A DNA stretch of 64,000 bases from Anaerolineae bacterium (GTDB lineage Bacteria > Chloroflexota > Anaerolineae > Aggregatilineales > Phototrophicaceae). The notes beneath the pieces are model-generated. The model made no database searches, was not told the DNA's origin, and was given only the letters and a program-made list of their open reading frames with translations. Below, piece after piece: positions 1 through 64,000 of the stretch (the stretch's first letter is position 1; each line of letters begins with the position of its first letter). The stretch covers positions 1 to 64,000 of the forward strand of contig JALHNB010000021.1 in NCBI GenBank assembly GCA_022843745.1, written 5' to 3'. Made by a program: the position numbers and the translations under genes.

Positions 1-675
1 GAGTCGCTGATTTTCCATACGCCGGATAACGCGCTTGCGGCCTTTGATGCGGCACGTCAGCAAATCCGCTGGCAGTTGGAAAATATTCAGCCCGTGATCC
101 GCGCTCAATTCACGGGACAACTCATCGGCATTATCACCGAAAGTAACCAACAACTCACCATTTCGCCGCAAGGCGAACTACTCGACAGCGCGAATCTGCG
201 CGAACCTGCCAGCATTGTTTCGGCGCAAAATGGCACGTTGATCGCCTATACGCGCGGCGGCCTGTGGTCGATTCTCACGGACGGGATATGGTCGCCGTTG
301 ATGGAAATCGTGCCGATTGGAGGCATTTCCGGCGCGGTGAAACAGGCTGATGATGGTCGCCTGTTTTTGTTCGACTCGCATGTCCTTTATGCTTACGATT
401 CGAATCGCGCACTGCTGTGGCAAATCGAACTGCCCAACGTGACCGGGCTGACCGAATTGACCATAGATAACGGCATTTTATTGCTCACCGGGACTCATGG
501 CGATCTGATCGCGATCCGCAATGCCGATGGTGGCCTTTGCAACCGCGCCCAGATTTATGGCGATGATCGCGCGAAATTATGGTACAACCTGGGTAGCGAT
601 GGCATTTTGCGCGTGGCTGTCGCTGACCAGATTATTGGCCTGGATTGGCAGACATTTTTGACTGGGTGCGCGTGA
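1..675 (+). CDS. PQQ-like beta-propeller repeat protein, 5' end outside window
   Basis: The frame is open from base 1 to the TGA at 673-675, so the gene starts upstream and only about 224 C-terminal residues are seen. The protein has repeated blocks typical of PQQ/WD-like propeller blades: a short glycine-rich turn, a hydrophobic strand, then phrases such as ALAAFDAARQQIRWQ near the left edge and LYAYDSNRALLWQIELP around residue 123. The repeat unit (value, in-blade Asp, then W-x-I/L) is how PQQ-like blades look. Such proteins are usually exported or membrane-anchored scaffolds, but the N-terminus that would show a signal peptide is missing. No catalytic residue can be named. It is the only gene on the plus strand before 15 kb and faces the minus-strand catabolic operon. 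Confidence 0.6.
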   Translation, partial: ESLIFHTPDNALAAFDAARQQIRWQLENIQPVIRAQFTGQLIGIITESNQQLTISPQGELLDSANLREPASIVSAQNGTLIAYTRGGLWSILTDGIWSPLMEIVPIGGISGAVKQADDGRLFLFDSHVLYAYDSNRALLWQIELPNVTGLTELTIDNGILLLTGTHGDLIAIRNADGGLCNRAQIYGDDRAKLWYNLGSDGILRVAVADQIIGLDWQTFLTGCA

Positions 676-739
676 TCGTAGTTAACGAATTTCGTAGGGA
701 CACGATGATGCAGATTAAGAAATTAATACGGTCTACGAT

Positions 740-808
740 GTAGGGGCATGATGCATCATGCCCAGGCAAACCGGACAACGAAAAAGGTTTGATACATCAA
801 ACCCCTAC
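740..808. repeat. Double palindromic repeat with GTAGGGG/CCCCTAC ends
   Basis: A perfect palindrome (GGGCATGATGCATCATGCCC, 744-763) is followed by a second one (GGTTTGATACATCAAACC, 786-803). The pair starts with GTAGGGG at 740 and ends with CCCCTAC at 808. Smaller complementary pieces (GGGACACGAT near 696 and ATCGTGTCC near 854) suggest a nested structure. It lies between two convergent genes, so it may also end transcription. Related palindromes occur at 3516, 3571, 6398, 14028, 22448, 57598 and 58798. Confidence 0.7.
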
Positions 809-884
809 GAAGACGGTTTGCGATTACCGATTTATTTGCGGGACAGAGCATTATCGTGTCCTCTTTACTTAACCAGCGCTGCCT

Positions 885-1622
885 TCAATCCAGATTCAGC
901 AAACTGTCCTTCTGGCTGGCGATATATAGTTTGGTGTAGTTCAGATGCTCCACCATTGTCTGGTGGGCGCGTTCGGGGTCTTTGGCGGCGACGGCCTCGG
1001 CAATCGCGGCGTGCTGCTGGATCACTTTGGCGCGATGATCGGGGTACAGTGTGCGCTTAATCATGCTTGACTGTCGCCAGAGCAGCCCGACAATCACCTC
1101 GATCAGAATCGCCATCACTGGATTTTGCGTCGCCTCCGCCAGCAAAATGTGAAAACGGGTATCCTGCATCATCCAGCTTTCGGCGGCTTTATTTTGCTGG
1201 TCTTCATCGTCGCTAAACAGCGTGATTTCCAGATTTTGAACCAGATTTTTGAGGTCGCGAATCTGTGCCGCCGTCGCGCTCTGTGCCGCCAGCATCGCGA
1301 TTTGCGGTTCGAGTAGTTGGCGGATCGCCAGCACATCCTCGATATAGGCGCGTGAACGGAGGCAGGCCAGTAGCAGCGCGTTCGTGATCGGGCTAATCAG
1401 GTCAGGGTTAACAACAGCGCCCTGGCGGGAGTTGATCGAAATGACACCTCTCGCCGCTAGCAGCTTGATCGCCTCGCGCACGACTGTCCGGCTGACCTGA
1501 TATTCTTCTTGCAGCTCACGTTCCGAAGGCAGGAATCGACCCGGCTGATATTCCTCCGAGATGATGCGATGCAGCATATCTTCGGCGATTTTAACGGGTA
1601 AGGAGACGCTTCGTTTGGTCAT
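885..1622 (-). CDS. GntR family regulator, FCD (FadR-like) subfamily
   Basis: 245 residues. An N-terminal winged helix (about residues 8-75) carries the GntR signature: PSERELQEEYQVSRTVVREA and a wing ending RQGAVVNP. An all-helical FCD domain (about 85-235) follows; its Asp/His pattern (DTRFHILLAEATQNP, then QQHAAIAEA and a late His in VEHL) suits a metal site that senses a small carboxylate. It is the last gene of the minus-strand catabolic run, with its ATG overlapping the stop of the enolase-family gene (ATGA), so it is translationally coupled. A site matching the FCD consensus TnGTnnnACnA lies 12 kb away in front of the first gene (13936-13955), so it is the obvious candidate repressor of the whole operon. 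The inducer is unknown, probably a sugar acid made by the pathway. Confidence 0.9.
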   Translation of the reverse strand: MTKRSVSLPVKIAEDMLHRIISEEYQPGRFLPSERELQEEYQVSRTVVREAIKLLAARGVISINSRQGAVVNPDLISPITNALLLACLRSRAYIEDVLAIRQLLEPQIAMLAAQSATAAQIRDLKNLVQNLEITLFSDDEDQQNKAAESWMMQDTRFHILLAEATQNPVMAILIEVIVGLLWRQSSMIKRTLYPDHRAKVIQQHAAIAEAVAAKDPERAHQTMVEHLNYTKLYIASQKDSLLNLD

Positions 1623-2740
1623 GAACCCTCATATCGAAAAGTTTTCAGCGCGTCCTCATCCCAATCAATGCCCAGCCCGGGTTTCTCCGTCAAATGCCAG
1701 ATGCCGTCGCGAATATCCGGCTGAGTAGCACGAAGCTGCCGGAAGCCAACGGTATCGCACTCAACAGGCGATTCCTCGATCATCACGCCGACAGGCGCAC
1801 CGAGTGCGCCAACCAGCGGTGCGTGAATATCGGGAAAATAATGAGGATAAATCGGCACACGGTTTTCCAGCGCCGGGGCAATGCCTTGCAGATAGCCCGT
1901 AATGCCCATTTGGTGGGTCGCGTCCGGGCGTATAACATCCACGCCGTCCGCCGCGCCCAATCGCTGTAAAATAGCCGGGGAGGACATGGATTCGCCAAAC
2001 GCGATTTTAACGTCTGTGGTCTGCGCGAAGCGAATCGCCAGTTCCCATTTTGATTCAGGAAACGGGTCTTCTAAAAACGCGATATTCAGTTTTTCGACAG
2101 GTCGCCACGCATCCAATGCTTGTTTGATGTTGTCGAATGCAGCGCTGGCATCCACCGCTACCAGCGCGTTTTCGCCGACAACCTCGCGGATGGCGCTCAG
2201 ACGTTTCACATCGATTTCTGTCCCTGCGCCGAAGGGCAATTTGAATTGTCGATAGCCAGCGGCAACGAGTTTTTCAGCTTCGCGCCGTACCGCACCTGCG
2301 GGATCATCCTCGCGATAGTAGCCCGTGATCGCCAGACAGGGGACTTGCGCAGTCGCTCCGCCTAATAAGCGCCATAAGGGCGTATCGAGCAGGTTGCCGA
2401 GCAAATCCCACAGGGCAATATCGACCACCGACAACCCACGCGCAAAAATGCCCTGTTCGCCGATCATCCGCACCGAATCGCGTGATTCATTCCAGATTTG
2501 CCGGATCGCGCTGGCAGGTTTTCCAACCGCGCGTGGCACAATATGCTTACGGATGATCTGGTCAATTCCAGCCTGTCGTGCCAGCCCGAACCCTGTCCCA
2601 CATTTTCCGCCTGCATGTACCCGCGCGAAAATAAAATCGCGCGATTTAATCACGTTTCCCAGCACTTTGAGTGGTTCTGGCAGCGGCACGCGAACATAGA
2701 AAACATCAATTGAGTCGATAATCGTGTTACCATCCACCAT
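1619..2740 (-). CDS. Enolase-superfamily (mandelate racemase/muconate lactonizing type) dehydratase
   Basis: 373 residues from the ATG at 2740. A longer frame upstream lies inside the preceding SDR gene, and a G-rich ribosome binding site precedes this ATG. The N-terminal capping domain (1-130) is followed by a TIM-type barrel with the three metal-binding acids: D197 (VAVDAS), E224 (FLEDPFP) and E250 (AFGES). A likely His/Asp dyad is D273 (RPDATHQMG) and H300 (YPHYFPD), as in mandelate-racemase-type acid-sugar dehydratases. Oddly, the KxK motif on barrel strand 2 reads K167-L-P, so the second lysine, usually the base for one stereoisomer, is absent. This points to a His-based mechanism. Its neighbours (sugar dehydrogenases, mutarotase-like protein) suggest it dehydrates an aldonate in a non-phosphorylating sugar pathway; the substrate cannot be read from the sequence. 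Confidence 0.85.
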   Translation of the reverse strand: MVDGNTIIDSIDVFYVRVPLPEPLKVLGNVIKSRDFIFARVHAGGKCGTGFGLARQAGIDQIIRKHIVPRAVGKPASAIRQIWNESRDSVRMIGEQGIFARGLSVVDIALWDLLGNLLDTPLWRLLGGATAQVPCLAITGYYREDDPAGAVRREAEKLVAAGYRQFKLPFGAGTEIDVKRLSAIREVVGENALVAVDASAAFDNIKQALDAWRPVEKLNIAFLEDPFPESKWELAIRFAQTTDVKIAFGESMSSPAILQRLGAADGVDVIRPDATHQMGITGYLQGIAPALENRVPIYPHYFPDIHAPLVGALGAPVGVMIEESPVECDTVGFRQLRATQPDIRDGIWHLTEKPGLGIDWDEDALKTFRYEGS

Positions 2741-3494
2741 ATGCCGTCCATCCCCCGTCAATATAAACCGTTTCGCCCGTGACATAGGACGCATAATCTG
2801 AAGCCAGCATCGCGATCACGTTCGCCACTTCGCGTGGTGAGGCTACCCGTCCCAGTGGTGTGCGTTGATTGACCGTATCCAGGTTGACTGCGCCGCTTGC
2901 GACATTGCGCTCGACCAGCGCCGTCATCACGTAGCCAGGAGCGACAGCATTCACGCGGATATTTTGCGATGCCCATTCACAGCCGAGCGTTTGCGTCAGT
3001 GAGATCACGCCTGCTTTGGCCGCGCAGTAGGGCGCACGTCCCGGAAAACCCAGCGCCCCGGACATGGATGCCAGCGAGATAATCACGCCGCCACCCTGCT
3101 TGAACATCTGCCGCGCCGCCGCCTGACTGCTAAAAAATACGCCGCTGAGGTCAATCGAGATAATCCGATTCCATAAATCCGGCGACATCTCAATCGAAGG
3201 TGTCGGCTTCGAGATACCCGCATTGTTGATCTGAATATCCAGCCGACCAAATTTCCGTACCGTTTCATCGACGGCTCGCTCACAATCCGCCGGGATGCTC
3301 ACGTCCGCCTCGATCACCAGACATTCGCGCCCCTCTGCCCGCACCAGTTGTGCCGTCTCTTCGCCACTTTGCCGATCCAGGTCGGTGATCGCGATGTCTG
3401 CACCGCTGTTGGCGAGTACAAGCGCAACTTCCCGTCCAATTCCATTGCCGCCCCCGGTAATGAGCGCGACCCTTCCATCAAATCGAATTTCCAT
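2727..3494 (-). CDS. SDR family oxidoreductase (classical)
   Basis: 255 residues, the normal size for a classical short-chain dehydrogenase. The Rossmann motif TGGGNGIG (13-20), the NNAG motif (90-93), a catalytic Ser in LASMSG (S143 or S145) and Y156-x3-K160 (YCAAK) are all present. Asp at the end of the second strand (TDLD, about 38-40) favours NAD over NADP. The end GGWTAYGGW is typical of sugar and 3-oxoacyl-ACP-like dehydrogenases. It overlaps the start of the enolase-family gene by 14 bp, so the two are co-translated. In this operon it probably oxidises a sugar or sugar-acid hydroxyl. It is the first of three SDR genes within 4 kb. They differ too much to be a recent duplication. Confidence 0.9.
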   Translation of the reverse strand: MEIRFDGRVALITGGGNGIGREVALVLANSGADIAITDLDRQSGEETAQLVRAEGRECLVIEADVSIPADCERAVDETVRKFGRLDIQINNAGISKPTPSIEMSPDLWNRIISIDLSGVFFSSQAAARQMFKQGGGVIISLASMSGALGFPGRAPYCAAKAGVISLTQTLGCEWASQNIRVNAVAPGYVMTALVERNVASGAVNLDTVNQRTPLGRVASPREVANVIAMLASDYASYVTGETVYIDGGWTAYGGW

Positions 3495-3515
3495 TCACCA
3501 TTTCCTAACCGATTC

Positions 3516-3594
3516 GTAAGGGCAACCCGCTGGGCTGCCCTGCTTTAATTTGGCTTTTGGGTTATAGCCAGGGCGCACAGCCGTGCGCCCCTAC
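3516..3594. repeat. Two palindromic repeats in the gap between SDR genes
   Basis: GTAAGGGCAACCCGCTGGGC and the following TGCCC (3516-3540) form one stem, and GGGCGCACAGCCGTGCGCCC (3571-3590) with a trailing CTAC forms another. They belong to the GTAGGGGCG palindrome family described at 740. The rest of the 171-base gap between the SDR genes (3495-3665) shows no gene. Confidence 0.65.
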
Positions 3595-3665
3595 AAAATA
3601 TGCCCTGTATGTGTGAGCCTTAGTCCTTAGCACTTTAAACGCAGCACTTTGAACTTTTTACTCAC

Positions 3666-4436
3666 TTAATTGTGCAGGCGCGCTGTCAAGCCGCCGTCAA
3701 CCGCCAGCGTTGTCCCGGTAATCCAGGCGGCCTCATCGCTGGAGAGGAACATCGCACCGAGCGCAACATCGCGACCTGTCCCCATGCGTTTCATCGGCTG
3801 GAGCGCATTGGTGTCGTCAACCACTTTTTGCGGATTATCTGAAAGCGCGACAAAACGCTGCCAGAGACTCGTCTCGATAAAACCGGGCATGATCGCGTTG
3901 ATTCGCACTGCCGGAGCATAATCCAGCGCCATATTGCGGGTCATGGCGACGACACCACCTTTGGCGGCGGCATAGGCGGTGATATTCTGAATCGTCTGGA
4001 CAGCATGAACGCTGGAGATATTGACAATCGCGCCTTTGCCCTTCGCCAGCATGGTCGGCAGCGCGTATTTGCTGCACAGCCACACACCGCGCAGATCAAC
4101 ATTGATGCAGCGCTCCCATTCCGGTGTGGTGGTGTCGAGCGCATTTTTGAATAACTCGATTCCTGCATTGTTAATCAGAATATCAATCGTGCCGAAGGCA
4201 TCCAGCGCGGCTTGGGTCATTTTGGCGATGTCGTCTTCAATACCCACATCACAGTGAGCATAGATTGCCTGCCCGCCGCTGGCATTGATCGCATCAGCGA
4301 CGGCCTGCCCAGTCTGGTCATTGATGTCGGTGACGACGATTTTCGCGCCTTCTTCCGCCAGCACTTCGCAGCAGGCTTGCCCGATACCCGCGCCGCCGCC
4401 GGTTACAATCGCGACTCGATCCTGTAGTCGTTTCAT
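3666..4436 (-). CDS. SDR family oxidoreductase (classical)
   Basis: 256 residues. It carries TGGGAGIG (12-19) for the dinucleotide, D37 in VVTDIND pointing to NAD, NNAG (89-92), catalytic S141/S142 in NISSVH, and Y155-x3-K159 (YAAAK). The ATG at 4436 overlaps the stop of the upstream mutarotase-like gene by 4 bp, a clear coupling. The C-terminal end (TTLAVDGGLTARLHN) matches the usual closing strand of the family. Likely a sugar or aldonate dehydrogenase working on the same substrate as the mutarotase-like product. It is closest in style to the SDR at 5608 (shared CDV, SSVHA/ASVHA and DGGL blocks), so those two may be paralogues. Confidence 0.9.
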   Translation of the reverse strand: MKRLQDRVAIVTGGGAGIGQACCEVLAEEGAKIVVTDINDQTGQAVADAINASGGQAIYAHCDVGIEDDIAKMTQAALDAFGTIDILINNAGIELFKNALDTTTPEWERCINVDLRGVWLCSKYALPTMLAKGKGAIVNISSVHAVQTIQNITAYAAAKGGVVAMTRNMALDYAPAVRINAIMPGFIETSLWQRFVALSDNPQKVVDDTNALQPMKRMGTGRDVALGAMFLSSDEAAWITGTTLAVDGGLTARLHN

Positions 4437-5488
4437 AGTGCCACCGTCCCATCGGCTTCAATGCGCTTGACTTCACCCTTTGGCTCGAACAGCGTGATCG
4501 CCAATTCGCCTGTGATGGACTCGCCGGGTTGAAGCGTGTGATGGGTTTTGGTCGTTTCCATGACTTTCAGCAAGCCATTGCCGGGGTAACTGCTCCAGGG
4601 TTCGAGCGCCATCGTGTAGGTGCGCCCATAGAATGGAAACCCGGTTGAACCGTGCATTTCGCGCCAGAACCAGAGGCAGCGGAAGGCATTGATTGACCAC
4701 GAGCAGCCCACGCCGACATTGAGTTGATCGTTGATGAGCGTGTACCAGGGCGTACCATCGAAATCCATCAGATAAGCCATCATGATATGTTTTTCATTTT
4801 CGCCGGGGGTGACACGGATGTCATACGGCCCATTCTTTCCCGCTGCCATTGGCCACGCGGTTTTTTGGTCAGGCTTTAGTGGGTTTTCTGGAGCTTCCTC
4901 ACTGCCCGAACTCAGAATGGTTTGCGCGTTGGTATTCAGCCGCGTATGTTCCGAAAGGAACGGTGCGCCATAAGCAGGGTGATGACCCCACATGAAATCC
5001 ATCGGCTCGGCTGCCAGATTGATAATTTCTTCGTTGAGCGTCAGTGTCGCTGTGTCACTCTTGAGCGACATCCGGCGGCGCAGCGAAAAGGGGGATCGGA
5101 AAAGTTGTGCAATGAAATCGACGACGAGTTCCGAATCATTTTGCGTGACGACGTTGTATTCCCACGCCGCCAGACTGGATTCGCCATGAAAGCTCAACTC
5201 CACGCCCTTATACATGACCGGATTGCCGCCGTTCGGGAAGCATTCCTGCCAGCCGCCTTCATAAATTTCCAGCCATGCGACCTGGCTGTCGCTCGAAAAT
5301 CGTCCTCGCCCCGGCGCACGTAAGCCCAGCGGCGATTTCCATAAAACATCCACGCCGGACGCACGATGCACCAGCGAATAAATATCCGCGCCTTTATCCG
5401 GCAAAATCGTCACCGAGATTTGCGGGTTCGAAAGCCGCACGGCACGCACACCATGTTCTAGTGTGAGTTCTTCAAATTGGGTGGTCAT
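4433..5488 (-). CDS. Galactose-mutarotase-like protein (DUF4432-type aldose epimerase fold)
   Basis: 351 residues, with the beta-rich course of the aldose-1-epimerase superfamily: ISVTILPDKGADIYSLVHR near residue 25, GGWQECFPNGG near 78, the FHGESSLAAWEY block near 100, and WGHHPAYGAPF near 167 carrying the conserved His pair. ALEPWSSYPGNGL (about 293-305) is the late conserved segment. DUF4432 members are thought to act on sugars, but none of the motifs proves catalysis. Its stop overlaps the next SDR gene. A mutarotase next to sugar dehydrogenases would supply the anomer they use. The ATG at 5488 is about 120 bases downstream of the third SDR gene. Confidence 0.75.
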   Translation of the reverse strand: MTTQFEELTLEHGVRAVRLSNPQISVTILPDKGADIYSLVHRASGVDVLWKSPLGLRAPGRGRFSSDSQVAWLEIYEGGWQECFPNGGNPVMYKGVELSFHGESSLAAWEYNVVTQNDSELVVDFIAQLFRSPFSLRRRMSLKSDTATLTLNEEIINLAAEPMDFMWGHHPAYGAPFLSEHTRLNTNAQTILSSGSEEAPENPLKPDQKTAWPMAAGKNGPYDIRVTPGENEKHIMMAYLMDFDGTPWYTLINDQLNVGVGCSWSINAFRCLWFWREMHGSTGFPFYGRTYTMALEPWSSYPGNGLLKVMETTKTHHTLQPGESITGELAITLFEPKGEVKRIEADGTVAL

Positions 5489-5555
5489 TTTTTGAATCCT
5501 TGTTGTCAGTGAGTCAGTTTAGTCTGTCTAATTACCCGTAGACCTCGATGTTAAA

Positions 5556-5591
5556 GCCCCTCGCCATGAGGGAGAGGGGTTGGGGTGAGGG
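5556..5591. repeat. GC-rich intergenic repeat piece
   Basis: The segment has a short stem (CCCCTC ... GAGGGG) followed by TTGGGGTGAGGG. The same G-run and C-run vocabulary recurs in the 166-base element at 7333-7498. It lies in the 119-base gap between two operon genes. No gene is visible there. Confidence 0.4.
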
Positions 5592-5607
5592 TTTATGGTA
5601 TAAATAC

Positions 5608-6369
5608 TTAGTCAAAATGGGCGGACAGCCCACCATCCACCAATATATCGCTGCCCGTCATATATGACGACTCATCGGATGCCATGAATTGAACCACCCG
5701 CGCGATTTCATCCGGGTCGCCAAAACGCCGCAGCGGGATGCGTGGGATGAGGGGATGCGCGTCAGCGGCCATATCGCCCCAGTTTTCCATCAGCATCGGG
5801 GTGGCAATTGCACCCGGCAGGATGCAGTTCACGCGGATTTTTTGCGGTGCGCCTTCCAGCGCCATCGCGCGAGTCATCGAGACAACCGCGCCTTTGCTGG
5901 CGACATAAGGCGTAACGGTTGTCGCTGTCGCGCGGGCATGTACCGAGGCAAAATTGACGATACTCCCGCCGCCGCGCTCCGCCATAATTGGGATGCAGCG
6001 CCGCGCCGCCAGATAAATTGCCCGCAGATTCACACTAATCACGCGATCCCATTCTTCCGGCTCGAAATCAGTCATCATTTTATAGATAGCAATCGCGGCG
6101 TTATTGACCAGAATATCCACGCCGCCATATGCCTCGGTAGTTTTCGCGACCATCGTATCCACGTCTTTTTCCAGCGCCACATCACAGTGGACAAACTGCG
6201 CCTTGCCACCGGCTTTTGTCACACCGCTGATGACTTCCTGCCCCAGCGTATCGTTGATGTCCGCCAGCGTGACCGACGCGCCTTCACGTGCGAAACGCTC
6301 GACAATCGCCCGGCCTATGCCCTGTGCCGCGCCTGTGACAATCGCGACCTTTCCATCCAAAACACCCAT
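5608..6369 (-). CDS. SDR family oxidoreductase (classical)
   Basis: 253 residues from the ATG at 6369. A GGGAGGAAAT ribosome binding site lies directly before this ATG, so I prefer it to the in-frame ATG four codons upstream, which overlaps the site. Motifs are TGAAQGIG (12-19), D37 in LADIND for NAD, NNAA (89-92, in place of NNAG), S142 in FASVHA, and Y155-x3-K159 (YVASK). It is a full-length classical SDR. The position after the two dioxygenase genes and before the mutarotase-like gene suggests it oxidises a hydroxyl on the dioxygenase product or on the imported sugar. Confidence 0.9.
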   Translation of the reverse strand: MGVLDGKVAIVTGAAQGIGRAIVERFAREGASVTLADINDTLGQEVISGVTKAGGKAQFVHCDVALEKDVDTMVAKTTEAYGGVDILVNNAAIAIYKMMTDFEPEEWDRVISVNLRAIYLAARRCIPIMAERGGGSIVNFASVHARATATTVTPYVASKGAVVSMTRAMALEGAPQKIRVNCILPGAIATPMLMENWGDMAADAHPLIPRIPLRRFGDPDEIARVVQFMASDESSYMTGSDILVDGGLSAHFD

Positions 6370-6397
6370 ATTTCCTCCCATTTAAAGGTTGGCTCGC

Positions 6398-6422
6398 GTA
6401 GGGGCGATGCACCGCGTCGCCC
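6398..6422. repeat. GTAGGGGCG palindromic repeat
   Basis: GTAGGGGCGATGCACCGCGT followed by CGCCC forms a stem GGGCGA-TGC/GCG-TCGCCC. It is the same family as the copies at 740, 3571, 14028, 57598 and 58798, but with a different arm sequence. It sits between the dioxygenase and SDR genes. Confidence 0.6.
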
Positions 6423-6463
6423 ATTTATGCAGGTCTGAGCCAGAAATTTATTTTCACCGCGAA

Positions 6464-7285
6464 TTATGCCTTAGCGCTTCGGTTAACCCAAGTCTCGCAA
6501 CCCTTAAATGGCATGTGTTGGCCTGCAACATAATCCGGCCAGGGCAGATAAACATCTTCGTTAATCCCCGGCACAGCGCGACCACGCAGCAGAAAAGCAC
6601 CCGGCCAGTTTGGTCTGGTGATTTGCGTCGAAGTGGGGATATAGCGGATCGTCAAACCGCGCCGCCAGCGGGGAGAGTTATTTGGCTCCGAGCCGTGAAT
6701 AATCTTGGGATGATGAATCGAAACGTCGCCCGCGTTGAGGATGACATCGACAGCGAGACTTTCGTCCACTAGCGTTGGATCCATTCCTGAATCAAGCGCA
6801 TTGGGAATATCCGTGCGTCGTTGCAATTCCTCATAACCGAGCAGGCGGTCACGATGGCTGCCGGGTATGACACGCATACAGCCATTTTCAGGTGTCGAGT
6901 CATCCTGCGCCAGCCACAGCGTCGTGACTTCCATCGGCTCCAGCGGCCAGTACGAACCATCCTGATGCCACAGCACAGGCTGACCATCAAACGGCGTTTT
7001 GGCGATATAGTGCGAGGCGAAAAGGGCGATGTTATGCCCGACGAATTGTTCGCCAATATCCAGCAGGCGATCATCAGCCACGATCCGTACCCAGAACGGG
7101 TCTTCGCCGATATAGTTGGGAAGATAGAATTTTTCAGGCCGCATATCCGGGAATTTTTTGCGCAGCCATTCGACATGCGCAATCGATTCGGCGATTAAAT
7201 CGGCATCGACCACATTGCGGATAATCACATAACCATCACGCTCATATTGTTCGAGGATATTATTCTTTTCAGCGATATTATTCAT
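6464..7285 (-). CDS. Phytanoyl-CoA dioxygenase (PhyH) family protein
   Basis: 273 residues. The Fe(II)/2-oxoglutarate facial triad is complete: H107-x-D109 (LWHQDGSYW) and distal H197 (KIIHGSEPN), followed by R209/R210 for the 2-oxoglutarate carboxylate (RWRRGLTIRY). A GGGAGG ribosome binding site precedes the ATG at 7285. The PhyH family hydroxylates many small molecules, not just phytanoyl-CoA. In a sugar-import operon it could hydroxylate or oxidatively demethylate a substituent, but this is inference. It is only distantly like the second PhyH gene downstream in coordinate order. The two are separated by a small inverted-repeat element. Confidence 0.9.
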   Translation of the reverse strand: MNNIAEKNNILEQYERDGYVIIRNVVDADLIAESIAHVEWLRKKFPDMRPEKFYLPNYIGEDPFWVRIVADDRLLDIGEQFVGHNIALFASHYIAKTPFDGQPVLWHQDGSYWPLEPMEVTTLWLAQDDSTPENGCMRVIPGSHRDRLLGYEELQRRTDIPNALDSGMDPTLVDESLAVDVILNAGDVSIHHPKIIHGSEPNNSPRWRRGLTIRYIPTSTQITRPNWPGAFLLRGRAVPGINEDVYLPWPDYVAGQHMPFKGCETWVNRSAKA

Positions 7286-7332
7286 CAGAAACCTCCCTGA
7301 CTAATGACTAATGATTGCCAAGTTCTTAACTA

Positions 7333-7498
7333 GGTTCTGTTGACATTTCAGCCAAGTGATGTAATTTCCTGGCATCCCCACCCCAAACCCCTCCCCATTG
7401 CAATGGGGAGGGGCTTAAAATCGGCTTGACTCCCCCTCTCCAATGCTTTGGAGACGCGCAGCGGGCGGGGGTGAGGATGAGCAAATGTCAACACAACC
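7333..7498. mobile_element. Putative 166-bp MITE-like element with 16-bp terminal inverted repeats
   Basis: The left end GGTTCTGTTGACATTT (7333-7348) and the inverse of the right end, GGTTGTGTTGACATTT (7483-7498), match at 15 of 16 bases. Both ends abut a TA dinucleotide, as expected for a TA-targeting element of the IS630/Tc1 or IS5 kind. The interior has no coding capacity and is rich in short C and G runs. The last G of the element (minus strand) completes the TAG stop of the upstream dioxygenase gene. A 16-base stretch from the end of that gene is repeated on the far side (7310-7325 and 7500-7515). Confidence 0.55.
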
Positions 7499-8337
7499 TA
7501 ATGATTGCCAAGTTCCTTTAAGGTGTCATTTCCTGCCATTTCGACCACAGCTTGTCCATCTTTATTGACCCACACACCACATGGCCCGCCTTGTTCGCTG
7601 GCTTCCATCGCCACTTCGCTGCCATCCATCCGAAGCACAGGCTGGAAAAATTTCGCGACTTTTTGCGCGTCCGCCTCGACATAATGCGCGATCAATGACC
7701 GCCGGAAGCGATCTGTCGTCTTATTCGGCTGACTGCCGTGAATGACCTGCCCGTTGAAAAACAGAACATCGCCTGGATTCATAATCATCGGTTCGGGTTT
7801 CATCCACGCTGCCAGCGGAACGGTAATTTCGGTGAAACTTTGTGAGGTATCGGAGGGGATTTCACACAAAACGGGCAAATCCTGCGACCCGGGTACGACC
7901 CATAGACAGCCATTTTCTTCGTCGCAGCGGTCAACCGCCATCCACGCCGCCACGCATGTTCCCGGCTGCACCCTCAAATAATATTGATCCTGATGCAGCG
8001 CCTGTCCGCGCGCTCCCGGCGGCTTAAAATAAAACATGGTCTGAACAGCAAACGGCTCTTTGCCCAGCAGCGCGATCAGGCATTCTCGCAGGCGATCATC
8101 GAGCAGCCATTCTTTTATAGATGGGTATTCGCGGTGCATATTCACGATGCGTCTGTAACGCACCAGCGGGTCATCGGTGGTTTGCACCAACCTGTCCAGT
8201 TGAAAGCCACCGATGTCTTTTGCATTCAGATCGCTAAAAAATTGATTATAGCTATCGACTTCAGGCTGCGAAAAAAGGCCGCGTACAATAGTGTAACCGT
8301 TTTGTCGAAATTGATGAACCTGTTCAGAATCGAGCAT
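7498..8337 (-). CDS. Phytanoyl-CoA dioxygenase (PhyH) family protein
   Basis: 279 residues from the ATG at 8337. The frame stays open further upstream but runs into the preceding permease gene, whose stop lies 4 bases before this ATG. The iron ligands are H115-x-D117 (LHQDQYY) and H200 (QVIHGSQPN), followed by R212-R213 (RFRRSLIAHY). It therefore looks catalytically intact. The start (LDSEQVHQFRQNGYTIVRG) is the standard PhyH opening helix. It follows the two permease genes without a gap, so import and oxidation are co-expressed. The stop codon is shared with the end of a small inverted-repeat element. Confidence 0.9.
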   Translation of the reverse strand: MLDSEQVHQFRQNGYTIVRGLFSQPEVDSYNQFFSDLNAKDIGGFQLDRLVQTTDDPLVRYRRIVNMHREYPSIKEWLLDDRLRECLIALLGKEPFAVQTMFYFKPPGARGQALHQDQYYLRVQPGTCVAAWMAVDRCDEENGCLWVVPGSQDLPVLCEIPSDTSQSFTEITVPLAAWMKPEPMIMNPGDVLFFNGQVIHGSQPNKTTDRFRRSLIAHYVEADAQKVAKFFQPVLRMDGSEVAMEASEQGGPCGVWVNKDGQAVVEMAGNDTLKELGNH

Positions 8338-8341
8338 CGTT

Positions 8342-9214
8342 TTAGCCCTCTTTTGATCCGGTAAAGACGACGCTGGCAACCACTTGTCGCATGGCAAGCG
8401 CGAATACGATAATGATCGGCAGCACGGAAATCGTCGCGCCTGCCGCCAGCACATCGTAACGCTGACCGATACTGCTCGCCGCCAGTACGATAGCCTGTGT
8501 CATTGTCCGCATCTCCGGCCTGGAAATAATCACCAGCGGCCAATAAAACTGATTCCAGATAAAGAGAAATGTGAAAACGCCCACACCTGCCAGCGAGCTG
8601 CGTGTCAGGGGCAGCGCGATTTTGGAGTACATCTGCCAATCAGTTGCGCCGTCGATTCGTGCAGCCTCGAACATTTCGTTGGGAAGCCCTTGCATAAACT
8701 GGCGCATCAAAAAGATGCCGAATCCACTCATGGATACAGGCAGGATGAGCGCCGTGTAGGTGTTCAGCAGGCCTGTCCTGCTCATGAGTGTGAACAGTGG
8801 CAAAATCGTGACGGCAACGGGGATCATCATTTGTGAGATCATGCAAAAGAAGAAAAATCGCCGACCCCAGAAATCATACTTGGCAAAGACGAACCCACCC
8901 AACGACGACATGATCGCTGAGAGGATTGTGCCTGAAAGGGCGACGATCACTGTGTTTAAAAAATTGCGCCCTACAGAGCCAATTTCAAGAATCTCGGCAT
9001 AGCCATTCGTCGTGAAAGTTTGTGGCAGAAGCGTCGGAGGGATCGCCAGCACCTCAGCCGTTGTTTTAAACGATGACAGCAGCATCCATATAAATGGATA
9101 GAACAGAATCAGCGCGAAAATGAGCAGGGGAATATGCCAGATCAGCTCACGCCATTCAAATTGCCAACGCGGTGAATCCTCTGAATGCGAAAGCGCACTC
9201 GATGAAGTCGCCAT
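8342..9214 (-). CDS. Carbohydrate ABC transporter permease (MalG/UgpE type)
   Basis: 290 residues with six predicted membrane helices; the first is near 28-50 (IPLLIFALILFYPFIWMLL). The cytoplasmic EAA loop that docks the ATPase is clear: EAARIDGATDWQMYSKIALP near residue 189. The topology and the PFTF-like FLFIWNQFYWPL segment are typical of the second permease of type I sugar importers. The ATG at 9214 shares its A with the stop of the partner permease. No ATP-binding protein gene is present in the operon, so a shared MsmX/MalK-like ATPase elsewhere must energise it; this is common for such importers. Confidence 0.93.
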   Translation of the reverse strand: MATSSSALSHSEDSPRWQFEWRELIWHIPLLIFALILFYPFIWMLLSSFKTTAEVLAIPPTLLPQTFTTNGYAEILEIGSVGRNFLNTVIVALSGTILSAIMSSLGGFVFAKYDFWGRRFFFFCMISQMMIPVAVTILPLFTLMSRTGLLNTYTALILPVSMSGFGIFLMRQFMQGLPNEMFEAARIDGATDWQMYSKIALPLTRSSLAGVGVFTFLFIWNQFYWPLVIISRPEMRTMTQAIVLAASSIGQRYDVLAAGATISVLPIIIVFALAMRQVVASVVFTGSKEG

Positions 9215-10167
9215 TACTCATTCTCCCATCGTGTGCGAAAGAAACGGAATTGAATGCTTGTGGCGATAAAAATGATGATGAAAAGAACGCTTGCCGTTGC
9301 GCCCGCTGTGCCAAATCGGAAACGGGTCAGCCCCTCGTTAAAGACCAGTAACGCCAGCGTATAGGTACTGATGCCGGGGCCACCGATGCTGGAACCAGTG
9401 CCTGTCAGCGTCATGACATAGATGAGATCAAACGCCTGAAGTGCGGCGATCAGCGTGACTACTGACACAAACAGCAGGACGCGCGTCATCAACGGCAAAA
9501 TGATTTTGGTTAAAATCTGTCGGCTGTTCGCGCCGTCAATCCGTGCTGCTTCGAGCAATGCCTGGGGCAGCTCCATCAAGCCGGAGTAACAGATCAACAC
9601 CACGAAGCCGATGCGCTGCCAGATTTCTACCGTCGCAATCGTCCAGATGGCAAGATTGGGGTCATTGAGGAAGACCAAAGGCTTTAGGCCCATTGATTGC
9701 AGCAGAAAATTGGCCGTCCCGAATGTCGGCTGATAGAAAAACCCGAAAACAACCCCGATCACGCTGGCAGGGACGAGGCTGGGCAGAAAAAACGTGAAAA
9801 TATAAATTTGATTCAGGCTTTTCACTCGCGATAGCGCCGCCGCAGCCAGAAAGCCGACTGGCACACAAAATGCCGTGACGACAAACCCATAGGCAAGGGT
9901 ATTGCGAAGCGCGGTTGGAAAACGGCGGTCTGAGGTGAATAAATCAACATAATTTTGAAAGCCGACAAATATGCTTTTTGAAGGGTCTTCGACAATCCAT
10001 AGGTGAAGGCTTGTCCACAGGGAATAGACCACCGGGTACAGCACGAACACCAGGAACCAGATCAGCATCGGTGTCAGCACGATGTACGGAAACCAGGATT
10101 TTGGTCGCCGGATCGGGCGAAAGCGCACCGACGATTGCGGGCGTGAAAGGCTTGTTTCAATACTCAT
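9214..10167 (-). CDS. Carbohydrate ABC transporter permease (MalF/UgpA type)
   Basis: 317 residues from the ATG at 10167; an in-frame TTG six codons upstream is less likely. Six membrane helices follow a basic N-terminus (RFRPIRRPKSWFPYIVLTP). The EAA loop reads EAARIDGANSRQILTKIILP. The gene lies between the solute-binding protein gene and the MalG-like permease in the usual order. It forms the membrane channel with the next gene product. Confidence 0.93.
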   Translation of the reverse strand: MSIETSLSRPQSSVRFRPIRRPKSWFPYIVLTPMLIWFLVFVLYPVVYSLWTSLHLWIVEDPSKSIFVGFQNYVDLFTSDRRFPTALRNTLAYGFVVTAFCVPVGFLAAAALSRVKSLNQIYIFTFFLPSLVPASVIGVVFGFFYQPTFGTANFLLQSMGLKPLVFLNDPNLAIWTIATVEIWQRIGFVVLICYSGLMELPQALLEAARIDGANSRQILTKIILPLMTRVLLFVSVVTLIAALQAFDLIYVMTLTGTGSSIGGPGISTYTLALLVFNEGLTRFRFGTAGATASVLFIIIFIATSIQFRFFRTRWENE

Positions 10168-10253
10168 AAAATAAACACTTCGCAAATAAATAAATAGCGC
10201 GAAAAGAAAGGCTGCGTCTGCTATTGGGCAAACGCAGCCTAATTGGAAGAATT

Positions 10254-11633
10254 TTACTTGATTGCCAGTTCTTCCGGCAGCGCGTCAAAATACACGATTG
10301 TATCGGGCGCGTCCGGCAAACGCTGGCGCGAGATCAGAATTTGCTCATTGGCGAGGTCGGTCATCAGGGCAAGGCCATCGTCAATTGAGGTCGTGCCGTT
10401 CATGATTTCCTGGATCGCGGGCCACAGAATATCATATTGCAGTGTGCCGCCGTCCAGCCAGGGGCCATAGAAGCGCAAACGTCCTGCGCGCATGGCCTCG
10501 ATCACGGGCTGCAAATAGGCACCCTTGCCAGTGACATAGTAATCATTGTTGAGTACCAGATCGCGCAGCGGTGAGAGGCCGGGGTTGGCATCCAGGAACA
10601 AAAGTTGGCCTTCTTCCGACATCAGGAAGCGCAGCAGATCGTAAGCCAGGTCTGCGTTCTGGGTGTATTTAGGAACAACCACGCTCCAGGTATCGCTGTG
10701 TCCAAAGGTCGCAGGGGTGTCGCCATTGAATGACGGTTTCATGATGAACGTGTAGCGGTTATCCGGGGCGGCCTCTGCCGAGAAAGGCAGGAATTCCGGC
10801 CACATCAGTCCCATGCTGACAGTCCCATTGAGCAGGCCATCAATGGCGGTAGGCAGCGCGAATGAATCCACTTTTTCGACATTATAAAGGTCGAGGAAGA
10901 ACTGCATCGCGTTTTTAGCTTCTGGTGTGTTGAAATCAAACTGCTGGGTTTCATTGTTCCAGAACGAGCCACCCTGATCGAGGATGTAGCTGTAGAAGTA
11001 GACTCCGTTGTTGCTTTCCTGGAAGCTCAGGCCGCCAGTGGTCAGCGTGTCACCGTCATATTTCGCCAGCGCTCTGGCATATTCCAACATTTGTTCGCGC
11101 GTCTCGAACTGACCAATCGCTTCCAGACCCGCCTCTTCCAACGCGCCAACATTCGCGATCAAACCAGCATCGCCAGGGGGATCAGGGATTCCGGCTGCCC
11201 AGAGTTGGTCGTTGTAGGTAGATTGCAGGATGTATTCGGGGAAAAGCTGCGCTTTTGCATCTTCGTAACTCATCACTTCAGGTGAGAGGGGCAAAATCTG
11301 GCCAGAGATTGACCATTCATAGACATTCGGGCCTTCTGTCGTAAAGATGTCGCCGCCCTGTCCTGAGACCATCGCCGTTTTATAGGTCGCCAGCAAGCCT
11401 GCGCCTGCCTGTGGCTCCAGGACGATATTCGCGCCGGGATTTTTCTCCATATATGCGTTGATGACGTTCGTCCAGCCGTTAACGTGCGGCGAAAAATTCA
11501 TGCACCATACGGTCAGGTTGCCAGTCATCTGGGCAGTGGCTATCGTGGCGGTTGAAAATGTAGCGATCAGGGCCACCATGACCATCAGGGGTATAAGGAC
11601 GATCCGCTGTCTTTTCAGACGTAAAATATTCAT
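10254..11633 (-). CDS. ABC transporter sugar-binding protein (family 1)
   Basis: 459 residues. A basic start (MNILRLKRQR) and a hydrophobic stretch (about 11-33) ending near TIATA-QM look like a Sec signal peptide without a lipobox cysteine. In a monoderm-like cell this would leave it tethered by the uncleaved helix or free outside. The mature part shows family 1 features: LTVWCMNFSPHVNGW, ANIVLEPQAGAG, then a late NPGLSPLRDLV block. Its place directly before two permease genes assigns it to this importer. The ligand is not readable; the operon suggests an oligosaccharide, glycoside or polyol. Confidence 0.92.
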   Translation of the reverse strand: MNILRLKRQRIVLIPLMVMVALIATFSTATIATAQMTGNLTVWCMNFSPHVNGWTNVINAYMEKNPGANIVLEPQAGAGLLATYKTAMVSGQGGDIFTTEGPNVYEWSISGQILPLSPEVMSYEDAKAQLFPEYILQSTYNDQLWAAGIPDPPGDAGLIANVGALEEAGLEAIGQFETREQMLEYARALAKYDGDTLTTGGLSFQESNNGVYFYSYILDQGGSFWNNETQQFDFNTPEAKNAMQFFLDLYNVEKVDSFALPTAIDGLLNGTVSMGLMWPEFLPFSAEAAPDNRYTFIMKPSFNGDTPATFGHSDTWSVVVPKYTQNADLAYDLLRFLMSEEGQLLFLDANPGLSPLRDLVLNNDYYVTGKGAYLQPVIEAMRAGRLRFYGPWLDGGTLQYDILWPAIQEIMNGTTSIDDGLALMTDLANEQILISRQRLPDAPDTIVYFDALPEELAIK

Positions 11634-11734
11634 TTCGATGCTGCTCCTTAATTTTCAAAATAGGGTTGCGATATAACTAGAAAAAATGTGTGCTGCCTTA
11701 TAATCTCCTCTCAGGTTTACTCAATTTCGTTATG

Positions 11735-11813
11735 AGGGTAGAGCAGAACAATTCACCTGCTCATATTTTTAAATAGGGTAGAGCAGAACAATTCACTGCT
11801 CGTATTTTTAAAT
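11735..11813. repeat. Two tandem copies of a 40-bp unit
   Basis: The unit AGGGTAGAGCAGAACAATTC plus about 20 more bases occurs at 11735-11774 and, nearly identical, at 11775-11813. Each unit holds GAGCAG ... CTGCTC followed by an A/T-rich tail (ATTTTTAAAT), so each could fold into a hairpin. The second copy includes the last codons and stop of the upstream oxidoreductase gene. It sits between that gene and the binding-protein gene, where it could set the relative expression of the importer. Confidence 0.75.
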
Positions 11814-12824
11814 TAAGCTGATACGTGCGTGCTGCTCGCTGGATTGATAAAGTGTGTGCAGCAATCTATCGACCCAATAGCCATCTTCGACGGTAATTGT
11901 AGGCTTCTCGCCATTTGTCACGCGGCGGACAAATTCTTTAATTTCCTCGACAAATGGATCGACTGGGCCTTCGGCAAATTTTCGAGTCGTCTTTTCGCTT
12001 TCCACATAGCACTCGACAGAGGGTACGAGCAGTGGACGATCCCAGAACGTCGTGGAGAGCGTCAGGATGCCATTTACGCCGCGAATCTGGATCATCTCGT
12101 CCCAACCGTCTCGGTTCGGCCCGGCGTTCAGGTGTCCGACCCAGCCTGTTTCCAGCAGCATTTGTGCGCCATTCGCCATTTCCATGATGCCGCCCGTTAC
12201 CCAATCAATATCTTTCCCAGGCCGCTGTGTAATTGAGGCAGTCACGGCGTTAACATCGCCCAATACCCAGTGCAGCAAATCCAGCGTGTGGCTGCCACCA
12301 TGCGTCAAAACGCCGCCGCCCGCCTTATTTTTGTGGAAAAACCAGGAGTCGCCCCATCGATCTTCGGGCATTGGCTGGTAGCAGCGAACAAGGCCGATCA
12401 GTGGTGTGCCGATCAGTGGCAGCCATTCTTTAAATTTCTTCATCACGGGGTGAAAGCGCTTCATATAAGCGACTTGAAAATAGGTTTTCTTCTCGTTGAC
12501 CAGCTTGACCAGCGCTTCGGCATCCGCCAGCGTGGTCGTCATCGGCTTTTCGCACAGCACGATTTTGCCAGCCTCGACAGCAGCTTTGGCGACTTCAAAG
12601 TGCATCCAATTGGGCGTACAGACCGAAACCGCCTGGATGTCATCACGCTTCAGCAGTTGGTGATAATCGCTTGTCCATTCGCAGTTGAGTGCTTCGCCGC
12701 GCTGCCGTGCAACTGCTTCCTGGGCATCGGCGACCATGACGATTTTTGCATCGGTCTGCTGGTAGCCACGAATATGATGCGAGGCGATATTTCCGCCCCC
12801 AATAATCCCTACATTGAGCGGCAT
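11808..12824 (-). CDS. Gfo/Idh/MocA family oxidoreductase
   Basis: 338 residues. The N-terminal Rossmann fold starts with GIIGGGNIASHHIRGY (6-21), and the family signature EKPMTTTLADAE (about 95-106) carries the catalytic-loop lysine. GGGVLTHGGSHTLDLLHW (about 170-187) gives the conserved His/Asp of the substrate site. Members use NAD(P) to oxidise or epimerise sugars and inositols. It is the second gene of the operon, 23 bases after the alcohol dehydrogenase, and is probably an early sugar-oxidising step. Confidence 0.92.
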   Translation of the reverse strand: MPLNVGIIGGGNIASHHIRGYQQTDAKIVMVADAQEAVARQRGEALNCEWTSDYHQLLKRDDIQAVSVCTPNWMHFEVAKAAVEAGKIVLCEKPMTTTLADAEALVKLVNEKKTYFQVAYMKRFHPVMKKFKEWLPLIGTPLIGLVRCYQPMPEDRWGDSWFFHKNKAGGGVLTHGGSHTLDLLHWVLGDVNAVTASITQRPGKDIDWVTGGIMEMANGAQMLLETGWVGHLNAGPNRDGWDEMIQIRGVNGILTLSTTFWDRPLLVPSVECYVESEKTTRKFAEGPVDPFVEEIKEFVRRVTNGEKPTITVEDGYWVDRLLHTLYQSSEQHARISLI

Positions 12825-12847
12825 ATGCCCTTCCTTCTTTAAAATTT

Positions 12848-13855
12848 TTAAGGTGTAATAACGATTTTGAGAACGTCTTCGCGGGAATCCCGCATGATTC
12901 GAATAGCCTCACCGATCTGGTCAAGCGGCATGACATGGGAGATGATCGCTTCTCCGTCGAAATGACCATCCTGCAAAAGCTGAAGCACGGTTGGATAATA
13001 AATGGCAGGTGAGGCGTGTGAAGCACGAAGCTGGGTCTTTTTAAAGTGGAAATCGTTGGCATCAAAGCTGATTGTCGCGCCAGGGCCATATTCAATGCCG
13101 ATAAAGGCGATGATGCCGCCGTAATTCATGACCTTCATGGCCTGGGTGATCGTAGAGGGTGGGGCAGAAACCAATGCGCGATCCACGCCGCCTTTGCGAA
13201 AGACGGCTGCATCCATGCTCGACAAAATTTCGTCAGCGCCATAGGCTCGCGCGAGTTCGGTACGTTTCCCGCCGGAACGGTTCACGGCATAAATCCGCCC
13301 TGCACCCTTCAGCCGCGCCAACGGAATCGACATCAAACCAATTGGCCCCAGCCCCAACACCAGCACGTCATTTCCGAGCGCGATGTCGGCGGTATAGGTC
13401 ATGTCCAGCGCCACACCAAGCGGCTCGGCAAGGCAGGCGACTTCGAAACTCAGATTGTTGAACGGGACGAGACATTCTTTGGGGGCGAGGATGTAATCGG
13501 CAAAACCCATCGAATCTTTACGCCAGAAATTCGGCGCTTTGTTGCACAGGTCAACCCGCCCATTCCGGCATTGGTCGCAAACGCCGCAGTAAGACGAGCT
13601 TTCCAGAACAACGGTATCGCCTTCCTTGACATTTTTAACGCCGGGGCCGACTTCAGCGATGATGCCAGCGACTTCATGACCAAATCCCTGCCATTGCGTC
13701 GCTTCGGAACGTGCGATGTGCATATCCGTGCCGCAGACGCCGCAGGCCTTAACTTTGACCAGCGCCCAACCTTCTTTGACTGTGGGAATTGGAACTTCGC
13801 GACACTCGACTTCAAACGGGGCTTTAACAAAAGCGGCTTGCATCGTTTTAGACAT
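12848..13855 (-). CDS. Zinc-dependent alcohol dehydrogenase (threonine/sorbitol dehydrogenase type)
   Basis: 335 residues from the ATG at 13855; an upstream TTG in frame is less likely. Catalytic zinc ligands are C38 (CGVCGTD) and H60-E61 (GFGHEVAG). The four structural zinc cysteines are C90, C93, C96 and C104. The cofactor motif VLGLGPIGLMS follows near residue 168. It is the first gene of the operon, preceded by a good promoter and operator. Members act on secondary alcohols of polyols, sugars or threonine; the sugar context favours a polyol or glycoside substrate. Confidence 0.93.
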   Translation of the reverse strand: MSKTMQAAFVKAPFEVECREVPIPTVKEGWALVKVKACGVCGTDMHIARSEATQWQGFGHEVAGIIAEVGPGVKNVKEGDTVVLESSSYCGVCDQCRNGRVDLCNKAPNFWRKDSMGFADYILAPKECLVPFNNLSFEVACLAEPLGVALDMTYTADIALGNDVLVLGLGPIGLMSIPLARLKGAGRIYAVNRSGGKRTELARAYGADEILSSMDAAVFRKGGVDRALVSAPPSTITQAMKVMNYGGIIAFIGIEYGPGATISFDANDFHFKKTQLRASHASPAIYYPTVLQLLQDGHFDGEAIISHVMPLDQIGEAIRIMRDSREDVLKIVITP

Positions 13856-13904
13856 ATTTATTCTCAAAAACAGTGTATTTAAGTCAATAAATTAATTCCG
13901 AATA

Positions 13905-13955
13905 AACATAAATCCGATCCCCCGGTTTGTCAAGAACCAGTTGTCAGACCAGTTG
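13905..13955 (-). promoter_or_regulatory. Sigma70 promoter with FCD-type GntR operator for the catabolic operon
   Basis: Read on the minus strand, TTGACA (13933-13928) is separated by exactly 17 bases from TATGTT (13910-13905), about 50 bases before the first start codon. Just upstream, CAACTGGTCTGACAACTGGT (13955-13936) contains TTGTCAGACCA on the opposite strand, an exact match to the FCD-subfamily consensus TnGTnnnACnA. Its position against the -35 box fits repression by the GntR/FCD protein encoded at the end of the operon. Confidence 0.7.
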
Positions 13956-14027
13956 AGAAATAAGCTGAGGCAAGTTTCAGTTTTGCCTATTTCAAGAATT
14001 AAACGCATCTAACCGATACGCCGTTTT

Positions 14028-14052
14028 GTAGGGGCGAGGCACTGCCTCGCCC
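14028..14052. repeat. GTAGGGGCG palindromic repeat
   Basis: GTAGGGGCGAGGCACTGCCT followed by CGCCC makes a perfect stem GGGCGAGGCA/TGCCTCGCCC. It lies just after the 3' end of the acetyltransferase gene and upstream of the operon promoter, where it may act as a terminator or insulator. It is one of the clearest family copies in the window. Confidence 0.65.
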
Positions 14053-14070
14053 GGTATTTTTGCCGTCAAT

Positions 14071-14967
14071 CTAGATGGCGATAATCGGCTCGAACCATCG
14101 GAAATATTTGACGACGCGCGAAATATCACGGAATCCAGCACTCTCATAAAGATGTTGCGAGGCGGGATTATAGCTCTCGGCGTCGATCAGAATCGTCTCG
14201 ACTCCGCTTTCACGCATTCGCCGCAGATTTTCCAGCAGAATCGCGCGACCCAATCCCATTTTCTGGAATTCCGGCAGCACGCCAACCGGCTCAATCTGCC
14301 CGATTTTCTGACCGTTGACCTCGCACACCCAGCCAATGCAAAACGCGACCAGCTTGCCATCGCTGTTGACAGCCACCAAATCCAGATCAGGGCGATATGT
14401 CGGATGCTTCAGCGTTCGTTCGCGCCAATCCACGCTCATATTCTTCGTATTAAAAGCGGCGCGATGAAGATCAGCATATCCACTAGCGTTGCCATTCAGC
14501 AGGCGAATTTCAAAACCTGCGGGAATCACCGGCCCTTCTAAAGCGTGACTCAGCGGCAGCGCGAGATTGCGCATGTGCCAATCGTCCAGCACAAAGCCAC
14601 ATTTCAGAGCGTTAGCATCATCTTCAACTCGGCTGTCCAGCAAAAAGCCAAAAGCTTCGCCGCGCAGCTTGACGACTTCCTCTAATCGACCTGTCGCCCA
14701 TTGAAGCATCGTATCTTTTAAGTGTTCAAAGTGAGGATGAATGACATAATCCACCGTTGAAAATGGAAGTTGGACAACTGCGAAACCGACGAGTTCGTCT
14801 ATTTCATCGACCCAGATGCGCACATTGTCAAAATCCTGCGCCGCCGGGGAACATAAACGATAAGCCAGATCAACAATATGAAAAGATTGTTCGGGATACT
14901 CAAGCGCGAATTGGTGAATACGGTGTAAATCCTTGAGATCGGATATGGGTTTTGAAACGATGGTCAT
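14071..14967 (-). CDS. GNAT family N-acetyltransferase
   Basis: 298 residues from the ATG at 14967; further upstream the frame is open but codes for an unlikely leader. The C-terminal half (about 160-290) is a clear GNAT domain: the acetyl-CoA loop EFQKMGLGRAILLENLRRM, then DAESYNPASQHLYESAGF. The N-terminal half has a degenerate GNAT-like course (FAVVQLPFSTVDYVIHPHFE), so the protein may be a tandem GNAT. The acceptor is unknown. It is transcribed away from the SAM riboswitch gene, from its own promoter at 15162-15190, with a long leader that contains a tiny ORF. Confidence 0.85.
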   Translation of the reverse strand: MTIVSKPISDLKDLHRIHQFALEYPEQSFHIVDLAYRLCSPAAQDFDNVRIWVDEIDELVGFAVVQLPFSTVDYVIHPHFEHLKDTMLQWATGRLEEVVKLRGEAFGFLLDSRVEDDANALKCGFVLDDWHMRNLALPLSHALEGPVIPAGFEIRLLNGNASGYADLHRAAFNTKNMSVDWRERTLKHPTYRPDLDLVAVNSDGKLVAFCIGWVCEVNGQKIGQIEPVGVLPEFQKMGLGRAILLENLRRMRESGVETILIDAESYNPASQHLYESAGFRDISRVVKYFRWFEPIIAI

Positions 14968-15105
14968 GAGTGTTCTTTCGAGTGTGTTCGAGAATAGGCA
15001 ATAAAAAAGGCGGCAGGCATACCCTATCCGCGTGGTGAACACATCGAAATGCTCTGGAATCAAAAATATCAACTTGATTGGCAAAAGGGTAAGCCCTGGA
15101 CAGGC

Positions 15106-15132
15106 TTAGGTATTGACAATCGTAATCGACAT
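15106..15132 (-). CDS. Possible 8-codon leader ORF (MSITIVNT) upstream of the GNAT gene
   Basis: An ATG at 15132 follows an AAGGAG site (15146-15141) at a normal distance and codes for MSITIVNT before TAA. It lies inside the 5' leader of the acetyltransferase mRNA, about 140 bases before that gene's start. An imperfect stem (AAGCCTG ... CAGGGCTT) follows. It could be a regulatory leader peptide, or the relic of an older start. There is no direct proof of translation. Confidence 0.35.
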   Translation of the reverse strand: MSITIVNT

Positions 15133-15161
15133 TTTATCTTCTCCTTGCAACAAGTAAGATT

Positions 15162-15190
15162 ATTAAAAATCAAACGCTCAGATTTGTCAA
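15162..15190 (-). promoter_or_regulatory. Sigma70 promoter for the GNAT gene
   Basis: On the minus strand TTGACA (15190-15185), a 17-base spacer and TTTAAT (15167-15162) make a strong match. It is back-to-back with the plus-strand promoter of the riboswitch gene at 15212-15240. Confidence 0.6.
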
Positions 15191-15211
15191 CTGATCTGAA
15201 CATCGCCTATC

Positions 15212-15240
15212 TTGACGCACTTGTTCGATTATGATACATT
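15212..15240 (+). promoter_or_regulatory. Sigma70 promoter for the SAM-riboswitch transcript
   Basis: TTGACG (15212-15217), a 17-base spacer and TACATT (15235-15240) would start transcription near 15247. That is just ahead of the first helix of the riboswitch, as expected. Confidence 0.55.
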
Positions 15241-15254
15241 TGAGCTAACAACTT

Positions 15255-15364
15255 AACTCATCAAGAGCGAGGGAGGGAACGGCCCTATGAACTCGCGGCA
15301 ACCCCTGAAGCGTCGGGAAGGTGCCAAATCCGACAGGGAATACCCTGGTAGATGACGAGCGATC
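15255..15364 (+). promoter_or_regulatory. SAM-I (S-box) riboswitch
   Basis: The S-box core is present in order: ATCAAGAGCGAGGGAGGGAA (from 15260, kink-turn side of P2), GGCCCTATGAAC, CGCGGCAACC, then GGTGCCAAATCC (the SAM-binding P3 side), a P4 stem AGGGAATACCCT, and TAGATGACGAG closing P1 with CTCATC. It binds S-adenosylmethionine and is followed by an intrinsic terminator at 15375-15410. High SAM should therefore stop transcription before the gene at 15431. Some S-box aptamers carry a long P3; this one is compact. Confidence 0.93.
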
Positions 15365-15374
15365 CACGCGAACA

Positions 15375-15410
15375 AACGCGCTCCTTCTACTTTGGTAAGG
15401 GGCGTTTTTT
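15375..15410 (+). terminator. Riboswitch expression-platform terminator
   Basis: AACGCGCTCCTT (15375-15386) pairs with AAGGGGCGTT (15397-15406), with a small bulge, and is followed by a run of Ts (15405-15410). It lies between the SAM-I aptamer and the start codon, the standard layout for SAM-induced termination. Confidence 0.85.
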
Positions 15411-15430
15411 ATTTGGCGGGAGGCGCAGAA

Positions 15431-16627
15431 ATGGCTGATTTTGAGACGAAGTTTGCAGATTTCCGTGCGGCGTATGACGACCTGTTCGCGCTGCTGGACT
15501 CTTATCCCGACGATAAGCGTGAAAAATCCGGCGCGTGTGGCTGGTGGTCGCCCAAGCAGATTCTCGCACACTTCAGTGGTTGGATCACCGAGGGGCTAAA
15601 GCGCTATGGCGATTATGACTCTGGCGATCAAAGTGACCTCCACTATGATGACGACTCGTTTAACACGCAGGTGGTGGATGCACGATCCACTCTCAATTGG
15701 GATGCGACAGTTGCCGAACTGCGCGGATTAGTTCGCGGTTTTACAAGTCACGCCGAGTCCATTCCCACCGACAAACGTCTATCGGACATACGATATACCA
15801 ATTGGATGATCGGCCTGGGAAACGATTGTAAAGAACACACCCAGCAGTTGAAGAATTTCTTGAGCGCGGAGTCCTACCCGATTCTTGAATATGACCCCGC
15901 GCTGGAAGCCATCATCGAGCCAACGCGCTTCATCAAGCCGATAGACATCCCGGAGAACTGTGTCCTGTGCTTCTTTCAAGAGGTAATCACGGATGTATGT
16001 GGCGACGGCAAAGCGAAATTTGTCACCAATCGAAACAGCGAAATGGGGAATCATCCCATTTATGAGATCGAGTTTGAAGGCAAGCGTGTGGCGATCATGC
16101 ACCCTGGCGTTGGCGCTCCGCTGGCAGGCGGATTTTTGGATGAGATCATCGCGCTTGGCTGCCGCAAATTTATTGCCTGTGGTGGTGCGGGCGTTTTGAA
16201 TCGTGAAATTGCTGTCGGGCATGTCGTCGTACCAACCAGTGCTGTGCGTGATGAAGGCACATCCTATCATTATCTGCCGCCCTCGCGCGAAGTCTCAGCA
16301 CATCCAGATGGCGTAGCGGCGATTGAGGCAACGCTCAAAAAACATCATGTGTCCTATATCCTGGGCAAGACCTGGACGACGGACGCGATATATCGTGAAA
16401 CCCGCACAAAAATGGAGCGACGTAAGGCGGAAGGCTGTGTCACCGTCGAAATGGAGGCATCAACATTTTTCGCGGTGGCGCAGTTCCGGGGTGTGACTTT
16501 CGCTCAAATCCTTTATGGTGGCGATGACATCAGCGGCGATGAGTGGGATCATCGTGATTGGCGTGGAACACTTTCAAACCGCGAAAAGCTTTTCTGGTTG
16601 GCGGTTGAAGCTTGCGCAGCGCTCTGA
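15431..16627 (+). CDS. DinB-like / nucleoside phosphorylase fusion under SAM-I control
   Basis: 398 residues from the ATG at 15431. GGGAGG lies 7 bases upstream, so this start is preferred to an upstream TTG that overlaps the terminator. Residues 1 to about 150 look like a DinB/DfsB four-helix bundle, with candidate metal His in ILAHFSGW and CKEHTQQL. Residues from about 165 form a PNP/uridine-phosphorylase-type domain: MHPGVGAPLAGGF, then ACGGAGVL, and the active-site VEMEAS followed by YGGDDISGDEW. Nucleoside phosphorylases cut or phosphorolyse nucleosides. Placement behind a SAM riboswitch suggests a role on methylthioadenosine or S-adenosylhomocysteine, but this is inference. The fused DinB-like part has no known role here. 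Confidence 0.8.
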   Translation: MADFETKFADFRAAYDDLFALLDSYPDDKREKSGACGWWSPKQILAHFSGWITEGLKRYGDYDSGDQSDLHYDDDSFNTQVVDARSTLNWDATVAELRGLVRGFTSHAESIPTDKRLSDIRYTNWMIGLGNDCKEHTQQLKNFLSAESYPILEYDPALEAIIEPTRFIKPIDIPENCVLCFFQEVITDVCGDGKAKFVTNRNSEMGNHPIYEIEFEGKRVAIMHPGVGAPLAGGFLDEIIALGCRKFIACGGAGVLNREIAVGHVVVPTSAVRDEGTSYHYLPPSREVSAHPDGVAAIEATLKKHHVSYILGKTWTTDAIYRETRTKMERRKAEGCVTVEMEASTFFAVAQFRGVTFAQILYGGDDISGDEWDHRDWRGTLSNREKLFWLAVEACAAL

Positions 16628-16685
16628 TAAGACATCGGGATTCGGTTGTATATTGCTGATAGACCCAAATTGAGGCCATGTAACT

Positions 16686-17591
16686 ATGCCCATTATCAAC
16701 CCATACATGCTGCGCACCATCCCGCTTTTCGAACTGCTCGACACCGACGAATTGACCGCGCTGGCGCAGCAGCTTGACCAAAAGCATTTCTGGGCGGGCG
16801 AGAAGATATTTTCGATGGGGGATCAGGGCGGGACAATGTGCGTTGTCCATTCTGGGCGGGTGGAATTGTTCATCAAGGATAGAAACAACGAGCATGTGTG
16901 TTTAGGATACGTCGAAAAGGGCGAAATTTTTGGGGAACTCTCCTTGTTAGATAACCAGATGCGCTCCGCCAGCGCCATCGCAACTGAGGAAACACTTTTG
17001 TTCATTGTTGACCGCCACGATCTGCAAATGCTGATTAAATCGCATCCTGACGCGGCGCTCGACATGATGCAAATGCTCGGTCAGCGTATTCGTGAAGCGG
17101 ATCGTTTGGTCGGTGAACGAGTGGTCGCGCGAAATCCCAATGAGGAAATGCCAGCCCCACGAACGATTGGCGAACGCCTTTCCGATGTGCTAACCATGGT
17201 CGCCGGGGACATCCGATTTGTGTACTTCAATTTTTTGTGGTTTGCCATATGGATGACGATCAACCTGGGACTCATCCCGAACTTGCAACCTTTTGATCCC
17301 TTTCCGTTTGGCTTGTTGACGATGATCGTGTCGCTGGAGGCCATTTTTCTCTCGCTGTTTGTGTTGATTAGCCAGAATCGGCAGGCCGCACGTGATAAAA
17401 TTCGCAATGACATCGAATATGATGTCAATATCAAGGCAGAGTTGGAAATTCGCGATTTGCGGAACAAGGTTGACGATATGCAGGAATTGCTGATTAACCA
17501 CCTGACGCGCATGAATACGAATATAGAGGAATCGACCAAGCTGCAAACAGGGCAGCTTAAGACTGTACAAAGTGACGCTCATCATGGTTGA
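16686..17591 (+). CDS. Cyclic-nucleotide-binding domain fused to DUF1003 membrane protein
   Basis: 301 residues. Residues 8-135 form a CRP-type cNMP-binding barrel with the phosphate-binding cassette FGELSLLDNQMRSASAIA (82-99). The usual Arg (R93) is present, so ligand binding is plausible. Residues about 160-265 are DUF1003: GERLSDVLTMVAGD, two membrane helices (about 178-198 and 208-229), and the SQNRQAARDKIRNDIEY motif. A coiled-coil tail follows. There is no DNA-binding helix, so this is a membrane-tethered sensor rather than a CRP regulator. The stop overlaps the next gene's ATG by 8 bp. Confidence 0.85.
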   Translation: MPIINPYMLRTIPLFELLDTDELTALAQQLDQKHFWAGEKIFSMGDQGGTMCVVHSGRVELFIKDRNNEHVCLGYVEKGEIFGELSLLDNQMRSASAIATEETLLFIVDRHDLQMLIKSHPDAALDMMQMLGQRIREADRLVGERVVARNPNEEMPAPRTIGERLSDVLTMVAGDIRFVYFNFLWFAIWMTINLGLIPNLQPFDPFPFGLLTMIVSLEAIFLSLFVLISQNRQAARDKIRNDIEYDVNIKAELEIRDLRNKVDDMQELLINHLTRMNTNIEESTKLQTGQLKTVQSDAHHG

Positions 17592-18174
17592 TGATCTCAC
17601 CGCCCTGCAAACTGCTGCGCATCAGCGTGAGTGGACGACCTTGCAGGATACGCTCAAGCGCCTGCTCGCTTTATCCGAGCCGATTCTCGCGCTCGAAATT
17701 CCGGCGGCGCGTATTCATGCCCATCTGCCGCGTTTTGAGCATTATTACCCGGAAGCAAATTGGGTGCGCGAATTATTTCTCACGGTGGTGTCCTATGCCT
17801 CCGCGCCCAATGACCTGCCGGAACATGCGGTTGCTCAGTTTCCGAGTCCGGGATGCGGCAATTTTATCAGCGCGGTGCTTGATCTGGCGCGGGCGGTGCA
17901 GGGGAAATATACAGTGTTCGAGCGTTACAGCTTCATCACCAACGCCACCGCTAACGTAATTTTGGCCGACCTGATGGATTTTTATTACAGCCATCATCCC
18001 GATTATTGGGAACGGCTGACTCAGAACGCCGACGAGGTTGATGCCGAAACCGGGCTGACCGTCCGCCAGCAAATCAACATGAATTTCTGGATGGATGCAG
18101 ATGTCGCAGCACGTGATACGGCATCATGGCTGGATGTGGCAGCGATGGTCGAGGGGAAGTTAGGTGTAAAGTGA
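17584..18174 (+). CDS. Protein of unknown function coupled to the cNMP-DUF1003 gene
   Basis: 196 residues from the ATG at 17584; its start lies inside the end of the upstream gene, so translation is coupled. No membrane helix, signal peptide or known catalytic motif is visible. It is helical and rich in aromatic and acidic residues (FEHYYPEANWVRELF, LMDFYYSHHPDYWERL). Its base composition matches the core genome, unlike the TIR gene next to it. The partner gene suggests a role in the same signalling or membrane process; the function is not known. Confidence 0.65.
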   Translation: MVDDLTALQTAAHQREWTTLQDTLKRLLALSEPILALEIPAARIHAHLPRFEHYYPEANWVRELFLTVVSYASAPNDLPEHAVAQFPSPGCGNFISAVLDLARAVQGKYTVFERYSFITNATANVILADLMDFYYSHHPDYWERLTQNADEVDAETGLTVRQQINMNFWMDADVAARDTASWLDVAAMVEGKLGVK

Positions 18175-18187
18175 TGAGTAACGAGTT

Positions 18188-18736
18188 ATGAGTGAAAAGC
18201 CAGTGATTTTTTTAAGTCATTCGTCAAAAGATAGCGAACGTGTAAATATCTTAAAACAGCAGATTGAAACTGTTTTAGATAACGTTAGAGTATTTGAAAC
18301 GAGTGATTCGGAAGCAATACAAATTAGTAACGAATGGCTTAAAGATATTCTTTTTAATCTCGAAACCTCTCATGCCTTAATTGTAGTGGTTTCTTCAACT
18401 TCAAAGATTAGCACATGGGTTAACTTTGAAATCGGTTATTTTTGGAAAAGGAATGAGGATAGAAGAGGACAGGGAGTAAAAGAGCTTCCGATATATCCTT
18501 TGTGTCTTAACAATGAACCAGCATTTGGAATATTACAGACTATTCAAAGCAAATCGCTTGATAAACCAAAAGATTTCAAATCTTTTCTTAGCACACTTTG
18601 TAGCTACTTTAATAAGGATGTCGATCAGATTAATTTTGAGGATGTTTTCGCGTTATATAAACCTGAATCATCATTAATTATTGGGAAACATAACCTTTGG
18701 GATAGGAAACCACCTAAAAATGAGCCGCGAAGTTAA
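18188..18736 (+). CDS. TIR-domain protein, stand-alone
   Basis: 182 residues. It opens with the TIR strand and loop VIFLSHSSKDSERVN (6-20) and has the conserved acidic site E81 in TWVNFEIGYFWKR, which fits the NADase glutamate of bacterial TIR proteins. The domain covers about 1-150. The short C-terminal tail has no second domain. The gene is much richer in A and T than its neighbours, which suggests acquisition. TIR proteins usually act in anti-phage defence or as NAD-cleaving toxins together with a sensor. No obvious sensor gene is adjacent, so the trigger is unclear. Confidence 0.8.
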   Translation: MSEKPVIFLSHSSKDSERVNILKQQIETVLDNVRVFETSDSEAIQISNEWLKDILFNLETSHALIVVVSSTSKISTWVNFEIGYFWKRNEDRRGQGVKELPIYPLCLNNEPAFGILQTIQSKSLDKPKDFKSFLSTLCSYFNKDVDQINFEDVFALYKPESSLIIGKHNLWDRKPPKNEPRS

Positions 18737-18748
18737 TATAGCTAGATC

Positions 18749-18799
18749 AGTCCACTTGAGTGGACTTTGAAAATATAGCCGGAGGTTTGAACCTCTGGC
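18749..18799. repeat. Paired palindromes before metH
   Basis: AGTCCACTTGAGTGGACT (18749-18766) is a near-perfect palindrome, and GCCGGAGGTTTGAACCTCTG (18778-18797) with its last bases forms a second stem. The pair lies in the short gap between the TIR gene and metH and looks like a dispersed palindromic repeat rather than a riboswitch. It would fold in the metH leader. Confidence 0.5.
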
Positions 18800-18803
18800 G
18801 ACA

Positions 18804-21800
18804 ATGAAGCAGACAGCAAAGATGGAGACGACACAACATATGACCAACCGACACAACCTCACCTACACCAATCGGCGCTATCTAGATGCCATCGACGACC
18901 ATATCGTCATTTTTGACGGCGCGATGGGAACGAGCATCCAGAAATATAATCTCACTGCCGAAGACTTCGGCGGCGAACGCTACAACGGCTGTAACGATTA
19001 TCTCGTTATTACCCGCCCGGACGTGATCGAAGCCATTCACGCCTCATTTTTGGCTGTTGGCAGCGAAGTGGTCGAAACCAACACCTTTCGCTCCAATCGT
19101 CTGACGCTCGGCGAGTATGGCCTGGGCGAAAGAACGCTCGAAATTAACCGGGCGGCAGCGCAGATCGCGCGGCGTGTCTGTGATCGCTTCGGGAAAGAAA
19201 CGGCAATCCCGCGCTTTGTTGCCGGGAGCATCGGCCCGTCCGGTAAGCTGCCCAGCGGCAACGACCCAGACCTGAGCAACATCACGTTTGAAGAATTAGC
19301 CGCGATATTTTATGAGCAGGCGCAGGGTCTGGTCGAAGGCGGCGCGGATTTGCTGCTGGTCGAAACCAGCCAGGATATTCTGGAAGTCAAAGCCGCGATT
19401 GTCGGCATCAACCGCTATTTTGCCGACTCCGGCCAGCGCGTACCGTTGCAAACGCAGATCACGCTGGATGTTTCTGGACGTATGCTTTTCGGGACGGAAA
19501 TCGGCAGCGCCTTGACGACGCTCGAAGCCCTCCCGATTGATGTCGTTGGCATGAACTGCTCGACAGGGCCGGAATACATGCGTGCGCCGATTCAATATTT
19601 GATCGAAAACAGCAGCCTGCCGATCAGTGTACTTCCCAACGCAGGCTTGCCGATCAATGTTGATGGTGAGGCTGTCTACCCGATGGAGCCAGAGCCTTTC
19701 AGCGATATGGTCGCGGAATTTGCCAAATGGGGTGTGAATGTCGTTGGTGGATGCTGCGGCACAACGCCCGAACACATGGCGCTGCTGTATCGCAAAGTAA
19801 ATGGACATCCTTTCAATGCGCTCTTAAACAGCAAACAGGACGATCCGCAAAATACGAGCTTTGTCCGCCGCCGTCCCAAGAGCCGTGAACCACTGCATGA
19901 AGCCAAAGCCTCCAGCGGCATGAAAGCCATGCCTTTGATGCAAACGCCTGCACCAACCATGATCGGTGAGCGTGTCAACAGCCAGGGCAGTCGTAAAGTC
20001 AAGCAGCTTTTGCTGGCTGATGATTACGACAGCATTGTGCCGATTGCCGTTGACCAGGTTGAAAAAGGCGCACACATGCTCGATGTGCAGGTCGCGCTGA
20101 CCGAGCGCAACGACGAAGCCGAGCAGATGAAAATACTCGTCAAAAAATTGTCGATGGCTGTCGAAGTACCGCTCGTCATCGACGTGACCGACCCGCCTGT
20201 GGCTGAAGCCGCCCTTTCGGTCTATCCAGGGCGTGGAATCATTAACGGCAATAATCTCGAAAATGGCCGCGAACGTATCGACAAAATTATGCCTATCGCC
20301 AAAAAATACGGCGCGGGGGTGCTGTCGATGACCATTGACGAGGTGGGCATGGCGCATGACCGCAAAACGAAATTTAAGATTGCCGAACGTATCACCAACA
20401 TCGCTATTGATGATTACGGCATGAGGCCGGAAGATTTAATTTTCGACACCCTGACCTTTCCGCTGACAACCGGACAGGAAGAACTGCGCAATGATGCCGT
20501 CGAGACGCTTGAAGGCATTCGCCTCATTAAAGAAGACCTCCCCGGCGTGATGACAGCGCTTGGCATCAGCAATGTGAGTTTCGGCGTGACTCCGGCGGCG
20601 CGTGGCGTGTTGAACAGCGTGTTTTTGTATCATGCGGTCAAGGCCGGACTGGATATGGCAATCGTCAACCCGGCGCATATCACGCCCTACTCCGAGATTC
20701 CCGACGACCAGCGCAAAATCGCGGAAGACCTGATTTTCAACAGCGATCAGGACGCTCTGCCGCGCTTCATCCAGTATTTTGAGAAAAATAATGTTGCCTC
20801 CAATACCAAAGAGGTCGAAGACCCGACAGCCGGTATGACCAGCGAACAGGCTCTTCACTGGCAGATCGTCCATCGTAAGAAAGAGGGCGTTGAAAAGCTG
20901 ATTGATGACTGCCTGACACGGCAAGACCCGGTGAAAGTGCTGAATAACGTCATGCTGCCTGCCATGAAAGAGGTCGGTGATAAATTCGGCGCTGGTGAAT
21001 TGATTTTGCCGTTCGTGCTGCAAAGCGCGGAAGTCATGAAGAAATCAGTCGCTTATCTGGAACAGTTCATGGAAAAAGTCGAAGGCTCGACTAAAGGCAC
21101 GGTTGTGCTGGCGACAGTCTATGGCGATGTTCACGACATCGGCAAGAATCTCGTCAAAACCATTCTGAGCAATAACGGCTATACGGTTCATGATCTGGGC
21201 AAGCAGGTTCCGGCCAACACGATCATCGAGAAGGCTCAGGAATACAAGGCTGACGCGATTGGTCTGAGCGCACTTTTGGTCAGTACCTCCAAGCAAATGC
21301 CACTCATCGTCAACGAACTGGCGCGGCGCAAGCTTACGTATCCTGTGTTGATTGGCGGCGCAGCGATTAACCGCAAATTTGGGCGGCGCATCCTCTTTTT
21401 GGAGGATGGCGGTGCAGCCTACGAGCCGGGTGTTTTCTATTGCAAGGACGCTTTTGAAGGCCTATCCGTGATGGATAAATTGGTCGATCCGGCGACGCGC
21501 GAAGATTTCCTGATGCAAACGATTGATGAAGCTACCGAAGAAATGGGCAAACCTGCCCGTCGCGTCCGCAAAGGGCCAGACATTATCGTCAAGACGGTAA
21601 AGCCCGCGCCGAATATTCCGCAGCCGCCTTTCTGGGGTTCGAAAACGATCACCGAGATGCCGCTGGAAGTGGTGCTGAAATATCTGCACAAGCCGGAGTT
21701 GTATCGCCTTTCATGGGGAGCGACTAACACGCATGGCGAAGAATGGGTCAAGCTCGAAGCCGAGTTTGAGAAGCGGCTGGGACAGATGACCACTGAGGTG

Positions 21801-22442
21801 TTGCGTGATAAGTCGCTGCTGCCACAGGCTGTTTACGGCTATTTCCCGGTCAACAGCGACGGCAATGACCTGATCGTGTGGGATTATCAATCTTTCGCCG
21901 CTTTTGTGGGGACAAATGGCGGTTCGCCCGAAAAAGTCGAAGTCGCGCGTTTCAGCTTCCCACGTCAAACCCAGGGCGAATATCTCTGCCTGAGCGATTA
22001 CTTTGCGCCTGTTGATAGCGGGCTGGTCGATACCGTCGCGCTGCAAATTGTGACCGTTGGCGAGGCCGCGAGTGAGAAATTCGATAAGTTGCAGCGTGCT
22101 GATAACTACAGTGAAGCCTATTTCTTTCACGGGCTGGCGGTGCAGGCTGCCGAAGCGACGGCTAATTTTGTTCATCGTCAGGTCGTCAACAAAGGGATGA
22201 ATATCCTCGGCAATCAGGGCAAGCGTTATAGCTGGGGCTATCCGGCTTGCCCTGACCTGGAAGATCACGAAACCCTGTTCAAACTGCTGCCACAGGCGGC
22301 GAGTGAAATCGGCCTCCAATTGACCGAATCGTATCAATTCGTGCCGGAGCAAAGTACAGCGGCGATCATTGTCCATCACCCCGACGCGAAATATTATTCC
22401 GTCGGCAATCTGGATCGCGTCGCGCAGATTTTAGAAGGGTAG
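18804..22442 (+). CDS. metH: Cobalamin-dependent methionine synthase MetH
   Basis: 1212 residues, full length for the family (E. coli is near 1227). It transfers the methyl of 5-methyl-THF to homocysteine. Domains in order: homocysteine-binding zinc domain (about 20-330: IFDGAMGTS, zinc cysteines in GMNCSTG and GGCCGTTPEH); pterin-binding domain (about 365-630); B12 cap (about 670-760); B12-binding domain with D775-x-H777-x2-G (DVHDIGKNL) and the SALLVSTSKQM face; SAM-dependent reactivation domain (about 970-1200). H777 is the expected lower axial ligand. The start is not certain: ATGs at 18804, 18822 and 18840 are in frame and none has a strong ribosome binding site. No SAM riboswitch precedes it. 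Another homocysteine methyltransferase follows at 22972. Confidence 0.96.
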   Translation: MKQTAKMETTQHMTNRHNLTYTNRRYLDAIDDHIVIFDGAMGTSIQKYNLTAEDFGGERYNGCNDYLVITRPDVIEAIHASFLAVGSEVVETNTFRSNRLTLGEYGLGERTLEINRAAAQIARRVCDRFGKETAIPRFVAGSIGPSGKLPSGNDPDLSNITFEELAAIFYEQAQGLVEGGADLLLVETSQDILEVKAAIVGINRYFADSGQRVPLQTQITLDVSGRMLFGTEIGSALTTLEALPIDVVGMNCSTGPEYMRAPIQYLIENSSLPISVLPNAGLPINVDGEAVYPMEPEPFSDMVAEFAKWGVNVVGGCCGTTPEHMALLYRKVNGHPFNALLNSKQDDPQNTSFVRRRPKSREPLHEAKASSGMKAMPLMQTPAPTMIGERVNSQGSRKVKQLLLADDYDSIVPIAVDQVEKGAHMLDVQVALTERNDEAEQMKILVKKLSMAVEVPLVIDVTDPPVAEAALSVYPGRGIINGNNLENGRERIDKIMPIAKKYGAGVLSMTIDEVGMAHDRKTKFKIAERITNIAIDDYGMRPEDLIFDTLTFPLTTGQEELRNDAVETLEGIRLIKEDLPGVMTALGISNVSFGVTPAARGVLNSVFLYHAVKAGLDMAIVNPAHITPYSEIPDDQRKIAEDLIFNSDQDALPRFIQYFEKNNVASNTKEVEDPTAGMTSEQALHWQIVHRKKEGVEKLIDDCLTRQDPVKVLNNVMLPAMKEVGDKFGAGELILPFVLQSAEVMKKSVAYLEQFMEKVEGSTKGTVVLATVYGDVHDIGKNLVKTILSNNGYTVHDLGKQVPANTIIEKAQEYKADAIGLSALLVSTSKQMPLIVNELARRKLTYPVLIGGAAINRKFGRRILFLEDGGAAYEPGVFYCKDAFEGLSVMDKLVDPATREDFLMQTIDEATEEMGKPARRVRKGPDIIVKTVKPAPNIPQPPFWGSKTITEMPLEVVLKYLHKPELYRLSWGATNTHGEEWVKLEAEFEKRLGQMTTEVLRDKSLLPQAVYGYFPVNSDGNDLIVWDYQSFAAFVGTNGGSPEKVEVARFSFPRQTQGEYLCLSDYFAPVDSGLVDTVALQIVTVGEAASEKFDKLQRADNYSEAYFFHGLAVQAAEATANFVHRQVVNKGMNILGNQGKRYSWGYPACPDLEDHETLFKLLPQAASEIGLQLTESYQFVPEQSTAAIIVHHPDAKYYSVGNLDRVAQILEG

Positions 22443-22447
22443 GCATC

Positions 22448-22491
22448 GGGCGCACAGTAACTAGCAGAAATCCCTGTGGGAGTGTGCGCCC
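22448..22491. repeat. Long-loop GGGCGCACA/TGTGCGCCC inverted repeat
   Basis: GGGCGCACA (22448-22456) pairs with TGTGCGCCC (22483-22491) around a 26-base loop, right after metH. Related to the palindromic family at 3571 and 57598. It may help terminate metH transcription, although a T-run is missing. Confidence 0.5.
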
Positions 22492-22532
22492 TTATGAAAT
22501 CTCACGGTCATCATAAAACTGAGGCAGGACTG

Positions 22533-22928
22533 ATGACAGCAAAAAAGAGCATCGGGCGTGAAATCTGGCTGGCTGTGCGTCCCATATTGCTGACCATTGG
22601 CATCATTGTCGGCATTGCGGCGGCGCTTTTTGGGGTGGCGGATGTCGTTTGTAACAGCACGATTGAAAGGTGGACACCCATCTATCCGAACTCGGAAGTG
22701 GTTACACTCGAATATAACTTCATCCGTCCGCGCGGGATGGGTGTCACAAAAATGACGCTCCATTCACCGGATGATGTCGAAACGGTGCGCCAGTGGTATC
22801 TCGATAATCTGGACAGGTTATCTAAAGAGGATGCTGGGCGCGGCTCCGGCACGAATTCCTGGGATATTGACGAAGCCCCCAGCGGTCAGGGCAGTTTGAT
22901 CAATCTTTCCAGCCGATGTGGGCAATAA
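22533..22928 (+). CDS. Small membrane-anchored protein of unknown function
   Basis: 131 residues from the ATG at 22533 (AGGCAGGA just upstream). One membrane helix (about 15-37, RPILLTIGIIVGIAAALFG) is followed by an outside domain. The segment YPNSEVVTLEYNF and the phrase HSPDDVETVRQWYLDNL suggest a small folded domain with a polar surface. I do not recognise the family. It sits between metH and the fused methyltransferase gene, in the same direction, but nothing in it suggests a methionine role. Confidence 0.6.
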   Translation: MTAKKSIGREIWLAVRPILLTIGIIVGIAAALFGVADVVCNSTIERWTPIYPNSEVVTLEYNFIRPRGMGVTKMTLHSPDDVETVRQWYLDNLDRLSKEDAGRGSGTNSWDIDEAPSGQGSLINLSSRCGQ

Positions 22929-22971
22929 GTGAAAAGCAGAAGCAGAAGCAGAAGTAGAGGAATTCAAGTCT

Positions 22972-24846
22972 ATGGGTAAGTTAGCGTTTCTCGAACGACT
23001 TCATCAGAGCAAACCCTTATTAGCGGATGGCGCGATGGGTACTATGCTGCACCAACATGGCATCTCGATAGATGGGTGTTTTGATGAGCTGAATCTGACT
23101 CACCCCGACGAGGTTTCGCGCATTCATCGTGAATTTATCGACGCTGGAGCGGAACTGATCGAAACCAACACCTTTAGCGCCAACCGCTACAAGCTTACCG
23201 AACACGGCCTGGAAGATAAAGTCGCTGAAATTAATCAGGCGGCTGTGAAACTCGTCCGGCAGGTGATCGAAGAGAGTGGGCGTGAAGGTATTTACATTGC
23301 TGGTTCAGTGGGGCCGCTGGGCATACGCCTCAAGCCTTATGGGCGAGTCCACCCGGACGAAGCGCGTGAGGCTTTCCGTGAACAGATTAGCGCACTGATC
23401 GAAGCCGGAGTCGATGCGATTATTCTGGAAACCTTCACCGATCTTGCCGAAATTTTAGAAGCACTTGGCGCGGCGCAGGAACTCGCTCCTGGTTTTCCCG
23501 TTATTTGCGAGATGACTTTCGCTTCGGATGATCGGACTCTACTCGGACATTTGCCGGGGCGTGCTGCCCGTGACCTGCGTGATGCGGGTGCAAAAATCGT
23601 TGGTGTCAATTGCAGCGGTGGGCCTTCGCAGATTTCGCGTGTGCTGCAATCCATGCGTCAGGCTGTGCCGGGGATTCTCTATTCCGCCATGCCGAACGCG
23701 GGTTTCCCCGAATCGGTTGGCGGACGCATGATGTACCCGGCGACAGTCGATTATTTTGCCGATTCTGCGCTGACGTTGAAAGCCGTCGGTGCGAATATCA
23801 TCGGCGGTTGCTGCGGCACAACTCCGGAACATATCGCCGCCATGCGTCAGGCATTGGACGATCCAAGCCGTCCGCTGCCCCATATTCACATGATTGAGCA
23901 TCACAGTGAGGAAGAAGACGCTGTTCCCGAACGCCCGACGGAACTTTCCTACAAAATGGCGAGTGGGCAATTCGTCGTGAGCGTCGAGATGAAACCGCCC
24001 CGCAGCTATACCCCGCAAAAATTGCTATCAGCCGCGCAGCTTTTGCAGGAATCCGGCGCGGATGTGATTAATGTCGCTGATAGCCCTACCGCCCGGATGC
24101 GCATGAGTCCCTGGGCGATCTGCCACATTTTACAGACTCGCGTCGGCATGGAGTCGATTCTGCATTTTCCCACTCGCGGGCGCAATTTGTTGCGCGTCCA
24201 GGGAGATTTATTGGCATCTCACGCGCTCGGCCTGCGCAATCTGTTCGTCGTCATGGGCGACCCGACCAAAATCGGCGACTATCCCCAGGCGATGGATAAT
24301 TATGATGTTGCGCCTTCAGCCTTGATCCATCTGATTAAAAACAAGATGAACAAAGGTGTTGACCAAGCAGGTAATTCGATTGGGCAGCCTACTTCGTTTA
24401 CGGTTGGCTGTGCGCTCAATATGTGTGCGAACGACATTGATAACGAAATCAGCGTGCTGCGCAAAAAGCTGGAAGGCGGGGCAGATTTCGCGCTCGGTCA
24501 GGCTGTATTCGAGCCAGAGCGTATCGAACGCTTCCACAAACGCTACGAGGAACTCGAAGGCAAGCCGTTTACGCTGCCCGTGTTAATGGGCGTGATGCCG
24601 CTGTTCAGCCTCAAACATGCGCTCTATCTGCATAACGAAGTCCCCGGCATCATCATCCCTGACTCGATTCTCAAGCGAATTGAAGATGCAGGCGACAACG
24701 CGGCGCAGGAAGGTGTAAACGTCGCCCGCGAACTGCTGATGAGCATGAAAGGCATGGTGCAGGGCGCATACATCATCCCAGCATTTGGGCGTTACGATCT
24801 CGCCGCCGAGGTGATTGATGCGCTGGCTGTGCCGAAAGTTCGATAA
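22972..24846 (+). CDS. Bifunctional homocysteine S-methyltransferase / methylenetetrahydrofolate reductase
   Basis: 624 residues. The N-terminal half (about 1-295) is a zinc-dependent homocysteine methyltransferase: ADGAMGTMLHQHG (18-30), zinc cysteines in GVNCSGGP and GGCCGTTPEH. The C-terminal half (about 320-620) is a MetF-like flavin TIM barrel (FVVSVEMKPPRS, then LFVVMGDPTKIGDYP and NMCANDIDNE). The fusion is of the YitJ type. It would make 5-methyl-THF and use a methyl donor on homocysteine. Paired with full-length MetH it completes the folate-methyl branch. The gene is about 130 bases downstream of metH's small neighbour with no visible riboswitch. Confidence 0.93.
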   Translation: MGKLAFLERLHQSKPLLADGAMGTMLHQHGISIDGCFDELNLTHPDEVSRIHREFIDAGAELIETNTFSANRYKLTEHGLEDKVAEINQAAVKLVRQVIEESGREGIYIAGSVGPLGIRLKPYGRVHPDEAREAFREQISALIEAGVDAIILETFTDLAEILEALGAAQELAPGFPVICEMTFASDDRTLLGHLPGRAARDLRDAGAKIVGVNCSGGPSQISRVLQSMRQAVPGILYSAMPNAGFPESVGGRMMYPATVDYFADSALTLKAVGANIIGGCCGTTPEHIAAMRQALDDPSRPLPHIHMIEHHSEEEDAVPERPTELSYKMASGQFVVSVEMKPPRSYTPQKLLSAAQLLQESGADVINVADSPTARMRMSPWAICHILQTRVGMESILHFPTRGRNLLRVQGDLLASHALGLRNLFVVMGDPTKIGDYPQAMDNYDVAPSALIHLIKNKMNKGVDQAGNSIGQPTSFTVGCALNMCANDIDNEISVLRKKLEGGADFALGQAVFEPERIERFHKRYEELEGKPFTLPVLMGVMPLFSLKHALYLHNEVPGIIIPDSILKRIEDAGDNAAQEGVNVARELLMSMKGMVQGAYIIPAFGRYDLAAEVIDALAVPKVR

Positions 24847-24870
24847 ACGCATCGTCTGAAAATGGAATGT

Positions 24871-24907
24871 AAAAGCGCAAAGGGATTATGGTAAACTTTG
24901 CGCTTTT
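24871..24907. terminator. Bidirectional-type hairpin between MTHFR fusion and glycosyltransferase
   Basis: AAAAGCGCAAAG (24871-24882) and CTTTGCGCTTTT (24896-24907) form a perfect 12-bp stem with a 13-base loop and A/T arms on both sides. It ends the methionine gene run. Confidence 0.75.
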
Positions 24908-24929
24908 ATGATTGAAAACAGGGAGCACG

Positions 24930-26138
24930 ATGTCAAAAGCGATCTTCTTTAACGTTCCGACTCAGGGACACGTCAACGCGACCTTGCCCGTCACGACGGA
25001 ACTGGTGCAGCGCGGCGACAATGTGATTTACTGCCTCACTGAAAATTATCGTGCCAAAATCGAAGCTACCGGGGCGACCTTTCGCGCTTACGATCTCATT
25101 CATGATGATTATTTTGAAAAAAGTGGGCTGGATGGGAGCAATCCGCTTTTGACAGCCCGAACATTGACCAAAACTTCCCAGAAAATTCTTCCCGGCTTGA
25201 TCGAGATGGTGCGTGCCGAAAAGCCGGATTACATCCTGCATGACTCGATGTGTCCCTGGGGCGGGCTGGTCGCGAAAGCGCTGAAAATCCCGTCGGTATC
25301 GTCCATGAGCCTGCTGATGTTTACGCCTATGCTCCTCATCAAAAGCGGCGCTTTATTACCAATGATGGGCAAGATGCTGACCAATTTTCCCAACTTGCGC
25401 CAATTTTCAAAGATCAGCGGCGAAATCAAGCGGACATACGGAATTGATGTGCCGTCCTTTGCCGATTTTCTCAACAGCACGGGTACGATCACGATCAACT
25501 ATACATCGTCGGTTTTTCAGCCGAGCATCGAGTCGTTCAGCAAGACGATCAAATTTGTTGGCCCGTCTATTGCCCCGCGCACCGATACCAGCGGCTTTCC
25601 ATTCGATCAGCTTGGCACAAAGCCGCTGATTTACATTTCCTTGGGGACGGTCATCAACCAGAATCAGGATTTTTATCGCCAGAGTATTGAGGCGTTCCGC
25701 GACAGTGATTATCAGGTCGTCATGTCCGTTGGACAGCGCACCAACATCGCCAGCCTGGGCGAGATTCCGGCCAATTTCATCGTGCGCAATTTTGTGCCAC
25801 AGCTTGATATTTTGCAGCGGGCGGCTTTGTTCATCACCCACGCTGGCCTGAACAGCGTCCACGAGGCGCTCTATTACAACGTGCCCCTGGTGCTTGTCCC
25901 GCAGCAGGTGGAACAGAATTATGTCGCGGGTCGGGTTGAGGAACTCGGGTCGGGTGTCAAGCTGCCAAATAATCAGGTCATGGCGCAGCGTTTGCGGGAG
26001 ATTGCCGCGCGGGTACTGTCCGATCCGTCATTCCGGCAAAACGCGACCAAAGTCGGCGAATCGCTGCGGAATGCGGGCGGCTACAAACGCGCGGTTGATG
26101 AAATTTTCGCGATGAAAACCGCGAACGGAATTCGTTAA
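24930..26138 (+). CDS. Macrolide-type glycosyltransferase (MGT, GT1 family)
   Basis: 402 residues from the ATG at 24930, preceded by GGGAG. An N-terminal acceptor domain (PTQGHVNATLPVTTEL, 10-25) and a C-terminal donor domain with the GT1 signature are present: FITHAGLNSVHEALYYNVP and then VPQQVEQNYVAGRVEELGSG. This GT-B enzyme would transfer a sugar from a nucleotide donor to a small molecule or lipid. The acceptor cannot be told. The stop codon overlaps the convergent hydrolase gene's stop (26135-26138). Confidence 0.9.
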   Translation: MSKAIFFNVPTQGHVNATLPVTTELVQRGDNVIYCLTENYRAKIEATGATFRAYDLIHDDYFEKSGLDGSNPLLTARTLTKTSQKILPGLIEMVRAEKPDYILHDSMCPWGGLVAKALKIPSVSSMSLLMFTPMLLIKSGALLPMMGKMLTNFPNLRQFSKISGEIKRTYGIDVPSFADFLNSTGTITINYTSSVFQPSIESFSKTIKFVGPSIAPRTDTSGFPFDQLGTKPLIYISLGTVINQNQDFYRQSIEAFRDSDYQVVMSVGQRTNIASLGEIPANFIVRNFVPQLDILQRAALFITHAGLNSVHEALYYNVPLVLVPQQVEQNYVAGRVEELGSGVKLPNNQVMAQRLREIAARVLSDPSFRQNATKVGESLRNAGGYKRAVDEIFAMKTANGIR

Positions 26139-28102
26139 CCATCCAACTGAACCACAAACCGGAAACGTGCGTCATCGCCAAACCACATCGGGAAATTCGT
26201 CCCCCAGATGTTGTTATAAAGATTGAAGTGCATCCCGTTTTCCAGCGGTGGTTGCGCGTTATTGAAATTCAGCATGGATGGCGCTCCTGGCGCGACCAAC
26301 GGCGCATCGAGCGACTCCAGCGTGACTTCGACATGATCGCCGTGATAGCAGCGTACATCTTCAACAGCGTGTAAACTGCGATTGCCATTTTCGAACACTT
26401 TTAGCGGCGAAATCAGCGTCCCCATTTTATTCATCTGCCAGCTTTCAGCGTTCGAAACGATAGGATTGAATGAGAACCACAGTGCTTCTGGCACACGGTT
26501 AGCAGGTTTATCGAACCATTGCAGGTTGAACACGATTCTTGCCTCGTCGTCAGGAAAGGTGACTTCGAGATAAATTTGACGCGGGCTGCTGGTATCCGGC
26601 GTATTGATTTCCAGCAAAAAAGTTTGCACGTTTGCATCAACACGGCGATAAAGACTCTTCAGAGTCGGCAGCCATGATCGATATTCCGGCGTTTCAAGTC
26701 CCGGCTTGGTGAAATCGTCAACCGACCATTCTTTCGTAGCTTCTTTGTTGCGGATGTACTGCGTGTAAAAGCGCTGATAATTCTCGGCGGAAAATAGCTC
26801 ATGTCTGAAAAGCCCCAGCGCATGTTCTGGATTTGCCCACGCGCGTCCAGTCTGCTTGCTCATTAATCGAATAATCGAGCCGTTCTGCGGGTCAAATTCG
26901 CCGCTGAAATGCGCCGTGTCAAACGAAAAATCAGAGCGGAGTGTATAGCTTGTTTTATCCGGCATCGAGGGTGCAATCGTCGCTAAACGCGCATTTGCGG
27001 TGTCCGCGAATGGTGTATCGCCAAGTGCTGTCAACGCATCGGTGATGTATTCGCGCTGTTCTGCCCAGGATGCCTCAAATTTCTGAAAATTTGGCAGCTT
27101 GCGGGCGGATTGAAAATCCTCTGCATCGTAGTGTGTGTAATCGACCAGATGCGTTTTTTCGTCCATGCCCCAGGTATGTTCCGCCACCATCATCAACGAA
27201 CGGCTGAATGTCCCCAAATCTTCATTTTCAGGATTTGCCGTTACCCAATCTTGTCGCAAACGAGAGAGTTCGCGAAACTGACTGACTTTGGTTGGGTCGG
27301 TGCCAACACCATGAATCCAGGTGTCGCCAATTTCGGCGGTCAGCACCGGAAGCTGCACTTTGTCCGTGACCAACTGCGCCGCGTAAGCGTCTAATGTCGA
27401 GGCAAAAATTTCAGCGCCTGGGAACATCGTGCGCAGATTGGCGTAAATTTCCAGAACGCCGGAATCGGACGAAGGGCCGAGGTTGTCGTTGGTCAGGTTG
27501 ACGGAAATCGCGTCACTCAGGCCAGGAATTGTCGTCACATCGCCGTAATTCGGGTGATACATGACGATCACGTCCGCGCCGCTGGCCTCGTCGCGCCAGA
27601 CGAATACAGGCGGTACGCTCGGCAGTGTAGAAGCAAAATTGACACCGATATGCAGAAATTGGATACCCGCCTCCGCCAGCAGCGGCACGATGCCGCGTGT
27701 GTGACCGGGGACATCCGTCATTTTCGCGGCAATCGTCTTATGTCCGAATCTTGCGTCCAGTTTTTGCGAAAGACTCAGCGTGTAACGAAACAACGAGGCA
27801 TCCATCAATTCGCTGTGCGCCGTGAAGGGCAGCCCATGCCAGACAATATCACCTGCGACGATGGCATCTTCTAACGCCTTCCGCTGTGGGGGAGTTGCCT
27901 TCTCAAGATACTCATAAATCAACCATGAGCCAGTCGTCCACACGAAGCGTTCATTGGTATCACGCAGCCGCCGCGCCAACCGGATCGCGTTTGGGATAAA
28001 GTCGTCAAAATATTGCCGCGTGACGTTTCGCGCGTAATCGGTGAAGCCGATGTCAAGATGCGTCTTAAAGATAACGTGGACGCGCTGAATATCATCAGAC
28101 AT
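26135..28102 (-). CDS. GH38-like glycoside hydrolase (DUF5054 family)
   Basis: 655 residues from the ATG at 28102, with AAGGAA upstream; the frame extends 16 codons further into the queF tail but without a better start. The opening HVIFKTHLDIGFTDYARNV carries the zinc-site H-x-D of the GH38/alpha-mannosidase family. Further on, MTDVPGHTRGIVPLL and EHTWGMDEKTHL carry acidic and His residues of the same fold. The C-terminal half is a beta-rich sandwich. DUF5054 proteins are predicted alpha-glycosidases; activity is not shown here. It follows a zinc dehydrogenase and QueF on the same strand. Confidence 0.75.
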   Translation of the reverse strand: MSDDIQRVHVIFKTHLDIGFTDYARNVTRQYFDDFIPNAIRLARRLRDTNERFVWTTGSWLIYEYLEKATPPQRKALEDAIVAGDIVWHGLPFTAHSELMDASLFRYTLSLSQKLDARFGHKTIAAKMTDVPGHTRGIVPLLAEAGIQFLHIGVNFASTLPSVPPVFVWRDEASGADVIVMYHPNYGDVTTIPGLSDAISVNLTNDNLGPSSDSGVLEIYANLRTMFPGAEIFASTLDAYAAQLVTDKVQLPVLTAEIGDTWIHGVGTDPTKVSQFRELSRLRQDWVTANPENEDLGTFSRSLMMVAEHTWGMDEKTHLVDYTHYDAEDFQSARKLPNFQKFEASWAEQREYITDALTALGDTPFADTANARLATIAPSMPDKTSYTLRSDFSFDTAHFSGEFDPQNGSIIRLMSKQTGRAWANPEHALGLFRHELFSAENYQRFYTQYIRNKEATKEWSVDDFTKPGLETPEYRSWLPTLKSLYRRVDANVQTFLLEINTPDTSSPRQIYLEVTFPDDEARIVFNLQWFDKPANRVPEALWFSFNPIVSNAESWQMNKMGTLISPLKVFENGNRSLHAVEDVRCYHGDHVEVTLESLDAPLVAPGAPSMLNFNNAQPPLENGMHFNLYNNIWGTNFPMWFGDDARFRFVVQLDG

Positions 28103-28112
28103 AGGCTGTTCC

Positions 28113-28535
28113 TTAAGAATTTTGGGGAGATTTTTCGTGTTTCGCTTCAACCGTTAGCGCAATGCCGCCGCGCATGTTGAATGCTCCGGTGACTTCGCAC
28201 GAAATCGGATCGAGTGCCGCCACCAGATCATCCAATATCTGATTGGTGACATGCTCGTGGAAAACGCCCTCGTTGCGGTACGACCACAGATATAGCTTGA
28301 GCGATTTGGATTCGACGATTTTCTGGTCGGGGATGTAGCGAATCGTGATTGTCGCGAAATCCGGCTGTCCGGTCATCGGGCAAACGCACGTAAATTCGTT
28401 GGTTTGGAGCGTAACGGTGTAGCGACGGCCTGGGTGCTGGTTGGGAAAGGTTTCGAGCTTGCGGGAGGGTTGGCGCGGCGTTTCATGACCCAGCAGCGTC
28501 AGCCCTGATAATAAATCGTCCTGTTGGTTGTCCAT
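28113..28535 (-). CDS. queF: NADPH-dependent 7-cyano-7-deazaguanine reductase QueF (unimodular type)
   Basis: 140 residues, the size of short QueF enzymes (about 140-165). The catalytic C52 sits in TCVCPMTGQPDF with D59 after it; the substrate motif ESKSLKLYLWSYRN follows at 75-88, and FHEHVTN supplies the His-Glu that bind the base. It reduces preQ0 to preQ1, the last free-base step to queuosine. No other queuosine gene is near. The gene lies between a dehydrogenase and a hydrolase, 12 bases from each, so it is co-transcribed with unrelated functions. Confidence 0.95.
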   Translation of the reverse strand: MDNQQDDLLSGLTLLGHETPRQPSRKLETFPNQHPGRRYTVTLQTNEFTCVCPMTGQPDFATITIRYIPDQKIVESKSLKLYLWSYRNEGVFHEHVTNQILDDLVAALDPISCEVTGAFNMRGGIALTVEAKHEKSPQNS

Positions 28536-28547
28536 GTTGAGTTTCTC

Positions 28548-29567
28548 TTAAAACTCGACCATTGCCTTAATCACTCCGTTGGCTGGGTCGAGCCAACCAG
28601 GGAACGCGCCAATCATATCATCAAATGGCGCACGATGCGTGATCCAGGTTTTGGGGTTGATCGCGCCGGACTCCAGTTTTTGCATCACCCAGGCGAAATC
28701 GGCAGCGGTGGCGTTGCGGCTGCTCATCAACGTGACTTCTTTGCGGTGAAATTCCGGGTCATTAAAAGTCACATCGCCCTGGAACAAACCGACATAAATC
28801 AACTTTGCACCATTCGCCAGATACTTGAACGCTTCCATCATCGACTGGGGGTTGCCTGTCGCGTCAAAAACCGCCGTTGGCAAATCGCCGTTCGTGATCG
28901 AAAGGAGTTGTTCGACGACGTTTGGCTCACGCCCATCAACCACATATTTCACGCCGAGATGTTTGACGCAAAAGTTCAGCCGATCCGGGTTGACATCCAT
29001 AACGATGATTTTTGTGTTGCTCTGGCGCAGCGCTTCGATAACCGTCAGACCAATCGGCCCGGTGCCGATGACCAGCGCGAATTCTTCAGGGTCAAGCTGC
29101 GCACGTCGAACAGCGTGTGCGCCGATACACAGCGTCTCGACCAACGCCAGCGAATCCAGCGGTAGGATGGTGGATTTATGCAGCTTGTGGATCGGCACAG
29201 CGATCACTTCACGCATCCCCCCATCGGTATGCACACCCAAAACTTTCAGGGTTGTGCAGCAGTTGGTTTTCCCGCGACGACAGGCGATACATTTTCCGCA
29301 GTTGAGATACGGCTCAACCGCGCAGTGGTCGCCTACCGCCAACCCCCGGTCATTCGCGCCAATGGCAACGATTTCGATGCCAAGTTCATGCCCCAGGATG
29401 CGCGGATAGCTGAAAAATGGCTGCCTGCCTCGGTAGGCGTGTAGATCCGTGCCACATACACCGATGCGCCGTACACGCACCAACGCCTCACCAGGGGCGG
29501 GATCGGCAGGATAAGACGTATCGGTGAGGGTAAAATGGCCGGGTTGGTCGAGAACAATCGTTTTCAT
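28548..29567 (-). CDS. Zinc-dependent alcohol dehydrogenase family protein
   Basis: 339 residues. Catalytic zinc ligands are C38 (GVCGTDLHAY) and H60-E61 (LGHELGI). The structural zinc cysteines are C90, C93, C96 and C103/C104. The cofactor-binding turn is GTGPIGLTVIEA, with an Asp (VMDVNPDR) for NAD. It resembles the threonine/galactitol-type dehydrogenases and is distinct from the enzyme at 12848. Probably first in an operon with queF and the GH38-like gene. The substrate is unknown. Confidence 0.9.
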   Translation of the reverse strand: MKTIVLDQPGHFTLTDTSYPADPAPGEALVRVRRIGVCGTDLHAYRGRQPFFSYPRILGHELGIEIVAIGANDRGLAVGDHCAVEPYLNCGKCIACRRGKTNCCTTLKVLGVHTDGGMREVIAVPIHKLHKSTILPLDSLALVETLCIGAHAVRRAQLDPEEFALVIGTGPIGLTVIEALRQSNTKIIVMDVNPDRLNFCVKHLGVKYVVDGREPNVVEQLLSITNGDLPTAVFDATGNPQSMMEAFKYLANGAKLIYVGLFQGDVTFNDPEFHRKEVTLMSSRNATAADFAWVMQKLESGAINPKTWITHRAPFDDMIGAFPGWLDPANGVIKAMVEF

Positions 29568-29582
29568 GTTAATCGAATCTGT

Positions 29583-30137
29583 TTAATCAGGAAAAATGTC
29601 GCGCACAGGCAGCGAAAATCCAGGCAGCACATCGCCACCGTCCAAAATATCGTCGATGCCGAATGTTTTTCCGCGCAGGTTGCTATCATCGTCTAGCTGG
29701 AAGACGTAGACGGCTTTTTCATCAGCGTAAATCGCCCACACGATCTGTGTCCCTGCACGAAAATATTCATTGGTTTTTTTAAGAACATCTTCGTTTTTCG
29801 ACACAATTTCGACAGCTAGGTCAGGTGCAAGTTTGAAATTTGATGGCAACTTGGGCAGAAGTTTTTTGGAGACAAATGCCGCGTCAGGTTGGCATACCGT
29901 TTTAGGGCTAAGCTCAAACCCGCCATCTGGCACGGTTACATAACCCAGATTTTTCGGGATCACAAAAGCGTTCAGGAAATGAATTACACGCCCGGCAATC
30001 ACTGTATTAATGGGTTTAGAAGATGCCATTTCAACGATTACCCCATCTTCGAGTTCTAATCGCCGCCCTTCATTCTCTGGCAGTTGGGCGACTTCCCAGA
30101 ACTCCTCCGCCGTGTAAAGCTTCTCCTCAAGGATCAT
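29583..30137 (-). CDS. Uma2 family protein (predicted restriction-endonuclease fold)
   Basis: 184 residues. The Uma2/DUF820 features are clear: opening YTAEEFWEVAQLPENEGR, then LELEDGVIVEMA, QPDAAFVSK (the PD of a PD-(D/E)xK-like site), and APDLAVEIVSK with the catalytic E. The ending GGDVLPGFSLPVRDIFPD is the family's standard close. A clear paralogue sits at 46649. Uma2 genes are numerous in Chloroflexota and cyanobacteria; their role is unknown, and nuclease activity is predicted from the fold only. It ends the 2-oxoacid dehydrogenase run. Confidence 0.88.
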   Translation of the reverse strand: MILEEKLYTAEEFWEVAQLPENEGRRLELEDGVIVEMASSKPINTVIAGRVIHFLNAFVIPKNLGYVTVPDGGFELSPKTVCQPDAAFVSKKLLPKLPSNFKLAPDLAVEIVSKNEDVLKKTNEYFRAGTQIVWAIYADEKAVYVFQLDDDSNLRGKTFGIDDILDGGDVLPGFSLPVRDIFPD

Positions 30138-30189
30138 GTTATTTGCTCCGCCTGACCGATATATGTCTATTGTATATCGGTTACGGCTG

Positions 30190-31170
30190 TTACGGCTCCA
30201 TCGCGCGATGAACAGCTTTAATCACATCGTCTTTGTCCGGCAGCAAGAATGCCTCCAGCGGCCCACTGAATGGGATAATGCTGGCACCAAGTGTTACGCG
30301 GATAACAGGCCCTTCCAGATACCAGATGGCGTGTTCTGTGACTTGTGTCGCCACTTCCGCACCCCAACCACCTGCGTGGAGGGCTTCCTCGACTGTAATC
30401 AGCCGCCCGGTTTTCTTGACCGAGTTGACAATCGTTTCAAGATCAAGCGGCACGAGCGTGCGTGGGTCAATCACTTCGCACGAAATGCCTTGTTTTTCCA
30501 GTTCTTCAGCAGCCTTCAGCGAGACTTTTACCATCTGCTGCGTGGCGACAATTGTTACATCCGTGCCTTTGCGCACGACGTTAGCGACACCCAGCGGGAT
30601 GATGAAATCCGGGCCATCGGGAACTTCGCCTTTTTCGGTATACAGGCTTTTGTGTTCCAAAAACACAACCGGGTTATCATCGCGAATGGAGGACTTGAGC
30701 AAACCAACGACATCCGCTGGGGTGGATGGAACGACAACTTTTAACCCCGGCGCGTGCATAAACCATGCCTCAACGCACTGGGAATGCTGTGAGCCGAAAC
30801 CCTGGCCTGCGCCCTGTGCCGCGCGGATCGTCAGCGGCACTTTTAACTGTCCGCCGGACATGTAGCGAAATTTTGCCGCCTGATTGATGATCTGGTCGAG
30901 CGTCACCGCCGCGAAATCCGCAAACATCAGCTCGACAACTGGACGCAGACCTGTCACCGCCGCGCCGACACCCGCGCCGATAATCGCGTTTTCCGAAATC
31001 GGGGTATCGCGCACACGATCTCCGCCAAATTTTTCGTACAACCCTGGCGTGACTTTAAAAACGCCGCCCGCCTTGCCGACATCTTCGCCAAAAAAGATTA
31101 CATTTTCGTCGTGCGCCATTTCTTCATCCAGCGCCCGCACCACTGCTTCACGATATGTTATAACAGGCAT
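30190..31170 (-). CDS. 2-oxoacid dehydrogenase E1 component, beta subunit (PdhB/AcoB type)
   Basis: 326 residues, normal for the beta subunit. It has the opening ITYREAVVRALDEEMAHDENV, GEDVGKAGGVFKVTPGL, and the pyrimidine-binding AAQGAGQGFGSQHSQCVEA segment. The C-terminal half carries VEEALHAGGWGAEV and PDKDDVIKAVHRAM. With E1-alpha and E2 from the same operon it decarboxylates a 2-oxoacid (pyruvate, acetoin or branched-chain) and passes the acyl group to lipoate. A stem-loop sits in the 101-base gap before it. Confidence 0.93.
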   Translation of the reverse strand: MPVITYREAVVRALDEEMAHDENVIFFGEDVGKAGGVFKVTPGLYEKFGGDRVRDTPISENAIIGAGVGAAVTGLRPVVELMFADFAAVTLDQIINQAAKFRYMSGGQLKVPLTIRAAQGAGQGFGSQHSQCVEAWFMHAPGLKVVVPSTPADVVGLLKSSIRDDNPVVFLEHKSLYTEKGEVPDGPDFIIPLGVANVVRKGTDVTIVATQQMVKVSLKAAEELEKQGISCEVIDPRTLVPLDLETIVNSVKKTGRLITVEEALHAGGWGAEVATQVTEHAIWYLEGPVIRVTLGASIIPFSGPLEAFLLPDKDDVIKAVHRAMEP

Positions 31171-31200
31171 AGAGTTTTCCTAACTGAGAGGTCAAATTTT

Positions 31201-31258
31201 AGTAATGAGTGATGAGCAGAAAGTAATGAGTTCTCTAAAGCACTCATCACTCATTACT
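31201..31258. repeat. Perfect 16-bp inverted repeat between E1-alpha and E1-beta
   Basis: AGTAATGAGTGATGAG (31201-31216) and CTCATCACTCATTACT (31243-31258) are exact complements with a 26-base loop that contains another copy of the AGTAATGAG word. It would form a strong hairpin in the mRNA between two co-transcribed genes and may stabilise or attenuate the downstream part. It lies in the only sizeable gap between these subunits. Confidence 0.6.
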
Positions 31259-31271
31259 CATCACTTAGAAT

Positions 31272-32243
31272 TTATACCCAAATGTCTTCGTAGACCGACT
31301 CGAGCGACGGATACGGCTCCGCCAGTGCCCATTCAGTGACATCCTGAACTTCTTTTTCGGCAGCCTTACGCATACTTGCCAATTGATCATCGGTCAACTG
31401 CCCGTCAGCCTTCATCTTATCAGCGAGGAGGTTGATCGGATCACGCTTAAGCCATTCTTCCAATTCGCCTGCCGGACGGTAAGCCGCCGGGTCGCTGCGG
31501 GAATGACCTTTATAGCGATACGTCTTAGCCTCGATCAAGGTTGGCCCATTGCCAGCGCGAGCATATTCGACGGCTGTTTTGATGACCGCGTGTACCGCTT
31601 CCACATCCTGTCCATCGACGATCACGCCAGGGATATTGTAAGCCGAGGCACGATCCGCCACATTCGGGACAGGGGCGGTATCCCCATAGGCTGAGTATTC
31701 GCCGTAAAGATTATTTTCGCAGAGGAAAACGGCGGGTAATTTCCACACCGCAGCCAGATTGACAGCTTCGTGCCACGCGCCGATATTGGGTGTGCCATCG
31801 CCGAAAATCGAGATCGACACCGCGCCTGTTTTCTTGATCTGTGCCGTGAGCGCCGCGCCATTGGTCACAGGTAAACCTGCGCCGACAATCGCGAATGTCC
31901 CGATCAGGCCGACCTCCATATCCGTCAGGTGCATTGAGCCGCCTTTGCCCTTGCTGCATCCCGATGCTTTGCCCATCATCTCGGCCATCATACTTTTGAG
32001 GGGCATACCCAGCGCCAGCGCGTGACCATGTCCACGATAGGTACAGGTGACGGTGTCGCCGCGCTTCGCATCCACGTTGGCTGCCATCGCCAGGGAAACC
32101 GCTTCCTGACCGATGCACAGGTGAGTCGTGCCGCGAATGACATTTTCGAGAAACAATTCCTGGATACGTTCTTCGCAGTAGCGAATCTCCAGCATTTTTT
32201 TCAGCATATGTTGGCGCGTTTCCACGCTCAGTTTTTCAGCCAT
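31272..32243 (-). CDS. 2-oxoacid dehydrogenase E1 component, alpha subunit (PdhA/AcoA type)
   Basis: 323 residues. The thiamine-diphosphate motif GDGTPNIGAWHEAVNLAAVW ending in CENN is complete. HLCIGQEAVSLAM and YRGHGHALALGM are the standard substrate-channel segments, and KTYRYKGHSRSDP carries the conserved loop with the Ser region. It forms the alpha2beta2 E1 with the next gene product. The short (about 320) size and tight fit favour an acetoin/pyruvate type over branched-chain. Confidence 0.93.
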   Translation of the reverse strand: MAEKLSVETRQHMLKKMLEIRYCEERIQELFLENVIRGTTHLCIGQEAVSLAMAANVDAKRGDTVTCTYRGHGHALALGMPLKSMMAEMMGKASGCSKGKGGSMHLTDMEVGLIGTFAIVGAGLPVTNGAALTAQIKKTGAVSISIFGDGTPNIGAWHEAVNLAAVWKLPAVFLCENNLYGEYSAYGDTAPVPNVADRASAYNIPGVIVDGQDVEAVHAVIKTAVEYARAGNGPTLIEAKTYRYKGHSRSDPAAYRPAGELEEWLKRDPINLLADKMKADGQLTDDQLASMRKAAEKEVQDVTEWALAEPYPSLESVYEDIWV

Positions 32244-32344
32244 AACATCGTCCTCAATATGAATACTCAGTTACCTGTTACAAATTCAAATAAAGCCACA
32301 GAAAATCTTAATGCTGGATTCTCTATGGCTTCTGTGGTTCAGAT

Positions 32345-33712
32345 TTAACCCTTGAACGCCTGCAAATGTGCGTCAAATGCTTCGATAAAGCGCGCGGAAA
32401 TCAGACCATCGACAATGCGATGATCGGCGGACAGCGTGAGATGCGCAGTTGTCCGCACATGCAGGCCGCTATTCACTACTACTGGACGCTCCCGCACCGC
32501 GCCAATCGCCAGAATGCCGACCTGGGGTGGGTTGATGATCGCCGTAAAATGGTCAATCTGTTTGACGACACCCAGGTTGCTGATCGTAAATGTCCCGCCT
32601 TGCAGGTCATCGGGTTTCAATTTGTTCTCACGAGCACGTGATACCAGTTCACGCGCACGGTTCGCGATGCCGGATGGCGAGAAATCGTCCGCACCATGCA
32701 GCACAGGCGTAATCAGGCCGTTGGGCAGGGCTACAGCCATCGCCAGATTGATGTGCTTGTAATTGTAAAGATGACCATCCTCGTAGGTGGCGTTCAGCGC
32801 CGGGACATCCTTGAGTGCCTGCACGGTTAAATACAGCAGCAGGTTATTGATGCCAATGGCTTTTGGCAGCACTTTGAGCGCGTTGGTGAAGTCCAGTTCA
32901 GCGCTGACGTAGAAATGCGGCGATTCCTGCATACTCTGTGTCAGGCGGCGAGCAATCGCCTTGCGCATCTGGCTGAGGCTGATTTCTTCGCGTTCGCTCC
33001 CATAGACTTCTGCCGCTATCGGTGCGACTGCTGGGACTGCTGCCACAGGAGCAGGTGTTTCGATAACCTGCGGTTTCGCGGCGGGTGCAACGGGTGCAAC
33101 GGGTGCGACAGGCGCGGCGGGTGTTTCAATTGCAGTCTCGACATCGGCGCGGGTGACGCGGCCTTCTGCGCCTGTTCCTCTGATGGTTGCCAGGTCGATT
33201 TCATATTCGCGTGCCAGTTTGCGCACTGCCGGGGCAGCCAAAGCGCGGCCTGATCTTGATCCATTGGTCGCGGGTGCCTGGGCAGCGACGAGTGCTTCCA
33301 CATCTTCACGTGTAATCTCGCGCCCTTCCCAGGTTGTACTCAGCTTGTCCAGGTCAATGCCGTGCTCCTGCGCGATACGTTTGGCGACGGGCGAAATGCG
33401 CACAACTTTGTTTGCGGCTTCCGGCGCACTGGCTGCGCTCGATGTGGCAGATGGTTGCTTTGGTGCGGATGCTTCTCCCGCGCCGCGAATACGCGCCAGG
33501 ATCGTTCCCACAGGCACAACGGTATCCGGCATCACCAGAATCTCATCGAGAACGCCCTCAACCAGCGCTTCGAGTTCAACGGTGGTTTTATCGCCCTCAA
33601 CTTCAGCGAGGGGTTCGCCTTTTCGAACAGCATCACCCGGCGCTTTCAGCCAGGAAATCAGCCGTCCTTCTTCCATTCCAAATCCCAAATTGGGTAAAAC
33701 GACATCGGTCAT
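32345..33712 (-). CDS. Dihydrolipoamide acyltransferase (E2) with two peripheral subunit-binding domains
   Basis: 455 residues from the ATG at 33712; an upstream frame start lies inside the rhaM-like gene. One lipoyl domain (1-75, lipoyl lysine K42 in VEGDKTT) is followed by two E3/E1-binding domains: residues about 105-143 (ISPVAKRIAQEHGIDLDKL, poor loop) and 158-195 (APAVRKLAREYEIDLATI, good GTGAEGRVTRADV). A Pro-Ala-rich linker (PVAPVAPVAP) and the acyltransferase domain (240-455, H431 and D435 in ADHRIVDG) complete it. Most bacterial E2 proteins have one such binding domain, so two in tandem is unusual. No lipoamide dehydrogenase gene is in the operon. Confidence 0.93.
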   Translation of the reverse strand: MTDVVLPNLGFGMEEGRLISWLKAPGDAVRKGEPLAEVEGDKTTVELEALVEGVLDEILVMPDTVVPVGTILARIRGAGEASAPKQPSATSSAASAPEAANKVVRISPVAKRIAQEHGIDLDKLSTTWEGREITREDVEALVAAQAPATNGSRSGRALAAPAVRKLAREYEIDLATIRGTGAEGRVTRADVETAIETPAAPVAPVAPVAPAAKPQVIETPAPVAAVPAVAPIAAEVYGSEREEISLSQMRKAIARRLTQSMQESPHFYVSAELDFTNALKVLPKAIGINNLLLYLTVQALKDVPALNATYEDGHLYNYKHINLAMAVALPNGLITPVLHGADDFSPSGIANRARELVSRARENKLKPDDLQGGTFTISNLGVVKQIDHFTAIINPPQVGILAIGAVRERPVVVNSGLHVRTTAHLTLSADHRIVDGLISARFIEAFDAHLQAFKG

Positions 33713-33714
33713 AT

Positions 33715-34044
33715 TTAATCCTGATGAAATACTTCTTGCATATTCGCCCACCACTCGCCCTCAGCGCGGGTCTCTAACGGCTTTTGCATGGCTTTGGTTA
33801 CTTCCCACCATTCCTGCATACGCGGCGCGTTGGCGAGCTGTTCCATACGCGCGTCGAGTTCTTCTTCCGGGCCAACATACTCATAATAAGCAAACATTAC
33901 CCCATCTTTGAGAAAGATGCTGTAATTGGTTATGCCTGAATCACGAATGCCTTTTTCGATTTCAGGCCAAATTTTTACGTGAATGCGTTTGTATTCTTCT
34001 TCTGCTTCCGGGCGTAAATGTATAGTTTGACCAAAACGGATCAT
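33715..34044 (-). CDS. L-rhamnose mutarotase (RhaM-like, DUF718)
   Basis: 109 residues from the ATG at 34044, with GAGGAT upstream. It opens MIRFGQTIHLRPEAEEEYKR and has the family's His-containing YKRIHVKIWPEIEKG, then YSIFLKDGVMFAYYEYVG and a Trp-rich end (MQEWWEVTKAMQKP). The fold binds pyranose and flips the anomer. It is the first gene of the dehydrogenase operon, only 2 bases before E2, which is an odd pairing. A link of rhamnose or fucose breakdown to a lactaldehyde- or pyruvate-processing complex is possible, but no other rhamnose gene is near. Confidence 0.85.
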   Translation of the reverse strand: MIRFGQTIHLRPEAEEEYKRIHVKIWPEIEKGIRDSGITNYSIFLKDGVMFAYYEYVGPEEELDARMEQLANAPRMQEWWEVTKAMQKPLETRAEGEWWANMQEVFHQD

Positions 34045-34086
34045 GAGTTTATCCTCAACGCTGGGGATTGCGCGTAAGTCCAAAAA

Positions 34087-34115
34087 ATTATAAATTATAG
34101 TCTATCAACAATCAA
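34087..34115 (-). promoter_or_regulatory. Sigma70 promoter for the rhaM-like/E2/E1 operon
   Basis: On the minus strand TTGATT (34115-34110), 17 bases, then TATAAT (34092-34087). It lies in the divergent gap with the GntR gene at 34163, so the regulator could act on it. No clean TnGTnnnACnA operator is visible there. Confidence 0.5.
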
Positions 34116-34162
34116 CAAACTTGCAATACCCTGAGCGTTACATAGGTGGAGTCAGTATAATC

Positions 34163-34843
34163 GTGATTCAAAATCGCATTCAACCGATAGAAGATACCAA
34201 GAAAACCATTACCGCAATGGTGCAGGAACGGGTACGTCAGGCCATTCTGGATGGCTTACTACCCGCAGGGCTGCGCATTGATCAGAATCAGCTTGCATCC
34301 GATCTGAATGTGAGCCTCGTCCCCGTGCGAGAAGCGCTGAAAACGCTTGAAGGCGAAGGTTTCGTCCAGATTATCCCCCGGCGCGGCGCGTTTGTCACCC
34401 AGGCATCCATGAATGATATGGGTGATCTGTATTTTACTCGCCAGATTCTCGAAGGTCAGGCTGCCTACCACGCCGCGACCAAGTTGACGGATGACCATCT
34501 GAAAACGCTGGACGAATTGTTCGACAAAATGGGCGTTGCGCTTCAACAGCATGAGTATCGCAGTTTTATGAAAGAGAATCGTGCGTTTCACTTTCTCATT
34601 TATAATGCTGCTGAAAGCCGCTATCTCTCCAATATGATTGCCAGCTTGTGGGAATTGGCCGAGCGCTACCGCTACCGCTATATGTTCCTTAAAGATCAGG
34701 GCGAAATTATTCAATCTGAGCATCGCACCATTCTCGATGCCTGCCATGTCCGCGATAGTAAAGCGCTGCGTGATGCCATTGTGTATCATATGGAACAGAC
34801 TCTTGTCGGCGTGCGTGAATATCTGATCGCCGAGCATCCGTAA
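34163..34843 (+). CDS. GntR family regulator, FCD subfamily
   Basis: 226 residues with a GTG start at 34163 preceded by AGGTGGAG; an upstream TTG is also in frame, so the start is not sure. The winged helix (about 20-85) has the family signature DQNQLASDLNVSLVPVREAL and wing RRGAFVTQAS. The FCD domain (about 90-220) has the expected His in FHFLIYNAAESRYL. It diverges from the rhaM-like/dehydrogenase operon and runs into the lyase gene in the same direction, so either could be its target. The effector is unknown. Confidence 0.85.
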   Translation: MIQNRIQPIEDTKKTITAMVQERVRQAILDGLLPAGLRIDQNQLASDLNVSLVPVREALKTLEGEGFVQIIPRRGAFVTQASMNDMGDLYFTRQILEGQAAYHAATKLTDDHLKTLDELFDKMGVALQQHEYRSFMKENRAFHFLIYNAAESRYLSNMIASLWELAERYRYRYMFLKDQGEIIQSEHRTILDACHVRDSKALRDAIVYHMEQTLVGVREYLIAEHP

Positions 34844-34851
34844 GAAATAAC

Positions 34852-34875
34852 ATGTCTGCTCAAGTTAAGGAATAA
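34852..34875 (+). CDS. Duplicated start region making a 7-codon ORF before the lyase gene
   Basis: GAAATAACATGTCTGCTCAA and GGAATAACATGCCTGCTCAC are near copies in tandem. The second is the real start of the lyase; the first opens an ORF MSAQVKE ending in TAA one base before the real ATG. Ribosomes ending there could reinitiate on the lyase. It is either a small leader or a recent duplication of the initiation region. Confidence 0.35.
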   Translation: MSAQVKE

Positions 34876-34876
34876 C

Positions 34877-36217
34877 ATGCCTGCTCACGTTATTGACTCA
34901 ATTTTTTTTAAAGATTTATTTGGCTCAGAGCCGATGCGCGAGGTCTTTGATGACCTGAATCTCCTGCAAAAATGGCTGGACTATGAGGCAGCGCTTGCCC
35001 GTGCCGAATCGTCCGTCGGGATCGTCCCGCCGGAAGCTGCCGCCGAGATCACCCGTGCGGCACAGGCTGCCAGCATGGATACCGACGCTATCAAACGCGG
35101 TGTCGATAAAACCGTTCACCCGCTGGTTTCGGTCATCTGGCAGCTTTCTGAGTTGTGTCAGGGTGAGGCTGGACGCTATGTTCACTGGGGCGCGACCACA
35201 CAGGACGTGATGGATACGGCGATAGTTCTGCAAGTTAAAGAATCATTCCCTTTATTTGAAAAAACTTTAGACGATCTCATGAACGCGGCGGCAAAATTAG
35301 CCCGTGAACACCGCGACACGCCGATGGCCGGACGCACACACGGCCAGCAGGCGCTCCCGATCACATTTGGTTTCAAAGTTGCCGTCTGGTTGTCGGAAAT
35401 GAAACGCCACAAAGTGCGGTTAGAAGCCTGCAAAGAGCGCGTCCTGATGGGGCAGTTCGCAGGTGCCGCTGGGACTCTCGCCAGCGTCACCGAGAAAGGC
35501 ATCGAAATTAACGCGGGTTTGTGCGCGGAATTGGGCTTGAATGTGCCGGAAATTGGCTGGCATACGGCGCGTGATGGCTTCGCGGAATTCGCGTCCGTCA
35601 TCGCCATGATCTGCGCGACGATGGGCAAAATCGCCCACGAAATTATCGACCTGCAAAAATCCGAAGTTGCCGAAGCCGAAGAACCGTTCGAAATGGGCAA
35701 GGTCGGCAGCAGCACCATGCCGCAAAAGCGCAACCCGATGATCTGCGAGGCGATTCTGACGCTGGCTCGTCTCACACGCCGCCACGCGACGACGGCAATT
35801 GACGCGATGCTCCACGAACACGAGCGTGATTGGTCGAGTTTCCAGATGGAATGGGCGTATATCCCCGAATTGTGCGTGATGACTCACGGCGCGATGGTCA
35901 TGACGGAGCGCGTTCTCAGCGGCCTGATCGTTTACCCCGAAAATATGATGCGCAATCTGAACGCCACCAATGGCTTGCTGCTGGCGGAACGGGTGATGCT
36001 GACGCTTGGCGGGCATATAGGACGGCAGCACGCCCATGACATCATCTATGAGTCGGCGATGGCCTCGTTTGAACAGCGCGTCCCGTTTGCCGACCTGCTC
36101 AAGCAAAATCCGGCGGTTATGGAACATCTGACGGCTGAAACCATCGACTCGCTGCTCGACCCGGTGCAGTATACGGGCTTATCCGGTGTGTTCGTGGATC
36201 GTGTGGCGGGGAAGTAA
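34877..36217 (+). CDS. Adenylosuccinate lyase / 3-carboxymuconate cycloisomerase family lyase
   Basis: 446 residues. The superfamily signature GSSTMPQKRNP is present (about residues 275-285), with the early conserved blocks WGATTQDVMDTA (about 98-109) and MAGRTHGQQALPITFG (about 150-165; H in THGQ). The C-terminal ADSL_C part ends with VDRVAG. These enzymes eliminate fumarate or a similar anion, or isomerise muconate. Purine genes are not nearby, and a GntR/FCD regulator gene precedes it, so a catabolic role is more likely than purine synthesis. The exact substrate is not readable. Confidence 0.85.
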   Translation: MPAHVIDSIFFKDLFGSEPMREVFDDLNLLQKWLDYEAALARAESSVGIVPPEAAAEITRAAQAASMDTDAIKRGVDKTVHPLVSVIWQLSELCQGEAGRYVHWGATTQDVMDTAIVLQVKESFPLFEKTLDDLMNAAAKLAREHRDTPMAGRTHGQQALPITFGFKVAVWLSEMKRHKVRLEACKERVLMGQFAGAAGTLASVTEKGIEINAGLCAELGLNVPEIGWHTARDGFAEFASVIAMICATMGKIAHEIIDLQKSEVAEAEEPFEMGKVGSSTMPQKRNPMICEAILTLARLTRRHATTAIDAMLHEHERDWSSFQMEWAYIPELCVMTHGAMVMTERVLSGLIVYPENMMRNLNATNGLLLAERVMLTLGGHIGRQHAHDIIYESAMASFEQRVPFADLLKQNPAVMEHLTAETIDSLLDPVQYTGLSGVFVDRVAGK

Positions 36218-36235
36218 ATGTTTATAGGAGTTCAA

Positions 36236-37288
36236 TTACCCCGTCTCAATATTAGATCGGTTTGGATCACGAATCTCTGGGAATTTATTGCACAATTTTA
36301 CAGCTAATGCAAACTCATTTACTGGGCAATATAGTTGACGGCGGCTCTGGGTAACTTGCATTAGATTGTAATCTTCAACTTGTTCTTCATTGAGCGTGAT
36401 GCACCTATTCTCTTGTGTAATCTTATCTTTAAAATATTCCCTCTCATGCAAAATGAGAATATATTGAGGTGATAGCGGATATGCAACCTCAACACCTAAT
36501 GATCCAAATCCTACACCTTGTATGAATTTATTTAGATGCCCATACTTAACTACTGGAGCATCAGATGTGTAAAACGGCTGAGATGTTATATTTACACCTA
36601 TTCGCCAAATATGACTATAGAATATTTCCCCAAGTGTAAAAACAAAGTCAGGATCAGTAAGCGCTAGCGCAGTAATTCTATCTTCAAAGTCCCTATTATA
36701 TGTTAGGCGCACGTCATTTTCTTCGCCCCTAAACACCACATCTTGTACTGCTTGATTCATCACTTTTTCTTGTAAGTCTATTGTCTCATAACGAAACTTG
36801 GGTGTCCTTAAAGCTTGTATTGCTATTGCAAGTGCTAGATCTTTTTTATGACCCTGTTTGATTCTTTTACGCACTTGAATTTCTCGAAATACCTCTTTAA
36901 AAAGGTGATTAGTCCTACGCTCATGATCTCCTAGAACTTTCGTCTCGAGATACTGAGGGTTAGTAGCCATATCTAAGAGCTGTTCATGAATGTCTGGTTG
37001 TTCAATTTCCTTAAGAAATTGCTTGATATACCATTCATCTTTGTTTTCCAGAATAACAGCCTTTAATTTTTCTAAAAATTGTTCCGGCCCTTGTCGAATT
37101 TCATTTTCGAGAAATGCAGCATCTTCAGAGTTGGTATTATAGAAATATCTCTCCTGAGCAACTCTGGTAATATTCGTTTTGAATGAGCGCATATCTTTTT
37201 TATCAAAAGCATATAAATCGTCGCCATTATGGGTGAAGTTCTGTAGATAAAATCGTGGGACGTAATGCTGTTGTTTTACCTTAGACAT
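36236..37288 (-). CDS. DUF4238 domain protein
   Basis: 350 residues from the ATG at 37288, with GAGG upstream. It starts with the DUF4238 signature QQHYVPRFYLQNF (about 5-17). There is no membrane helix. It is markedly A/T-rich compared with its neighbours, which suggests transfer. Convergent with the lyase gene, with stop codons about 18 bases apart. DUF4238 proteins are of unknown function and often sit with accessory or defence genes; here the next elements are a zinc-ribbon cassette and an intein-bearing gene. The cassette and this gene are on the same strand. Confidence 0.75.
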   Translation of the reverse strand: MSKVKQQHYVPRFYLQNFTHNGDDLYAFDKKDMRSFKTNITRVAQERYFYNTNSEDAAFLENEIRQGPEQFLEKLKAVILENKDEWYIKQFLKEIEQPDIHEQLLDMATNPQYLETKVLGDHERRTNHLFKEVFREIQVRKRIKQGHKKDLALAIAIQALRTPKFRYETIDLQEKVMNQAVQDVVFRGEENDVRLTYNRDFEDRITALALTDPDFVFTLGEIFYSHIWRIGVNITSQPFYTSDAPVVKYGHLNKFIQGVGFGSLGVEVAYPLSPQYILILHEREYFKDKITQENRCITLNEEQVEDYNLMQVTQSRRQLYCPVNEFALAVKLCNKFPEIRDPNRSNIETG

Positions 37289-37521
37289 TTCCAACCTCGG
37301 TTATTGAGTTCGCAAGACTTGTAAGGATTAATTATGAAAATTCCAACTTTAAACTTATCAATACTTATACTATCGCTGTGATTTGGATATCATATTTTCA
37401 ACCCATCTCGATACATGAGAAGAATAATATTACCTCGAAGAAATCACAGTATTTGATATGAACGAATTTCAAATGCAATCTTTAGCTTGCTGTCATTTTC
37501 CTGCTGTATAATAAAAATCTC

Positions 37522-37807
37522 TATCGACAGAGTAGGCGGTCTGACCCGATATTAGATAGCTTTCGCTACGCTAAGGGATTGCGACACTTACCGCAAATAG
37601 GGTTGGTTTGACCAGCGTACACTTCATTCCGTGTCTTACAATAGTTACAAAACAGTTCCCCTGATTTTGTAACTTTGATAACGGGTTGAGTGTAGGTGAT
37701 CTTGTAGGGTATTCGAATTGATCGCTTCACAGGCGACCTCCTCTAAGGCTACGCATACACTAAAGACACTGAAAGTTGCGAATGTCAGACCGCCTACTCT
37801 GTCGATA
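37522..37807. mobile_element. 286-bp cassette bounded by perfect 24-bp inverted repeats
   Basis: TATCGACAGAGTAGGCGGTC plus TGAC (37522-37545) is exactly complementary to the last 24 bases at 37784-37807. The enclosed 238 bases hold a 54-codon zinc-ribbon gene on the minus strand. No clear target duplication is seen at the flanks. It looks like a small mobile or recombining element that carries its own gene, or a gene enclosed by a long hairpin. No transposase is present. The flanks are AT-rich. Confidence 0.6.
37566..37730 (-). CDS. 54-residue zinc-ribbon protein inside inverted-repeat cassette
   Basis: A GTG at 37730 follows an excellent ribosome binding site (GAGGAGGTCGCCT). The 54 codons end at TAG (37568-37566). 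The product has a basic start (MKRSIRIPYKITYTQPVIK) and two CxxC pairs: C28-x2-C31 (FCNYCKT) and C46-x2-C49 (ICGKCRN), with 14 residues between. That is a zinc-ribbon layout, likely a nucleic-acid or protein-binding knuckle. The gene fills most of the cassette at 37522-37807. I do not recognise the family. Confidence 0.7.
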   Translation of the reverse strand: MKRSIRIPYKITYTQPVIKVTKSGELFCNYCKTRNEVYAGQTNPICGKCRNPLA

Positions 37808-37888
37808 AGAAACACAAATAAATTGACAACTTCACACCGTTCGTGTAAAATTGAACAAACTAAACAAAATTACGTTGATGTGATTCAT

Positions 37889-37938
37889 GTTGGAAGACCC
37901 GAAGGCTGTTTATACTTCGGGTTTTATCTTTCCAACAA
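37889..37938. terminator. Two-part stem-loop (GTTGGAA ... TTCCAAC with inner CCCGAAG/CTTCGGG)
   Basis: Inner stem ACCCGAAG (37897-37904) with CTTCGGGT (37915-37922) followed by TTTT, and an outer stem GTTGGAA (37889-37895) with TTCCAAC, form an extended hairpin. On the plus strand it reads like an intrinsic terminator; on the minus strand it would also fold. It lies downstream of the cassette. Confidence 0.6.
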
Positions 37939-38024
37939 ATTCTGTTTAATATAGCACATAAGTTCCTCTTCGTCAAGGCATGTAGTAGCACTTGTCATAC
38001 AAACTTAAAGATAGAAGAATCTTA

Positions 38025-38075
38025 CCGATAGTCAAAAGGTGGGTATTTAAATAACCCCACCTTTTTCTATCGCCT
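38025..38075 (-). terminator. Terminator of nrdJ (also active-looking on the plus strand)
   Basis: An AAAAGGTGGGT/ACCCCACCTTTTT hairpin (38034-38066) is enclosed by CGATAG and CTATCG. T-rich arms on both sides make it bidirectional. It lies just after the stop of nrdJ at 38095. Confidence 0.75.
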
Positions 38076-38094
38076 TGTTGTATTAATATTTATA

Positions 38095-41000
38095 TTAACA
38101 TTCACTGTATCCACAACTTAAGCAGACAGCGCAGCCCTCGGCTTTCACGAGGCTGACAGTGCCGCACTCTGGGCAGAGATCAGCGCCGGAAATGATGCCG
38201 TCAGCATGAGTCCCGTTGGTATGCGCTTTTGGCTGCTCCGGCTCAACATGGTCGTGTGAGTCGCCATTCATCGGCAGGGAAAGCTGCTTGGCTTCGTTCT
38301 GCGTGAAGTAATGCGCCTGAAGTGCGCTTGCCACCACATCCGGCAGGGAAGACACACGCTGCGGCCCTAATCCCACCGAGCGCGACCCGCCGATGCCCTG
38401 AAGCTGGTCAATAATCAGCTTGAGCATTTCCATGCGATTCTGTGGCGCTGTCGTGCGCAGTTGCAGCGAGAGCATACGTCCAAGCCCCTCAGCGTCCGCT
38501 TGCAGATCACTACCGGCTTTGCCAACCGTGACAAACACCTCAAACGGGCAGCCATTTTCATCGCTGTTCATGGTGATAAACGCAGTGCCGAAGGGTGTCT
38601 TGCGGCTGACCGTCACGCCGGAAAGCTGCTTCGGACGCGCGTAAACCTTGTGCGGCGTTGTCTGTGCGACATTACCGTTGCTGCCATTAGCGCCATTACC
38701 ACCGTTTGATTTTTCCGGTTGTTTTTCTGACTCTTTGGATTTCGCCGCCATTTCGCTTTCGGCGCGTTCGTCACCCTTGAGCATCAAAACCTGCTCGTCG
38801 CGGCTGCCATCGCGGTAAATCGTCCCGCCTTTGCAGCCGAGTTCGTACATATATTTGTAGAGATCGCTCACCTGCTCGACACTGTAGTGATTCGGCACAT
38901 TCGACGTTTTTGAGATGCTCGAATCCACCCAGCGCTGAATCGCTGCCTGCACACGCACGTGTTCTTCCGGTGTCAAATCCATCGCCGTGACGAAATAATC
39001 AGGCAGCTTGGTTTGACCGGGGTGAGCCTCATGCCACTCTTTCACCATCGGCACTTGTTCTTCGTGCAGCCCCAGTCGGCTCTTGCGATAGTACACCCAC
39101 GAGAAGAACGGCTCGATTCCGGTAGAGGTGTTGACCATCGTTCCGGTCGTGCCAGTCGGCGCTTGTGTCAGGAGCGTGACATTCCGTATACCATCTTTCA
39201 AAATTTTCTCGCGAACGCCCTCTGGCATCGACTGCATGAACCCGCTTTGGACGAATTTTTCGGCATCAAACTGCGGGAATGAGCCTTTTTCTTTGGCAAT
39301 GTCGCTCGATGTTTCGTAGATCACCTGCGCCAGGAAGCCGTACAGCTTGTCGATAAACGCAATCGACTCGTCGCTGCCGTAGCGAATGCCCAGCTTAATC
39401 ATCAACTCCGCCAGCCCCATGTTATTGAGGCCGACGCGCCGTTCGCCACTCTGCTGCTTGAAATTTTCGTCGAAGAAGTAGGGCGTGGTGTCGATGACAT
39501 TGTCCAGGAAGCGGGTCGCATAACGCGCTGTCTCGCCAAGCATATCCCAGGCGACATCCTGCTTGTTTTCATCGTAAAATTTCGCGAGATTAATAGCGCC
39601 AAGATTACAAACTGACCAACCTGGAAGTGGTTGCTCGCCGCAATCAAAGCTTACATAACCATTAGTTATCCATGTTAACGTGTTAGGTTCATATACATCG
39701 AATACTTCTTCATCACGTTCAGTGTCTTGGATCGAAATCACGCTAGCCAACCAAGTAGCGCCGTTATAGTGCCAGTTTTCAGCTATTTCTTTAAGGCGAT
39801 TGGACTTCTGCGGGTGGCTGAGACCGATTTCGCTGTAGAAACGAGGAATACCCTCATTCATAATAACGACATCATACTTTATGCCTGTGCCATACATTGA
39901 CCGTCCATCATACTGGAGATTTTCATCGCGCTTGACAGTGTAGACACGTCCATGAATTCCAAATTGCAGCAATAACAATCGAACTTGCTGCGCCAATTTA
40001 TACGAGGATGTACTAAACCGCAGCATCGGATTGTCCTGTTTCATAAGGACATTCCCATCAGTTGAGAATAGGCCGTCTAAAACACCCCTTAAAAACTCTC
40101 GATCAAGTTCCATCAAGGTTTCAGGGATCGCTTTTTCAGGAGCCTTTACGTTCGGTGTCATTCCTATCTTGGCAAGCAAAGTAGAGAGTTTGTAACATTC
40201 CAATGCTACAGATTGATGAACTAAAACTGTTCCATCAGGCTGTGGGATACCCTTTTTAGCGTGGCTAACTGTAGTATGAATCCCTATTTCTTCGACAAGA
40301 TTTTGAAACTTCTGCATCCAGTCAGCTTCGTGAGCGCCGAAAGCTACCTTACATTGATAGCCATAACTATTTCGATTGGCTACTTTTCGTAGTGTACCAT
40401 CACCTATAACGGCACCAATTAGAAAACCAAGTGTCTGATCGTAAAATTCAGATACCTGTAATCCACGTTTTTGGATGTAATTGATAGCCTCTTCAGGTAA
40501 ACGGCGTGGAGAGCCGAAAGCTTCATTGGGAGAAACGAGAATCTTATCACCTTTTCGTAACTCTGAAATTGCTATCCATTCGTACTTTTTACCGCGAACG
40601 ACTTTTAACTTGTGATCCGCAGTACCTTCTAAAGAGCCACCATCTGAAAATTCAACGCGGTAAATGCGTTGCACACCATTGTTATAGACTTTTTCAATCG
40701 GTTTTAATCCGGCAGGTGTCCGAATACGCATTCCAACTTGCAAATCTCGCGCTTTTGTATAGCCGAATTCGGTTGAAACCAGCGTATCGCCTGTCACGCA
40801 CGGATTCGTGCTGATAAGCGGGTTGAAATAATAGCTGTTCGACATTTTGTTCGAGCGCTCATTAAACCACACGCCCGGCTCGGCGCTTGCCCATGCGCTT
40901 TCAATGATCGCGTTCCACACCTCACGCGCCTTGACGGTGCGATAGGTCATCACTTTATGACCGTTGTTCACCCATGATGTGAGATCACCATCCCAGGTTT

Positions 41001-41856
41001 CGTCATAAGCGGGATCGCTGGTATCCGGGAAAATCAAATCCCAATCGCTGTCGGCCTTCACGGCTTCCATAAGCTTGTCGCTTACGCCCACACTGATATT
41101 GGCATTCGTGATTTGCCCGGCTTTTCGCTTGCTGTTGATGAAGTCGAATACGTCGGGATGCCAGTCGTTGAGGATCAACATTAAAGCGCCGCGCCGACTC
41201 CCACCCTGTTCTATTAATCCTGTAACAAAGCTATAAAGAGCGCCCCACGACACCGCACCACTCGAACGACCATTCACACCCTTAACGTAAGAGTGACGTG
41301 GACGCAGACTGGAAACATTGATGCCCACGCCGCCACCGCGTGACATAATTTCGGTCATCTGCCGCAGTGTTTCGATGATTCCACCACGTGAATCACGGGG
41401 GGAGGGGATCACATAACAATTATAATAAGTGAGCGCCTGATCCGTACCTGCTGCCGCCAAAATACGACCAGCGGGGACAAATTTCCAGTCTTCCAGCGCC
41501 CAGCGGAAACGCTCTGCCCACTGGCGCTGCAATTCCGGCGTTGCTTCGATTTTCGCGACACCCGCAGCGACGCGATCCATCATCTGGCCGGGATCGACTT
41601 CAATCGGTTTATCGACATTTTCGATGTCGCGCGTCACCACCGTGCCATCCAGCAGTTCAATCGTCACGCGCGGCAGTTCCAGCGCGGTAATTTTGCCAAT
41701 TTCGCGCTGCCCGGTTTTGGAGTCCACCACCACAATAACCGTATCGTCCACTGCCAACGTGGAGCGAGTCATATCTTTTTGGGCGTAGCGATCTAAAAAT
41801 ATCTTGTAGCCCAATTCATGTAAAGCATTTTTCTTCTCGGTCTTGGGTTGAACCAT
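38095..41856 (-). CDS. nrdJ: Vitamin B12-dependent ribonucleotide reductase (class II) with intein
   Basis: 1253 residues, of which 867 belong to the reductase after removal of a 386-residue intein (residues 353-738). The host protein has the class II course: LTYYNCYVIPSPRDS (C147), GVGINVSSLRPR, GSRRGALMLILN, and the split NPC/GEQPLPG motif; the RNR loop TQAPTGTTG follows. The C-terminus ends in a zinc-ribbon-like tail (CPECGTVSLV ... CLSCGYSEC), typical of NrdJ. It reduces ribonucleotides using adenosylcobalamin and thus is oxygen-independent. nrdR is the next gene upstream (93 bases away), so NrdR repression is likely although I did not find a clean NrdR box. Confidence 0.95.
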   Translation of the reverse strand: MVQPKTEKKNALHELGYKIFLDRYAQKDMTRSTLAVDDTVIVVVDSKTGQREIGKITALELPRVTIELLDGTVVTRDIENVDKPIEVDPGQMMDRVAAGVAKIEATPELQRQWAERFRWALEDWKFVPAGRILAAAGTDQALTYYNCYVIPSPRDSRGGIIETLRQMTEIMSRGGGVGINVSSLRPRHSYVKGVNGRSSGAVSWGALYSFVTGLIEQGGSRRGALMLILNDWHPDVFDFINSKRKAGQITNANISVGVSDKLMEAVKADSDWDLIFPDTSDPAYDETWDGDLTSWVNNGHKVMTYRTVKAREVWNAIIESAWASAEPGVWFNERSNKMSNSYYFNPLISTNPCVTGDTLVSTEFGYTKARDLQVGMRIRTPAGLKPIEKVYNNGVQRIYRVEFSDGGSLEGTADHKLKVVRGKKYEWIAISELRKGDKILVSPNEAFGSPRRLPEEAINYIQKRGLQVSEFYDQTLGFLIGAVIGDGTLRKVANRNSYGYQCKVAFGAHEADWMQKFQNLVEEIGIHTTVSHAKKGIPQPDGTVLVHQSVALECYKLSTLLAKIGMTPNVKAPEKAIPETLMELDREFLRGVLDGLFSTDGNVLMKQDNPMLRFSTSSYKLAQQVRLLLLQFGIHGRVYTVKRDENLQYDGRSMYGTGIKYDVVIMNEGIPRFYSEIGLSHPQKSNRLKEIAENWHYNGATWLASVISIQDTERDEEVFDVYEPNTLTWITNGYVSFDCGEQPLPGWSVCNLGAINLAKFYDENKQDVAWDMLGETARYATRFLDNVIDTTPYFFDENFKQQSGERRVGLNNMGLAELMIKLGIRYGSDESIAFIDKLYGFLAQVIYETSSDIAKEKGSFPQFDAEKFVQSGFMQSMPEGVREKILKDGIRNVTLLTQAPTGTTGTMVNTSTGIEPFFSWVYYRKSRLGLHEEQVPMVKEWHEAHPGQTKLPDYFVTAMDLTPEEHVRVQAAIQRWVDSSISKTSNVPNHYSVEQVSDLYKYMYELGCKGGTIYRDGSRDEQVLMLKGDERAESEMAAKSKESEKQPEKSNGGNGANGSNGNVAQTTPHKVYARPKQLSGVTVSRKTPFGTAFITMNSDENGCPFEVFVTVGKAGSDLQADAEGLGRMLSLQLRTTAPQNRMEMLKLIIDQLQGIGGSRSVGLGPQRVSSLPDVVASALQAHYFTQNEAKQLSLPMNGDSHDHVEPEQPKAHTNGTHADGIISGADLCPECGTVSLVKAEGCAVCLSCGYSEC
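39643..40800 (-). other. Intein in NrdJ with LAGLIDADG homing endonuclease domain
   Basis: Residues 353-738 of the reductase interrupt the NPCGEQPL motif: the extein reads NP before it and CGEQPLPG after it. The N-terminal splice block CVTGDTLVSTEFG starts with C353; the TADH block is GTADHKLKVV (411-420). The two LAGLIDADG helices are LGFLIGAVIGDGTL (476-489) and LRGVLDGLFSTDGN (589-602), both with the acidic residue. The C-terminal block is TWITNGYVSFD followed by extein Cys. The last intein residue is Asp, not the usual Asn, and the preceding residue is Phe rather than His. The insert is A/T-richer than the extein, in line with horizontal spread. Confidence 0.93.
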
Positions 41857-41948
41857 GTTTCCTCCAGGTCACATAGAAATATCGAAATGAAACGATTTTA
41901 TACGGAGCATAATAGATTCTCCGCAACGTTTGTAACGCTATCAGCAGT

Positions 41949-42407
41949 TCAGGAATTTTGAATGTTCAGCAGCTTATCGATCTCGCTGCGAATGCTGCCC
42001 AGATCGCTCAATTTGTAATAGATGAGCACATAGCGGATATAAGCGATGTCATCGAGTTCGCGCAAGCCGCAGACGACCATATCGCCAATAGCTCGGCTTG
42101 GCACTTCATCGACGCCCATTTGTTGAAGCGCGGTCTCAATCTTATCTGCTAGCCGCGTAATTGCGACGGTTGGCACCGGGCGTTTGGCGCACGCCATACG
42201 AATACCGTGAATGAGCTTATCGCGATCAAACTCCTCGCGTGTACCATCCTGCTTGACCAGCAGTGGGGTAGACAAAACCGCACGCTCATAGGTGGTATAG
42301 CGTAGTTCACAGACTTTGCATTGACGGCGGCGGCGGACACCCCCTTGCGGATCGTGTGTCGTGTTGATGACTTTTGAGTCTTCAGCCCCGCAATATGGGC
42401 AGTTCAT
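41949..42407 (-). CDS. nrdR: Transcriptional repressor NrdR
   Basis: 152 residues, the standard length. The N-terminal zinc ribbon has C3-x2-C6 (MNCPYCG) and C31-x2-C34 (CKVCELRY), and RRRRQC between them. The ATP-cone domain (about 45-140) has LVKQDGTREEFDRDKLIHGI. NrdR senses ATP/dATP and represses ribonucleotide reductase genes. It lies directly upstream of nrdJ on the same strand and is likely co-transcribed. Its start ATG at 42407 has a weak ribosome binding site. Confidence 0.96.
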   Translation of the reverse strand: MNCPYCGAEDSKVINTTHDPQGGVRRRRQCKVCELRYTTYERAVLSTPLLVKQDGTREEFDRDKLIHGIRMACAKRPVPTVAITRLADKIETALQQMGVDEVPSRAIGDMVVCGLRELDDIAYIRYVLIYYKLSDLGSIRSEIDKLLNIQNS

Positions 42408-42732
42408 GGGCTATCCATTAGAATATGTGTTCGTTATCGACTGCAAAAGACTAGACGACCCCCGTAAAAAATTCTATGGGGGTTAAGGATTGACTCAATT
42501 TGTGTTCAAGATTTAACGATATAGGCTACTTTAGCACGGGGCGAATAGTTTGTCTACTAAAATTCGGGATTGATTTGGTTAGAAAAACGTAGGTACTTGT
42601 TACGAATTTCCCACGATAAGCCACATGATCCCACATCGTTTATAATGCGTAGAGATAGCATAAAAATGTGACTTGATAGGACTATAAATGCTAAATTTAT
42701 TGAGATTTTAGCGATACGAGGTTTGACGATTG
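42408..42732. other. Divergent intergenic region between nrdR and the YfhO-like gene
   Basis: These 325 bases are AT-rich. They hold an imperfect inverted repeat ACCCCCGTAAAAAATTCTAT plus GGGGGTT (42458-42484) and a TATAAT at 42641-42646 that could be the -10 box for the plus-strand gene, but its -35 match is poor. No gene is visible, and no convincing NrdR box was found. Confidence 0.4.
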
Positions 42733-45180
42733 ATGAAGGTTTCAATCCAACATGGGCCGAATTTTGGCGCTGCCATTTTTCGCCTTTTGACACGACCCGC
42801 CGTACTCGAATTGTCGGCTATAACGTTGATCGGCCTGTTATACATGGGCTTTTTCTTCTCGGCCCGGCCTATCGGTCAGCGTGATTTATTTCTCTACGGA
42901 CTGAGTCCCGATAATCGTCTATCTGGGCTGGAACATGAGCGCCTCGCCGGGGTCGTTGTGCCGATTCAAATTGGGCTGGGGTTGGCGCAGGAAGCGTCCG
43001 GTTACGACCATATCCCCACCTGGAATCCTTATCTCGGAAATGGTACGCCAATCATCAACGATGCGTTTAATTATCTGTTTAATCCGTTTGCCAGTCTACC
43101 TGTATTGATTTTCGGCGGTGTGCAGGGCAGCAAGCTGGCGATGTGCGTCGCGCTTTTGCTCGCCGGATACAATATGTGGGCGCTGGCGAAAGCGATTGGT
43201 GTCGGCGGTGTGGCGCGGGTCGCGGCAGGCGCACTCTATATGATGAGTGGAGGGATTGCCGCCAAATTTCATACCGGCCATTTTCAACTTGGCCTGAGTC
43301 TTGCCTGGCCGCCATTAGTCCTGGCAGGTCTATGGTGGACGCTCAATTCGCAAGATCGCCGCGCTCCCGTGTTAACCGCCGTCGCATTTACCCTCATGTT
43401 TTTCGCAGGAAATATTTATTACACACTGCATGTGTTGATTTGCAGTGTACTCATTGTCGCGTTTCATCTGGTCGAGCGTGGGCGATGGGATCGCCTCAAG
43501 CGCGTTGGTATCGCGGGCGTTTTCGCGCTGGGTTTGTCGATGATCCAGTTTATGCCGATCTGGGCAGTGCGTGATTTTGTCGATCACGAGGGCGTGAGAT
43601 TCGACCAGCTCACCAACCAGATTGATTCTCAATATGATATGTCACAGGCCATCGCCAACTTTACTTATCCCTGGGAAAATTGGCGGATTTTCGAAGATGC
43701 GCCGTTTTTGATGAATGTCGTCGTTGATTACGCCTACATCGGCCCGACAGCATTTTTGTTCATCGCAGGGTTGGGGGTTACCCGTTATCGTTTTCGTTTT
43801 AAACGCGCGGCCTGGATAGCGTTGATTCTGGCTCTGTTCATGATGGTGTGGGGCGCGGCGCAAACCCCGATTTTGAATTATCTGTACGCCAATATTTCCC
43901 TGCTCGCTGAGTTTCGATACGTGGGACGCGCCCATTCCATCGCTGCTTTATGGTGGATTGTACTGGCAGCGTTGGGCATTGATGCGCTTTGGCGAATGTC
44001 ATTTGCTGTACTGCACACATCACCCGAATTTGCTGCCTATAACCGTGTGCGGCTGATTCGCATAGTGACTCTGGCTGTAGTTGTATGGGTCTATCTTTTT
44101 ACTTATAGCACAGCCAATCTTTCAACACGCCTGGCTATGGCTCTGAATAATCCTGATCTTCATCAGTTCCTGAATGAAAGGCTATACATCTCTTTTCCGC
44201 AGGCAGGTGAGATATTATGGTTCTTGATTCTGTTTGCGCTTGCATTTGACACGCTCTTGCTGATCCCCGACCTGCTTTTTCGTGTCATACAAGCTTTCTG
44301 GCCTGCCATGCAGTTGCTCGGTACACGGTTGCTGCAATTTGGGCTGCTTATTTTGATTCTAAGCGCACTGGCAGACGAGATGCAGGTCAATGCCCGTTTA
44401 ATTACATTTGGTCCGCCGATCCATAATTTTGGTCGCCTTTATCCCTTCACCAAAACCAGCGACTCGCGAATGCCTTTCGCTTCGATTTTTGAGCCGTTTT
44501 CGCCGTCTGCCTTTGATGGCTATTATGCCCAGACTCGCAACTGGTTTCTCAACGAAGGCTGGACTCCAAAGCCGCTTATCAGCTTGATTCCACCCGGTGC
44601 TCCGGAGATACCCTATCTTTCCGAATGGTTGATCGCTTCCAACGAATATGGTGGCGCATCTTATGATTTTGCACAGTCAACCCTGCAAGGCAAGGCGAAT
44701 ATTTTAATTCATTGTGTGCCTCAATCATTGCTGCCACCAGGAGAAGACCCGTGCGACCTGACCAGCCATAATGGTGCGATTCTTTACCGTTTGACAGACG
44801 CACTCCCGTACACCTTTGTCGTCCCGCAGGTTACGCTTTTGCGGCAGGCGGATACGATCACCAATGAAACAATTTACCCTGCACAGGTGTTCTCCCATGA
44901 GCAGGATACGATCACCATTCAGGCGACAGCGTCGGATGACCCTACTGCTGCGCCGTTCTATTTAATTGTGCAGGAAAGGCCGTTCCCCGGCTGGCAGGCA
45001 TTTATCGATCAGGTCCCGGTTGAGCCTGTCCCGCTTGGCAATTACACGGGGATTCTCATGTCTCCAGGGATGCACACCTATACGCTTCGTTTCCAGCCGC
45101 CAGGATTCAGTACAGGTGTCGGCATAACCCTGATAACGCTTGTGGTGATAGGGTTGTACTTAAAGCGATATAAGAAGTAA
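42733..45180 (+). CDS. YfhO-like multi-pass membrane protein
   Basis: 815 residues from the ATG at 42733 (GAGG upstream). Roughly a dozen membrane helices fill residues 20-560, starting near LELSAITLIGLLYMGFFFS. The early conserved piece TWNPYLGNGTPIINDAFN and the PF-rich loops match the YfhO/GT-C-like superfamily. The C-terminal outside domain has ERPFPGWQAFIDQVPVEPV and ends with a last helix and a basic tail (LYLKRYKK). YfhO-type proteins are linked to cell-surface sugar transfer. The gene stands alone and converges on ftsZ. Confidence 0.8.
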   Translation: MKVSIQHGPNFGAAIFRLLTRPAVLELSAITLIGLLYMGFFFSARPIGQRDLFLYGLSPDNRLSGLEHERLAGVVVPIQIGLGLAQEASGYDHIPTWNPYLGNGTPIINDAFNYLFNPFASLPVLIFGGVQGSKLAMCVALLLAGYNMWALAKAIGVGGVARVAAGALYMMSGGIAAKFHTGHFQLGLSLAWPPLVLAGLWWTLNSQDRRAPVLTAVAFTLMFFAGNIYYTLHVLICSVLIVAFHLVERGRWDRLKRVGIAGVFALGLSMIQFMPIWAVRDFVDHEGVRFDQLTNQIDSQYDMSQAIANFTYPWENWRIFEDAPFLMNVVVDYAYIGPTAFLFIAGLGVTRYRFRFKRAAWIALILALFMMVWGAAQTPILNYLYANISLLAEFRYVGRAHSIAALWWIVLAALGIDALWRMSFAVLHTSPEFAAYNRVRLIRIVTLAVVVWVYLFTYSTANLSTRLAMALNNPDLHQFLNERLYISFPQAGEILWFLILFALAFDTLLLIPDLLFRVIQAFWPAMQLLGTRLLQFGLLILILSALADEMQVNARLITFGPPIHNFGRLYPFTKTSDSRMPFASIFEPFSPSAFDGYYAQTRNWFLNEGWTPKPLISLIPPGAPEIPYLSEWLIASNEYGGASYDFAQSTLQGKANILIHCVPQSLLPPGEDPCDLTSHNGAILYRLTDALPYTFVVPQVTLLRQADTITNETIYPAQVFSHEQDTITIQATASDDPTAAPFYLIVQERPFPGWQAFIDQVPVEPVPLGNYTGILMSPGMHTYTLRFQPPGFSTGVGITLITLVVIGLYLKRYKK

Positions 45181-45249
45181 TGGGGTTGTATCTGAAGCGG
45201 CATCAGTGGCGATAAAGTTTTCTTCGGGAGGGAATAAATTGAATCACTA

Positions 45250-45275
45250 AAGCACAAAGATTGCTCTCTGTGCTT
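45250..45275. terminator. Weak hairpin between the YfhO-like gene and ftsZ
   Basis: AAGCACA (45250-45256) pairs with TGTGCTT (45269-45275). There is no long T-run, so it is a weak candidate terminator for the convergent genes. Confidence 0.35.
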
Positions 45276-45316
45276 CAGTCGTTTCTATTGGGAGTTTTTC
45301 AGACGGTCAGACAGAC

Positions 45317-46540
45317 TTAGCGGCGTTTGCGTAGGAAAGTCGGGATCTCAATGTCGTCCTGGTCATAAATCGTTGGCTGCTGCGGCTGCGGCCCACGCTG
45401 CGGTGGTGCAGTCGGTGGCGTTTGCTGGATTGGGCGCTCCTGTGGAGACGGCTCGTTCTGCTGAGGCAGCGGGGCGGCCATACGTTGTTGTGGCTGCTGT
45501 GGCTGTGGAGCAGAAGTGCGCGGTTGCTGTACAGGCTGGCGCAGCGGTATGGCGTTTTGTGCGTCAATACGGCGGGCAACCCGGCTGTGTTCGAAGCCTG
45601 TAGCGATAACGGTGATACGTACTTCGTCGCCCATACTTTCGTCCACTTGCGCACCAAAAATGAGGTTGACATCAGGATGCGCACTTTCCTTGATGATCGC
45701 TGCTGCTTCGTTAATTTCGAACAGCGTCAGATCCGCGCCGCCTGTAATGTTAAACAGGATGCCACGCGCACCGTCAATCGTCACGTCCAGCAGGCTGCTG
45801 CTGATCGCGGCATCGGCTGCTTTACGCGCACGGTCATCGCCAGTCGAGCGACCAACGGCCATCAACGCCGCGCCGCCTTCCGACATAATCGTGCGGACAT
45901 CCGCGAAGTCAAGGTTAATGAGAGCCGGGACAGTAATCAGTTCCGAAATGCCCTGAATACCTTGCCGCAGCACATCGTCCGCCAGCGAGAAGGCCTGTTG
46001 TAACGTCGCGCGTTTATCGGCAATCTGGGCGAGGCGATCATTTGGAATGACGATGAGTGTATCGACCTGACTTTTTAGAGCTTCGATTCCAGCTTCGGCA
46101 GCTTGTGTCCGGCGTGCGCCTTCAAATGTAAACGGACGTGTCACGACACCAATCGTGAGTGCGCCAAGTTCTTTGGCAATCTGCGCGACAATCGGTGATG
46201 CGCCTGTGCCTGTACCGCCGCCCATGCCGCAAGCGATAAAGACCATATCTGCGCCGCGCAGCACTTCGTAAAGCTCATCTGCGCTTTCTTCAGCCGCTTT
46301 GTTCCCGATTTCCGGGTTGCCGCCTGCACCCAGGCCGCGTGTGAGCTTATCACCAATACGGACGCGGGTTTTGGCTTTCGACAGCATCAATGCCTGGTTG
46401 TCGGTATTGATCGAAATAAACTCGACGCCGCCCAAACCCTCGTTAATCATTCGGTTGACAGCGTTGCCACCGCCACCACCGACACCCACAACCTTAATCT
46501 GGGCAAAACTCTCCCCAGGTGTCAAATCGTTGAGATCCAT
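45317..46540 (-). CDS. ftsZ: Cell division protein FtsZ
   Basis: 407 residues. The tubulin signature [12 protein letters not shown] (about 106-117) and the opening [17 protein letters not shown] are complete, as is the T7-loop region ([11 protein letters not shown]). A long Gln/Pro-rich linker (about 325-392) leads to the conserved C-terminal peptide [13 protein letters not shown] that binds FtsA. It forms the Z ring. In transcription order it is last in the dcw cluster, 108 bases after a Uma2 gene that separates it from ftsA. Confidence 0.98.
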
Positions 46541-46648
46541 AAAAACTTCTCCTGTAAAAACGTGCTTGTCGAAAACTCCCCAGAATTAAGTACCTATTGT
46601 ACTCGCAACCTTGCAGTTGGCAACTAGGATCGTGCGCTTATATGTAAT

Positions 46649-47215
46649 CTACTTCGGAAAAATCTTCCGTACTGGCAGTTTAAAACCTGGTAAAACCAAA
46701 CCACCATCAAGTGTATCGTCAATCCCAAACGTATCGACAATCACACTGCCGTTTTCGCCCATGCGAGAAGCATCGACAATTTCATCATCGGGGTAGGCTG
46801 TCCAGACAAGTTTTGTTCCGGCCAGTAAATAAGCCCGAACTTTGTCAAATACTTTTCGCGGTGATTCACTTGGCGAAATAACTTCAACTGCCAGATCAGG
46901 CGCAGTCGGAAAAGTTGTGCCTTCTAAACCCGCCGCCCGATCTTTAGCAATAAAAGCGACATCTGGCTGCCGTACTTCATCATCACTCAATTCAAAACCG
47001 CCATCGGCGCCGCTAACGTAGCCCAGATCATGTTCGTCTACAAACGGAAGCAAAGATGATGCAAGTCGAGCGGCAATAATTGTTTTCCTCTTATTCGATG
47101 ATGCGATTTGATAGATGACTCCTTTGACGAGTTCAAGGCGCTTATTCTCATTTTCCGGTTTTTGGGCAATCTCCCAAAATTCTTCAATGGTGTAGAACTT
47201 TTCCTGAACCGTCAT
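46649..47215 (-). CDS. Uma2 family protein between ftsA and ftsZ
   Basis: 188 residues. Motifs match the paralogue at 29583: YTIEEFWEIAQKPENENKR, QPDVAFIAKDR, APDLAVEVISPSESP and the ending VLPGFKLPVRKIFPK. The predicted fold is a PD-(D/E)xK nuclease; activity is not shown. It sits within the tightly packed division operon, 8 bases after ftsA, so it is transcribed with it. Uma2 genes occur as mobile or duplicated orphan genes in these bacteria. A role in division is not suggested by the sequence. Confidence 0.85.
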   Translation of the reverse strand: MTVQEKFYTIEEFWEIAQKPENENKRLELVKGVIYQIASSNKRKTIIAARLASSLLPFVDEHDLGYVSGADGGFELSDDEVRQPDVAFIAKDRAAGLEGTTFPTAPDLAVEVISPSESPRKVFDKVRAYLLAGTKLVWTAYPDDEIVDASRMGENGSVIVDTFGIDDTLDGGLVLPGFKLPVRKIFPK

Positions 47216-47223
47216 AATTTCAC

Positions 47224-48468
47224 CTACGCATTATCATCTGGCAGCAGCCGTTTGAAGAACCCGCCGATCAAGCTGCCAATTTTTATACCCGGAATGAAGG
47301 GGTTCTGGCTGCCGCTAACGATGATCGGCGCGGAATCCATTTCCAAGCCCAGCCGCAGCAAGCCCACACTCGTGCTGTAAGCCGGGCTGCGCAGCGCATC
47401 TGCCATACCCGTCACGCGCTCTGGTTTGGCAGTTCGCACGGGGAAGCCCAATGTCTGCTCGGCAATTTCGCGGATACCCGCCAATTGTGCGCTGCCGCCT
47501 GTAATGACCGCCCCGGCACGTAGAAGGCCATCGTAGCCGGAACGCTTAATTTCACGCTGCACAAATTCAAAAATTTCGGACACACGCGCTTCAACAATCT
47601 CAGCCAGCGCGTGGCGTTGAACTTCAGTCGGCATTCCCTCGCCAAAGGGCTGTACCAGAAATGTTTCGAGCATATTGACCGCACGGCGCTGTGCATGACC
47701 GTATTGAATTTTGACAATTTCTGCTTGCTCAAACGGGACGTGCATCCAGTGTGTAATGTCGTTGGTGATGTGGTCACCGCCGACGGGGATGACCGCCGCG
47801 TGCCAGACCGTGCCTTCGATAAAAATGGCGAGATCGGTTGTGCCGCCGCCAATATCAATGACCACCACGCCCATTTCGCGTTCCTGTGGTGTCAAAACGA
47901 CATCGCCGGATGCCAACGGGTTTAGAATAAAGCGGTCAACGTGAACACCTGCCGCCTCAACCGATTGTTCCAGGTTGGCAATGCAGGTCGAAGATGCCGT
48001 GATAATGTGAGCTTCCATTTCCAGCCGGAAGCCGTGCATTCCAATCGGGCTGCGTACCCTGTCCTGACCATCCAGTGAATAACTGCGCGGGACAACATGC
48101 AGCACTTCGCGGTTGTGGGGGATCGCAATGGCGCGGGCAGCATCCATCGCTTTATCGAGGTCGTCGTGAGTCACGCCGCGTTGACCCATAATCCCGACCA
48201 TGCCCCGACTGCTGATGGAGGCAATATGATTGCCTGCCACGCTGACGAATGCCCGGCTGATGTCATAACCGCTGGTTTTTTCGGCTTTATGCACCGAAGC
48301 CGAGATCGCGGCTGTCAACTGCGCCATATCACTGACGATGCCTTTTTTCATGCCTCGGCTCGGCTCGATCCCGACCCCGACAACGAAAACATCGTCCGCG
48401 CGTACTTCGCCGACAATCGTGCAGATTTTGTTTGTTCCTACGTCTAATCCGACGACCAGATCACTCAT
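47224..48468 (-). CDS. ftsA: Cell division protein FtsA
   Basis: 414 residues. Actin-like ATPase motifs: LVVGLDVGTNKICTIVGEV (phosphate 1), VVVIDIGGGTTDLAIFIEG (phosphate 2) and the adenosine motif GAVITGGSAQLAGI. The 1C-type insert follows strand 1. The C-terminus (GSLIGGFFKRLLPDD) is amphipathic and fits membrane tethering of the Z ring. It starts 5 bases downstream of ftsQ's stop. Confidence 0.96.
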   Translation of the reverse strand: MSDLVVGLDVGTNKICTIVGEVRADDVFVVGVGIEPSRGMKKGIVSDMAQLTAAISASVHKAEKTSGYDISRAFVSVAGNHIASISSRGMVGIMGQRGVTHDDLDKAMDAARAIAIPHNREVLHVVPRSYSLDGQDRVRSPIGMHGFRLEMEAHIITASSTCIANLEQSVEAAGVHVDRFILNPLASGDVVLTPQEREMGVVVIDIGGGTTDLAIFIEGTVWHAAVIPVGGDHITNDITHWMHVPFEQAEIVKIQYGHAQRRAVNMLETFLVQPFGEGMPTEVQRHALAEIVEARVSEIFEFVQREIKRSGYDGLLRAGAVITGGSAQLAGIREIAEQTLGFPVRTAKPERVTGMADALRSPAYSTSVGLLRLGLEMDSAPIIVSGSQNPFIPGIKIGSLIGGFFKRLLPDDNA

Positions 48469-48473
48469 ATTTC

Positions 48474-49295
48474 TTAAAACCCTCGCTGCACGGAGTAGAA
48501 TGGCGCGTCAAGGTTGCTCAAATCAATCTCAACCGGGAAAATAGTCCGCGACAACAAATTATTAACGATAGCATTGTAAACCAGAATTTTCTCTGGCATA
48601 TCAGTCCCACTTCCAAACCATACCGACCAGCCACGCCCGTCAGCATAGCCCAAGCCTTTTTCAGGATGATAGCGCAGCACTTCAATGTTAGGATACAGCG
48701 TTTTCAGTTGCAGCGCTCCCGTAACGGCCTCCGGGTCAATGCGCACGTTGGGGCTTAACGGCTCATCTATCATCGGATCGGTTTGAATCCGCAGCAGTTC
48801 CGGGCGGTCTTCGCGCTGCTGCATGACACGCCCCTGCACGTCAATCCATGTTGCTACCCCAGCTTGTTCCCAGACCAGCGCGGGTTGTCGCTCCTCGATG
48901 ATGATTTGTACCATATTGGGCGGCCAACCGACGGTGACTGTGGCATCGGCTATGGTAGGTGAGCGCAAAATGGATTTCCGCACTTCCTGGGGATCTACCC
49001 AGAAAATGTGCATGTTGGCGATGTCGCTCAACGCGAAAACTTCTTCTTTGGTCATGAATTCCAGGCCGCCGACGGCAACGCTGTGAACGTAAAAAATATC
49101 CGCGTTAAAAAATAAAAACAGTACCGATGTCAGGCCAATAATGATGATGCCGCTGAAGAATCGCCAGCCGATCAGCGCACGTTCACGCTCACCATGTTGT
49201 ACGGGTGCGCGATCCTCGGCAGGCGCAACAGGCCCTCGCCAGATGCCAGGTGAACGGAGAGATCGCCGTCGTCCTTCATGCGAACGCGATGTCAT
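48474..49295 (-). CDS. ftsQ: Cell division protein FtsQ
   Basis: 273 residues from the ATG at 49295 (GGGAAGGG upstream). A basic cytoplasmic part is followed by one membrane helix (about 45-66, FFSGIIIIGLTSVLFLFF), then a POTRA domain starting with VHSVAVGGLEFMTKEEVF and a beta domain (TIADATVTVGWPPNMVQIII). It connects early and late division proteins. Sequence conservation is low, as usual, but topology and place between murB and ftsA are decisive. Confidence 0.9.
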   Translation of the reverse strand: MTSRSHEGRRRSLRSPGIWRGPVAPAEDRAPVQHGERERALIGWRFFSGIIIIGLTSVLFLFFNADIFYVHSVAVGGLEFMTKEEVFALSDIANMHIFWVDPQEVRKSILRSPTIADATVTVGWPPNMVQIIIEERQPALVWEQAGVATWIDVQGRVMQQREDRPELLRIQTDPMIDEPLSPNVRIDPEAVTGALQLKTLYPNIEVLRYHPEKGLGYADGRGWSVWFGSGTDMPEKILVYNAIVNNLLSRTIFPVEIDLSNLDAPFYSVQRGF

Positions 49296-49391
49296 CAATG
49301 CCCTTCCCAAATTTCCAACAATAACCCACAATTAAACTATATGTCAAACCCGTCGCTCTGTCCAGTAGCGGCAAGACACTCTCTACCTCAT

Positions 49392-50321
49392 TTAATCCTG
49401 TTCGCTAATTTTGAAGCCTTCGCCAACCAATTCAATTTCCATTTCGAGGGCAACCCCCGTCTCGCGCATTACGGTTTCGCGCACATGCTGGATAAGCGCA
49501 TAATAATCGCTGGCTGTTGCATTACCGGTATTGATAAAAAAATTCGCGTGAATCGGGGATACCTGTGCGCCGCCGATTTTATAGCCTTTTAAATCTACAG
49601 ACTCGATCAACGCACCCGCATAATTCCCCGGCGGGTTTTTGAAAATGCTCCCCAGGCTTGCCCCCGGCGGTTGTGTGCGCTTGCGATGGGCGATAAATCC
49701 ATCCATACGCGCCTGAATCGCTGCCGGATCATTCGGCGTGAGCGCGAATATCGCCATCAACACCGCGTAACGTCGGTCATGACGAGCCTTCAGGCTGGAA
49801 AAACGATAATCATACTGCAAATCCGCTTTCGTGAGGAGTTTGACACCGTGTTCGGCATCCAGGATAACCGCTTCACACAGATTTTGAGCGATGTCGCCGC
49901 CATGTGCTCCAGCATTGTTAATGACCGCGCCGCCGACTGTCCCCGGCACGCTGACCGCCCATTCTAAACCGGATAAGCCCTGCGCCTGACATTTTCGTGC
50001 CAGAACCGTGAGGCTCGTGCCGCTGCCAGCCGCCACATTGCGCCCCTCATGCCACTCGCCAAACGTGATTTCGGCACTGTGATTGATGACGACTAATCCG
50101 TGAACGCCCGCATCTGATACCAGCACATTCGCGCCGCCGCCGAGTATCCGTACCGCAAACCCTTCTGCCCAGGCTGTCGAGATCACTTCCGCCAATTCGT
50201 CGGGAGAATCTTTGGCAATGTACAGCCATTCCGCCGGGCCGCCCAAACGCGCCGCCGTATATTTTGCCAGCGGTTCACCCGCCAGCAGTCGATCACCCAG
50301 CAGGGTTTGTAGTTGGCGCAT
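49392..50321 (-). CDS. murB: UDP-N-acetylenolpyruvoylglucosamine reductase MurB
   Basis: 309 residues if started at ATG 50321. Upstream ATGs at 50357 and 50363 lie in a tandem-duplicated copy of the start region and remain possible. The FAD-binding signature [13 protein letters not shown] (about 65-77) and [20 protein letters not shown] (about 112-131) are clear. The catalytic Ser region is [13 protein letters not shown], with the late Glu in [11 protein letters not shown]. It reduces UDP-GlcNAc-enolpyruvate to UDP-MurNAc. The start lies within the murC 3' end. Confidence 0.96.
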
Positions 50322-51777
50322 CGATATGACCTGGCGCTTCTTTTGATGGTTGCTCATCAACATGACCTGGCGCTTTTGCGGATGGGTCATCGCCTTTGCC
50401 CCGGCGCATTTTCAAGAATTCGACACCGATCAAAGGCGCATCCCCCGCGCTCATGATGACGATTACGGCAGGCGACTGAACATCCGCCAGCAAAGCGCGT
50501 GTGGCATCCCGCAGCCCTGGCGTATAGCGCACATCGGTATGATTCATCGCCTTAACCACCTCGTCGGCGGAAACGCCTGGAATCGGCTCCTCACGTGCCG
50601 CATAAATGTCTGTAATCAGCACATGATCGGCAAAGTCAAACGAGGTTAGATAGGAATCCATCAGTGCCTGGGTGCGACTGTAGGTGTGAGGCTGCCAGAC
50701 TGCCCAGATCGCATGATTGGGATAACGCTGGCGTGTCGCTTCCAATGTCACGCGGATCGCCGTCGGGTGATGGGCATAATCGTCAATCACCGTTACGCCG
50801 CCGACCTCGCCACGCAGGTCGAAGCGCCGCCCCGCGCCTTGAAAACTTGCCAATGCCTGCGCCGCCACTTCAAAAGGAACGCCCTGTGTTTCGGTGGCGA
50901 TCAGTGCTGCCAGCGCATTCTGAACATTGTATCTGCCGGGAACCAGCAGCCGAAATTCACCCAGCGATTGGCCGTTGTTTATCACTTCGAACTCGGTTTG
51001 TCCCTTACCGTTTTCATGCACATTCGCAGCACGCCAGGTCGCCATTGGGCTGTCGATGCCGTACATCGTCACGGGCAGGCCGCTTACCAGTCGATTTTGC
51101 CCCAAGATCGCCGTCGTTTGATCGTCCGCGCAGGTGATGAGTAGGCCGTTTTGCGGCAAAAGTCCGATAAATTTTGAAAAGGATTGGGTCATCTCGCTCG
51201 GCGTGGCGAAAAAATCAGGGTGGTCAAATTCGACATTGGTCACGATGGCGGTTTGGGGTCGCAGGCCGTGAAACATATTGTCGTATTCGTCGGCCTCAAT
51301 CACAAACGCTTTGCCGCTGCCCACGCCCGCGTTGCGCCCCGTATTGCGCAGAATCCCGCCGATAATATAGGTGGGGCTTTGTCCGGCTTCCATCAGAATA
51401 TGCGTGACCATCGAGCTGGTGGTTGTTTTGCCATGTGTCCCGGCGACAGCAATGGTGGTGTATCCACTCATAATCGCGGCCATCACGTCGGAGCGTTTAT
51501 AGACTGGAATTCCCAGCGCCCGTGCCATTGCCAGTTCCACGTGGTCAGAAGCCACCGCCGACGATGCGATGACCATCTCTGCACCCATCACATTCTGGGG
51601 ATCATGGCCTTTGTAGATGACTGCGCCTTCTTTTTCAAGTGCATCGGTTAAGGCGTTAGCGCTGCGGTCAGAGCCGGAAACATAATAACCTTGTTCGAGC
51701 AATACACGGGCGATTGCCGACAGGCCAAAGCCACCGATACCCACGAGATGAACGTGCTGGCCTGGAACAAAACGCAT
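50293..51777 (-). CDS. murC: UDP-N-acetylmuramate--L-alanine ligase MurC
   Basis: 494 residues, a little longer than usual (about 460-490). It has HLVGIGGFGLSAIARVL at the start, the ATP loop GTHGKTTTSSM, IEADEYDNMF and VIDDYAHHPTAIRVTL. The C-terminal extra part holds a duplicated 12-residue unit ([20 protein letters not shown]) that is disordered-looking; it lies in the overlap with murB and stems from a 36-bp DNA duplication. It adds L-Ala to UDP-MurNAc. Confidence 0.97.
   Translation of the reverse strand: MRFVPGQHVHLVGIGGFGLSAIARVLLEQGYYVSGSDRSANALTDALEKEGAVIYKGHDPQNVMGAEMVIASSAVASDHVELAMARALGIPVYKRSDVMAAIMSGYTTIAVAGTHGKTTTSSMVTHILMEAGQSPTYIIGGILRNTGRNAGVGSGKAFVIEADEYDNMFHGLRPQTAIVTNVEFDHPDFFATPSEMTQSFSKFIGLLPQNGLLITCADDQTTAILGQNRLVSGLPVTMYGIDSPMATWRAANVHENGKGQTEFEVINNGQSLGEFRLLVPGRYNVQNALAALIATETQGVPFEVAAQALASFQGAGRRFDLRGEVGGVTVIDDYAHHPTAIRVTLEATRQRYPNHAIWAVWQPHTYSRTQALMDSYLTSFDFADHVLITDIYAAREEPIPGVSADEVVKAMNHTDVRYTPGLRDATRALLADVQSPAVIVIMSAGDAPLIGVEFLKMRRGKGDDPSAKAPGHVDEQPSKEAPGHIDAPTTNPAG
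50317..50385. repeat. 36-bp tandem duplication across the murC/murB overlap
   Basis: ATGACCTGGCGCTT occurs at 50326 and 50362, with surrounding bases also alike. In the murC frame each unit encodes APGHxD plus six residues; in the murB frame each unit encodes KRQV followed by an ATG. The duplication therefore doubles both a murC tail unit and a candidate murB start. Confidence 0.75.
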
Positions 51778-51787
51778 GATGCGCCTC

Positions 51788-52321
51788 TCAGATCACAATC
51801 AGGACGAACAAAAACAGGACAATAACCGCAATCGCCAGCACATCACCGTTGCCATTGACTCCGCCGCCCAGGATAACCAGCGGCAGCAGTTCACGCGCCT
51901 GATCGCTGGGTGAGCCGGGGGCAGGCGCGATCACAAACGGTGAAAGCGGATATTCGTTGATGTCCATAAAATACCAGATCGACCCCCAGATCAGATAGCC
52001 ATTCAGGAAGCCAACAATTGCCCCCAGAATACCTTCTTGCAGTCTATCACGTCCGCTGGGGTTATCGGTGCGCCCTAACCGCCGGGTCTGGTAAGCAAAA
52101 AATACAATCGCAATGAAAATCGCGGATTGCACGATGAACACCTGGTCACGAGCCACGCCGCGCAGCAAAACGCCGCGCAGAATGCCATCGAATTGGAACA
52201 AGGCGAACAGGCCTAATATGATCCCGGCAGTAGAGATCAACTCTTTATTCCAGCCGCGTAAATAACCGATGATGGCAAAGAAAAGCGCCATAACCACCAG
52301 GACAGCCGACAACTGGATCAA
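51788..52321 (-). CDS. CvpA-like membrane protein between murC and murG
   Basis: 177 residues with a TTG start at 52321: GGAGGGG lies ideally upstream, and TTGA overlaps the stop of murG. Four membrane helices (first near LSAVLVVMALFFAIIGYL) and the CvpA-like RGWNKELISTAGIILGLFAL (22-41) suggest the CvpA family, known from colicin V production and envelope stress. An extended loop (YPLSPFVIAPAPGSP) and a C-terminal helix follow. The location inside the peptidoglycan operon links it to the envelope. Role unknown. Confidence 0.7.
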   Translation of the reverse strand: MIQLSAVLVVMALFFAIIGYLRGWNKELISTAGIILGLFALFQFDGILRGVLLRGVARDQVFIVQSAIFIAIVFFAYQTRRLGRTDNPSGRDRLQEGILGAIVGFLNGYLIWGSIWYFMDINEYPLSPFVIAPAPGSPSDQARELLPLVILGGGVNGNGDVLAIAVIVLFLFVLIVI

Positions 52322-53430
52322 GATACCCCTCCGGCGAGACGCACCAATTCCTGAGCCACATTTTTCGCGCCATCAGGTCGTGCCAGCGCTGCCGCCTGCT
52401 TTTTCATGTGTGATAATCGCCCTGAATCTGCCAGGAGTGCCTGGATCGTTGTGAGTAGATCGGTTTTCATGTGTTCATCTTGCATGGTTATCGCCGCGCC
52501 GCGCTCCGTCAGATAATCCGCGTTGACCTTTTGGTAGCGCCATGCGTGTGGATAGGGTACGAGAATTGATGGCAGCCCAAACAGTGGAAATTCGGCCAGC
52601 GTGCTTGCTCCTGCCCGGCTAATCACGAGGTCTGCCGCTGCCAGTGCCAGCCCCATATCATGATGGAGATACGGATAAGCATGATAATGACGATTATCCG
52701 CCAACTTTGCCCGCTGTGCCTCGACTTCCGGCCAATCGAGCGTCCCGCTGATGTGGATAATCTGCAAACCTTCAGCCAATAAATCTGGCAAAATATCTAT
52801 AATTGCCCGGTTAATGCTGCGTGCCCCCCGGCTGCCGCCGAAAACCAGCAGCGTTTTGCAGTTTGCATCGAGCTTGAAATGGCTGATCGCTTCAGCTCTC
52901 GTTGCCGCCACCACTTCCTGCCGCAGTGGATACCCCGTCACAATTGTTTTTCCCGGCGGAAAATAAGCACTCGATTCGGGAAGGGTCAATGCCACGCGCC
53001 GCGCTAATCGCTGAAACAGGCGAATCGTTGAACCCGGCTCAATATCCGGCAGGAAAATCAAAATCGGTACGCGCCATATCCACGCCGCCAACGCGACTGG
53101 CAAGCCACTCCATCCTCCCGTTAATAACACCGAATCCGGCCTCTGCCATGCCATCAGGAGGAGTGCCTGTCCAGTGCCGAGCATCAGATTCGCGGTGCTG
53201 ATGAATTTTCGGATGAGGCTGACACCTGCAATCGGGCCGCCGCGCACGTCGATATATGAATCGAAGGCCACGCCCGATTCTTTGACCAGATCGCGTTCCA
53301 GCCCGGCGCTGCCCACGAAAATCAAGCTGATTTGTGGGTCGGTTGCCTCTGCCGCCGCCAATGCCGGGTACACATGCCCGCCTGTACCGCCACTGGCGAA
53401 CAAAATTCTCAACTTATTGTTTGGCTTCAT
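52318..53430 (-). CDS. murG: MurG, lipid II synthase
   Basis: 370 residues. The GT28 start FASGGTGGHVYPALAAAEA, the GSRGARSINRAI block (about 203) and RAGASTLAEFPLFGLPSILV (about 278) are complete. It adds GlcNAc to lipid I. Its stop overlaps the CvpA-like gene's start. Separated from ftsW by a broken HEPN/AbiU2-like gene and a 344-base gap. Confidence 0.97.
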   Translation of the reverse strand: MKPNNKLRILFASGGTGGHVYPALAAAEATDPQISLIFVGSAGLERDLVKESGVAFDSYIDVRGGPIAGVSLIRKFISTANLMLGTGQALLLMAWQRPDSVLLTGGWSGLPVALAAWIWRVPILIFLPDIEPGSTIRLFQRLARRVALTLPESSAYFPPGKTIVTGYPLRQEVVAATRAEAISHFKLDANCKTLLVFGGSRGARSINRAIIDILPDLLAEGLQIIHISGTLDWPEVEAQRAKLADNRHYHAYPYLHHDMGLALAAADLVISRAGASTLAEFPLFGLPSILVPYPHAWRYQKVNADYLTERGAAITMQDEHMKTDLLTTIQALLADSGRLSHMKKQAAALARPDGAKNVAQELVRLAGGVS

Positions 53431-53550
53431 ATAAAAACGCCAGTCTCCCTACAGAAACTATTTTAACAGGGGAGGCGGTTAAAGGAAAATAGGAGAGGTG
53501 TTTTGGGAGAACAAATGAACCCGCTCTATGTTGAGCTGGGTTCTTTATTT

Positions 53551-54339
53551 CTAGCGACGAAGTTTATCAAGTCCAAATCGTTCTCTATAATCGTTTATCA
53601 CATCTAAGTCCTTGTCTGACAAATCTTTAGGGATGCCAAACCAATCCACAAAATTAGGTGGCGGTTGTTTGATGAGATAATGCTCTTTGGCAATACCATC
53701 CAATACAAGGTCTATATCCGTTGTTCTACCATCTCGTCTATTCTCTGACAAATCCCAATACCACAGTGAATAGTATTGATTAAAGCTTAGTACGTTGAAA
53801 ATAGAGATCAGTGCATCTCTGACTTGTTTTATCTGCTTTAGATCAACCTGTATTTGCGGCGGATTTTGGGGAATACCTTGTGTATTCGGCAGGACGTGTA
53901 ATTAATAATCTAGGTGAGCTAGATATTTGTCACGTATCTTCTTAAACGGTTCGACAACTTGCTTGCTTAATCGCACATCAAAGTCGTTAAAGCCTTCGGC
54001 GACTTCTCGCGTAAGTGGCAAGTGTAGATATTCGCTTATCATCCGTTGTTTAAATCTTGGAAAAGAGACGACATCTTTATTTATGTCATTCGGATTACCC
54101 TTATCAATCGCAATCCGCGCAATTATTAACAAAATCTGTTCAACATATACGCGCTTCGTGTTTTGCCACAAAATTCGCTCCGTTGATGCGAGAAAAATAT
54201 CGGATTGGAAATCACTGAGCCTTTCCAAATAGAAGATGCTGGTATTCAGGAACAGCAATTGACCATACAACTGTTGATGTTCTTTTAGATAGGCATCTTC
54301 AAAGGGATGCTTGATATAGTTGTCCAGTTCTACTTCCAT
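53551..54339 (-). pseudogene. HEPN/AbiU2-like gene split by one in-frame stop codon
   Basis: A single reading frame runs from the ATG at 54339 to the stop at 53551, interrupted only by TAA at 53904-53902. The first part codes for 145 residues ending FKKIRDKYLAHLDY; the second, 50 + 66 codons, continues with no frame change (LHVLPNTQGIPQNPPQIQV ... FGLDKLRR). The RDKYLAH piece is an R-x5-H HEPN ribonuclease motif, with the helical surroundings of the AbiU2 family. One base change (for example AAA or CAA to TAA) would restore a 262-residue protein. The block is AT-rich and sits between murG and ftsW, where such a gene is foreign. It may be a dying defence gene, or still produce the N-terminal part. 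Confidence 0.7.
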
Positions 54340-54683
54340 TTTATCCCCACGATCAATATCTCCTGACCCATTATGACCCCATATTTGATTTTATCAAACC
54401 AACGGAAAAATTTGAATACCCCGCAGAATTTCACCTTAGCACGGCGTATCTCAGGGGACAGACCCGGCTCTTAAACTATGACCTATGAGTGTGCGAGATG
54501 AGAATGGGGAAGATTGCCCGTGTGACGAATGGGCGTAGATTGAGAACTGAACAACAACAGGCACACACCGATCACATCGAGAACCCGTTACTCAGGCTCC
54601 CGATGTACGGGGTAATTGGTCAAAAATTTGACGGCAAAGAACGAGGCAATTGTGGCGATTATGAAAGACGTTTACCGCCAATA
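54340..54683. other. Gap between the HEPN-like pseudogene and ftsW
   Basis: These 344 bases have no convincing gene. A 69-codon plus-strand frame from 54489 has no ribosome binding site or recognisable motif. A GGGGACAGACCCGG word near 54454 is of the kind seen at the edges of small repeats or old insertions, but no element boundary is clear. Confidence 0.4.
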
Positions 54684-56006
54684 TCACCGGGTGGTTGAAC
54701 GTGATCGCCTGTTCCGCCCGCTGCTCTCATAATTCGTAACGGCATTTCTCCGTTCTGGCGCATTATTCTGGCGTATCCGCACTCTGGCGACACTGAGCAG
54801 CAAACCTGTGCCAGCCATCAACACCACCAGTGACGAACCGCCAAAGCTGATAAATGGCAGCACCGCGCCCGTAGGTGGCACAACTGCCGTCATCACTGCG
54901 ATATTGAGCAAGGCCTTCGAGACGACCCAGACGGTCATCCCTGCGGCTAACAATGCGCCAAAGGGATCACCGGCGCGGCGCGAAATCTGAAAGCCGCGAA
55001 TAACGAACGCTACGTATAATAGCACGACCACCGTCGCCCCAATAACACCCAATTCCTCACCAATGACGGCGAAAATACTATCGGTGTGTGGTGCAGGCAG
55101 AAAGCCAAATTTTTGTCGTCCCTCACCCAGCCCAACCCCTGTCCAGCCGCCGTTCAGGAAAGCGATAACGGCCTGTTGCACCTGATAATGTGCTTGGGTC
55201 AGGTTATTCATGCCCGAAATAAACGAGCTGACGCGATCTTCGGCATAGCTGGGCAGAAGACCCAACTGCGCGACCACAAAACCGATGACTCCTGCCAGAA
55301 TACCCGCGACGGCGATCTGCTTTAAATCCGCCCCCGCCAGGAAAAACATGATGCCGGAAGTGATAAAAATAATCGCTGCGGTGCTGAGGTCGGGTTGCAG
55401 AATCACAAGACCACCGACAATACCGACAATCATCGCGAAGGGGATCAAACCATAAGTGATGCTGCGGATTTGGGTGCGTCGTGAACCCAGCCACGCGGCC
55501 ATATAAATGACGATCACCAGTTCGGCGGCCTCGCCCGGTTGGAACGAACCGTTGATAAGCGCCCGCCGCGCACCAAATGTGTCATCACCAAAGATCAACA
55601 CCGCGATCAACATACTGATGACGACCAGCAGCATCCAGATGGCAAATCGCTTCCAGATGCGGTAATCAATAAAAATCAGCAGCACCATAATCACGCCGCC
55701 GATAATCATGTTACGCACATGCTGGAAAAAGATCGTCAAATCACTGCCATAGGTCTGATAACTCCAGTCAAACGTTGTGCTGTAGACCATCATCAGGCCA
55801 ATCGCCATCAACCCGGTCACGACCACGATCAGATACGGGTCGAGCGTCGCGACGAAACGCCTCTGCCGTTCAGCAGGTCGCACTTCGGCTGTGGATGAAG
55901 GTGCAGATGTCCACACAGGCGGCGCGATGACCGTGTTCAGCGGCGCTTGAGCCTCCTGGATGTCAACGTCGATAAATGTAGGAGCGATAATAGGTTGATC
56001 TGCCAT
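54684..56006 (-). CDS. ftsW: FtsW, peptidoglycan glycosyltransferase of the divisome
   Basis: 440 residues. After a 50-residue cytoplasmic start, about ten membrane helices follow. The SEDS pieces are FDWSYQTYG-MIYS, QPDLSTAAIIFITSG (near 200) and GAVLPFISFGGSSLVVLMAGTG (near 380). FtsW polymerises lipid II with FtsI. An unusually long N-terminal tail (about 50 residues) is rich in Pro and Ala. Confidence 0.95.
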   Translation of the reverse strand: MADQPIIAPTFIDVDIQEAQAPLNTVIAPPVWTSAPSSTAEVRPAERQRRFVATLDPYLIVVVTGLMAIGLMMVYSTTFDWSYQTYGSDLTIFFQHVRNMIIGGVIMVLLIFIDYRIWKRFAIWMLLVVISMLIAVLIFGDDTFGARRALINGSFQPGEAAELVIVIYMAAWLGSRRTQIRSITYGLIPFAMIVGIVGGLVILQPDLSTAAIIFITSGIMFFLAGADLKQIAVAGILAGVIGFVVAQLGLLPSYAEDRVSSFISGMNNLTQAHYQVQQAVIAFLNGGWTGVGLGEGRQKFGFLPAPHTDSIFAVIGEELGVIGATVVVLLYVAFVIRGFQISRRAGDPFGALLAAGMTVWVVSKALLNIAVMTAVVPPTGAVLPFISFGGSSLVVLMAGTGLLLSVARVRIRQNNAPERRNAVTNYESSGRNRRSRSTTR

Positions 56007-56045
56007 AATTCTTATGCCTTATTCCGATAAGATTACATTGAGTAT

Positions 56046-56100
56046 GCAGGGGCGCACATCTGCACAACCCCATTGAGAATGCGGGAGCGCACGGCTGTAC
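56046..56100. repeat. Degenerate GGGGCGCAC repeats between ftsW and murD
   Basis: AGGGGCGCACATCTGCAC and GGGAGCGCACGGCTGTACG are two related, partly palindromic pieces in the 129-base gap. They belong loosely to the GTAGGGGCG family. Confidence 0.4.
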
Positions 56101-56135
56101 GACCACAAAATTATTTCGATAAACCACTATCCATA

Positions 56136-57506
56136 TTATAACCGCATGACCAGTTGGCGAAAGTGTTCCCCGCGCTCGACAAAATCGCGATACGCATCAT
56201 AGCTTGTCCCGCCGGGTGAGAGCAGCACGACATCACCGGCCTGCGCCACTTCATGCGCTGTTTCGACGGCCTCTGCCAGCGTTTCGACTCGGATTACCAT
56301 TTTATCGCTGCCGGATACCTTGCGTGTCGTCTCGACGATCAATTCCGCCGCGTGACCGAAGGCGATAATGTGCCGCGATTTTTGCAGCGCCAGCGCGATC
56401 ATTTCCTCCCAGGGCAGATTTTTGTCTTTGCCGCCCGCCAGCAAAATTAGCGGTTCGGTATAACTGTGCAGCGCGGCCATCACCCGTTCCGGCGCGGTGG
56501 CGATGCTGTCGTTGACATAGGTGACATCATTCAGAACTCGCACAGTTTCCAGCCGATGCTCGACACCTTTAAACGCCTGAATCACCGAGGTCATGACCTC
56601 ATGCCGCACACCGCTTGCGCCTGCAATCGCGCAGGCCGCCAGCACATTCAACACGTTATGATCGCCGCGCAGTTGAATCTCGTTCCGTTCGCAAACGATA
56701 TGCGGCAGGCCGTCCTTGCTGGAATGCCCGACGACGATGAGCCTCTGCCCCGCCATAAATGCGCCATCAGCTACCATTTCATTCGCGCTGAACCACGCCA
56801 CATCGCCAGGGACGGCATTTTCCAGCGATCGGCTGCCTGCGTCATCACGGTTGAGAATCGCCACGTCTTTTTCGCCCTGGTGCAGCAGAATTTGTGCCTT
56901 TGCGCGTGAATAGGATTCCATTGTTCCATGGCGATCAAGATGATTCGGCGTGATGTTTAAAACAGCGCTGATTTGTGGACTTTTGCTCATGATTTCGAGT
57001 TGGAAGCTGGAAAACTCCATGACCACACGGTCTTCGGGCTTAATATCGGCCAGCACGTCCAGCAGCACATAACCGATATTACCGCCTACCCACGTCTTAA
57101 AGCCTGCGCTTTCAACCATTTGCCCGACAAGTGTCGTCGTCGTGGTTTTGCCCGCGCTGCCTGTAATGCCGATCACCGGGGCGGTGCAGCGTTCGAGAAA
57201 AAGCTGCGCGTCGTTGGAGAGGGGAATGCCGCGCTGCACCGCCGCGAGTACGATTTCCAGATCAAGCGGGACACCGCCGGAAAGACACAGCAGATCAACG
57301 CCGTCCAGCAAGCTTTCAGGATGCCCGCCCAGGATAAACTCGACATCGGTAAAGGCTGCCAGGTCGCCGTTAAACTGGTCAACCGTGCCGCGATCACTGA
57401 CCACGACGCTGTCACAAACCGTCGGCAGCCAGCGTGCTAAAGCCCGCCCCTGTCTCGCGAATCCTAAAACTGCAACACGTTTCCCATTTAATGGGTCTTT
57501 CAGCAT
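56136..57506 (-). CDS. murD: UDP-N-acetylmuramoylalanine--D-glutamate ligase MurD
   Basis: 456 residues. The opening KRVAVLGFARQGRALARWL, the ATP loop GITGSAGKTTTTTLVG (about 114-129) and LNITPNHLDRHGTMESYSRA (about 181) are clear, and YVNDSIATAPERVMAAL and LLAGGKDKNLPW follow. It adds D-Glu. In transcription order it follows mraY and precedes ftsW. Confidence 0.97.
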   Translation of the reverse strand: MLKDPLNGKRVAVLGFARQGRALARWLPTVCDSVVVSDRGTVDQFNGDLAAFTDVEFILGGHPESLLDGVDLLCLSGGVPLDLEIVLAAVQRGIPLSNDAQLFLERCTAPVIGITGSAGKTTTTTLVGQMVESAGFKTWVGGNIGYVLLDVLADIKPEDRVVMEFSSFQLEIMSKSPQISAVLNITPNHLDRHGTMESYSRAKAQILLHQGEKDVAILNRDDAGSRSLENAVPGDVAWFSANEMVADGAFMAGQRLIVVGHSSKDGLPHIVCERNEIQLRGDHNVLNVLAACAIAGASGVRHEVMTSVIQAFKGVEHRLETVRVLNDVTYVNDSIATAPERVMAALHSYTEPLILLAGGKDKNLPWEEMIALALQKSRHIIAFGHAAELIVETTRKVSGSDKMVIRVETLAEAVETAHEVAQAGDVVLLSPGGTSYDAYRDFVERGEHFRQLVMRL

Positions 57507-57597
57507 AGATGATTACCGTCTTTTGAATTCAGAATAAAGTTCCTTTTGGATGTTGTTTTCTATCTTTTTTCAGAACCTCAAGCCGTCTTAATCAAGG

Positions 57598-57621
57598 GCG
57601 CAGCACGCTGCACCCCTACAA
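57598..57621. repeat. GGGCGCAGC palindromic repeat plus nearby short direct repeat
   Basis: GGGCGCAGCACGCTGCACCC with a trailing CTAC is a palindromic family member in the murD-mraY gap. Downstream, AGCTAAAAGCTAATG-like words are repeated (57671-57705). No gene is visible in this 203-base gap. Confidence 0.55.
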
Positions 57622-57709
57622 AATCTTGCCGACTTGTTTTGCTTAGATCGCCTCGGCTTCGTTCAACATGCCAGCTAAAAGCTAATGGCTAACCGCTAAA
57701 AGCTAATGA

Positions 57710-58732
57710 CTAAATCAACGCCAGCGCGATCCCAACCATCGCGCTCAAAAGTCCGACCAGCCAGAAACGCTGCACAATCTGCGTCTCGCTCCAGCCGACC
57801 AATTCGAAATGATGATGCAGCGGCGCTTGCCGGAAAATGCGGCGATCCACGCCATAATAGCGACGGCTGAATTTTGCCGATGCTATTTGCAGGATAACCG
57901 AAATCGTCTCCGCCACAGGCACAACCGCAATCACAGGCAGCAGCAGCCATTGACCTGTCATAATCGCTACTGTTGCCAACGCCGCGCCCAGCGCCAATGA
58001 ACCCGTATCGCCCATAAAAAGCTGTGCCGGATGAGCGTTGTACCACAGAAAGGCGAAACACGCGCCCACCAGGATGAAGCAAAACTGTGTCAGAAAAATT
58101 TGCTGTTGTAAAAACGCAACCACGCCATATGCCGCGAATGCGCTGGCTGTAATAATCCCGGCCAGACCGTCCATACCGTCGGTAAAATTGACCGCGTTTG
58201 AGAATGCCACGATGATAAACGCGGCGAGAGGGATAAAAATAATCGGGCTAACCGGGATAGCAATCGAAATCAGGGGTAAATTGATCTCGTTCGCGAATGA
58301 AAAACCGCCGCCATAGAGAGATATGATCGCCGCTGCAATGAGCGCTAATACCCATTGGCCTGCAAATTTGACACGCGGGGACAAGCCTTCTCCGCGCGGC
58401 CCGCGTGATTTCATGATGCCTTCCCAATCGTCAACTGCTCCCAGCAGCGCGAAACCCATCATCACGCCCAATGGCAGCAAAATACTCAGCCCGGTTACGG
58501 TGCGAACCACGTTGACAATATTCAGGCCGAGCGAGATGAGAAACACAGGCAGCACGATCATAATCCCACCCATCGTCGGCGTACCAACTTTTTTCTGATG
58601 TGCCTCGCTCAACTCGACACGAATCTGTTTGCCGATACGCAGACGGCGCAAAATCTCGATGAATGGCCCACCCCAGATTACACCCAGGATAAATGCAATC
58701 GCGCCAATTGTTAATGCAAACGGAAGCCCCAT
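57710..58732 (-). CDS. mraY: Phospho-N-acetylmuramoyl-pentapeptide transferase MraY
   Basis: 340 residues with about ten membrane helices. The Mg-binding GAVDDWEGIMKSRG (about 99-112), FTDGMDGLAGI (about 185) and the late PLHHHFELVGWSE (about 305) are complete. It makes lipid I. In typical clusters murE and murF lie between ftsI and mraY; here they are absent. Confidence 0.97.
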   Translation of the reverse strand: MGLPFALTIGAIAFILGVIWGGPFIEILRRLRIGKQIRVELSEAHQKKVGTPTMGGIMIVLPVFLISLGLNIVNVVRTVTGLSILLPLGVMMGFALLGAVDDWEGIMKSRGPRGEGLSPRVKFAGQWVLALIAAAIISLYGGGFSFANEINLPLISIAIPVSPIIFIPLAAFIIVAFSNAVNFTDGMDGLAGIITASAFAAYGVVAFLQQQIFLTQFCFILVGACFAFLWYNAHPAQLFMGDTGSLALGAALATVAIMTGQWLLLPVIAVVPVAETISVILQIASAKFSRRYYGVDRRIFRQAPLHHHFELVGWSETQIVQRFWLVGLLSAMVGIALALI

Positions 58733-58797
58733 AAAATCCCTATTCTCGCTGAGTAATGTTCTGTTTTCTCAATGGTTCGATTATTTAACGCTGCTTT

Positions 58798-58821
58798 GTA
58801 GGGCGATTCGCGAACCATCCC
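58798..58821. repeat. GTAGGGCG palindromic repeat
   Basis: GTAGGGCGATTCGCGAACCA plus TCCC is an imperfect member of the GTAGGGGCG palindromic family in the 127-base gap between ftsI and mraY. Confidence 0.5.
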
Positions 58822-58859
58822 GCTGGCAAGCTGAAATACTGACCGGCTGAAATGCTTTT

Positions 58860-60617
58860 TCACCGATCAATCTCACTCACGACTCCGCCTTGCTCCGCCA
58901 GCGCTGCCCGAACATCATCCGGCGGAATTTTCAGCAGGATGACCAGCCGTTCTGCCAATCGCCGGAAAACAGGTGCGGCGACCTGGCTGCCCCAATAACC
59001 GGAAGGGCGATCCAGTTTAATCAGAATGCTGACCTGCGGGTCGTCGGCGGGCAAAAACCCGATAAATGACACAATCGAAACGCCCGGCTCATAGCCGACA
59101 GGCGATGGAATTTCGGCAGTACCCGTTTTCCCAGCAATCGTATAGCCGGGGACGGAGGCATTACCGTCGAGTCCGTCGCGTACCACTGCAACCATCATGT
59201 TCGTCACGATTTCGGCAGTTTCGGCGGAGATCGGACGGCCTAATGCCGAAGGCTGCGACGTTTGCACAATATCGCCATCAATAATCTGGCGGACAACATG
59301 CGGCTGCATCATTAATCCATCATTGGCGATGGCGGATACAGCAGTCAGCATTTGCAGCGGCGTTACAGCAACACCTTGACCGTAGCTGTTCGCGCCCAGG
59401 TTGCTTTCACTCCAGTTTTCGTCACCCGGCACATACATCGTGCCAGCGGCCTCGCCTTGCAGGTCAATGCCTGTAGGCCGCCCGATGCCGAACGCCCGGA
59501 ACATGCTGTAAAAATCGCTCGGCCCCATTCTCAGGCTGACCGTCGCCGCGCCAACATTCAATGACTGCACCAGAATTTGCGTCATATCGACGACACCATG
59601 CGCCTGCCGATCCCAATTTTCAATCGTTCGCCCACCGATTTCGATGCTCCCCTGGTCAACATAGGTATCCTGCGGGGTGATCGTGCCTTTTTCCAGCGCG
59701 GAAGCAATCGTCAATACTTTCATGACCGACCCAGGCTCATACTGCTGGCTGATGGCTGGGTTAATCAGCAGTGAGGCATCATCGACCTCAAAATAGGTGT
59801 TCGGGTCAAACGATGGGTAACTTGCCATCGCCAGAATATCGCCGTTACGCGGATTCATGATGAGGATTGTGCCGCTTCGGGAACCAGATTCGGCAATCGC
59901 CGTCTGAAGCTCACTTTCAGCCAGGAATTGCATGTCGCGGTCAATTGTCAGCACAATATTGCCGCCGTGATCTTCTTCACGATCTACCGGCAGATCAAAT
60001 GGGATGTTGCTAACCTGCTCGTCCCGTTCGCGCCCCGCTAACTGTTCCTGATAAAACCCTTCGACACCGTAATACCCCTCTAAATCGCCCCCGACAAACC
60101 CCACGACTTGGGCGGCGAGCGTGCCTTGAGGATAGCTTCGTCGCGCGATAGGTTCGATATTGATACCGGGTATATCTTTTTTCAGTTCGGCAACCTGATG
60201 TCCGATTTCGGCGCTCACACGCGCTGCCAGCAGCACATATGGCTCATTCGTGCTGAGTTTTTCGAAGGTGTCCAGTTCGTCCAGGTTCAACAGAGCGGCT
60301 AATTGTGTCGCGACCTGACGTGGGTCGGAAACCAGATTGGGGCTGATCCCCACGCGATATTCCAACGTGTTGACCGCCAACGCTTGCAGTCCCCGGTCAT
60401 AAATCGTCCCCCGCGCGGCTGCCAGCCGGAGAGTCTGGCTGTAGCCAGAGTTTCGCAAGCCTTCCAGATAATTGATCACTTCGGGTGCCCATTGATACTG
60501 AAATTGAAACGATACCATCCGTCCGAGCAAAAAAATACTGACGATCAACAGCCCAAAGATCACTACTGGTAATCGCCGTTTGAACATTTCCTCTTGTATT
60601 TGTTGTTGCTGCTGCAT
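58860..60617 (-). CDS. ftsI: Penicillin-binding protein 2/3 type transpeptidase FtsI
   Basis: 585 residues. One membrane helix (about 14-33), the dimerisation domain (RGTIYDRGLQALAVN), and the transpeptidase with catalytic S297-x2-K300 (EPGSVMKVL), S352-x-N354 (VQSLNVGA) and K497-T-G (AGKTGTAEI). No PASTA domain is seen at the C-terminus. A Gln-rich start (MQQQQQ) precedes an alternative start at 60587. Its ATG overlaps the stop of ftsL by one base. It cross-links septal peptidoglycan. Confidence 0.95.
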   Translation of the reverse strand: MQQQQQIQEEMFKRRLPVVIFGLLIVSIFLLGRMVSFQFQYQWAPEVINYLEGLRNSGYSQTLRLAAARGTIYDRGLQALAVNTLEYRVGISPNLVSDPRQVATQLAALLNLDELDTFEKLSTNEPYVLLAARVSAEIGHQVAELKKDIPGINIEPIARRSYPQGTLAAQVVGFVGGDLEGYYGVEGFYQEQLAGRERDEQVSNIPFDLPVDREEDHGGNIVLTIDRDMQFLAESELQTAIAESGSRSGTILIMNPRNGDILAMASYPSFDPNTYFEVDDASLLINPAISQQYEPGSVMKVLTIASALEKGTITPQDTYVDQGSIEIGGRTIENWDRQAHGVVDMTQILVQSLNVGAATVSLRMGPSDFYSMFRAFGIGRPTGIDLQGEAAGTMYVPGDENWSESNLGANSYGQGVAVTPLQMLTAVSAIANDGLMMQPHVVRQIIDGDIVQTSQPSALGRPISAETAEIVTNMMVAVVRDGLDGNASVPGYTIAGKTGTAEIPSPVGYEPGVSIVSFIGFLPADDPQVSILIKLDRPSGYWGSQVAAPVFRRLAERLVILLKIPPDDVRAALAEQGGVVSEIDR

Positions 60618-61093
60618 CAGGGTTGTCCCTCGGAACTAGTGGGCTGCTGGCTGGTGAAAGCATCCCACTGCTGCTGTAACCAGCCCAGGAATGTTTCGTC
60701 ATAAACAGGTACGTCGGCTTCCGGTTGCTGGATCACAATCGCAGGACGTTCATCGCGGTCTGGGTTATAGCCGAGAACAGGCAGATATTCGATAGAGCCG
60801 ACAGTCGCATCGACAAAACCCAGTTCACGCGCTCGATCACGCAGTCGTGGGACACTTTGCAACCGGGCAATCTCGCCGCGAATTTGCTCATTGGATTGTT
60901 CGAGCTGGTTGCGCTGGAGGATCAGGTCTTCCAATTGGCGGCCTGTGGTCGAAACGTTGGCAGCCTGCGCCAGATACAGCGCACCGATGATGATCGCTAC
61001 AAAAAAACTGAGTGTCACCAGGGCGATAGCCTGCCGTTGGGTACGCCAGGGTCGCCGTTTAAATGTATGTTCAAACCAGTTTGTGAGGGCCAT
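60617..61093 (-). CDS. ftsL: FtsL/DivIC-like septum protein
   Basis: 158 residues. A short basic cytoplasmic start, one membrane helix (about 22-43) and a leucine-zipper-like coiled coil (about 45-85, RQLEDLILQRNQLEQSNEQI) followed by the LRDRARELGFVDATVG motif of the DivIC/FtsL family. It stabilises FtsW-FtsI. Placement between rsmH and ftsI with one-base overlaps on both sides is typical of ftsL. DivIC versus FtsL cannot be separated by sequence alone. Confidence 0.88.
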   Translation of the reverse strand: MALTNWFEHTFKRRPWRTQRQAIALVTLSFFVAIIIGALYLAQAANVSTTGRQLEDLILQRNQLEQSNEQIRGEIARLQSVPRLRDRARELGFVDATVGSIEYLPVLGYNPDRDERPAIVIQQPEADVPVYDETFLGWLQQQWDAFTSQQPTSSEGQP

Positions 61094-62004
61094 TAATCAA
61101 GCTTCTCCACCACCCGTAATTTTGCGCTGCGGCTGCGGGCATTATCAGCGATCTCACGATCTGTTGCGATAATCGGTTTCTTGTTGACCAGCCGCACGCT
61201 GGCTTTATGTCCACACACACATATTGGCACTTTTGGCGGACAAATGCAATCGGTGCTGGCGAGTTTGAACGCTTGTTTGACGATTCGGTCTTCCAGGCTG
61301 TGGAAGCTAATTACCGCCAGCCGTCCTCCGGGGCGCAGCAAATCAATTGCCAGTGGCAGGGCGTTCCCAACGGTGCTGAGTTCATCGTTGGTCGCGATTC
61401 GCAGCGCCTGGAAAACGCGCGTCGCCGGATGAATTTTATCTTCTCTGCGGCGCGGTGCGGCCTGTTCGATCACCGTCGCTAATTGGCGCGTGGTTTCCAA
61501 TGGGCGGGCGCGGACAATAGCCTGTGCGATCCGGCGGCTTTGCGCTTCTTCACCATATTCGAAAAATAACCGTGCGAGTTCGCGCTCATCCGTGTAGTTG
61601 ATGACTTCAGCGGCAGTTGCACGAGTGCCATTCGAGTCAAAGCGCATGTCCAGCGGCCCATCGTGCATAAACGCAAAACCACGCTCTGGTCGATCAAGCT
61701 GCATGGACGACAGTCCAAGATCAAGCAAAATGCCGTCCACGTTATCCCAGCCGATCCGCTGCGCTTCCTTCGTCATGTCGGCATAGCTGGCGTGAACCAG
61801 ATGCGCACGTTCGCCGTAATCAGTCAGTTTTTCACGGGCAATTTCCAGCGCCATCAGGTCAAGGTCTAGGCCAAGAACCTCGCTCACGCCAGCATCAAGC
61901 AGCGCTTTTGTGTGGCCGCCCGCGCCCAGCGTGCCGTCAATGACGCGAGTCGCCGGAAGCAGTGCCTCCAGCACAGGTTGAAGTAAAACAGGAATGTGCG
62001 ACAT
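61093..62004 (-). CDS. rsmH: 16S rRNA (cytosine-1402-N4) methyltransferase RsmH
   Basis: 303 residues. The SAM motif IDGTLGAGGHTKALLDAG (about 18-35), then GILLDLGLSSMQLDRPERGF (about 88) and LAVISFHSLEDRIVKQAF (about 228) are complete. A CICPPKVPICVCG cysteine-rich loop near 260 and the ending RSRSAKLRVVEKLD are standard. It methylates C1402 of 16S rRNA. TAATG overlap couples it to ftsL. Confidence 0.97.
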   Translation of the reverse strand: MSHIPVLLQPVLEALLPATRVIDGTLGAGGHTKALLDAGVSEVLGLDLDLMALEIAREKLTDYGERAHLVHASYADMTKEAQRIGWDNVDGILLDLGLSSMQLDRPERGFAFMHDGPLDMRFDSNGTRATAAEVINYTDERELARLFFEYGEEAQSRRIAQAIVRARPLETTRQLATVIEQAAPRRREDKIHPATRVFQALRIATNDELSTVGNALPLAIDLLRPGGRLAVISFHSLEDRIVKQAFKLASTDCICPPKVPICVCGHKASVRLVNKKPIIATDREIADNARSRSAKLRVVEKLD

Positions 62005-62007
62005 GGT

Positions 62008-62436
62008 TTAGATACCGAGTTCGAGTATGTGCTTGGCTTCCGCCAGCGCGTGAGGGACACCTTCCAGCGTTCGCCGCCAGCTTGATGGCTCCCAGATTTC
62101 GAGAAAGGTTTCCATGCCAGCGATCAGTACGTCACCGTCCAGTGAGGCGTAATCGCGCAAATAGCCGGGGATGAGCATTCGCCCTTGCCGATCCAGCGAA
62201 AATTCAACTGCGCCCGAAAACAGCAGTCGTCGCAGCGCTCGCGCGGTAGGGTGAGTAATAGGCATTTGATTGAGTCGTTCGGAGACATTCTGCCACGCAT
62301 CCTGCGGATAGATGACCAGATTGCGATCCAGCCCTCGCGTAAGGATTGCGCCTTGAGATAGCTGCGGGCGATAGCGGGCGGGGATAATGAGTCGGCCTTT
62401 TTCATCGAGATGATGTGAGAATTCGCCCCAGAACAT
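62008..62436 (-). CDS. mraZ: MraZ, transcriptional regulator of the dcw cluster
   Basis: 142 residues from the ATG at 62436, chosen because the family starts MFxGEFxHxLDxKGRL; here MFWGEFSHHLDEKGRLIIP. The second SpoVT/AbrB-like repeat is VEFSLDRQGRMLIPGYL. MraZ binds TGGG repeats in front of its own operon; the region 62437-62551 has GTGTGGGATT and TGCGGGATAA on the minus strand, which may be such sites. It is the first gene of the dcw run. Confidence 0.95.
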   Translation of the reverse strand: MFWGEFSHHLDEKGRLIIPARYRPQLSQGAILTRGLDRNLVIYPQDAWQNVSERLNQMPITHPTARALRRLLFSGAVEFSLDRQGRMLIPGYLRDYASLDGDVLIAGMETFLEIWEPSSWRRTLEGVPHALAEAKHILELGI

Positions 62437-62551
62437 GCGTTGTAACCCCACGCTCTTGCCAATCAACTATTGGGGGATTATACCACATTATCCCGCAAGA
62501 GGCGTTTAAGAATCCCACACATTCTGGGACGGTTTTTTAACGTTTGATTAG
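62437..62551 (-). promoter_or_regulatory. Putative dcw promoter and MraZ-binding region
   Basis: On the minus strand a TATAAT (62482-62477) lies about 40 bases before the mraZ ATG with no good -35 box at 17 bases. Upstream, TGTGGGATT, TGCGGGATAA and, nearer the gene, GTGGGGTT resemble TGGG-type MraZ sites, but spacing is irregular. Confidence 0.35.
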
Positions 62552-62854
62552 CTAGTCGAAAATGTCGAACATATCGCCGAGGAACGATTTCCGCTTACGT
62601 TTTTGTGGATAACGATTATCACCACGATGGTCATCGTCATCGTCATAGTAATATTCATCGTTTGTTGGTCGTGCAGCATCGTTCGTTGGTCGTTCAGCTT
62701 GTGGCCGCGCTTCTACCGAGGTCGAGCGTTCGATAATTTTGTCAAGCTCACCGCGATCCAGCCATACTCCGCGACATTGTGGGCAATAATCAATCTCAAT
62801 GCCCTGGCGATCCGACATTTTGAGTTCAACATTCTTGCAAACTGGACAATACAT
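62552..62854 (-). CDS. TFIIB-type zinc-finger protein (zf-TFIIB)
   Basis: 100 residues from the ATG at 62854 (AGAGGA upstream; a GTG two codons earlier is also possible). Two CxxC pairs, C3/C6 (MYCPVCKN) and C24/C27 (DYCPQCRG), with GVWLDRGELDKIIERS after, match the zf-TFIIB family. The rest is low-complexity and acidic (YYDDDDDHRGDN) with a basic end (PQKRKRKSFLGDMFDIFD). Function unknown, perhaps RNA or protein binding. It is upstream of mraZ on the same strand. Confidence 0.85.
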   Translation of the reverse strand: MYCPVCKNVELKMSDRQGIEIDYCPQCRGVWLDRGELDKIIERSTSVEARPQAERPTNDAARPTNDEYYYDDDDDHRGDNRYPQKRKRKSFLGDMFDIFD

Positions 62855-63044
62855 ATTCACATTTCCTCTGAATTTATGGACTTGAAACTAATCGCCCTCA
62901 ATTTACAGGATGTAGATAAATAGCATGTGAGTCCGGCGGCGCGTAAAACCCCCAATAACAGGGGATTGTCAATTTCTTGTGTAAATTTGAGCGACTTTGT
63001 TCACTAAATGTCTGTTTTTGAATATTGCCAGTTAAAATTTCAGT

Positions 63045-63779
63045 ATGAATATCAATCAACATTCCCCAACCTGGATGCGCGCCGATCACCCGATTGTGCA
63101 GCGTTATCTGCGTCAGCCCTTGCTCATGCGCTTTAATTTGTTGATCCTTTGCGTTGTGGTTGGGCTTTTTCTCCTGTTCGGCGGTTTAAGCCTGCCGATG
63201 CTCTATTTTTTGTTTTCACTCGTGGTTTTACTTCAGGTTGCATTGGCGACAGCCGACAAAGTGTATGCCGAACGCGCCGGGTCAACCTGGGACTTGGTAC
63301 GCACCGCACCCTTCACGACAACAGAGGTTCTCTTAAGCCTCTGGATCGCGAGTATCCGCCAGCTTAGTCGTACCTGGGTGATGCTTTTTTATCGTCTGCT
63401 TCAGGGAATTTTGGTGATTGGGATGTTGGTCTTTGGGCTAACGTATGCCGAAATTCCCGGTCAATCGTGGTTTCTGTTATTGATCTGTGGCACGTTCGTG
63501 ATTATCGCCCAGCCGTTCGCTGAGATGTACTACAGCGGTATGGTCGGGCTTCTCTGCGCCAGCCTTACTCAGGATCGCCTGAATGCCCATACTTTCACTG
63601 TTGGTGCGGTGTTGGCTTACTGGTTATCGTGGATCGCGCTCGTTTTGTTCATGATGATGCGCAATCTGAATCGACTTCTCTTTGCGCATATCGCGGCAGC
63701 GATGTTAATCCCCTTGATGCTGCCGCTGATACTTGGCTACGCCGCTTTTCAATTTGCCAGGACGCTCATGGTCGATTAG
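63045..63779 (+). CDS. Multi-pass membrane protein of unknown function (ABC-2 permease-like)
   Basis: 244 residues with about six membrane helices, first near LLILCVVVGLFLLFGGL. The loop GSTWDLVRTAPFTTTEVLLSLWIAS is like the coupling segment of ABC-2 type permeases. No ATPase gene is adjacent. The ribosome binding site is unclear. It diverges from the zinc-finger gene. The family is not identified. Confidence 0.6.
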   Translation: MNINQHSPTWMRADHPIVQRYLRQPLLMRFNLLILCVVVGLFLLFGGLSLPMLYFLFSLVVLLQVALATADKVYAERAGSTWDLVRTAPFTTTEVLLSLWIASIRQLSRTWVMLFYRLLQGILVIGMLVFGLTYAEIPGQSWFLLLICGTFVIIAQPFAEMYYSGMVGLLCASLTQDRLNAHTFTVGAVLAYWLSWIALVLFMMMRNLNRLLFAHIAAAMLIPLMLPLILGYAAFQFARTLMVD

Positions 63780-63858
63780 CTTTTTCTAACCCCTTTTGCC
63801 GTTTCCTGTCCGTTTCCTGTCCGAAAACTACACAGTTGCACCCTCTGACTCTGAGATG

Positions 63859-63881
63859 CTGATCGCATCGTTCGCGATCAG
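63859..63881. repeat. Perfect 8-bp inverted repeat before the small ORF
   Basis: CTGATCGC (63859-63866) and GCGATCAG (63874-63881) enclose a 7-base loop, ending 6 bases before the AAGGAG ribosome binding site of the small ORF. It could be a protein operator or an mRNA hairpin that gates translation. Confidence 0.6.
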
Positions 63882-63898
63882 TTTCAAGGAGTTCGGCG

Positions 63899-63949
63899 AT
63901 GCAGTACTTTGACCCGCAACCACCTATCATTGGCCCTGGCCCGCGATAG
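63899..63949 (+). CDS. 16-residue small ORF (MQYFDPQPPIIGPGPR)
   Basis: ATG at 63899 is preceded by AAGGAG at an ideal distance and the frame ends in TAG at 63949. The product is rich in Pro (5 of 16) and Gly, with no long hydrophobic part. A strong terminator starts 16 bases after the stop. This is the layout of a stand-alone small protein or leader peptide with an own transcript. I do not recognise it. Confidence 0.55.
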   Translation: MQYFDPQPPIIGPGPR

Positions 63950-63964
63950 TTGGCTCATATGTAT

Positions 63965-63999
63965 AACACCTGGCCTATCTTCGTGGTAGGCCAGGTGTT
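63965..63999 (+). terminator. Strong intrinsic terminator at the right edge
   Basis: AACACCTGGCCTA (63965-63977) and TAGGCCAGGTGTT (63987-63999) form a perfect 13-bp stem with a 9-base loop and a T-run at the window edge. It ends the transcript of the small ORF. Confidence 0.85.
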
Positions 64000-64000
64000 T

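Follow-up and report, generated by a model that had tools for sequence, protein, structure and literature searches.

Ribosomal RNA processing stalks are long stems, cut by RNase III, that close a loop around functional sequence. Inverted repeats also serve as the brackets of mobile insertion cassettes, which have no transposase nearby; according to PMC3913671, a target duplication is usually observed with them. One such cassette, mic-qnrD, is described in the same source as 1,519 bp long, with imperfect inverted repeats of 24 bp and a CA target duplication. A further parallel comes from the aapA/IsoA toxin mRNAs, for which PMC6733600 describes long-distance pairing between the 5' and 3' ends. 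Our literature searches found nothing on miniature inverted-repeat units with a zinc-ribbon small protein in bacteria, on miniature inverted repeats in Anaerolineae, or linking type I toxin-antitoxin systems, hok and fold-back inhibition. The locus described here had been announced, in a reading of the sequence only, as having no described counterpart. That statement is too strong, since mobile insertion cassettes are themselves bracketed by inverted repeats and lack a transposase (PMC3913671).

The unit in question is 286 bp long and lies in a 64-kb stretch of Anaerolineae DNA (the window, by which we mean the whole stretch analysed). It ends in two 24-nt arms, one at 37522-37545, on the 3' side of the gene that they enclose, and the other at 37784-37807, on its 5' side. 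The arms are separated by 238 nt and are 100% complementary, so the perfect 24-bp inverted repeats reported by the sequence-only reading are indeed there. With up to 3 mismatches allowed, the window has two occurrences of the arm and 100 shuffles have none, and the pair is the sole perfect one among the 3 inverted pairs listed for the window (at least 18 nt, within 1500 nt, from a 12-nt seed). A scan of the source assembly (7.96 Mb, 117 contigs, 98.6% complete) that tolerated 3 mismatches in 22 nt detected nothing beyond the two arms themselves, and the element was not found there a second time.

Between the arms, on the minus strand, a gene at 37566-37730 (GTG start, TAG stop) encodes a zinc-ribbon protein of 54 amino acids with cysteines at positions 28, 31, 46 and 49. 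A Shine-Dalgarno sequence, AGGAGG, can be read at 37737-37742 (minus strand), 6 nt before the start codon. The 54-codon gene, the strong ribosome-binding site and the four cysteines were all as originally described; only the start codon has been refined, to GTG. The surroundings are also AT-rich, as had been claimed: the patch at 36236-38094 has 37% GC against 52% for the window. It is bounded by a lyase gene, which ends at 36217, and by the gene for an intein-bearing ribonucleotide reductase large chain (38095-41856, minus strand, by Pfam). The intein of the latter holds a LAGLIDADG-like domain by Pfam, and the intein-splicing model falls just below its cut-off. Downstream of the unit and on the same strand is a DUF4238 gene (36236-37294, minus; Pfam PF14022, E 8e-36), a neighbour rather than an established part of the unit, whose product matches the PADLOC model DUF4238-Pers weakly (E 0.0011). 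Farther along the window, accessory genes lie within a cell-division cluster: a Uma2-family gene (46652-47215, minus), flanked by an ftsZ-like and an ftsA-like gene, and, amid mur and ftsW-like genes, one of AbiU2 HEPN-like type (53905-54339, minus).

Do the gene and the repeats belong together? When 101 genomes, the source included, were searched with the protein, matches were found in the source genome and in one other, G023, an Anaerolineae MAG of another genus in the same family. The protein at this locus (JAIOHN010000672.1) is 48% identical to that of the window, and its gene also lies between inverted repeats: 25-nt arms, 24/25 complementary and 237 nt apart, at L020:1698-1722 (the counterpart of 37522-37545) and L020:1436-1460 (the counterpart of 37784-37807). 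The ribosome-site sequence GGAGGTC recurs in the relative, and in both copies the reading frame and ribosome-binding site are contained wholly in the loop between the arms. The relative too has AT-rich surroundings (patch 42%, against 59% GC in L020). The neighbours are unlike, being DUF4238 and ribonucleotide reductase genes in the window and a 75-aa frame and a weak helix-turn-helix frame in G023. These two frames stand directly downstream of the relative's unit (L043:5273-6173, plus strand); the first has no Pfam match, and the helix-turn-helix matches of the second are below cut-off.

Because a diverged relative, in another genus and among other neighbours, keeps both the gene and the repeats, the two form one unit, which on this comparison is real and conserved. 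That they should be a unit was the original proposal, and it has held up: the one relative found keeps the repeats, and the same protein did not turn up without them, the five other matches being thioredoxin-like. Given the different flanking genes in G023, the gene and its repeats either move or are retained jointly. The source assembly gave no other copy and G023 gave the one relative, no second copy being found in its genome either; each genome is a MAG-like draft (117 contigs for the source, 1030 for G023), from which repeated copies can drop out.

Alignment of the two copies reveals how the arms have changed. Of the 25 arm pairs none is broken: 15 are the same in both copies, 8 differ on both sides, and 2 differ on one side and give G·U; with two members only, this amounts to one comparison. 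Pairing is standard in 50/50 cells of the two sequences, none of 500 shuffles is as good, and sliding the arms out of register lowers pairing to 34-49%. Such mirrored changes are expected of arms that pair in RNA or single-stranded DNA, and also of transposon ends constrained by one enzyme or of ends equalised by recombination. Read on the gene strand, the two one-sided changes give G·U, where the opposite strand would have A·C, but at the next mismatch beyond the window helix it is the gene strand that has C·A and the opposite one G·U, so any strand preference of the arms is weak. The non-coding stretch from the 5' arm to the ribosome site hardly aligns between the copies, whereas the arms align. 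Within the arm, a 13-base block, ACAGAGYAGGCGG, is conserved at 12/13 positions as against 4/12 in the remainder of the 5' arm (differences number 4 in the outer six bases, 1 in the middle thirteen and 4 in the inner six). The block is conserved beyond the need of pairing, which suggests that a protein reads it.

Our tentative reading is that the arms function by pairing, most likely as a stem that closes the RNA of the gene itself; it is only just ahead of a reading of the unit as something like a mobile insertion cassette. Pairing is supported because all arm pairs hold in gene-strand RNA, because the frame and the ribosome site lie inside the loop, and because one copy was found per genome. 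The mirrored arm changes, the poor alignment of the non-coding stretch next to well-aligned arms, the gene-strand folds and the hairpins at matching places in the two copies also speak for it. The unit would be a self-contained mini-gene whose ends stay complementary because they pair, presumably as RNA rather than as single-stranded DNA. A single transcript would span both arms, and a stem of about 25 bp would close it into a loop that holds the entire ribosome-binding site and reading frame, open to translation. The purpose of the stem may be to shield the ends; alternatively, a double-strand RNase may cut it, releasing a mini-mRNA from longer transcripts. Counting against this reading, promoters able to carry transcription through both arms have weak support. 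In the 220 nt upstream of the 5' arm, the top promoter-like site on the gene strand reaches 10/12 in the window but 8/12 in the relative, and a terminator-like site (gene strand, 37853-37827) lies between the 10/12 promoter of the window and the 5' arm.

Predicted folds of the gene strand have z-scores of -7.1 in the window and -6.9 in the relative. With the arms removed, the folds are only modestly better than those of shuffles (z -1.2, 25/200 in the window; z -2.0, 6/200 in the relative), and folding of the opposite strand is no weaker. Within the coding region, a hairpin around the codons for VT[KH]SG is present in both copies (37636-37681, minus strand, around VTKSG in the window); the energy is attained by synonymous-codon controls, which drew codons uniformly, in 9/2000 cases for the window and 4/2000 for the relative. 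The 3' side of the relative's hairpin is offset by about one codon, so covariation in the strict sense is absent. Controls attain the best local hairpin anywhere in 7/300 and 14/300 cases, respectively, and the fold of the whole coding sequence is unremarkable, being attained in 30/500 and 230/500. The stop codon is covered by a small hairpin, TAGC-GAAA-GCTA (37557-37568, minus strand; alignment columns 251-264 and reading), with a similar counterpart in the aligned relative. Rfam covariance models gave 0 matches at E<=1 across 36200-38100.

The protein is, to judge by the codons of the two copies, under purifying selection: over 54 aligned codons the differences at the three codon positions number 24/14/36, and 20/25 identical residues are encoded by different codons. 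It probably binds zinc. An AlphaFold prediction with the two sequences has a mean pLDDT of 78 (five models, 57 to 78), a pTM of 0.48 and two short strands. A sequence search of the PDB gave as the best of 4 matches with E<=10 the thioredoxin 1v98, a weak match at E 0.046; the best of 121 Foldseek matches with E<=10 is also a thioredoxin, 7d6l (E 0.51, probability 0.89), and none reached E<=0.001. No Pfam or NCBIfam model attains its cut-off on either small protein, the best PHROGs matches stand at E 0.11 and 0.013, and PADLOC returned none for the two.

These matches place the ribbon, weakly, closest to that of thioredoxin-2. The likeness lies in the motif C-x2-C...NPxCGxCRxPL and in five genome matches which, by reading, continue into the thioredoxin motif W-C-x-x-C. 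Unlike thioredoxin-2 (TrxC) with its N-terminal zinc ribbon, the window protein has no thioredoxin domain (the frame stops after the ribbon, and there is no such Pfam match), has an added basic N-terminal part, and is encoded by a gene enclosed by inverted repeats. The DNA-binding cargo of the original suggestion is thus far putative.

How rare is the unit? A profile built from the two proteins matched 12 of 98 family genomes at E<=0.1, strongly only in the source genome and in G023. The other ten have best E-values of 0.013-0.096, the range in which a second match in the source genome also falls (0.07), and were treated as chance ribbons. The same profile found 2 matches in 154 genomes of the order, both known copies, and 1 in a class draw of 396, the source. 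In a phylum draw of 400 it found 5 at E<=0.01, among them the source; G023 is not among the matches listed, and the other four are G312 and G390, matched in the ribbon part only (E 1e-4 and 2e-4; frames 146 and 159 aa long), and G211 and G351, whose matches (E 0.0085) are interrupted by a stop. The family, order, class and phylum sets overlap, and the rarity holds for these sets only. A set of 84,980 species yielded 70 candidate stretches and 6 relatives, namely the G023 contig and five thioredoxin-like proteins whose genes have no matching repeats; distant relatives can escape this search because its peptide patterns are narrow.

A covariance model built from the two copies (R1), run with strict filters on 200 relatives, recovered only its two source copies, and no weaker copy in the source genome or in that of G023. 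The paired-arm pattern matched the source locus and one place in G763 among 396 class genomes; this second match is at chance level because a reversed-pattern control matched two genomes, G043 and G546, and it was rejected, having little in common with the unit beyond the searched core. Against plasmids and phages, blastn with the element gave only matches of E about 4 (2 plasmid and 11 phage records). The window protein has no relatives in the plasmids; for that of G023, five Rhodococcus plasmids gave matches at E 0.04-0.1, in four cases annotated as thioredoxin. No relatives of the protein were found in phages. In viral contigs the paired-arm pattern gave 0 matches, and the two protein scans produced 33 and 29 candidate stretches, none of them a relative.

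The reading that competes most closely with arm pairing, and that we hold to be scarcely less plausible, is that the repeats are transposon ends, that a transposase supplied from outside moves the unit, and that the zinc-ribbon gene is its cargo. The gene stands between inverted repeats that enclose no transposase, and its two copies lie in different genera, among different neighbours, each in an AT-rich patch (37% vs 52% GC in the window, 42% vs 59% in L020). Its presence in 2/98 family genomes fits as well. The region through nrdJ is matched in 59/98 family genomes (the source included); in a search for an empty site, the nrdJ 3' flanks of 20 of the other 58 (1.9 to 8.6 kb) were seen to hold no zinc-ribbon, DUF4238, lyase, GntR, RhaM or E2 gene at E<=1e-4, and none of these flanks is syntenic. 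The conserved block inside the arms, moreover, resembles a recognition site.

Against mobility stand several observations. Directly outside the arms there is no direct repeat, and hence no target duplication, in either copy; an ambiguous TA can be read only inside the palindromic ends. No second copy or like-ended insertion sequence was found in either draft, though drafts lose repeats. A lone end-like match in G023 (3/20 mismatches) lies, by its coordinates, in a long frame, and the reversed-pattern control also gave one. Pfam detected no transposase or recombinase in the 24 neighbouring frames of the window that were kept (at least 120 aa, 24912 to 56006). Transposon tips are usually well conserved, and here the outer six bases of the 5' arm differ at 4/6 positions. 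The mobility suggested at the outset is thus not borne out: without a target duplication, a second copy, a like-ended insertion sequence or a nearby recombinase, transposition is not demonstrated. Two defining or usual features of mobile insertion cassettes were tested and are not present, and so we do not file the unit among them, although it looks like one of them and could act as such. Nor were the several copies per genome that mark a MITE found in the draft assemblies.

An unlikely further reading would make of the unit a minimal element, selfish or regulatory, whose zinc-ribbon protein recognises the conserved block ACAGAGYAGGCGG in its own paired ends, as an RNA hairpin or as folded single-stranded DNA. 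In that case 286 bp would suffice for the ends and for a protein acting on them.

Also unlikely is a locus of the type I toxin-antitoxin kind, in which the small protein would be toxic, the stem between the 5' and 3' ends would control the mRNA, and a divergent small RNA would be the antitoxin. Pairing of mRNA ends over such a distance is described for aapA/IsoA (PMC6733600). In both loci the best sigma-70-like site is upstream of the 5' arm and faces away from it. In the window it is TTGACA-17-TAAAAT (37823-37851, plus strand; 11/12), directed away from the gene, and in the relative TTGACC-17-TATACT (10/12); shuffles attain these scores in 11/2000 and 117/2000 cases. A hairpin with a T-run follows in both, read by eye in the window (37898-37925, not listed by the scan) and listed by the scan in the relative (L020 1311-1285, the whole layout being 1376-1285, minus strand). 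A divergent small RNA of about 75 nt adjoining the unit is a possible feature of this layout (37823-37925, plus strand, in the window), where the promoter-like site of the window overlaps an imperfect palindrome.

The promoter test, however, was applied once the sites had been seen, and the overall number of promoters is close to chance expectation (5 vs 2.7 and 4 vs 3.3). Predicted pairing between the small RNA and the mRNA is at chance level in the window (250/500 shuffles) and above chance in the relative (8/500), and crossed controls for antisense complementarity gave 220/500 and 288/500. The ribosome-binding site, AGGAGG at 37737-37742, lies outside the stem, unlike in aapA, and by reading the encoded protein is a basic zinc ribbon, not a hydrophobic one.

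We consider it very improbable that a site-specific recombinase flips the 286-bp segment at its repeats as an invertible switch. Known invertible segments are of comparable size and have identical arms, with which this unit is in line, but no recombinase is encoded among the 24 neighbouring window proteins scanned, no clear inner dyad common to the arms of both copies is seen, and the assembly shows one orientation only. That the repeat arose by chance around an unrelated small gene, as the lack of a second copy in the source genome might allow, can be all but dismissed in view of the perfect 24 bp (0/100 shuffles) and the second, conserved instance.

Arm pairing as the closing stem of the gene's RNA thus remains our tentative choice, and it sets the unit beside the systems with which we began. 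Like the rRNA processing stalks, it would have a long stem closing a loop around functional sequence, but the sequence enclosed is a protein gene, and cutting is putative. With the mobile insertion cassettes MIC231 and mic-qnrD, as described in PMC3913671, it shares a gene between two inverted repeats (24 bp in mic-qnrD) and the lack of a transposase gene. By the same account, mic-qnrD has 1,519 bp and imperfect repeats, as against 286 bp and perfect repeats here, and a CA duplication where none is seen at the window unit; the latter is, besides, a single copy with no partner insertion sequence found. With aapA/IsoA and hok/Sok it has in common a very small gene, a long-distance pairing of transcript ends (PMC6733600) and a possible divergent small RNA. 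It differs from them in that its stem lacks the ribosome-binding site, its protein is a zinc ribbon and its antisense RNA is putative. The unit is, in sum, a rare gene-bearing inverted-repeat unit that resembles both cassettes and fold-back mRNAs and fits the full definition of neither. Confirmation would establish a very small unit of this kind in which the arms stay complementary as their sequence drifts; it would either take the mobile insertion cassettes to much smaller sizes or show an unusual enclosure of a whole small gene by a stem.
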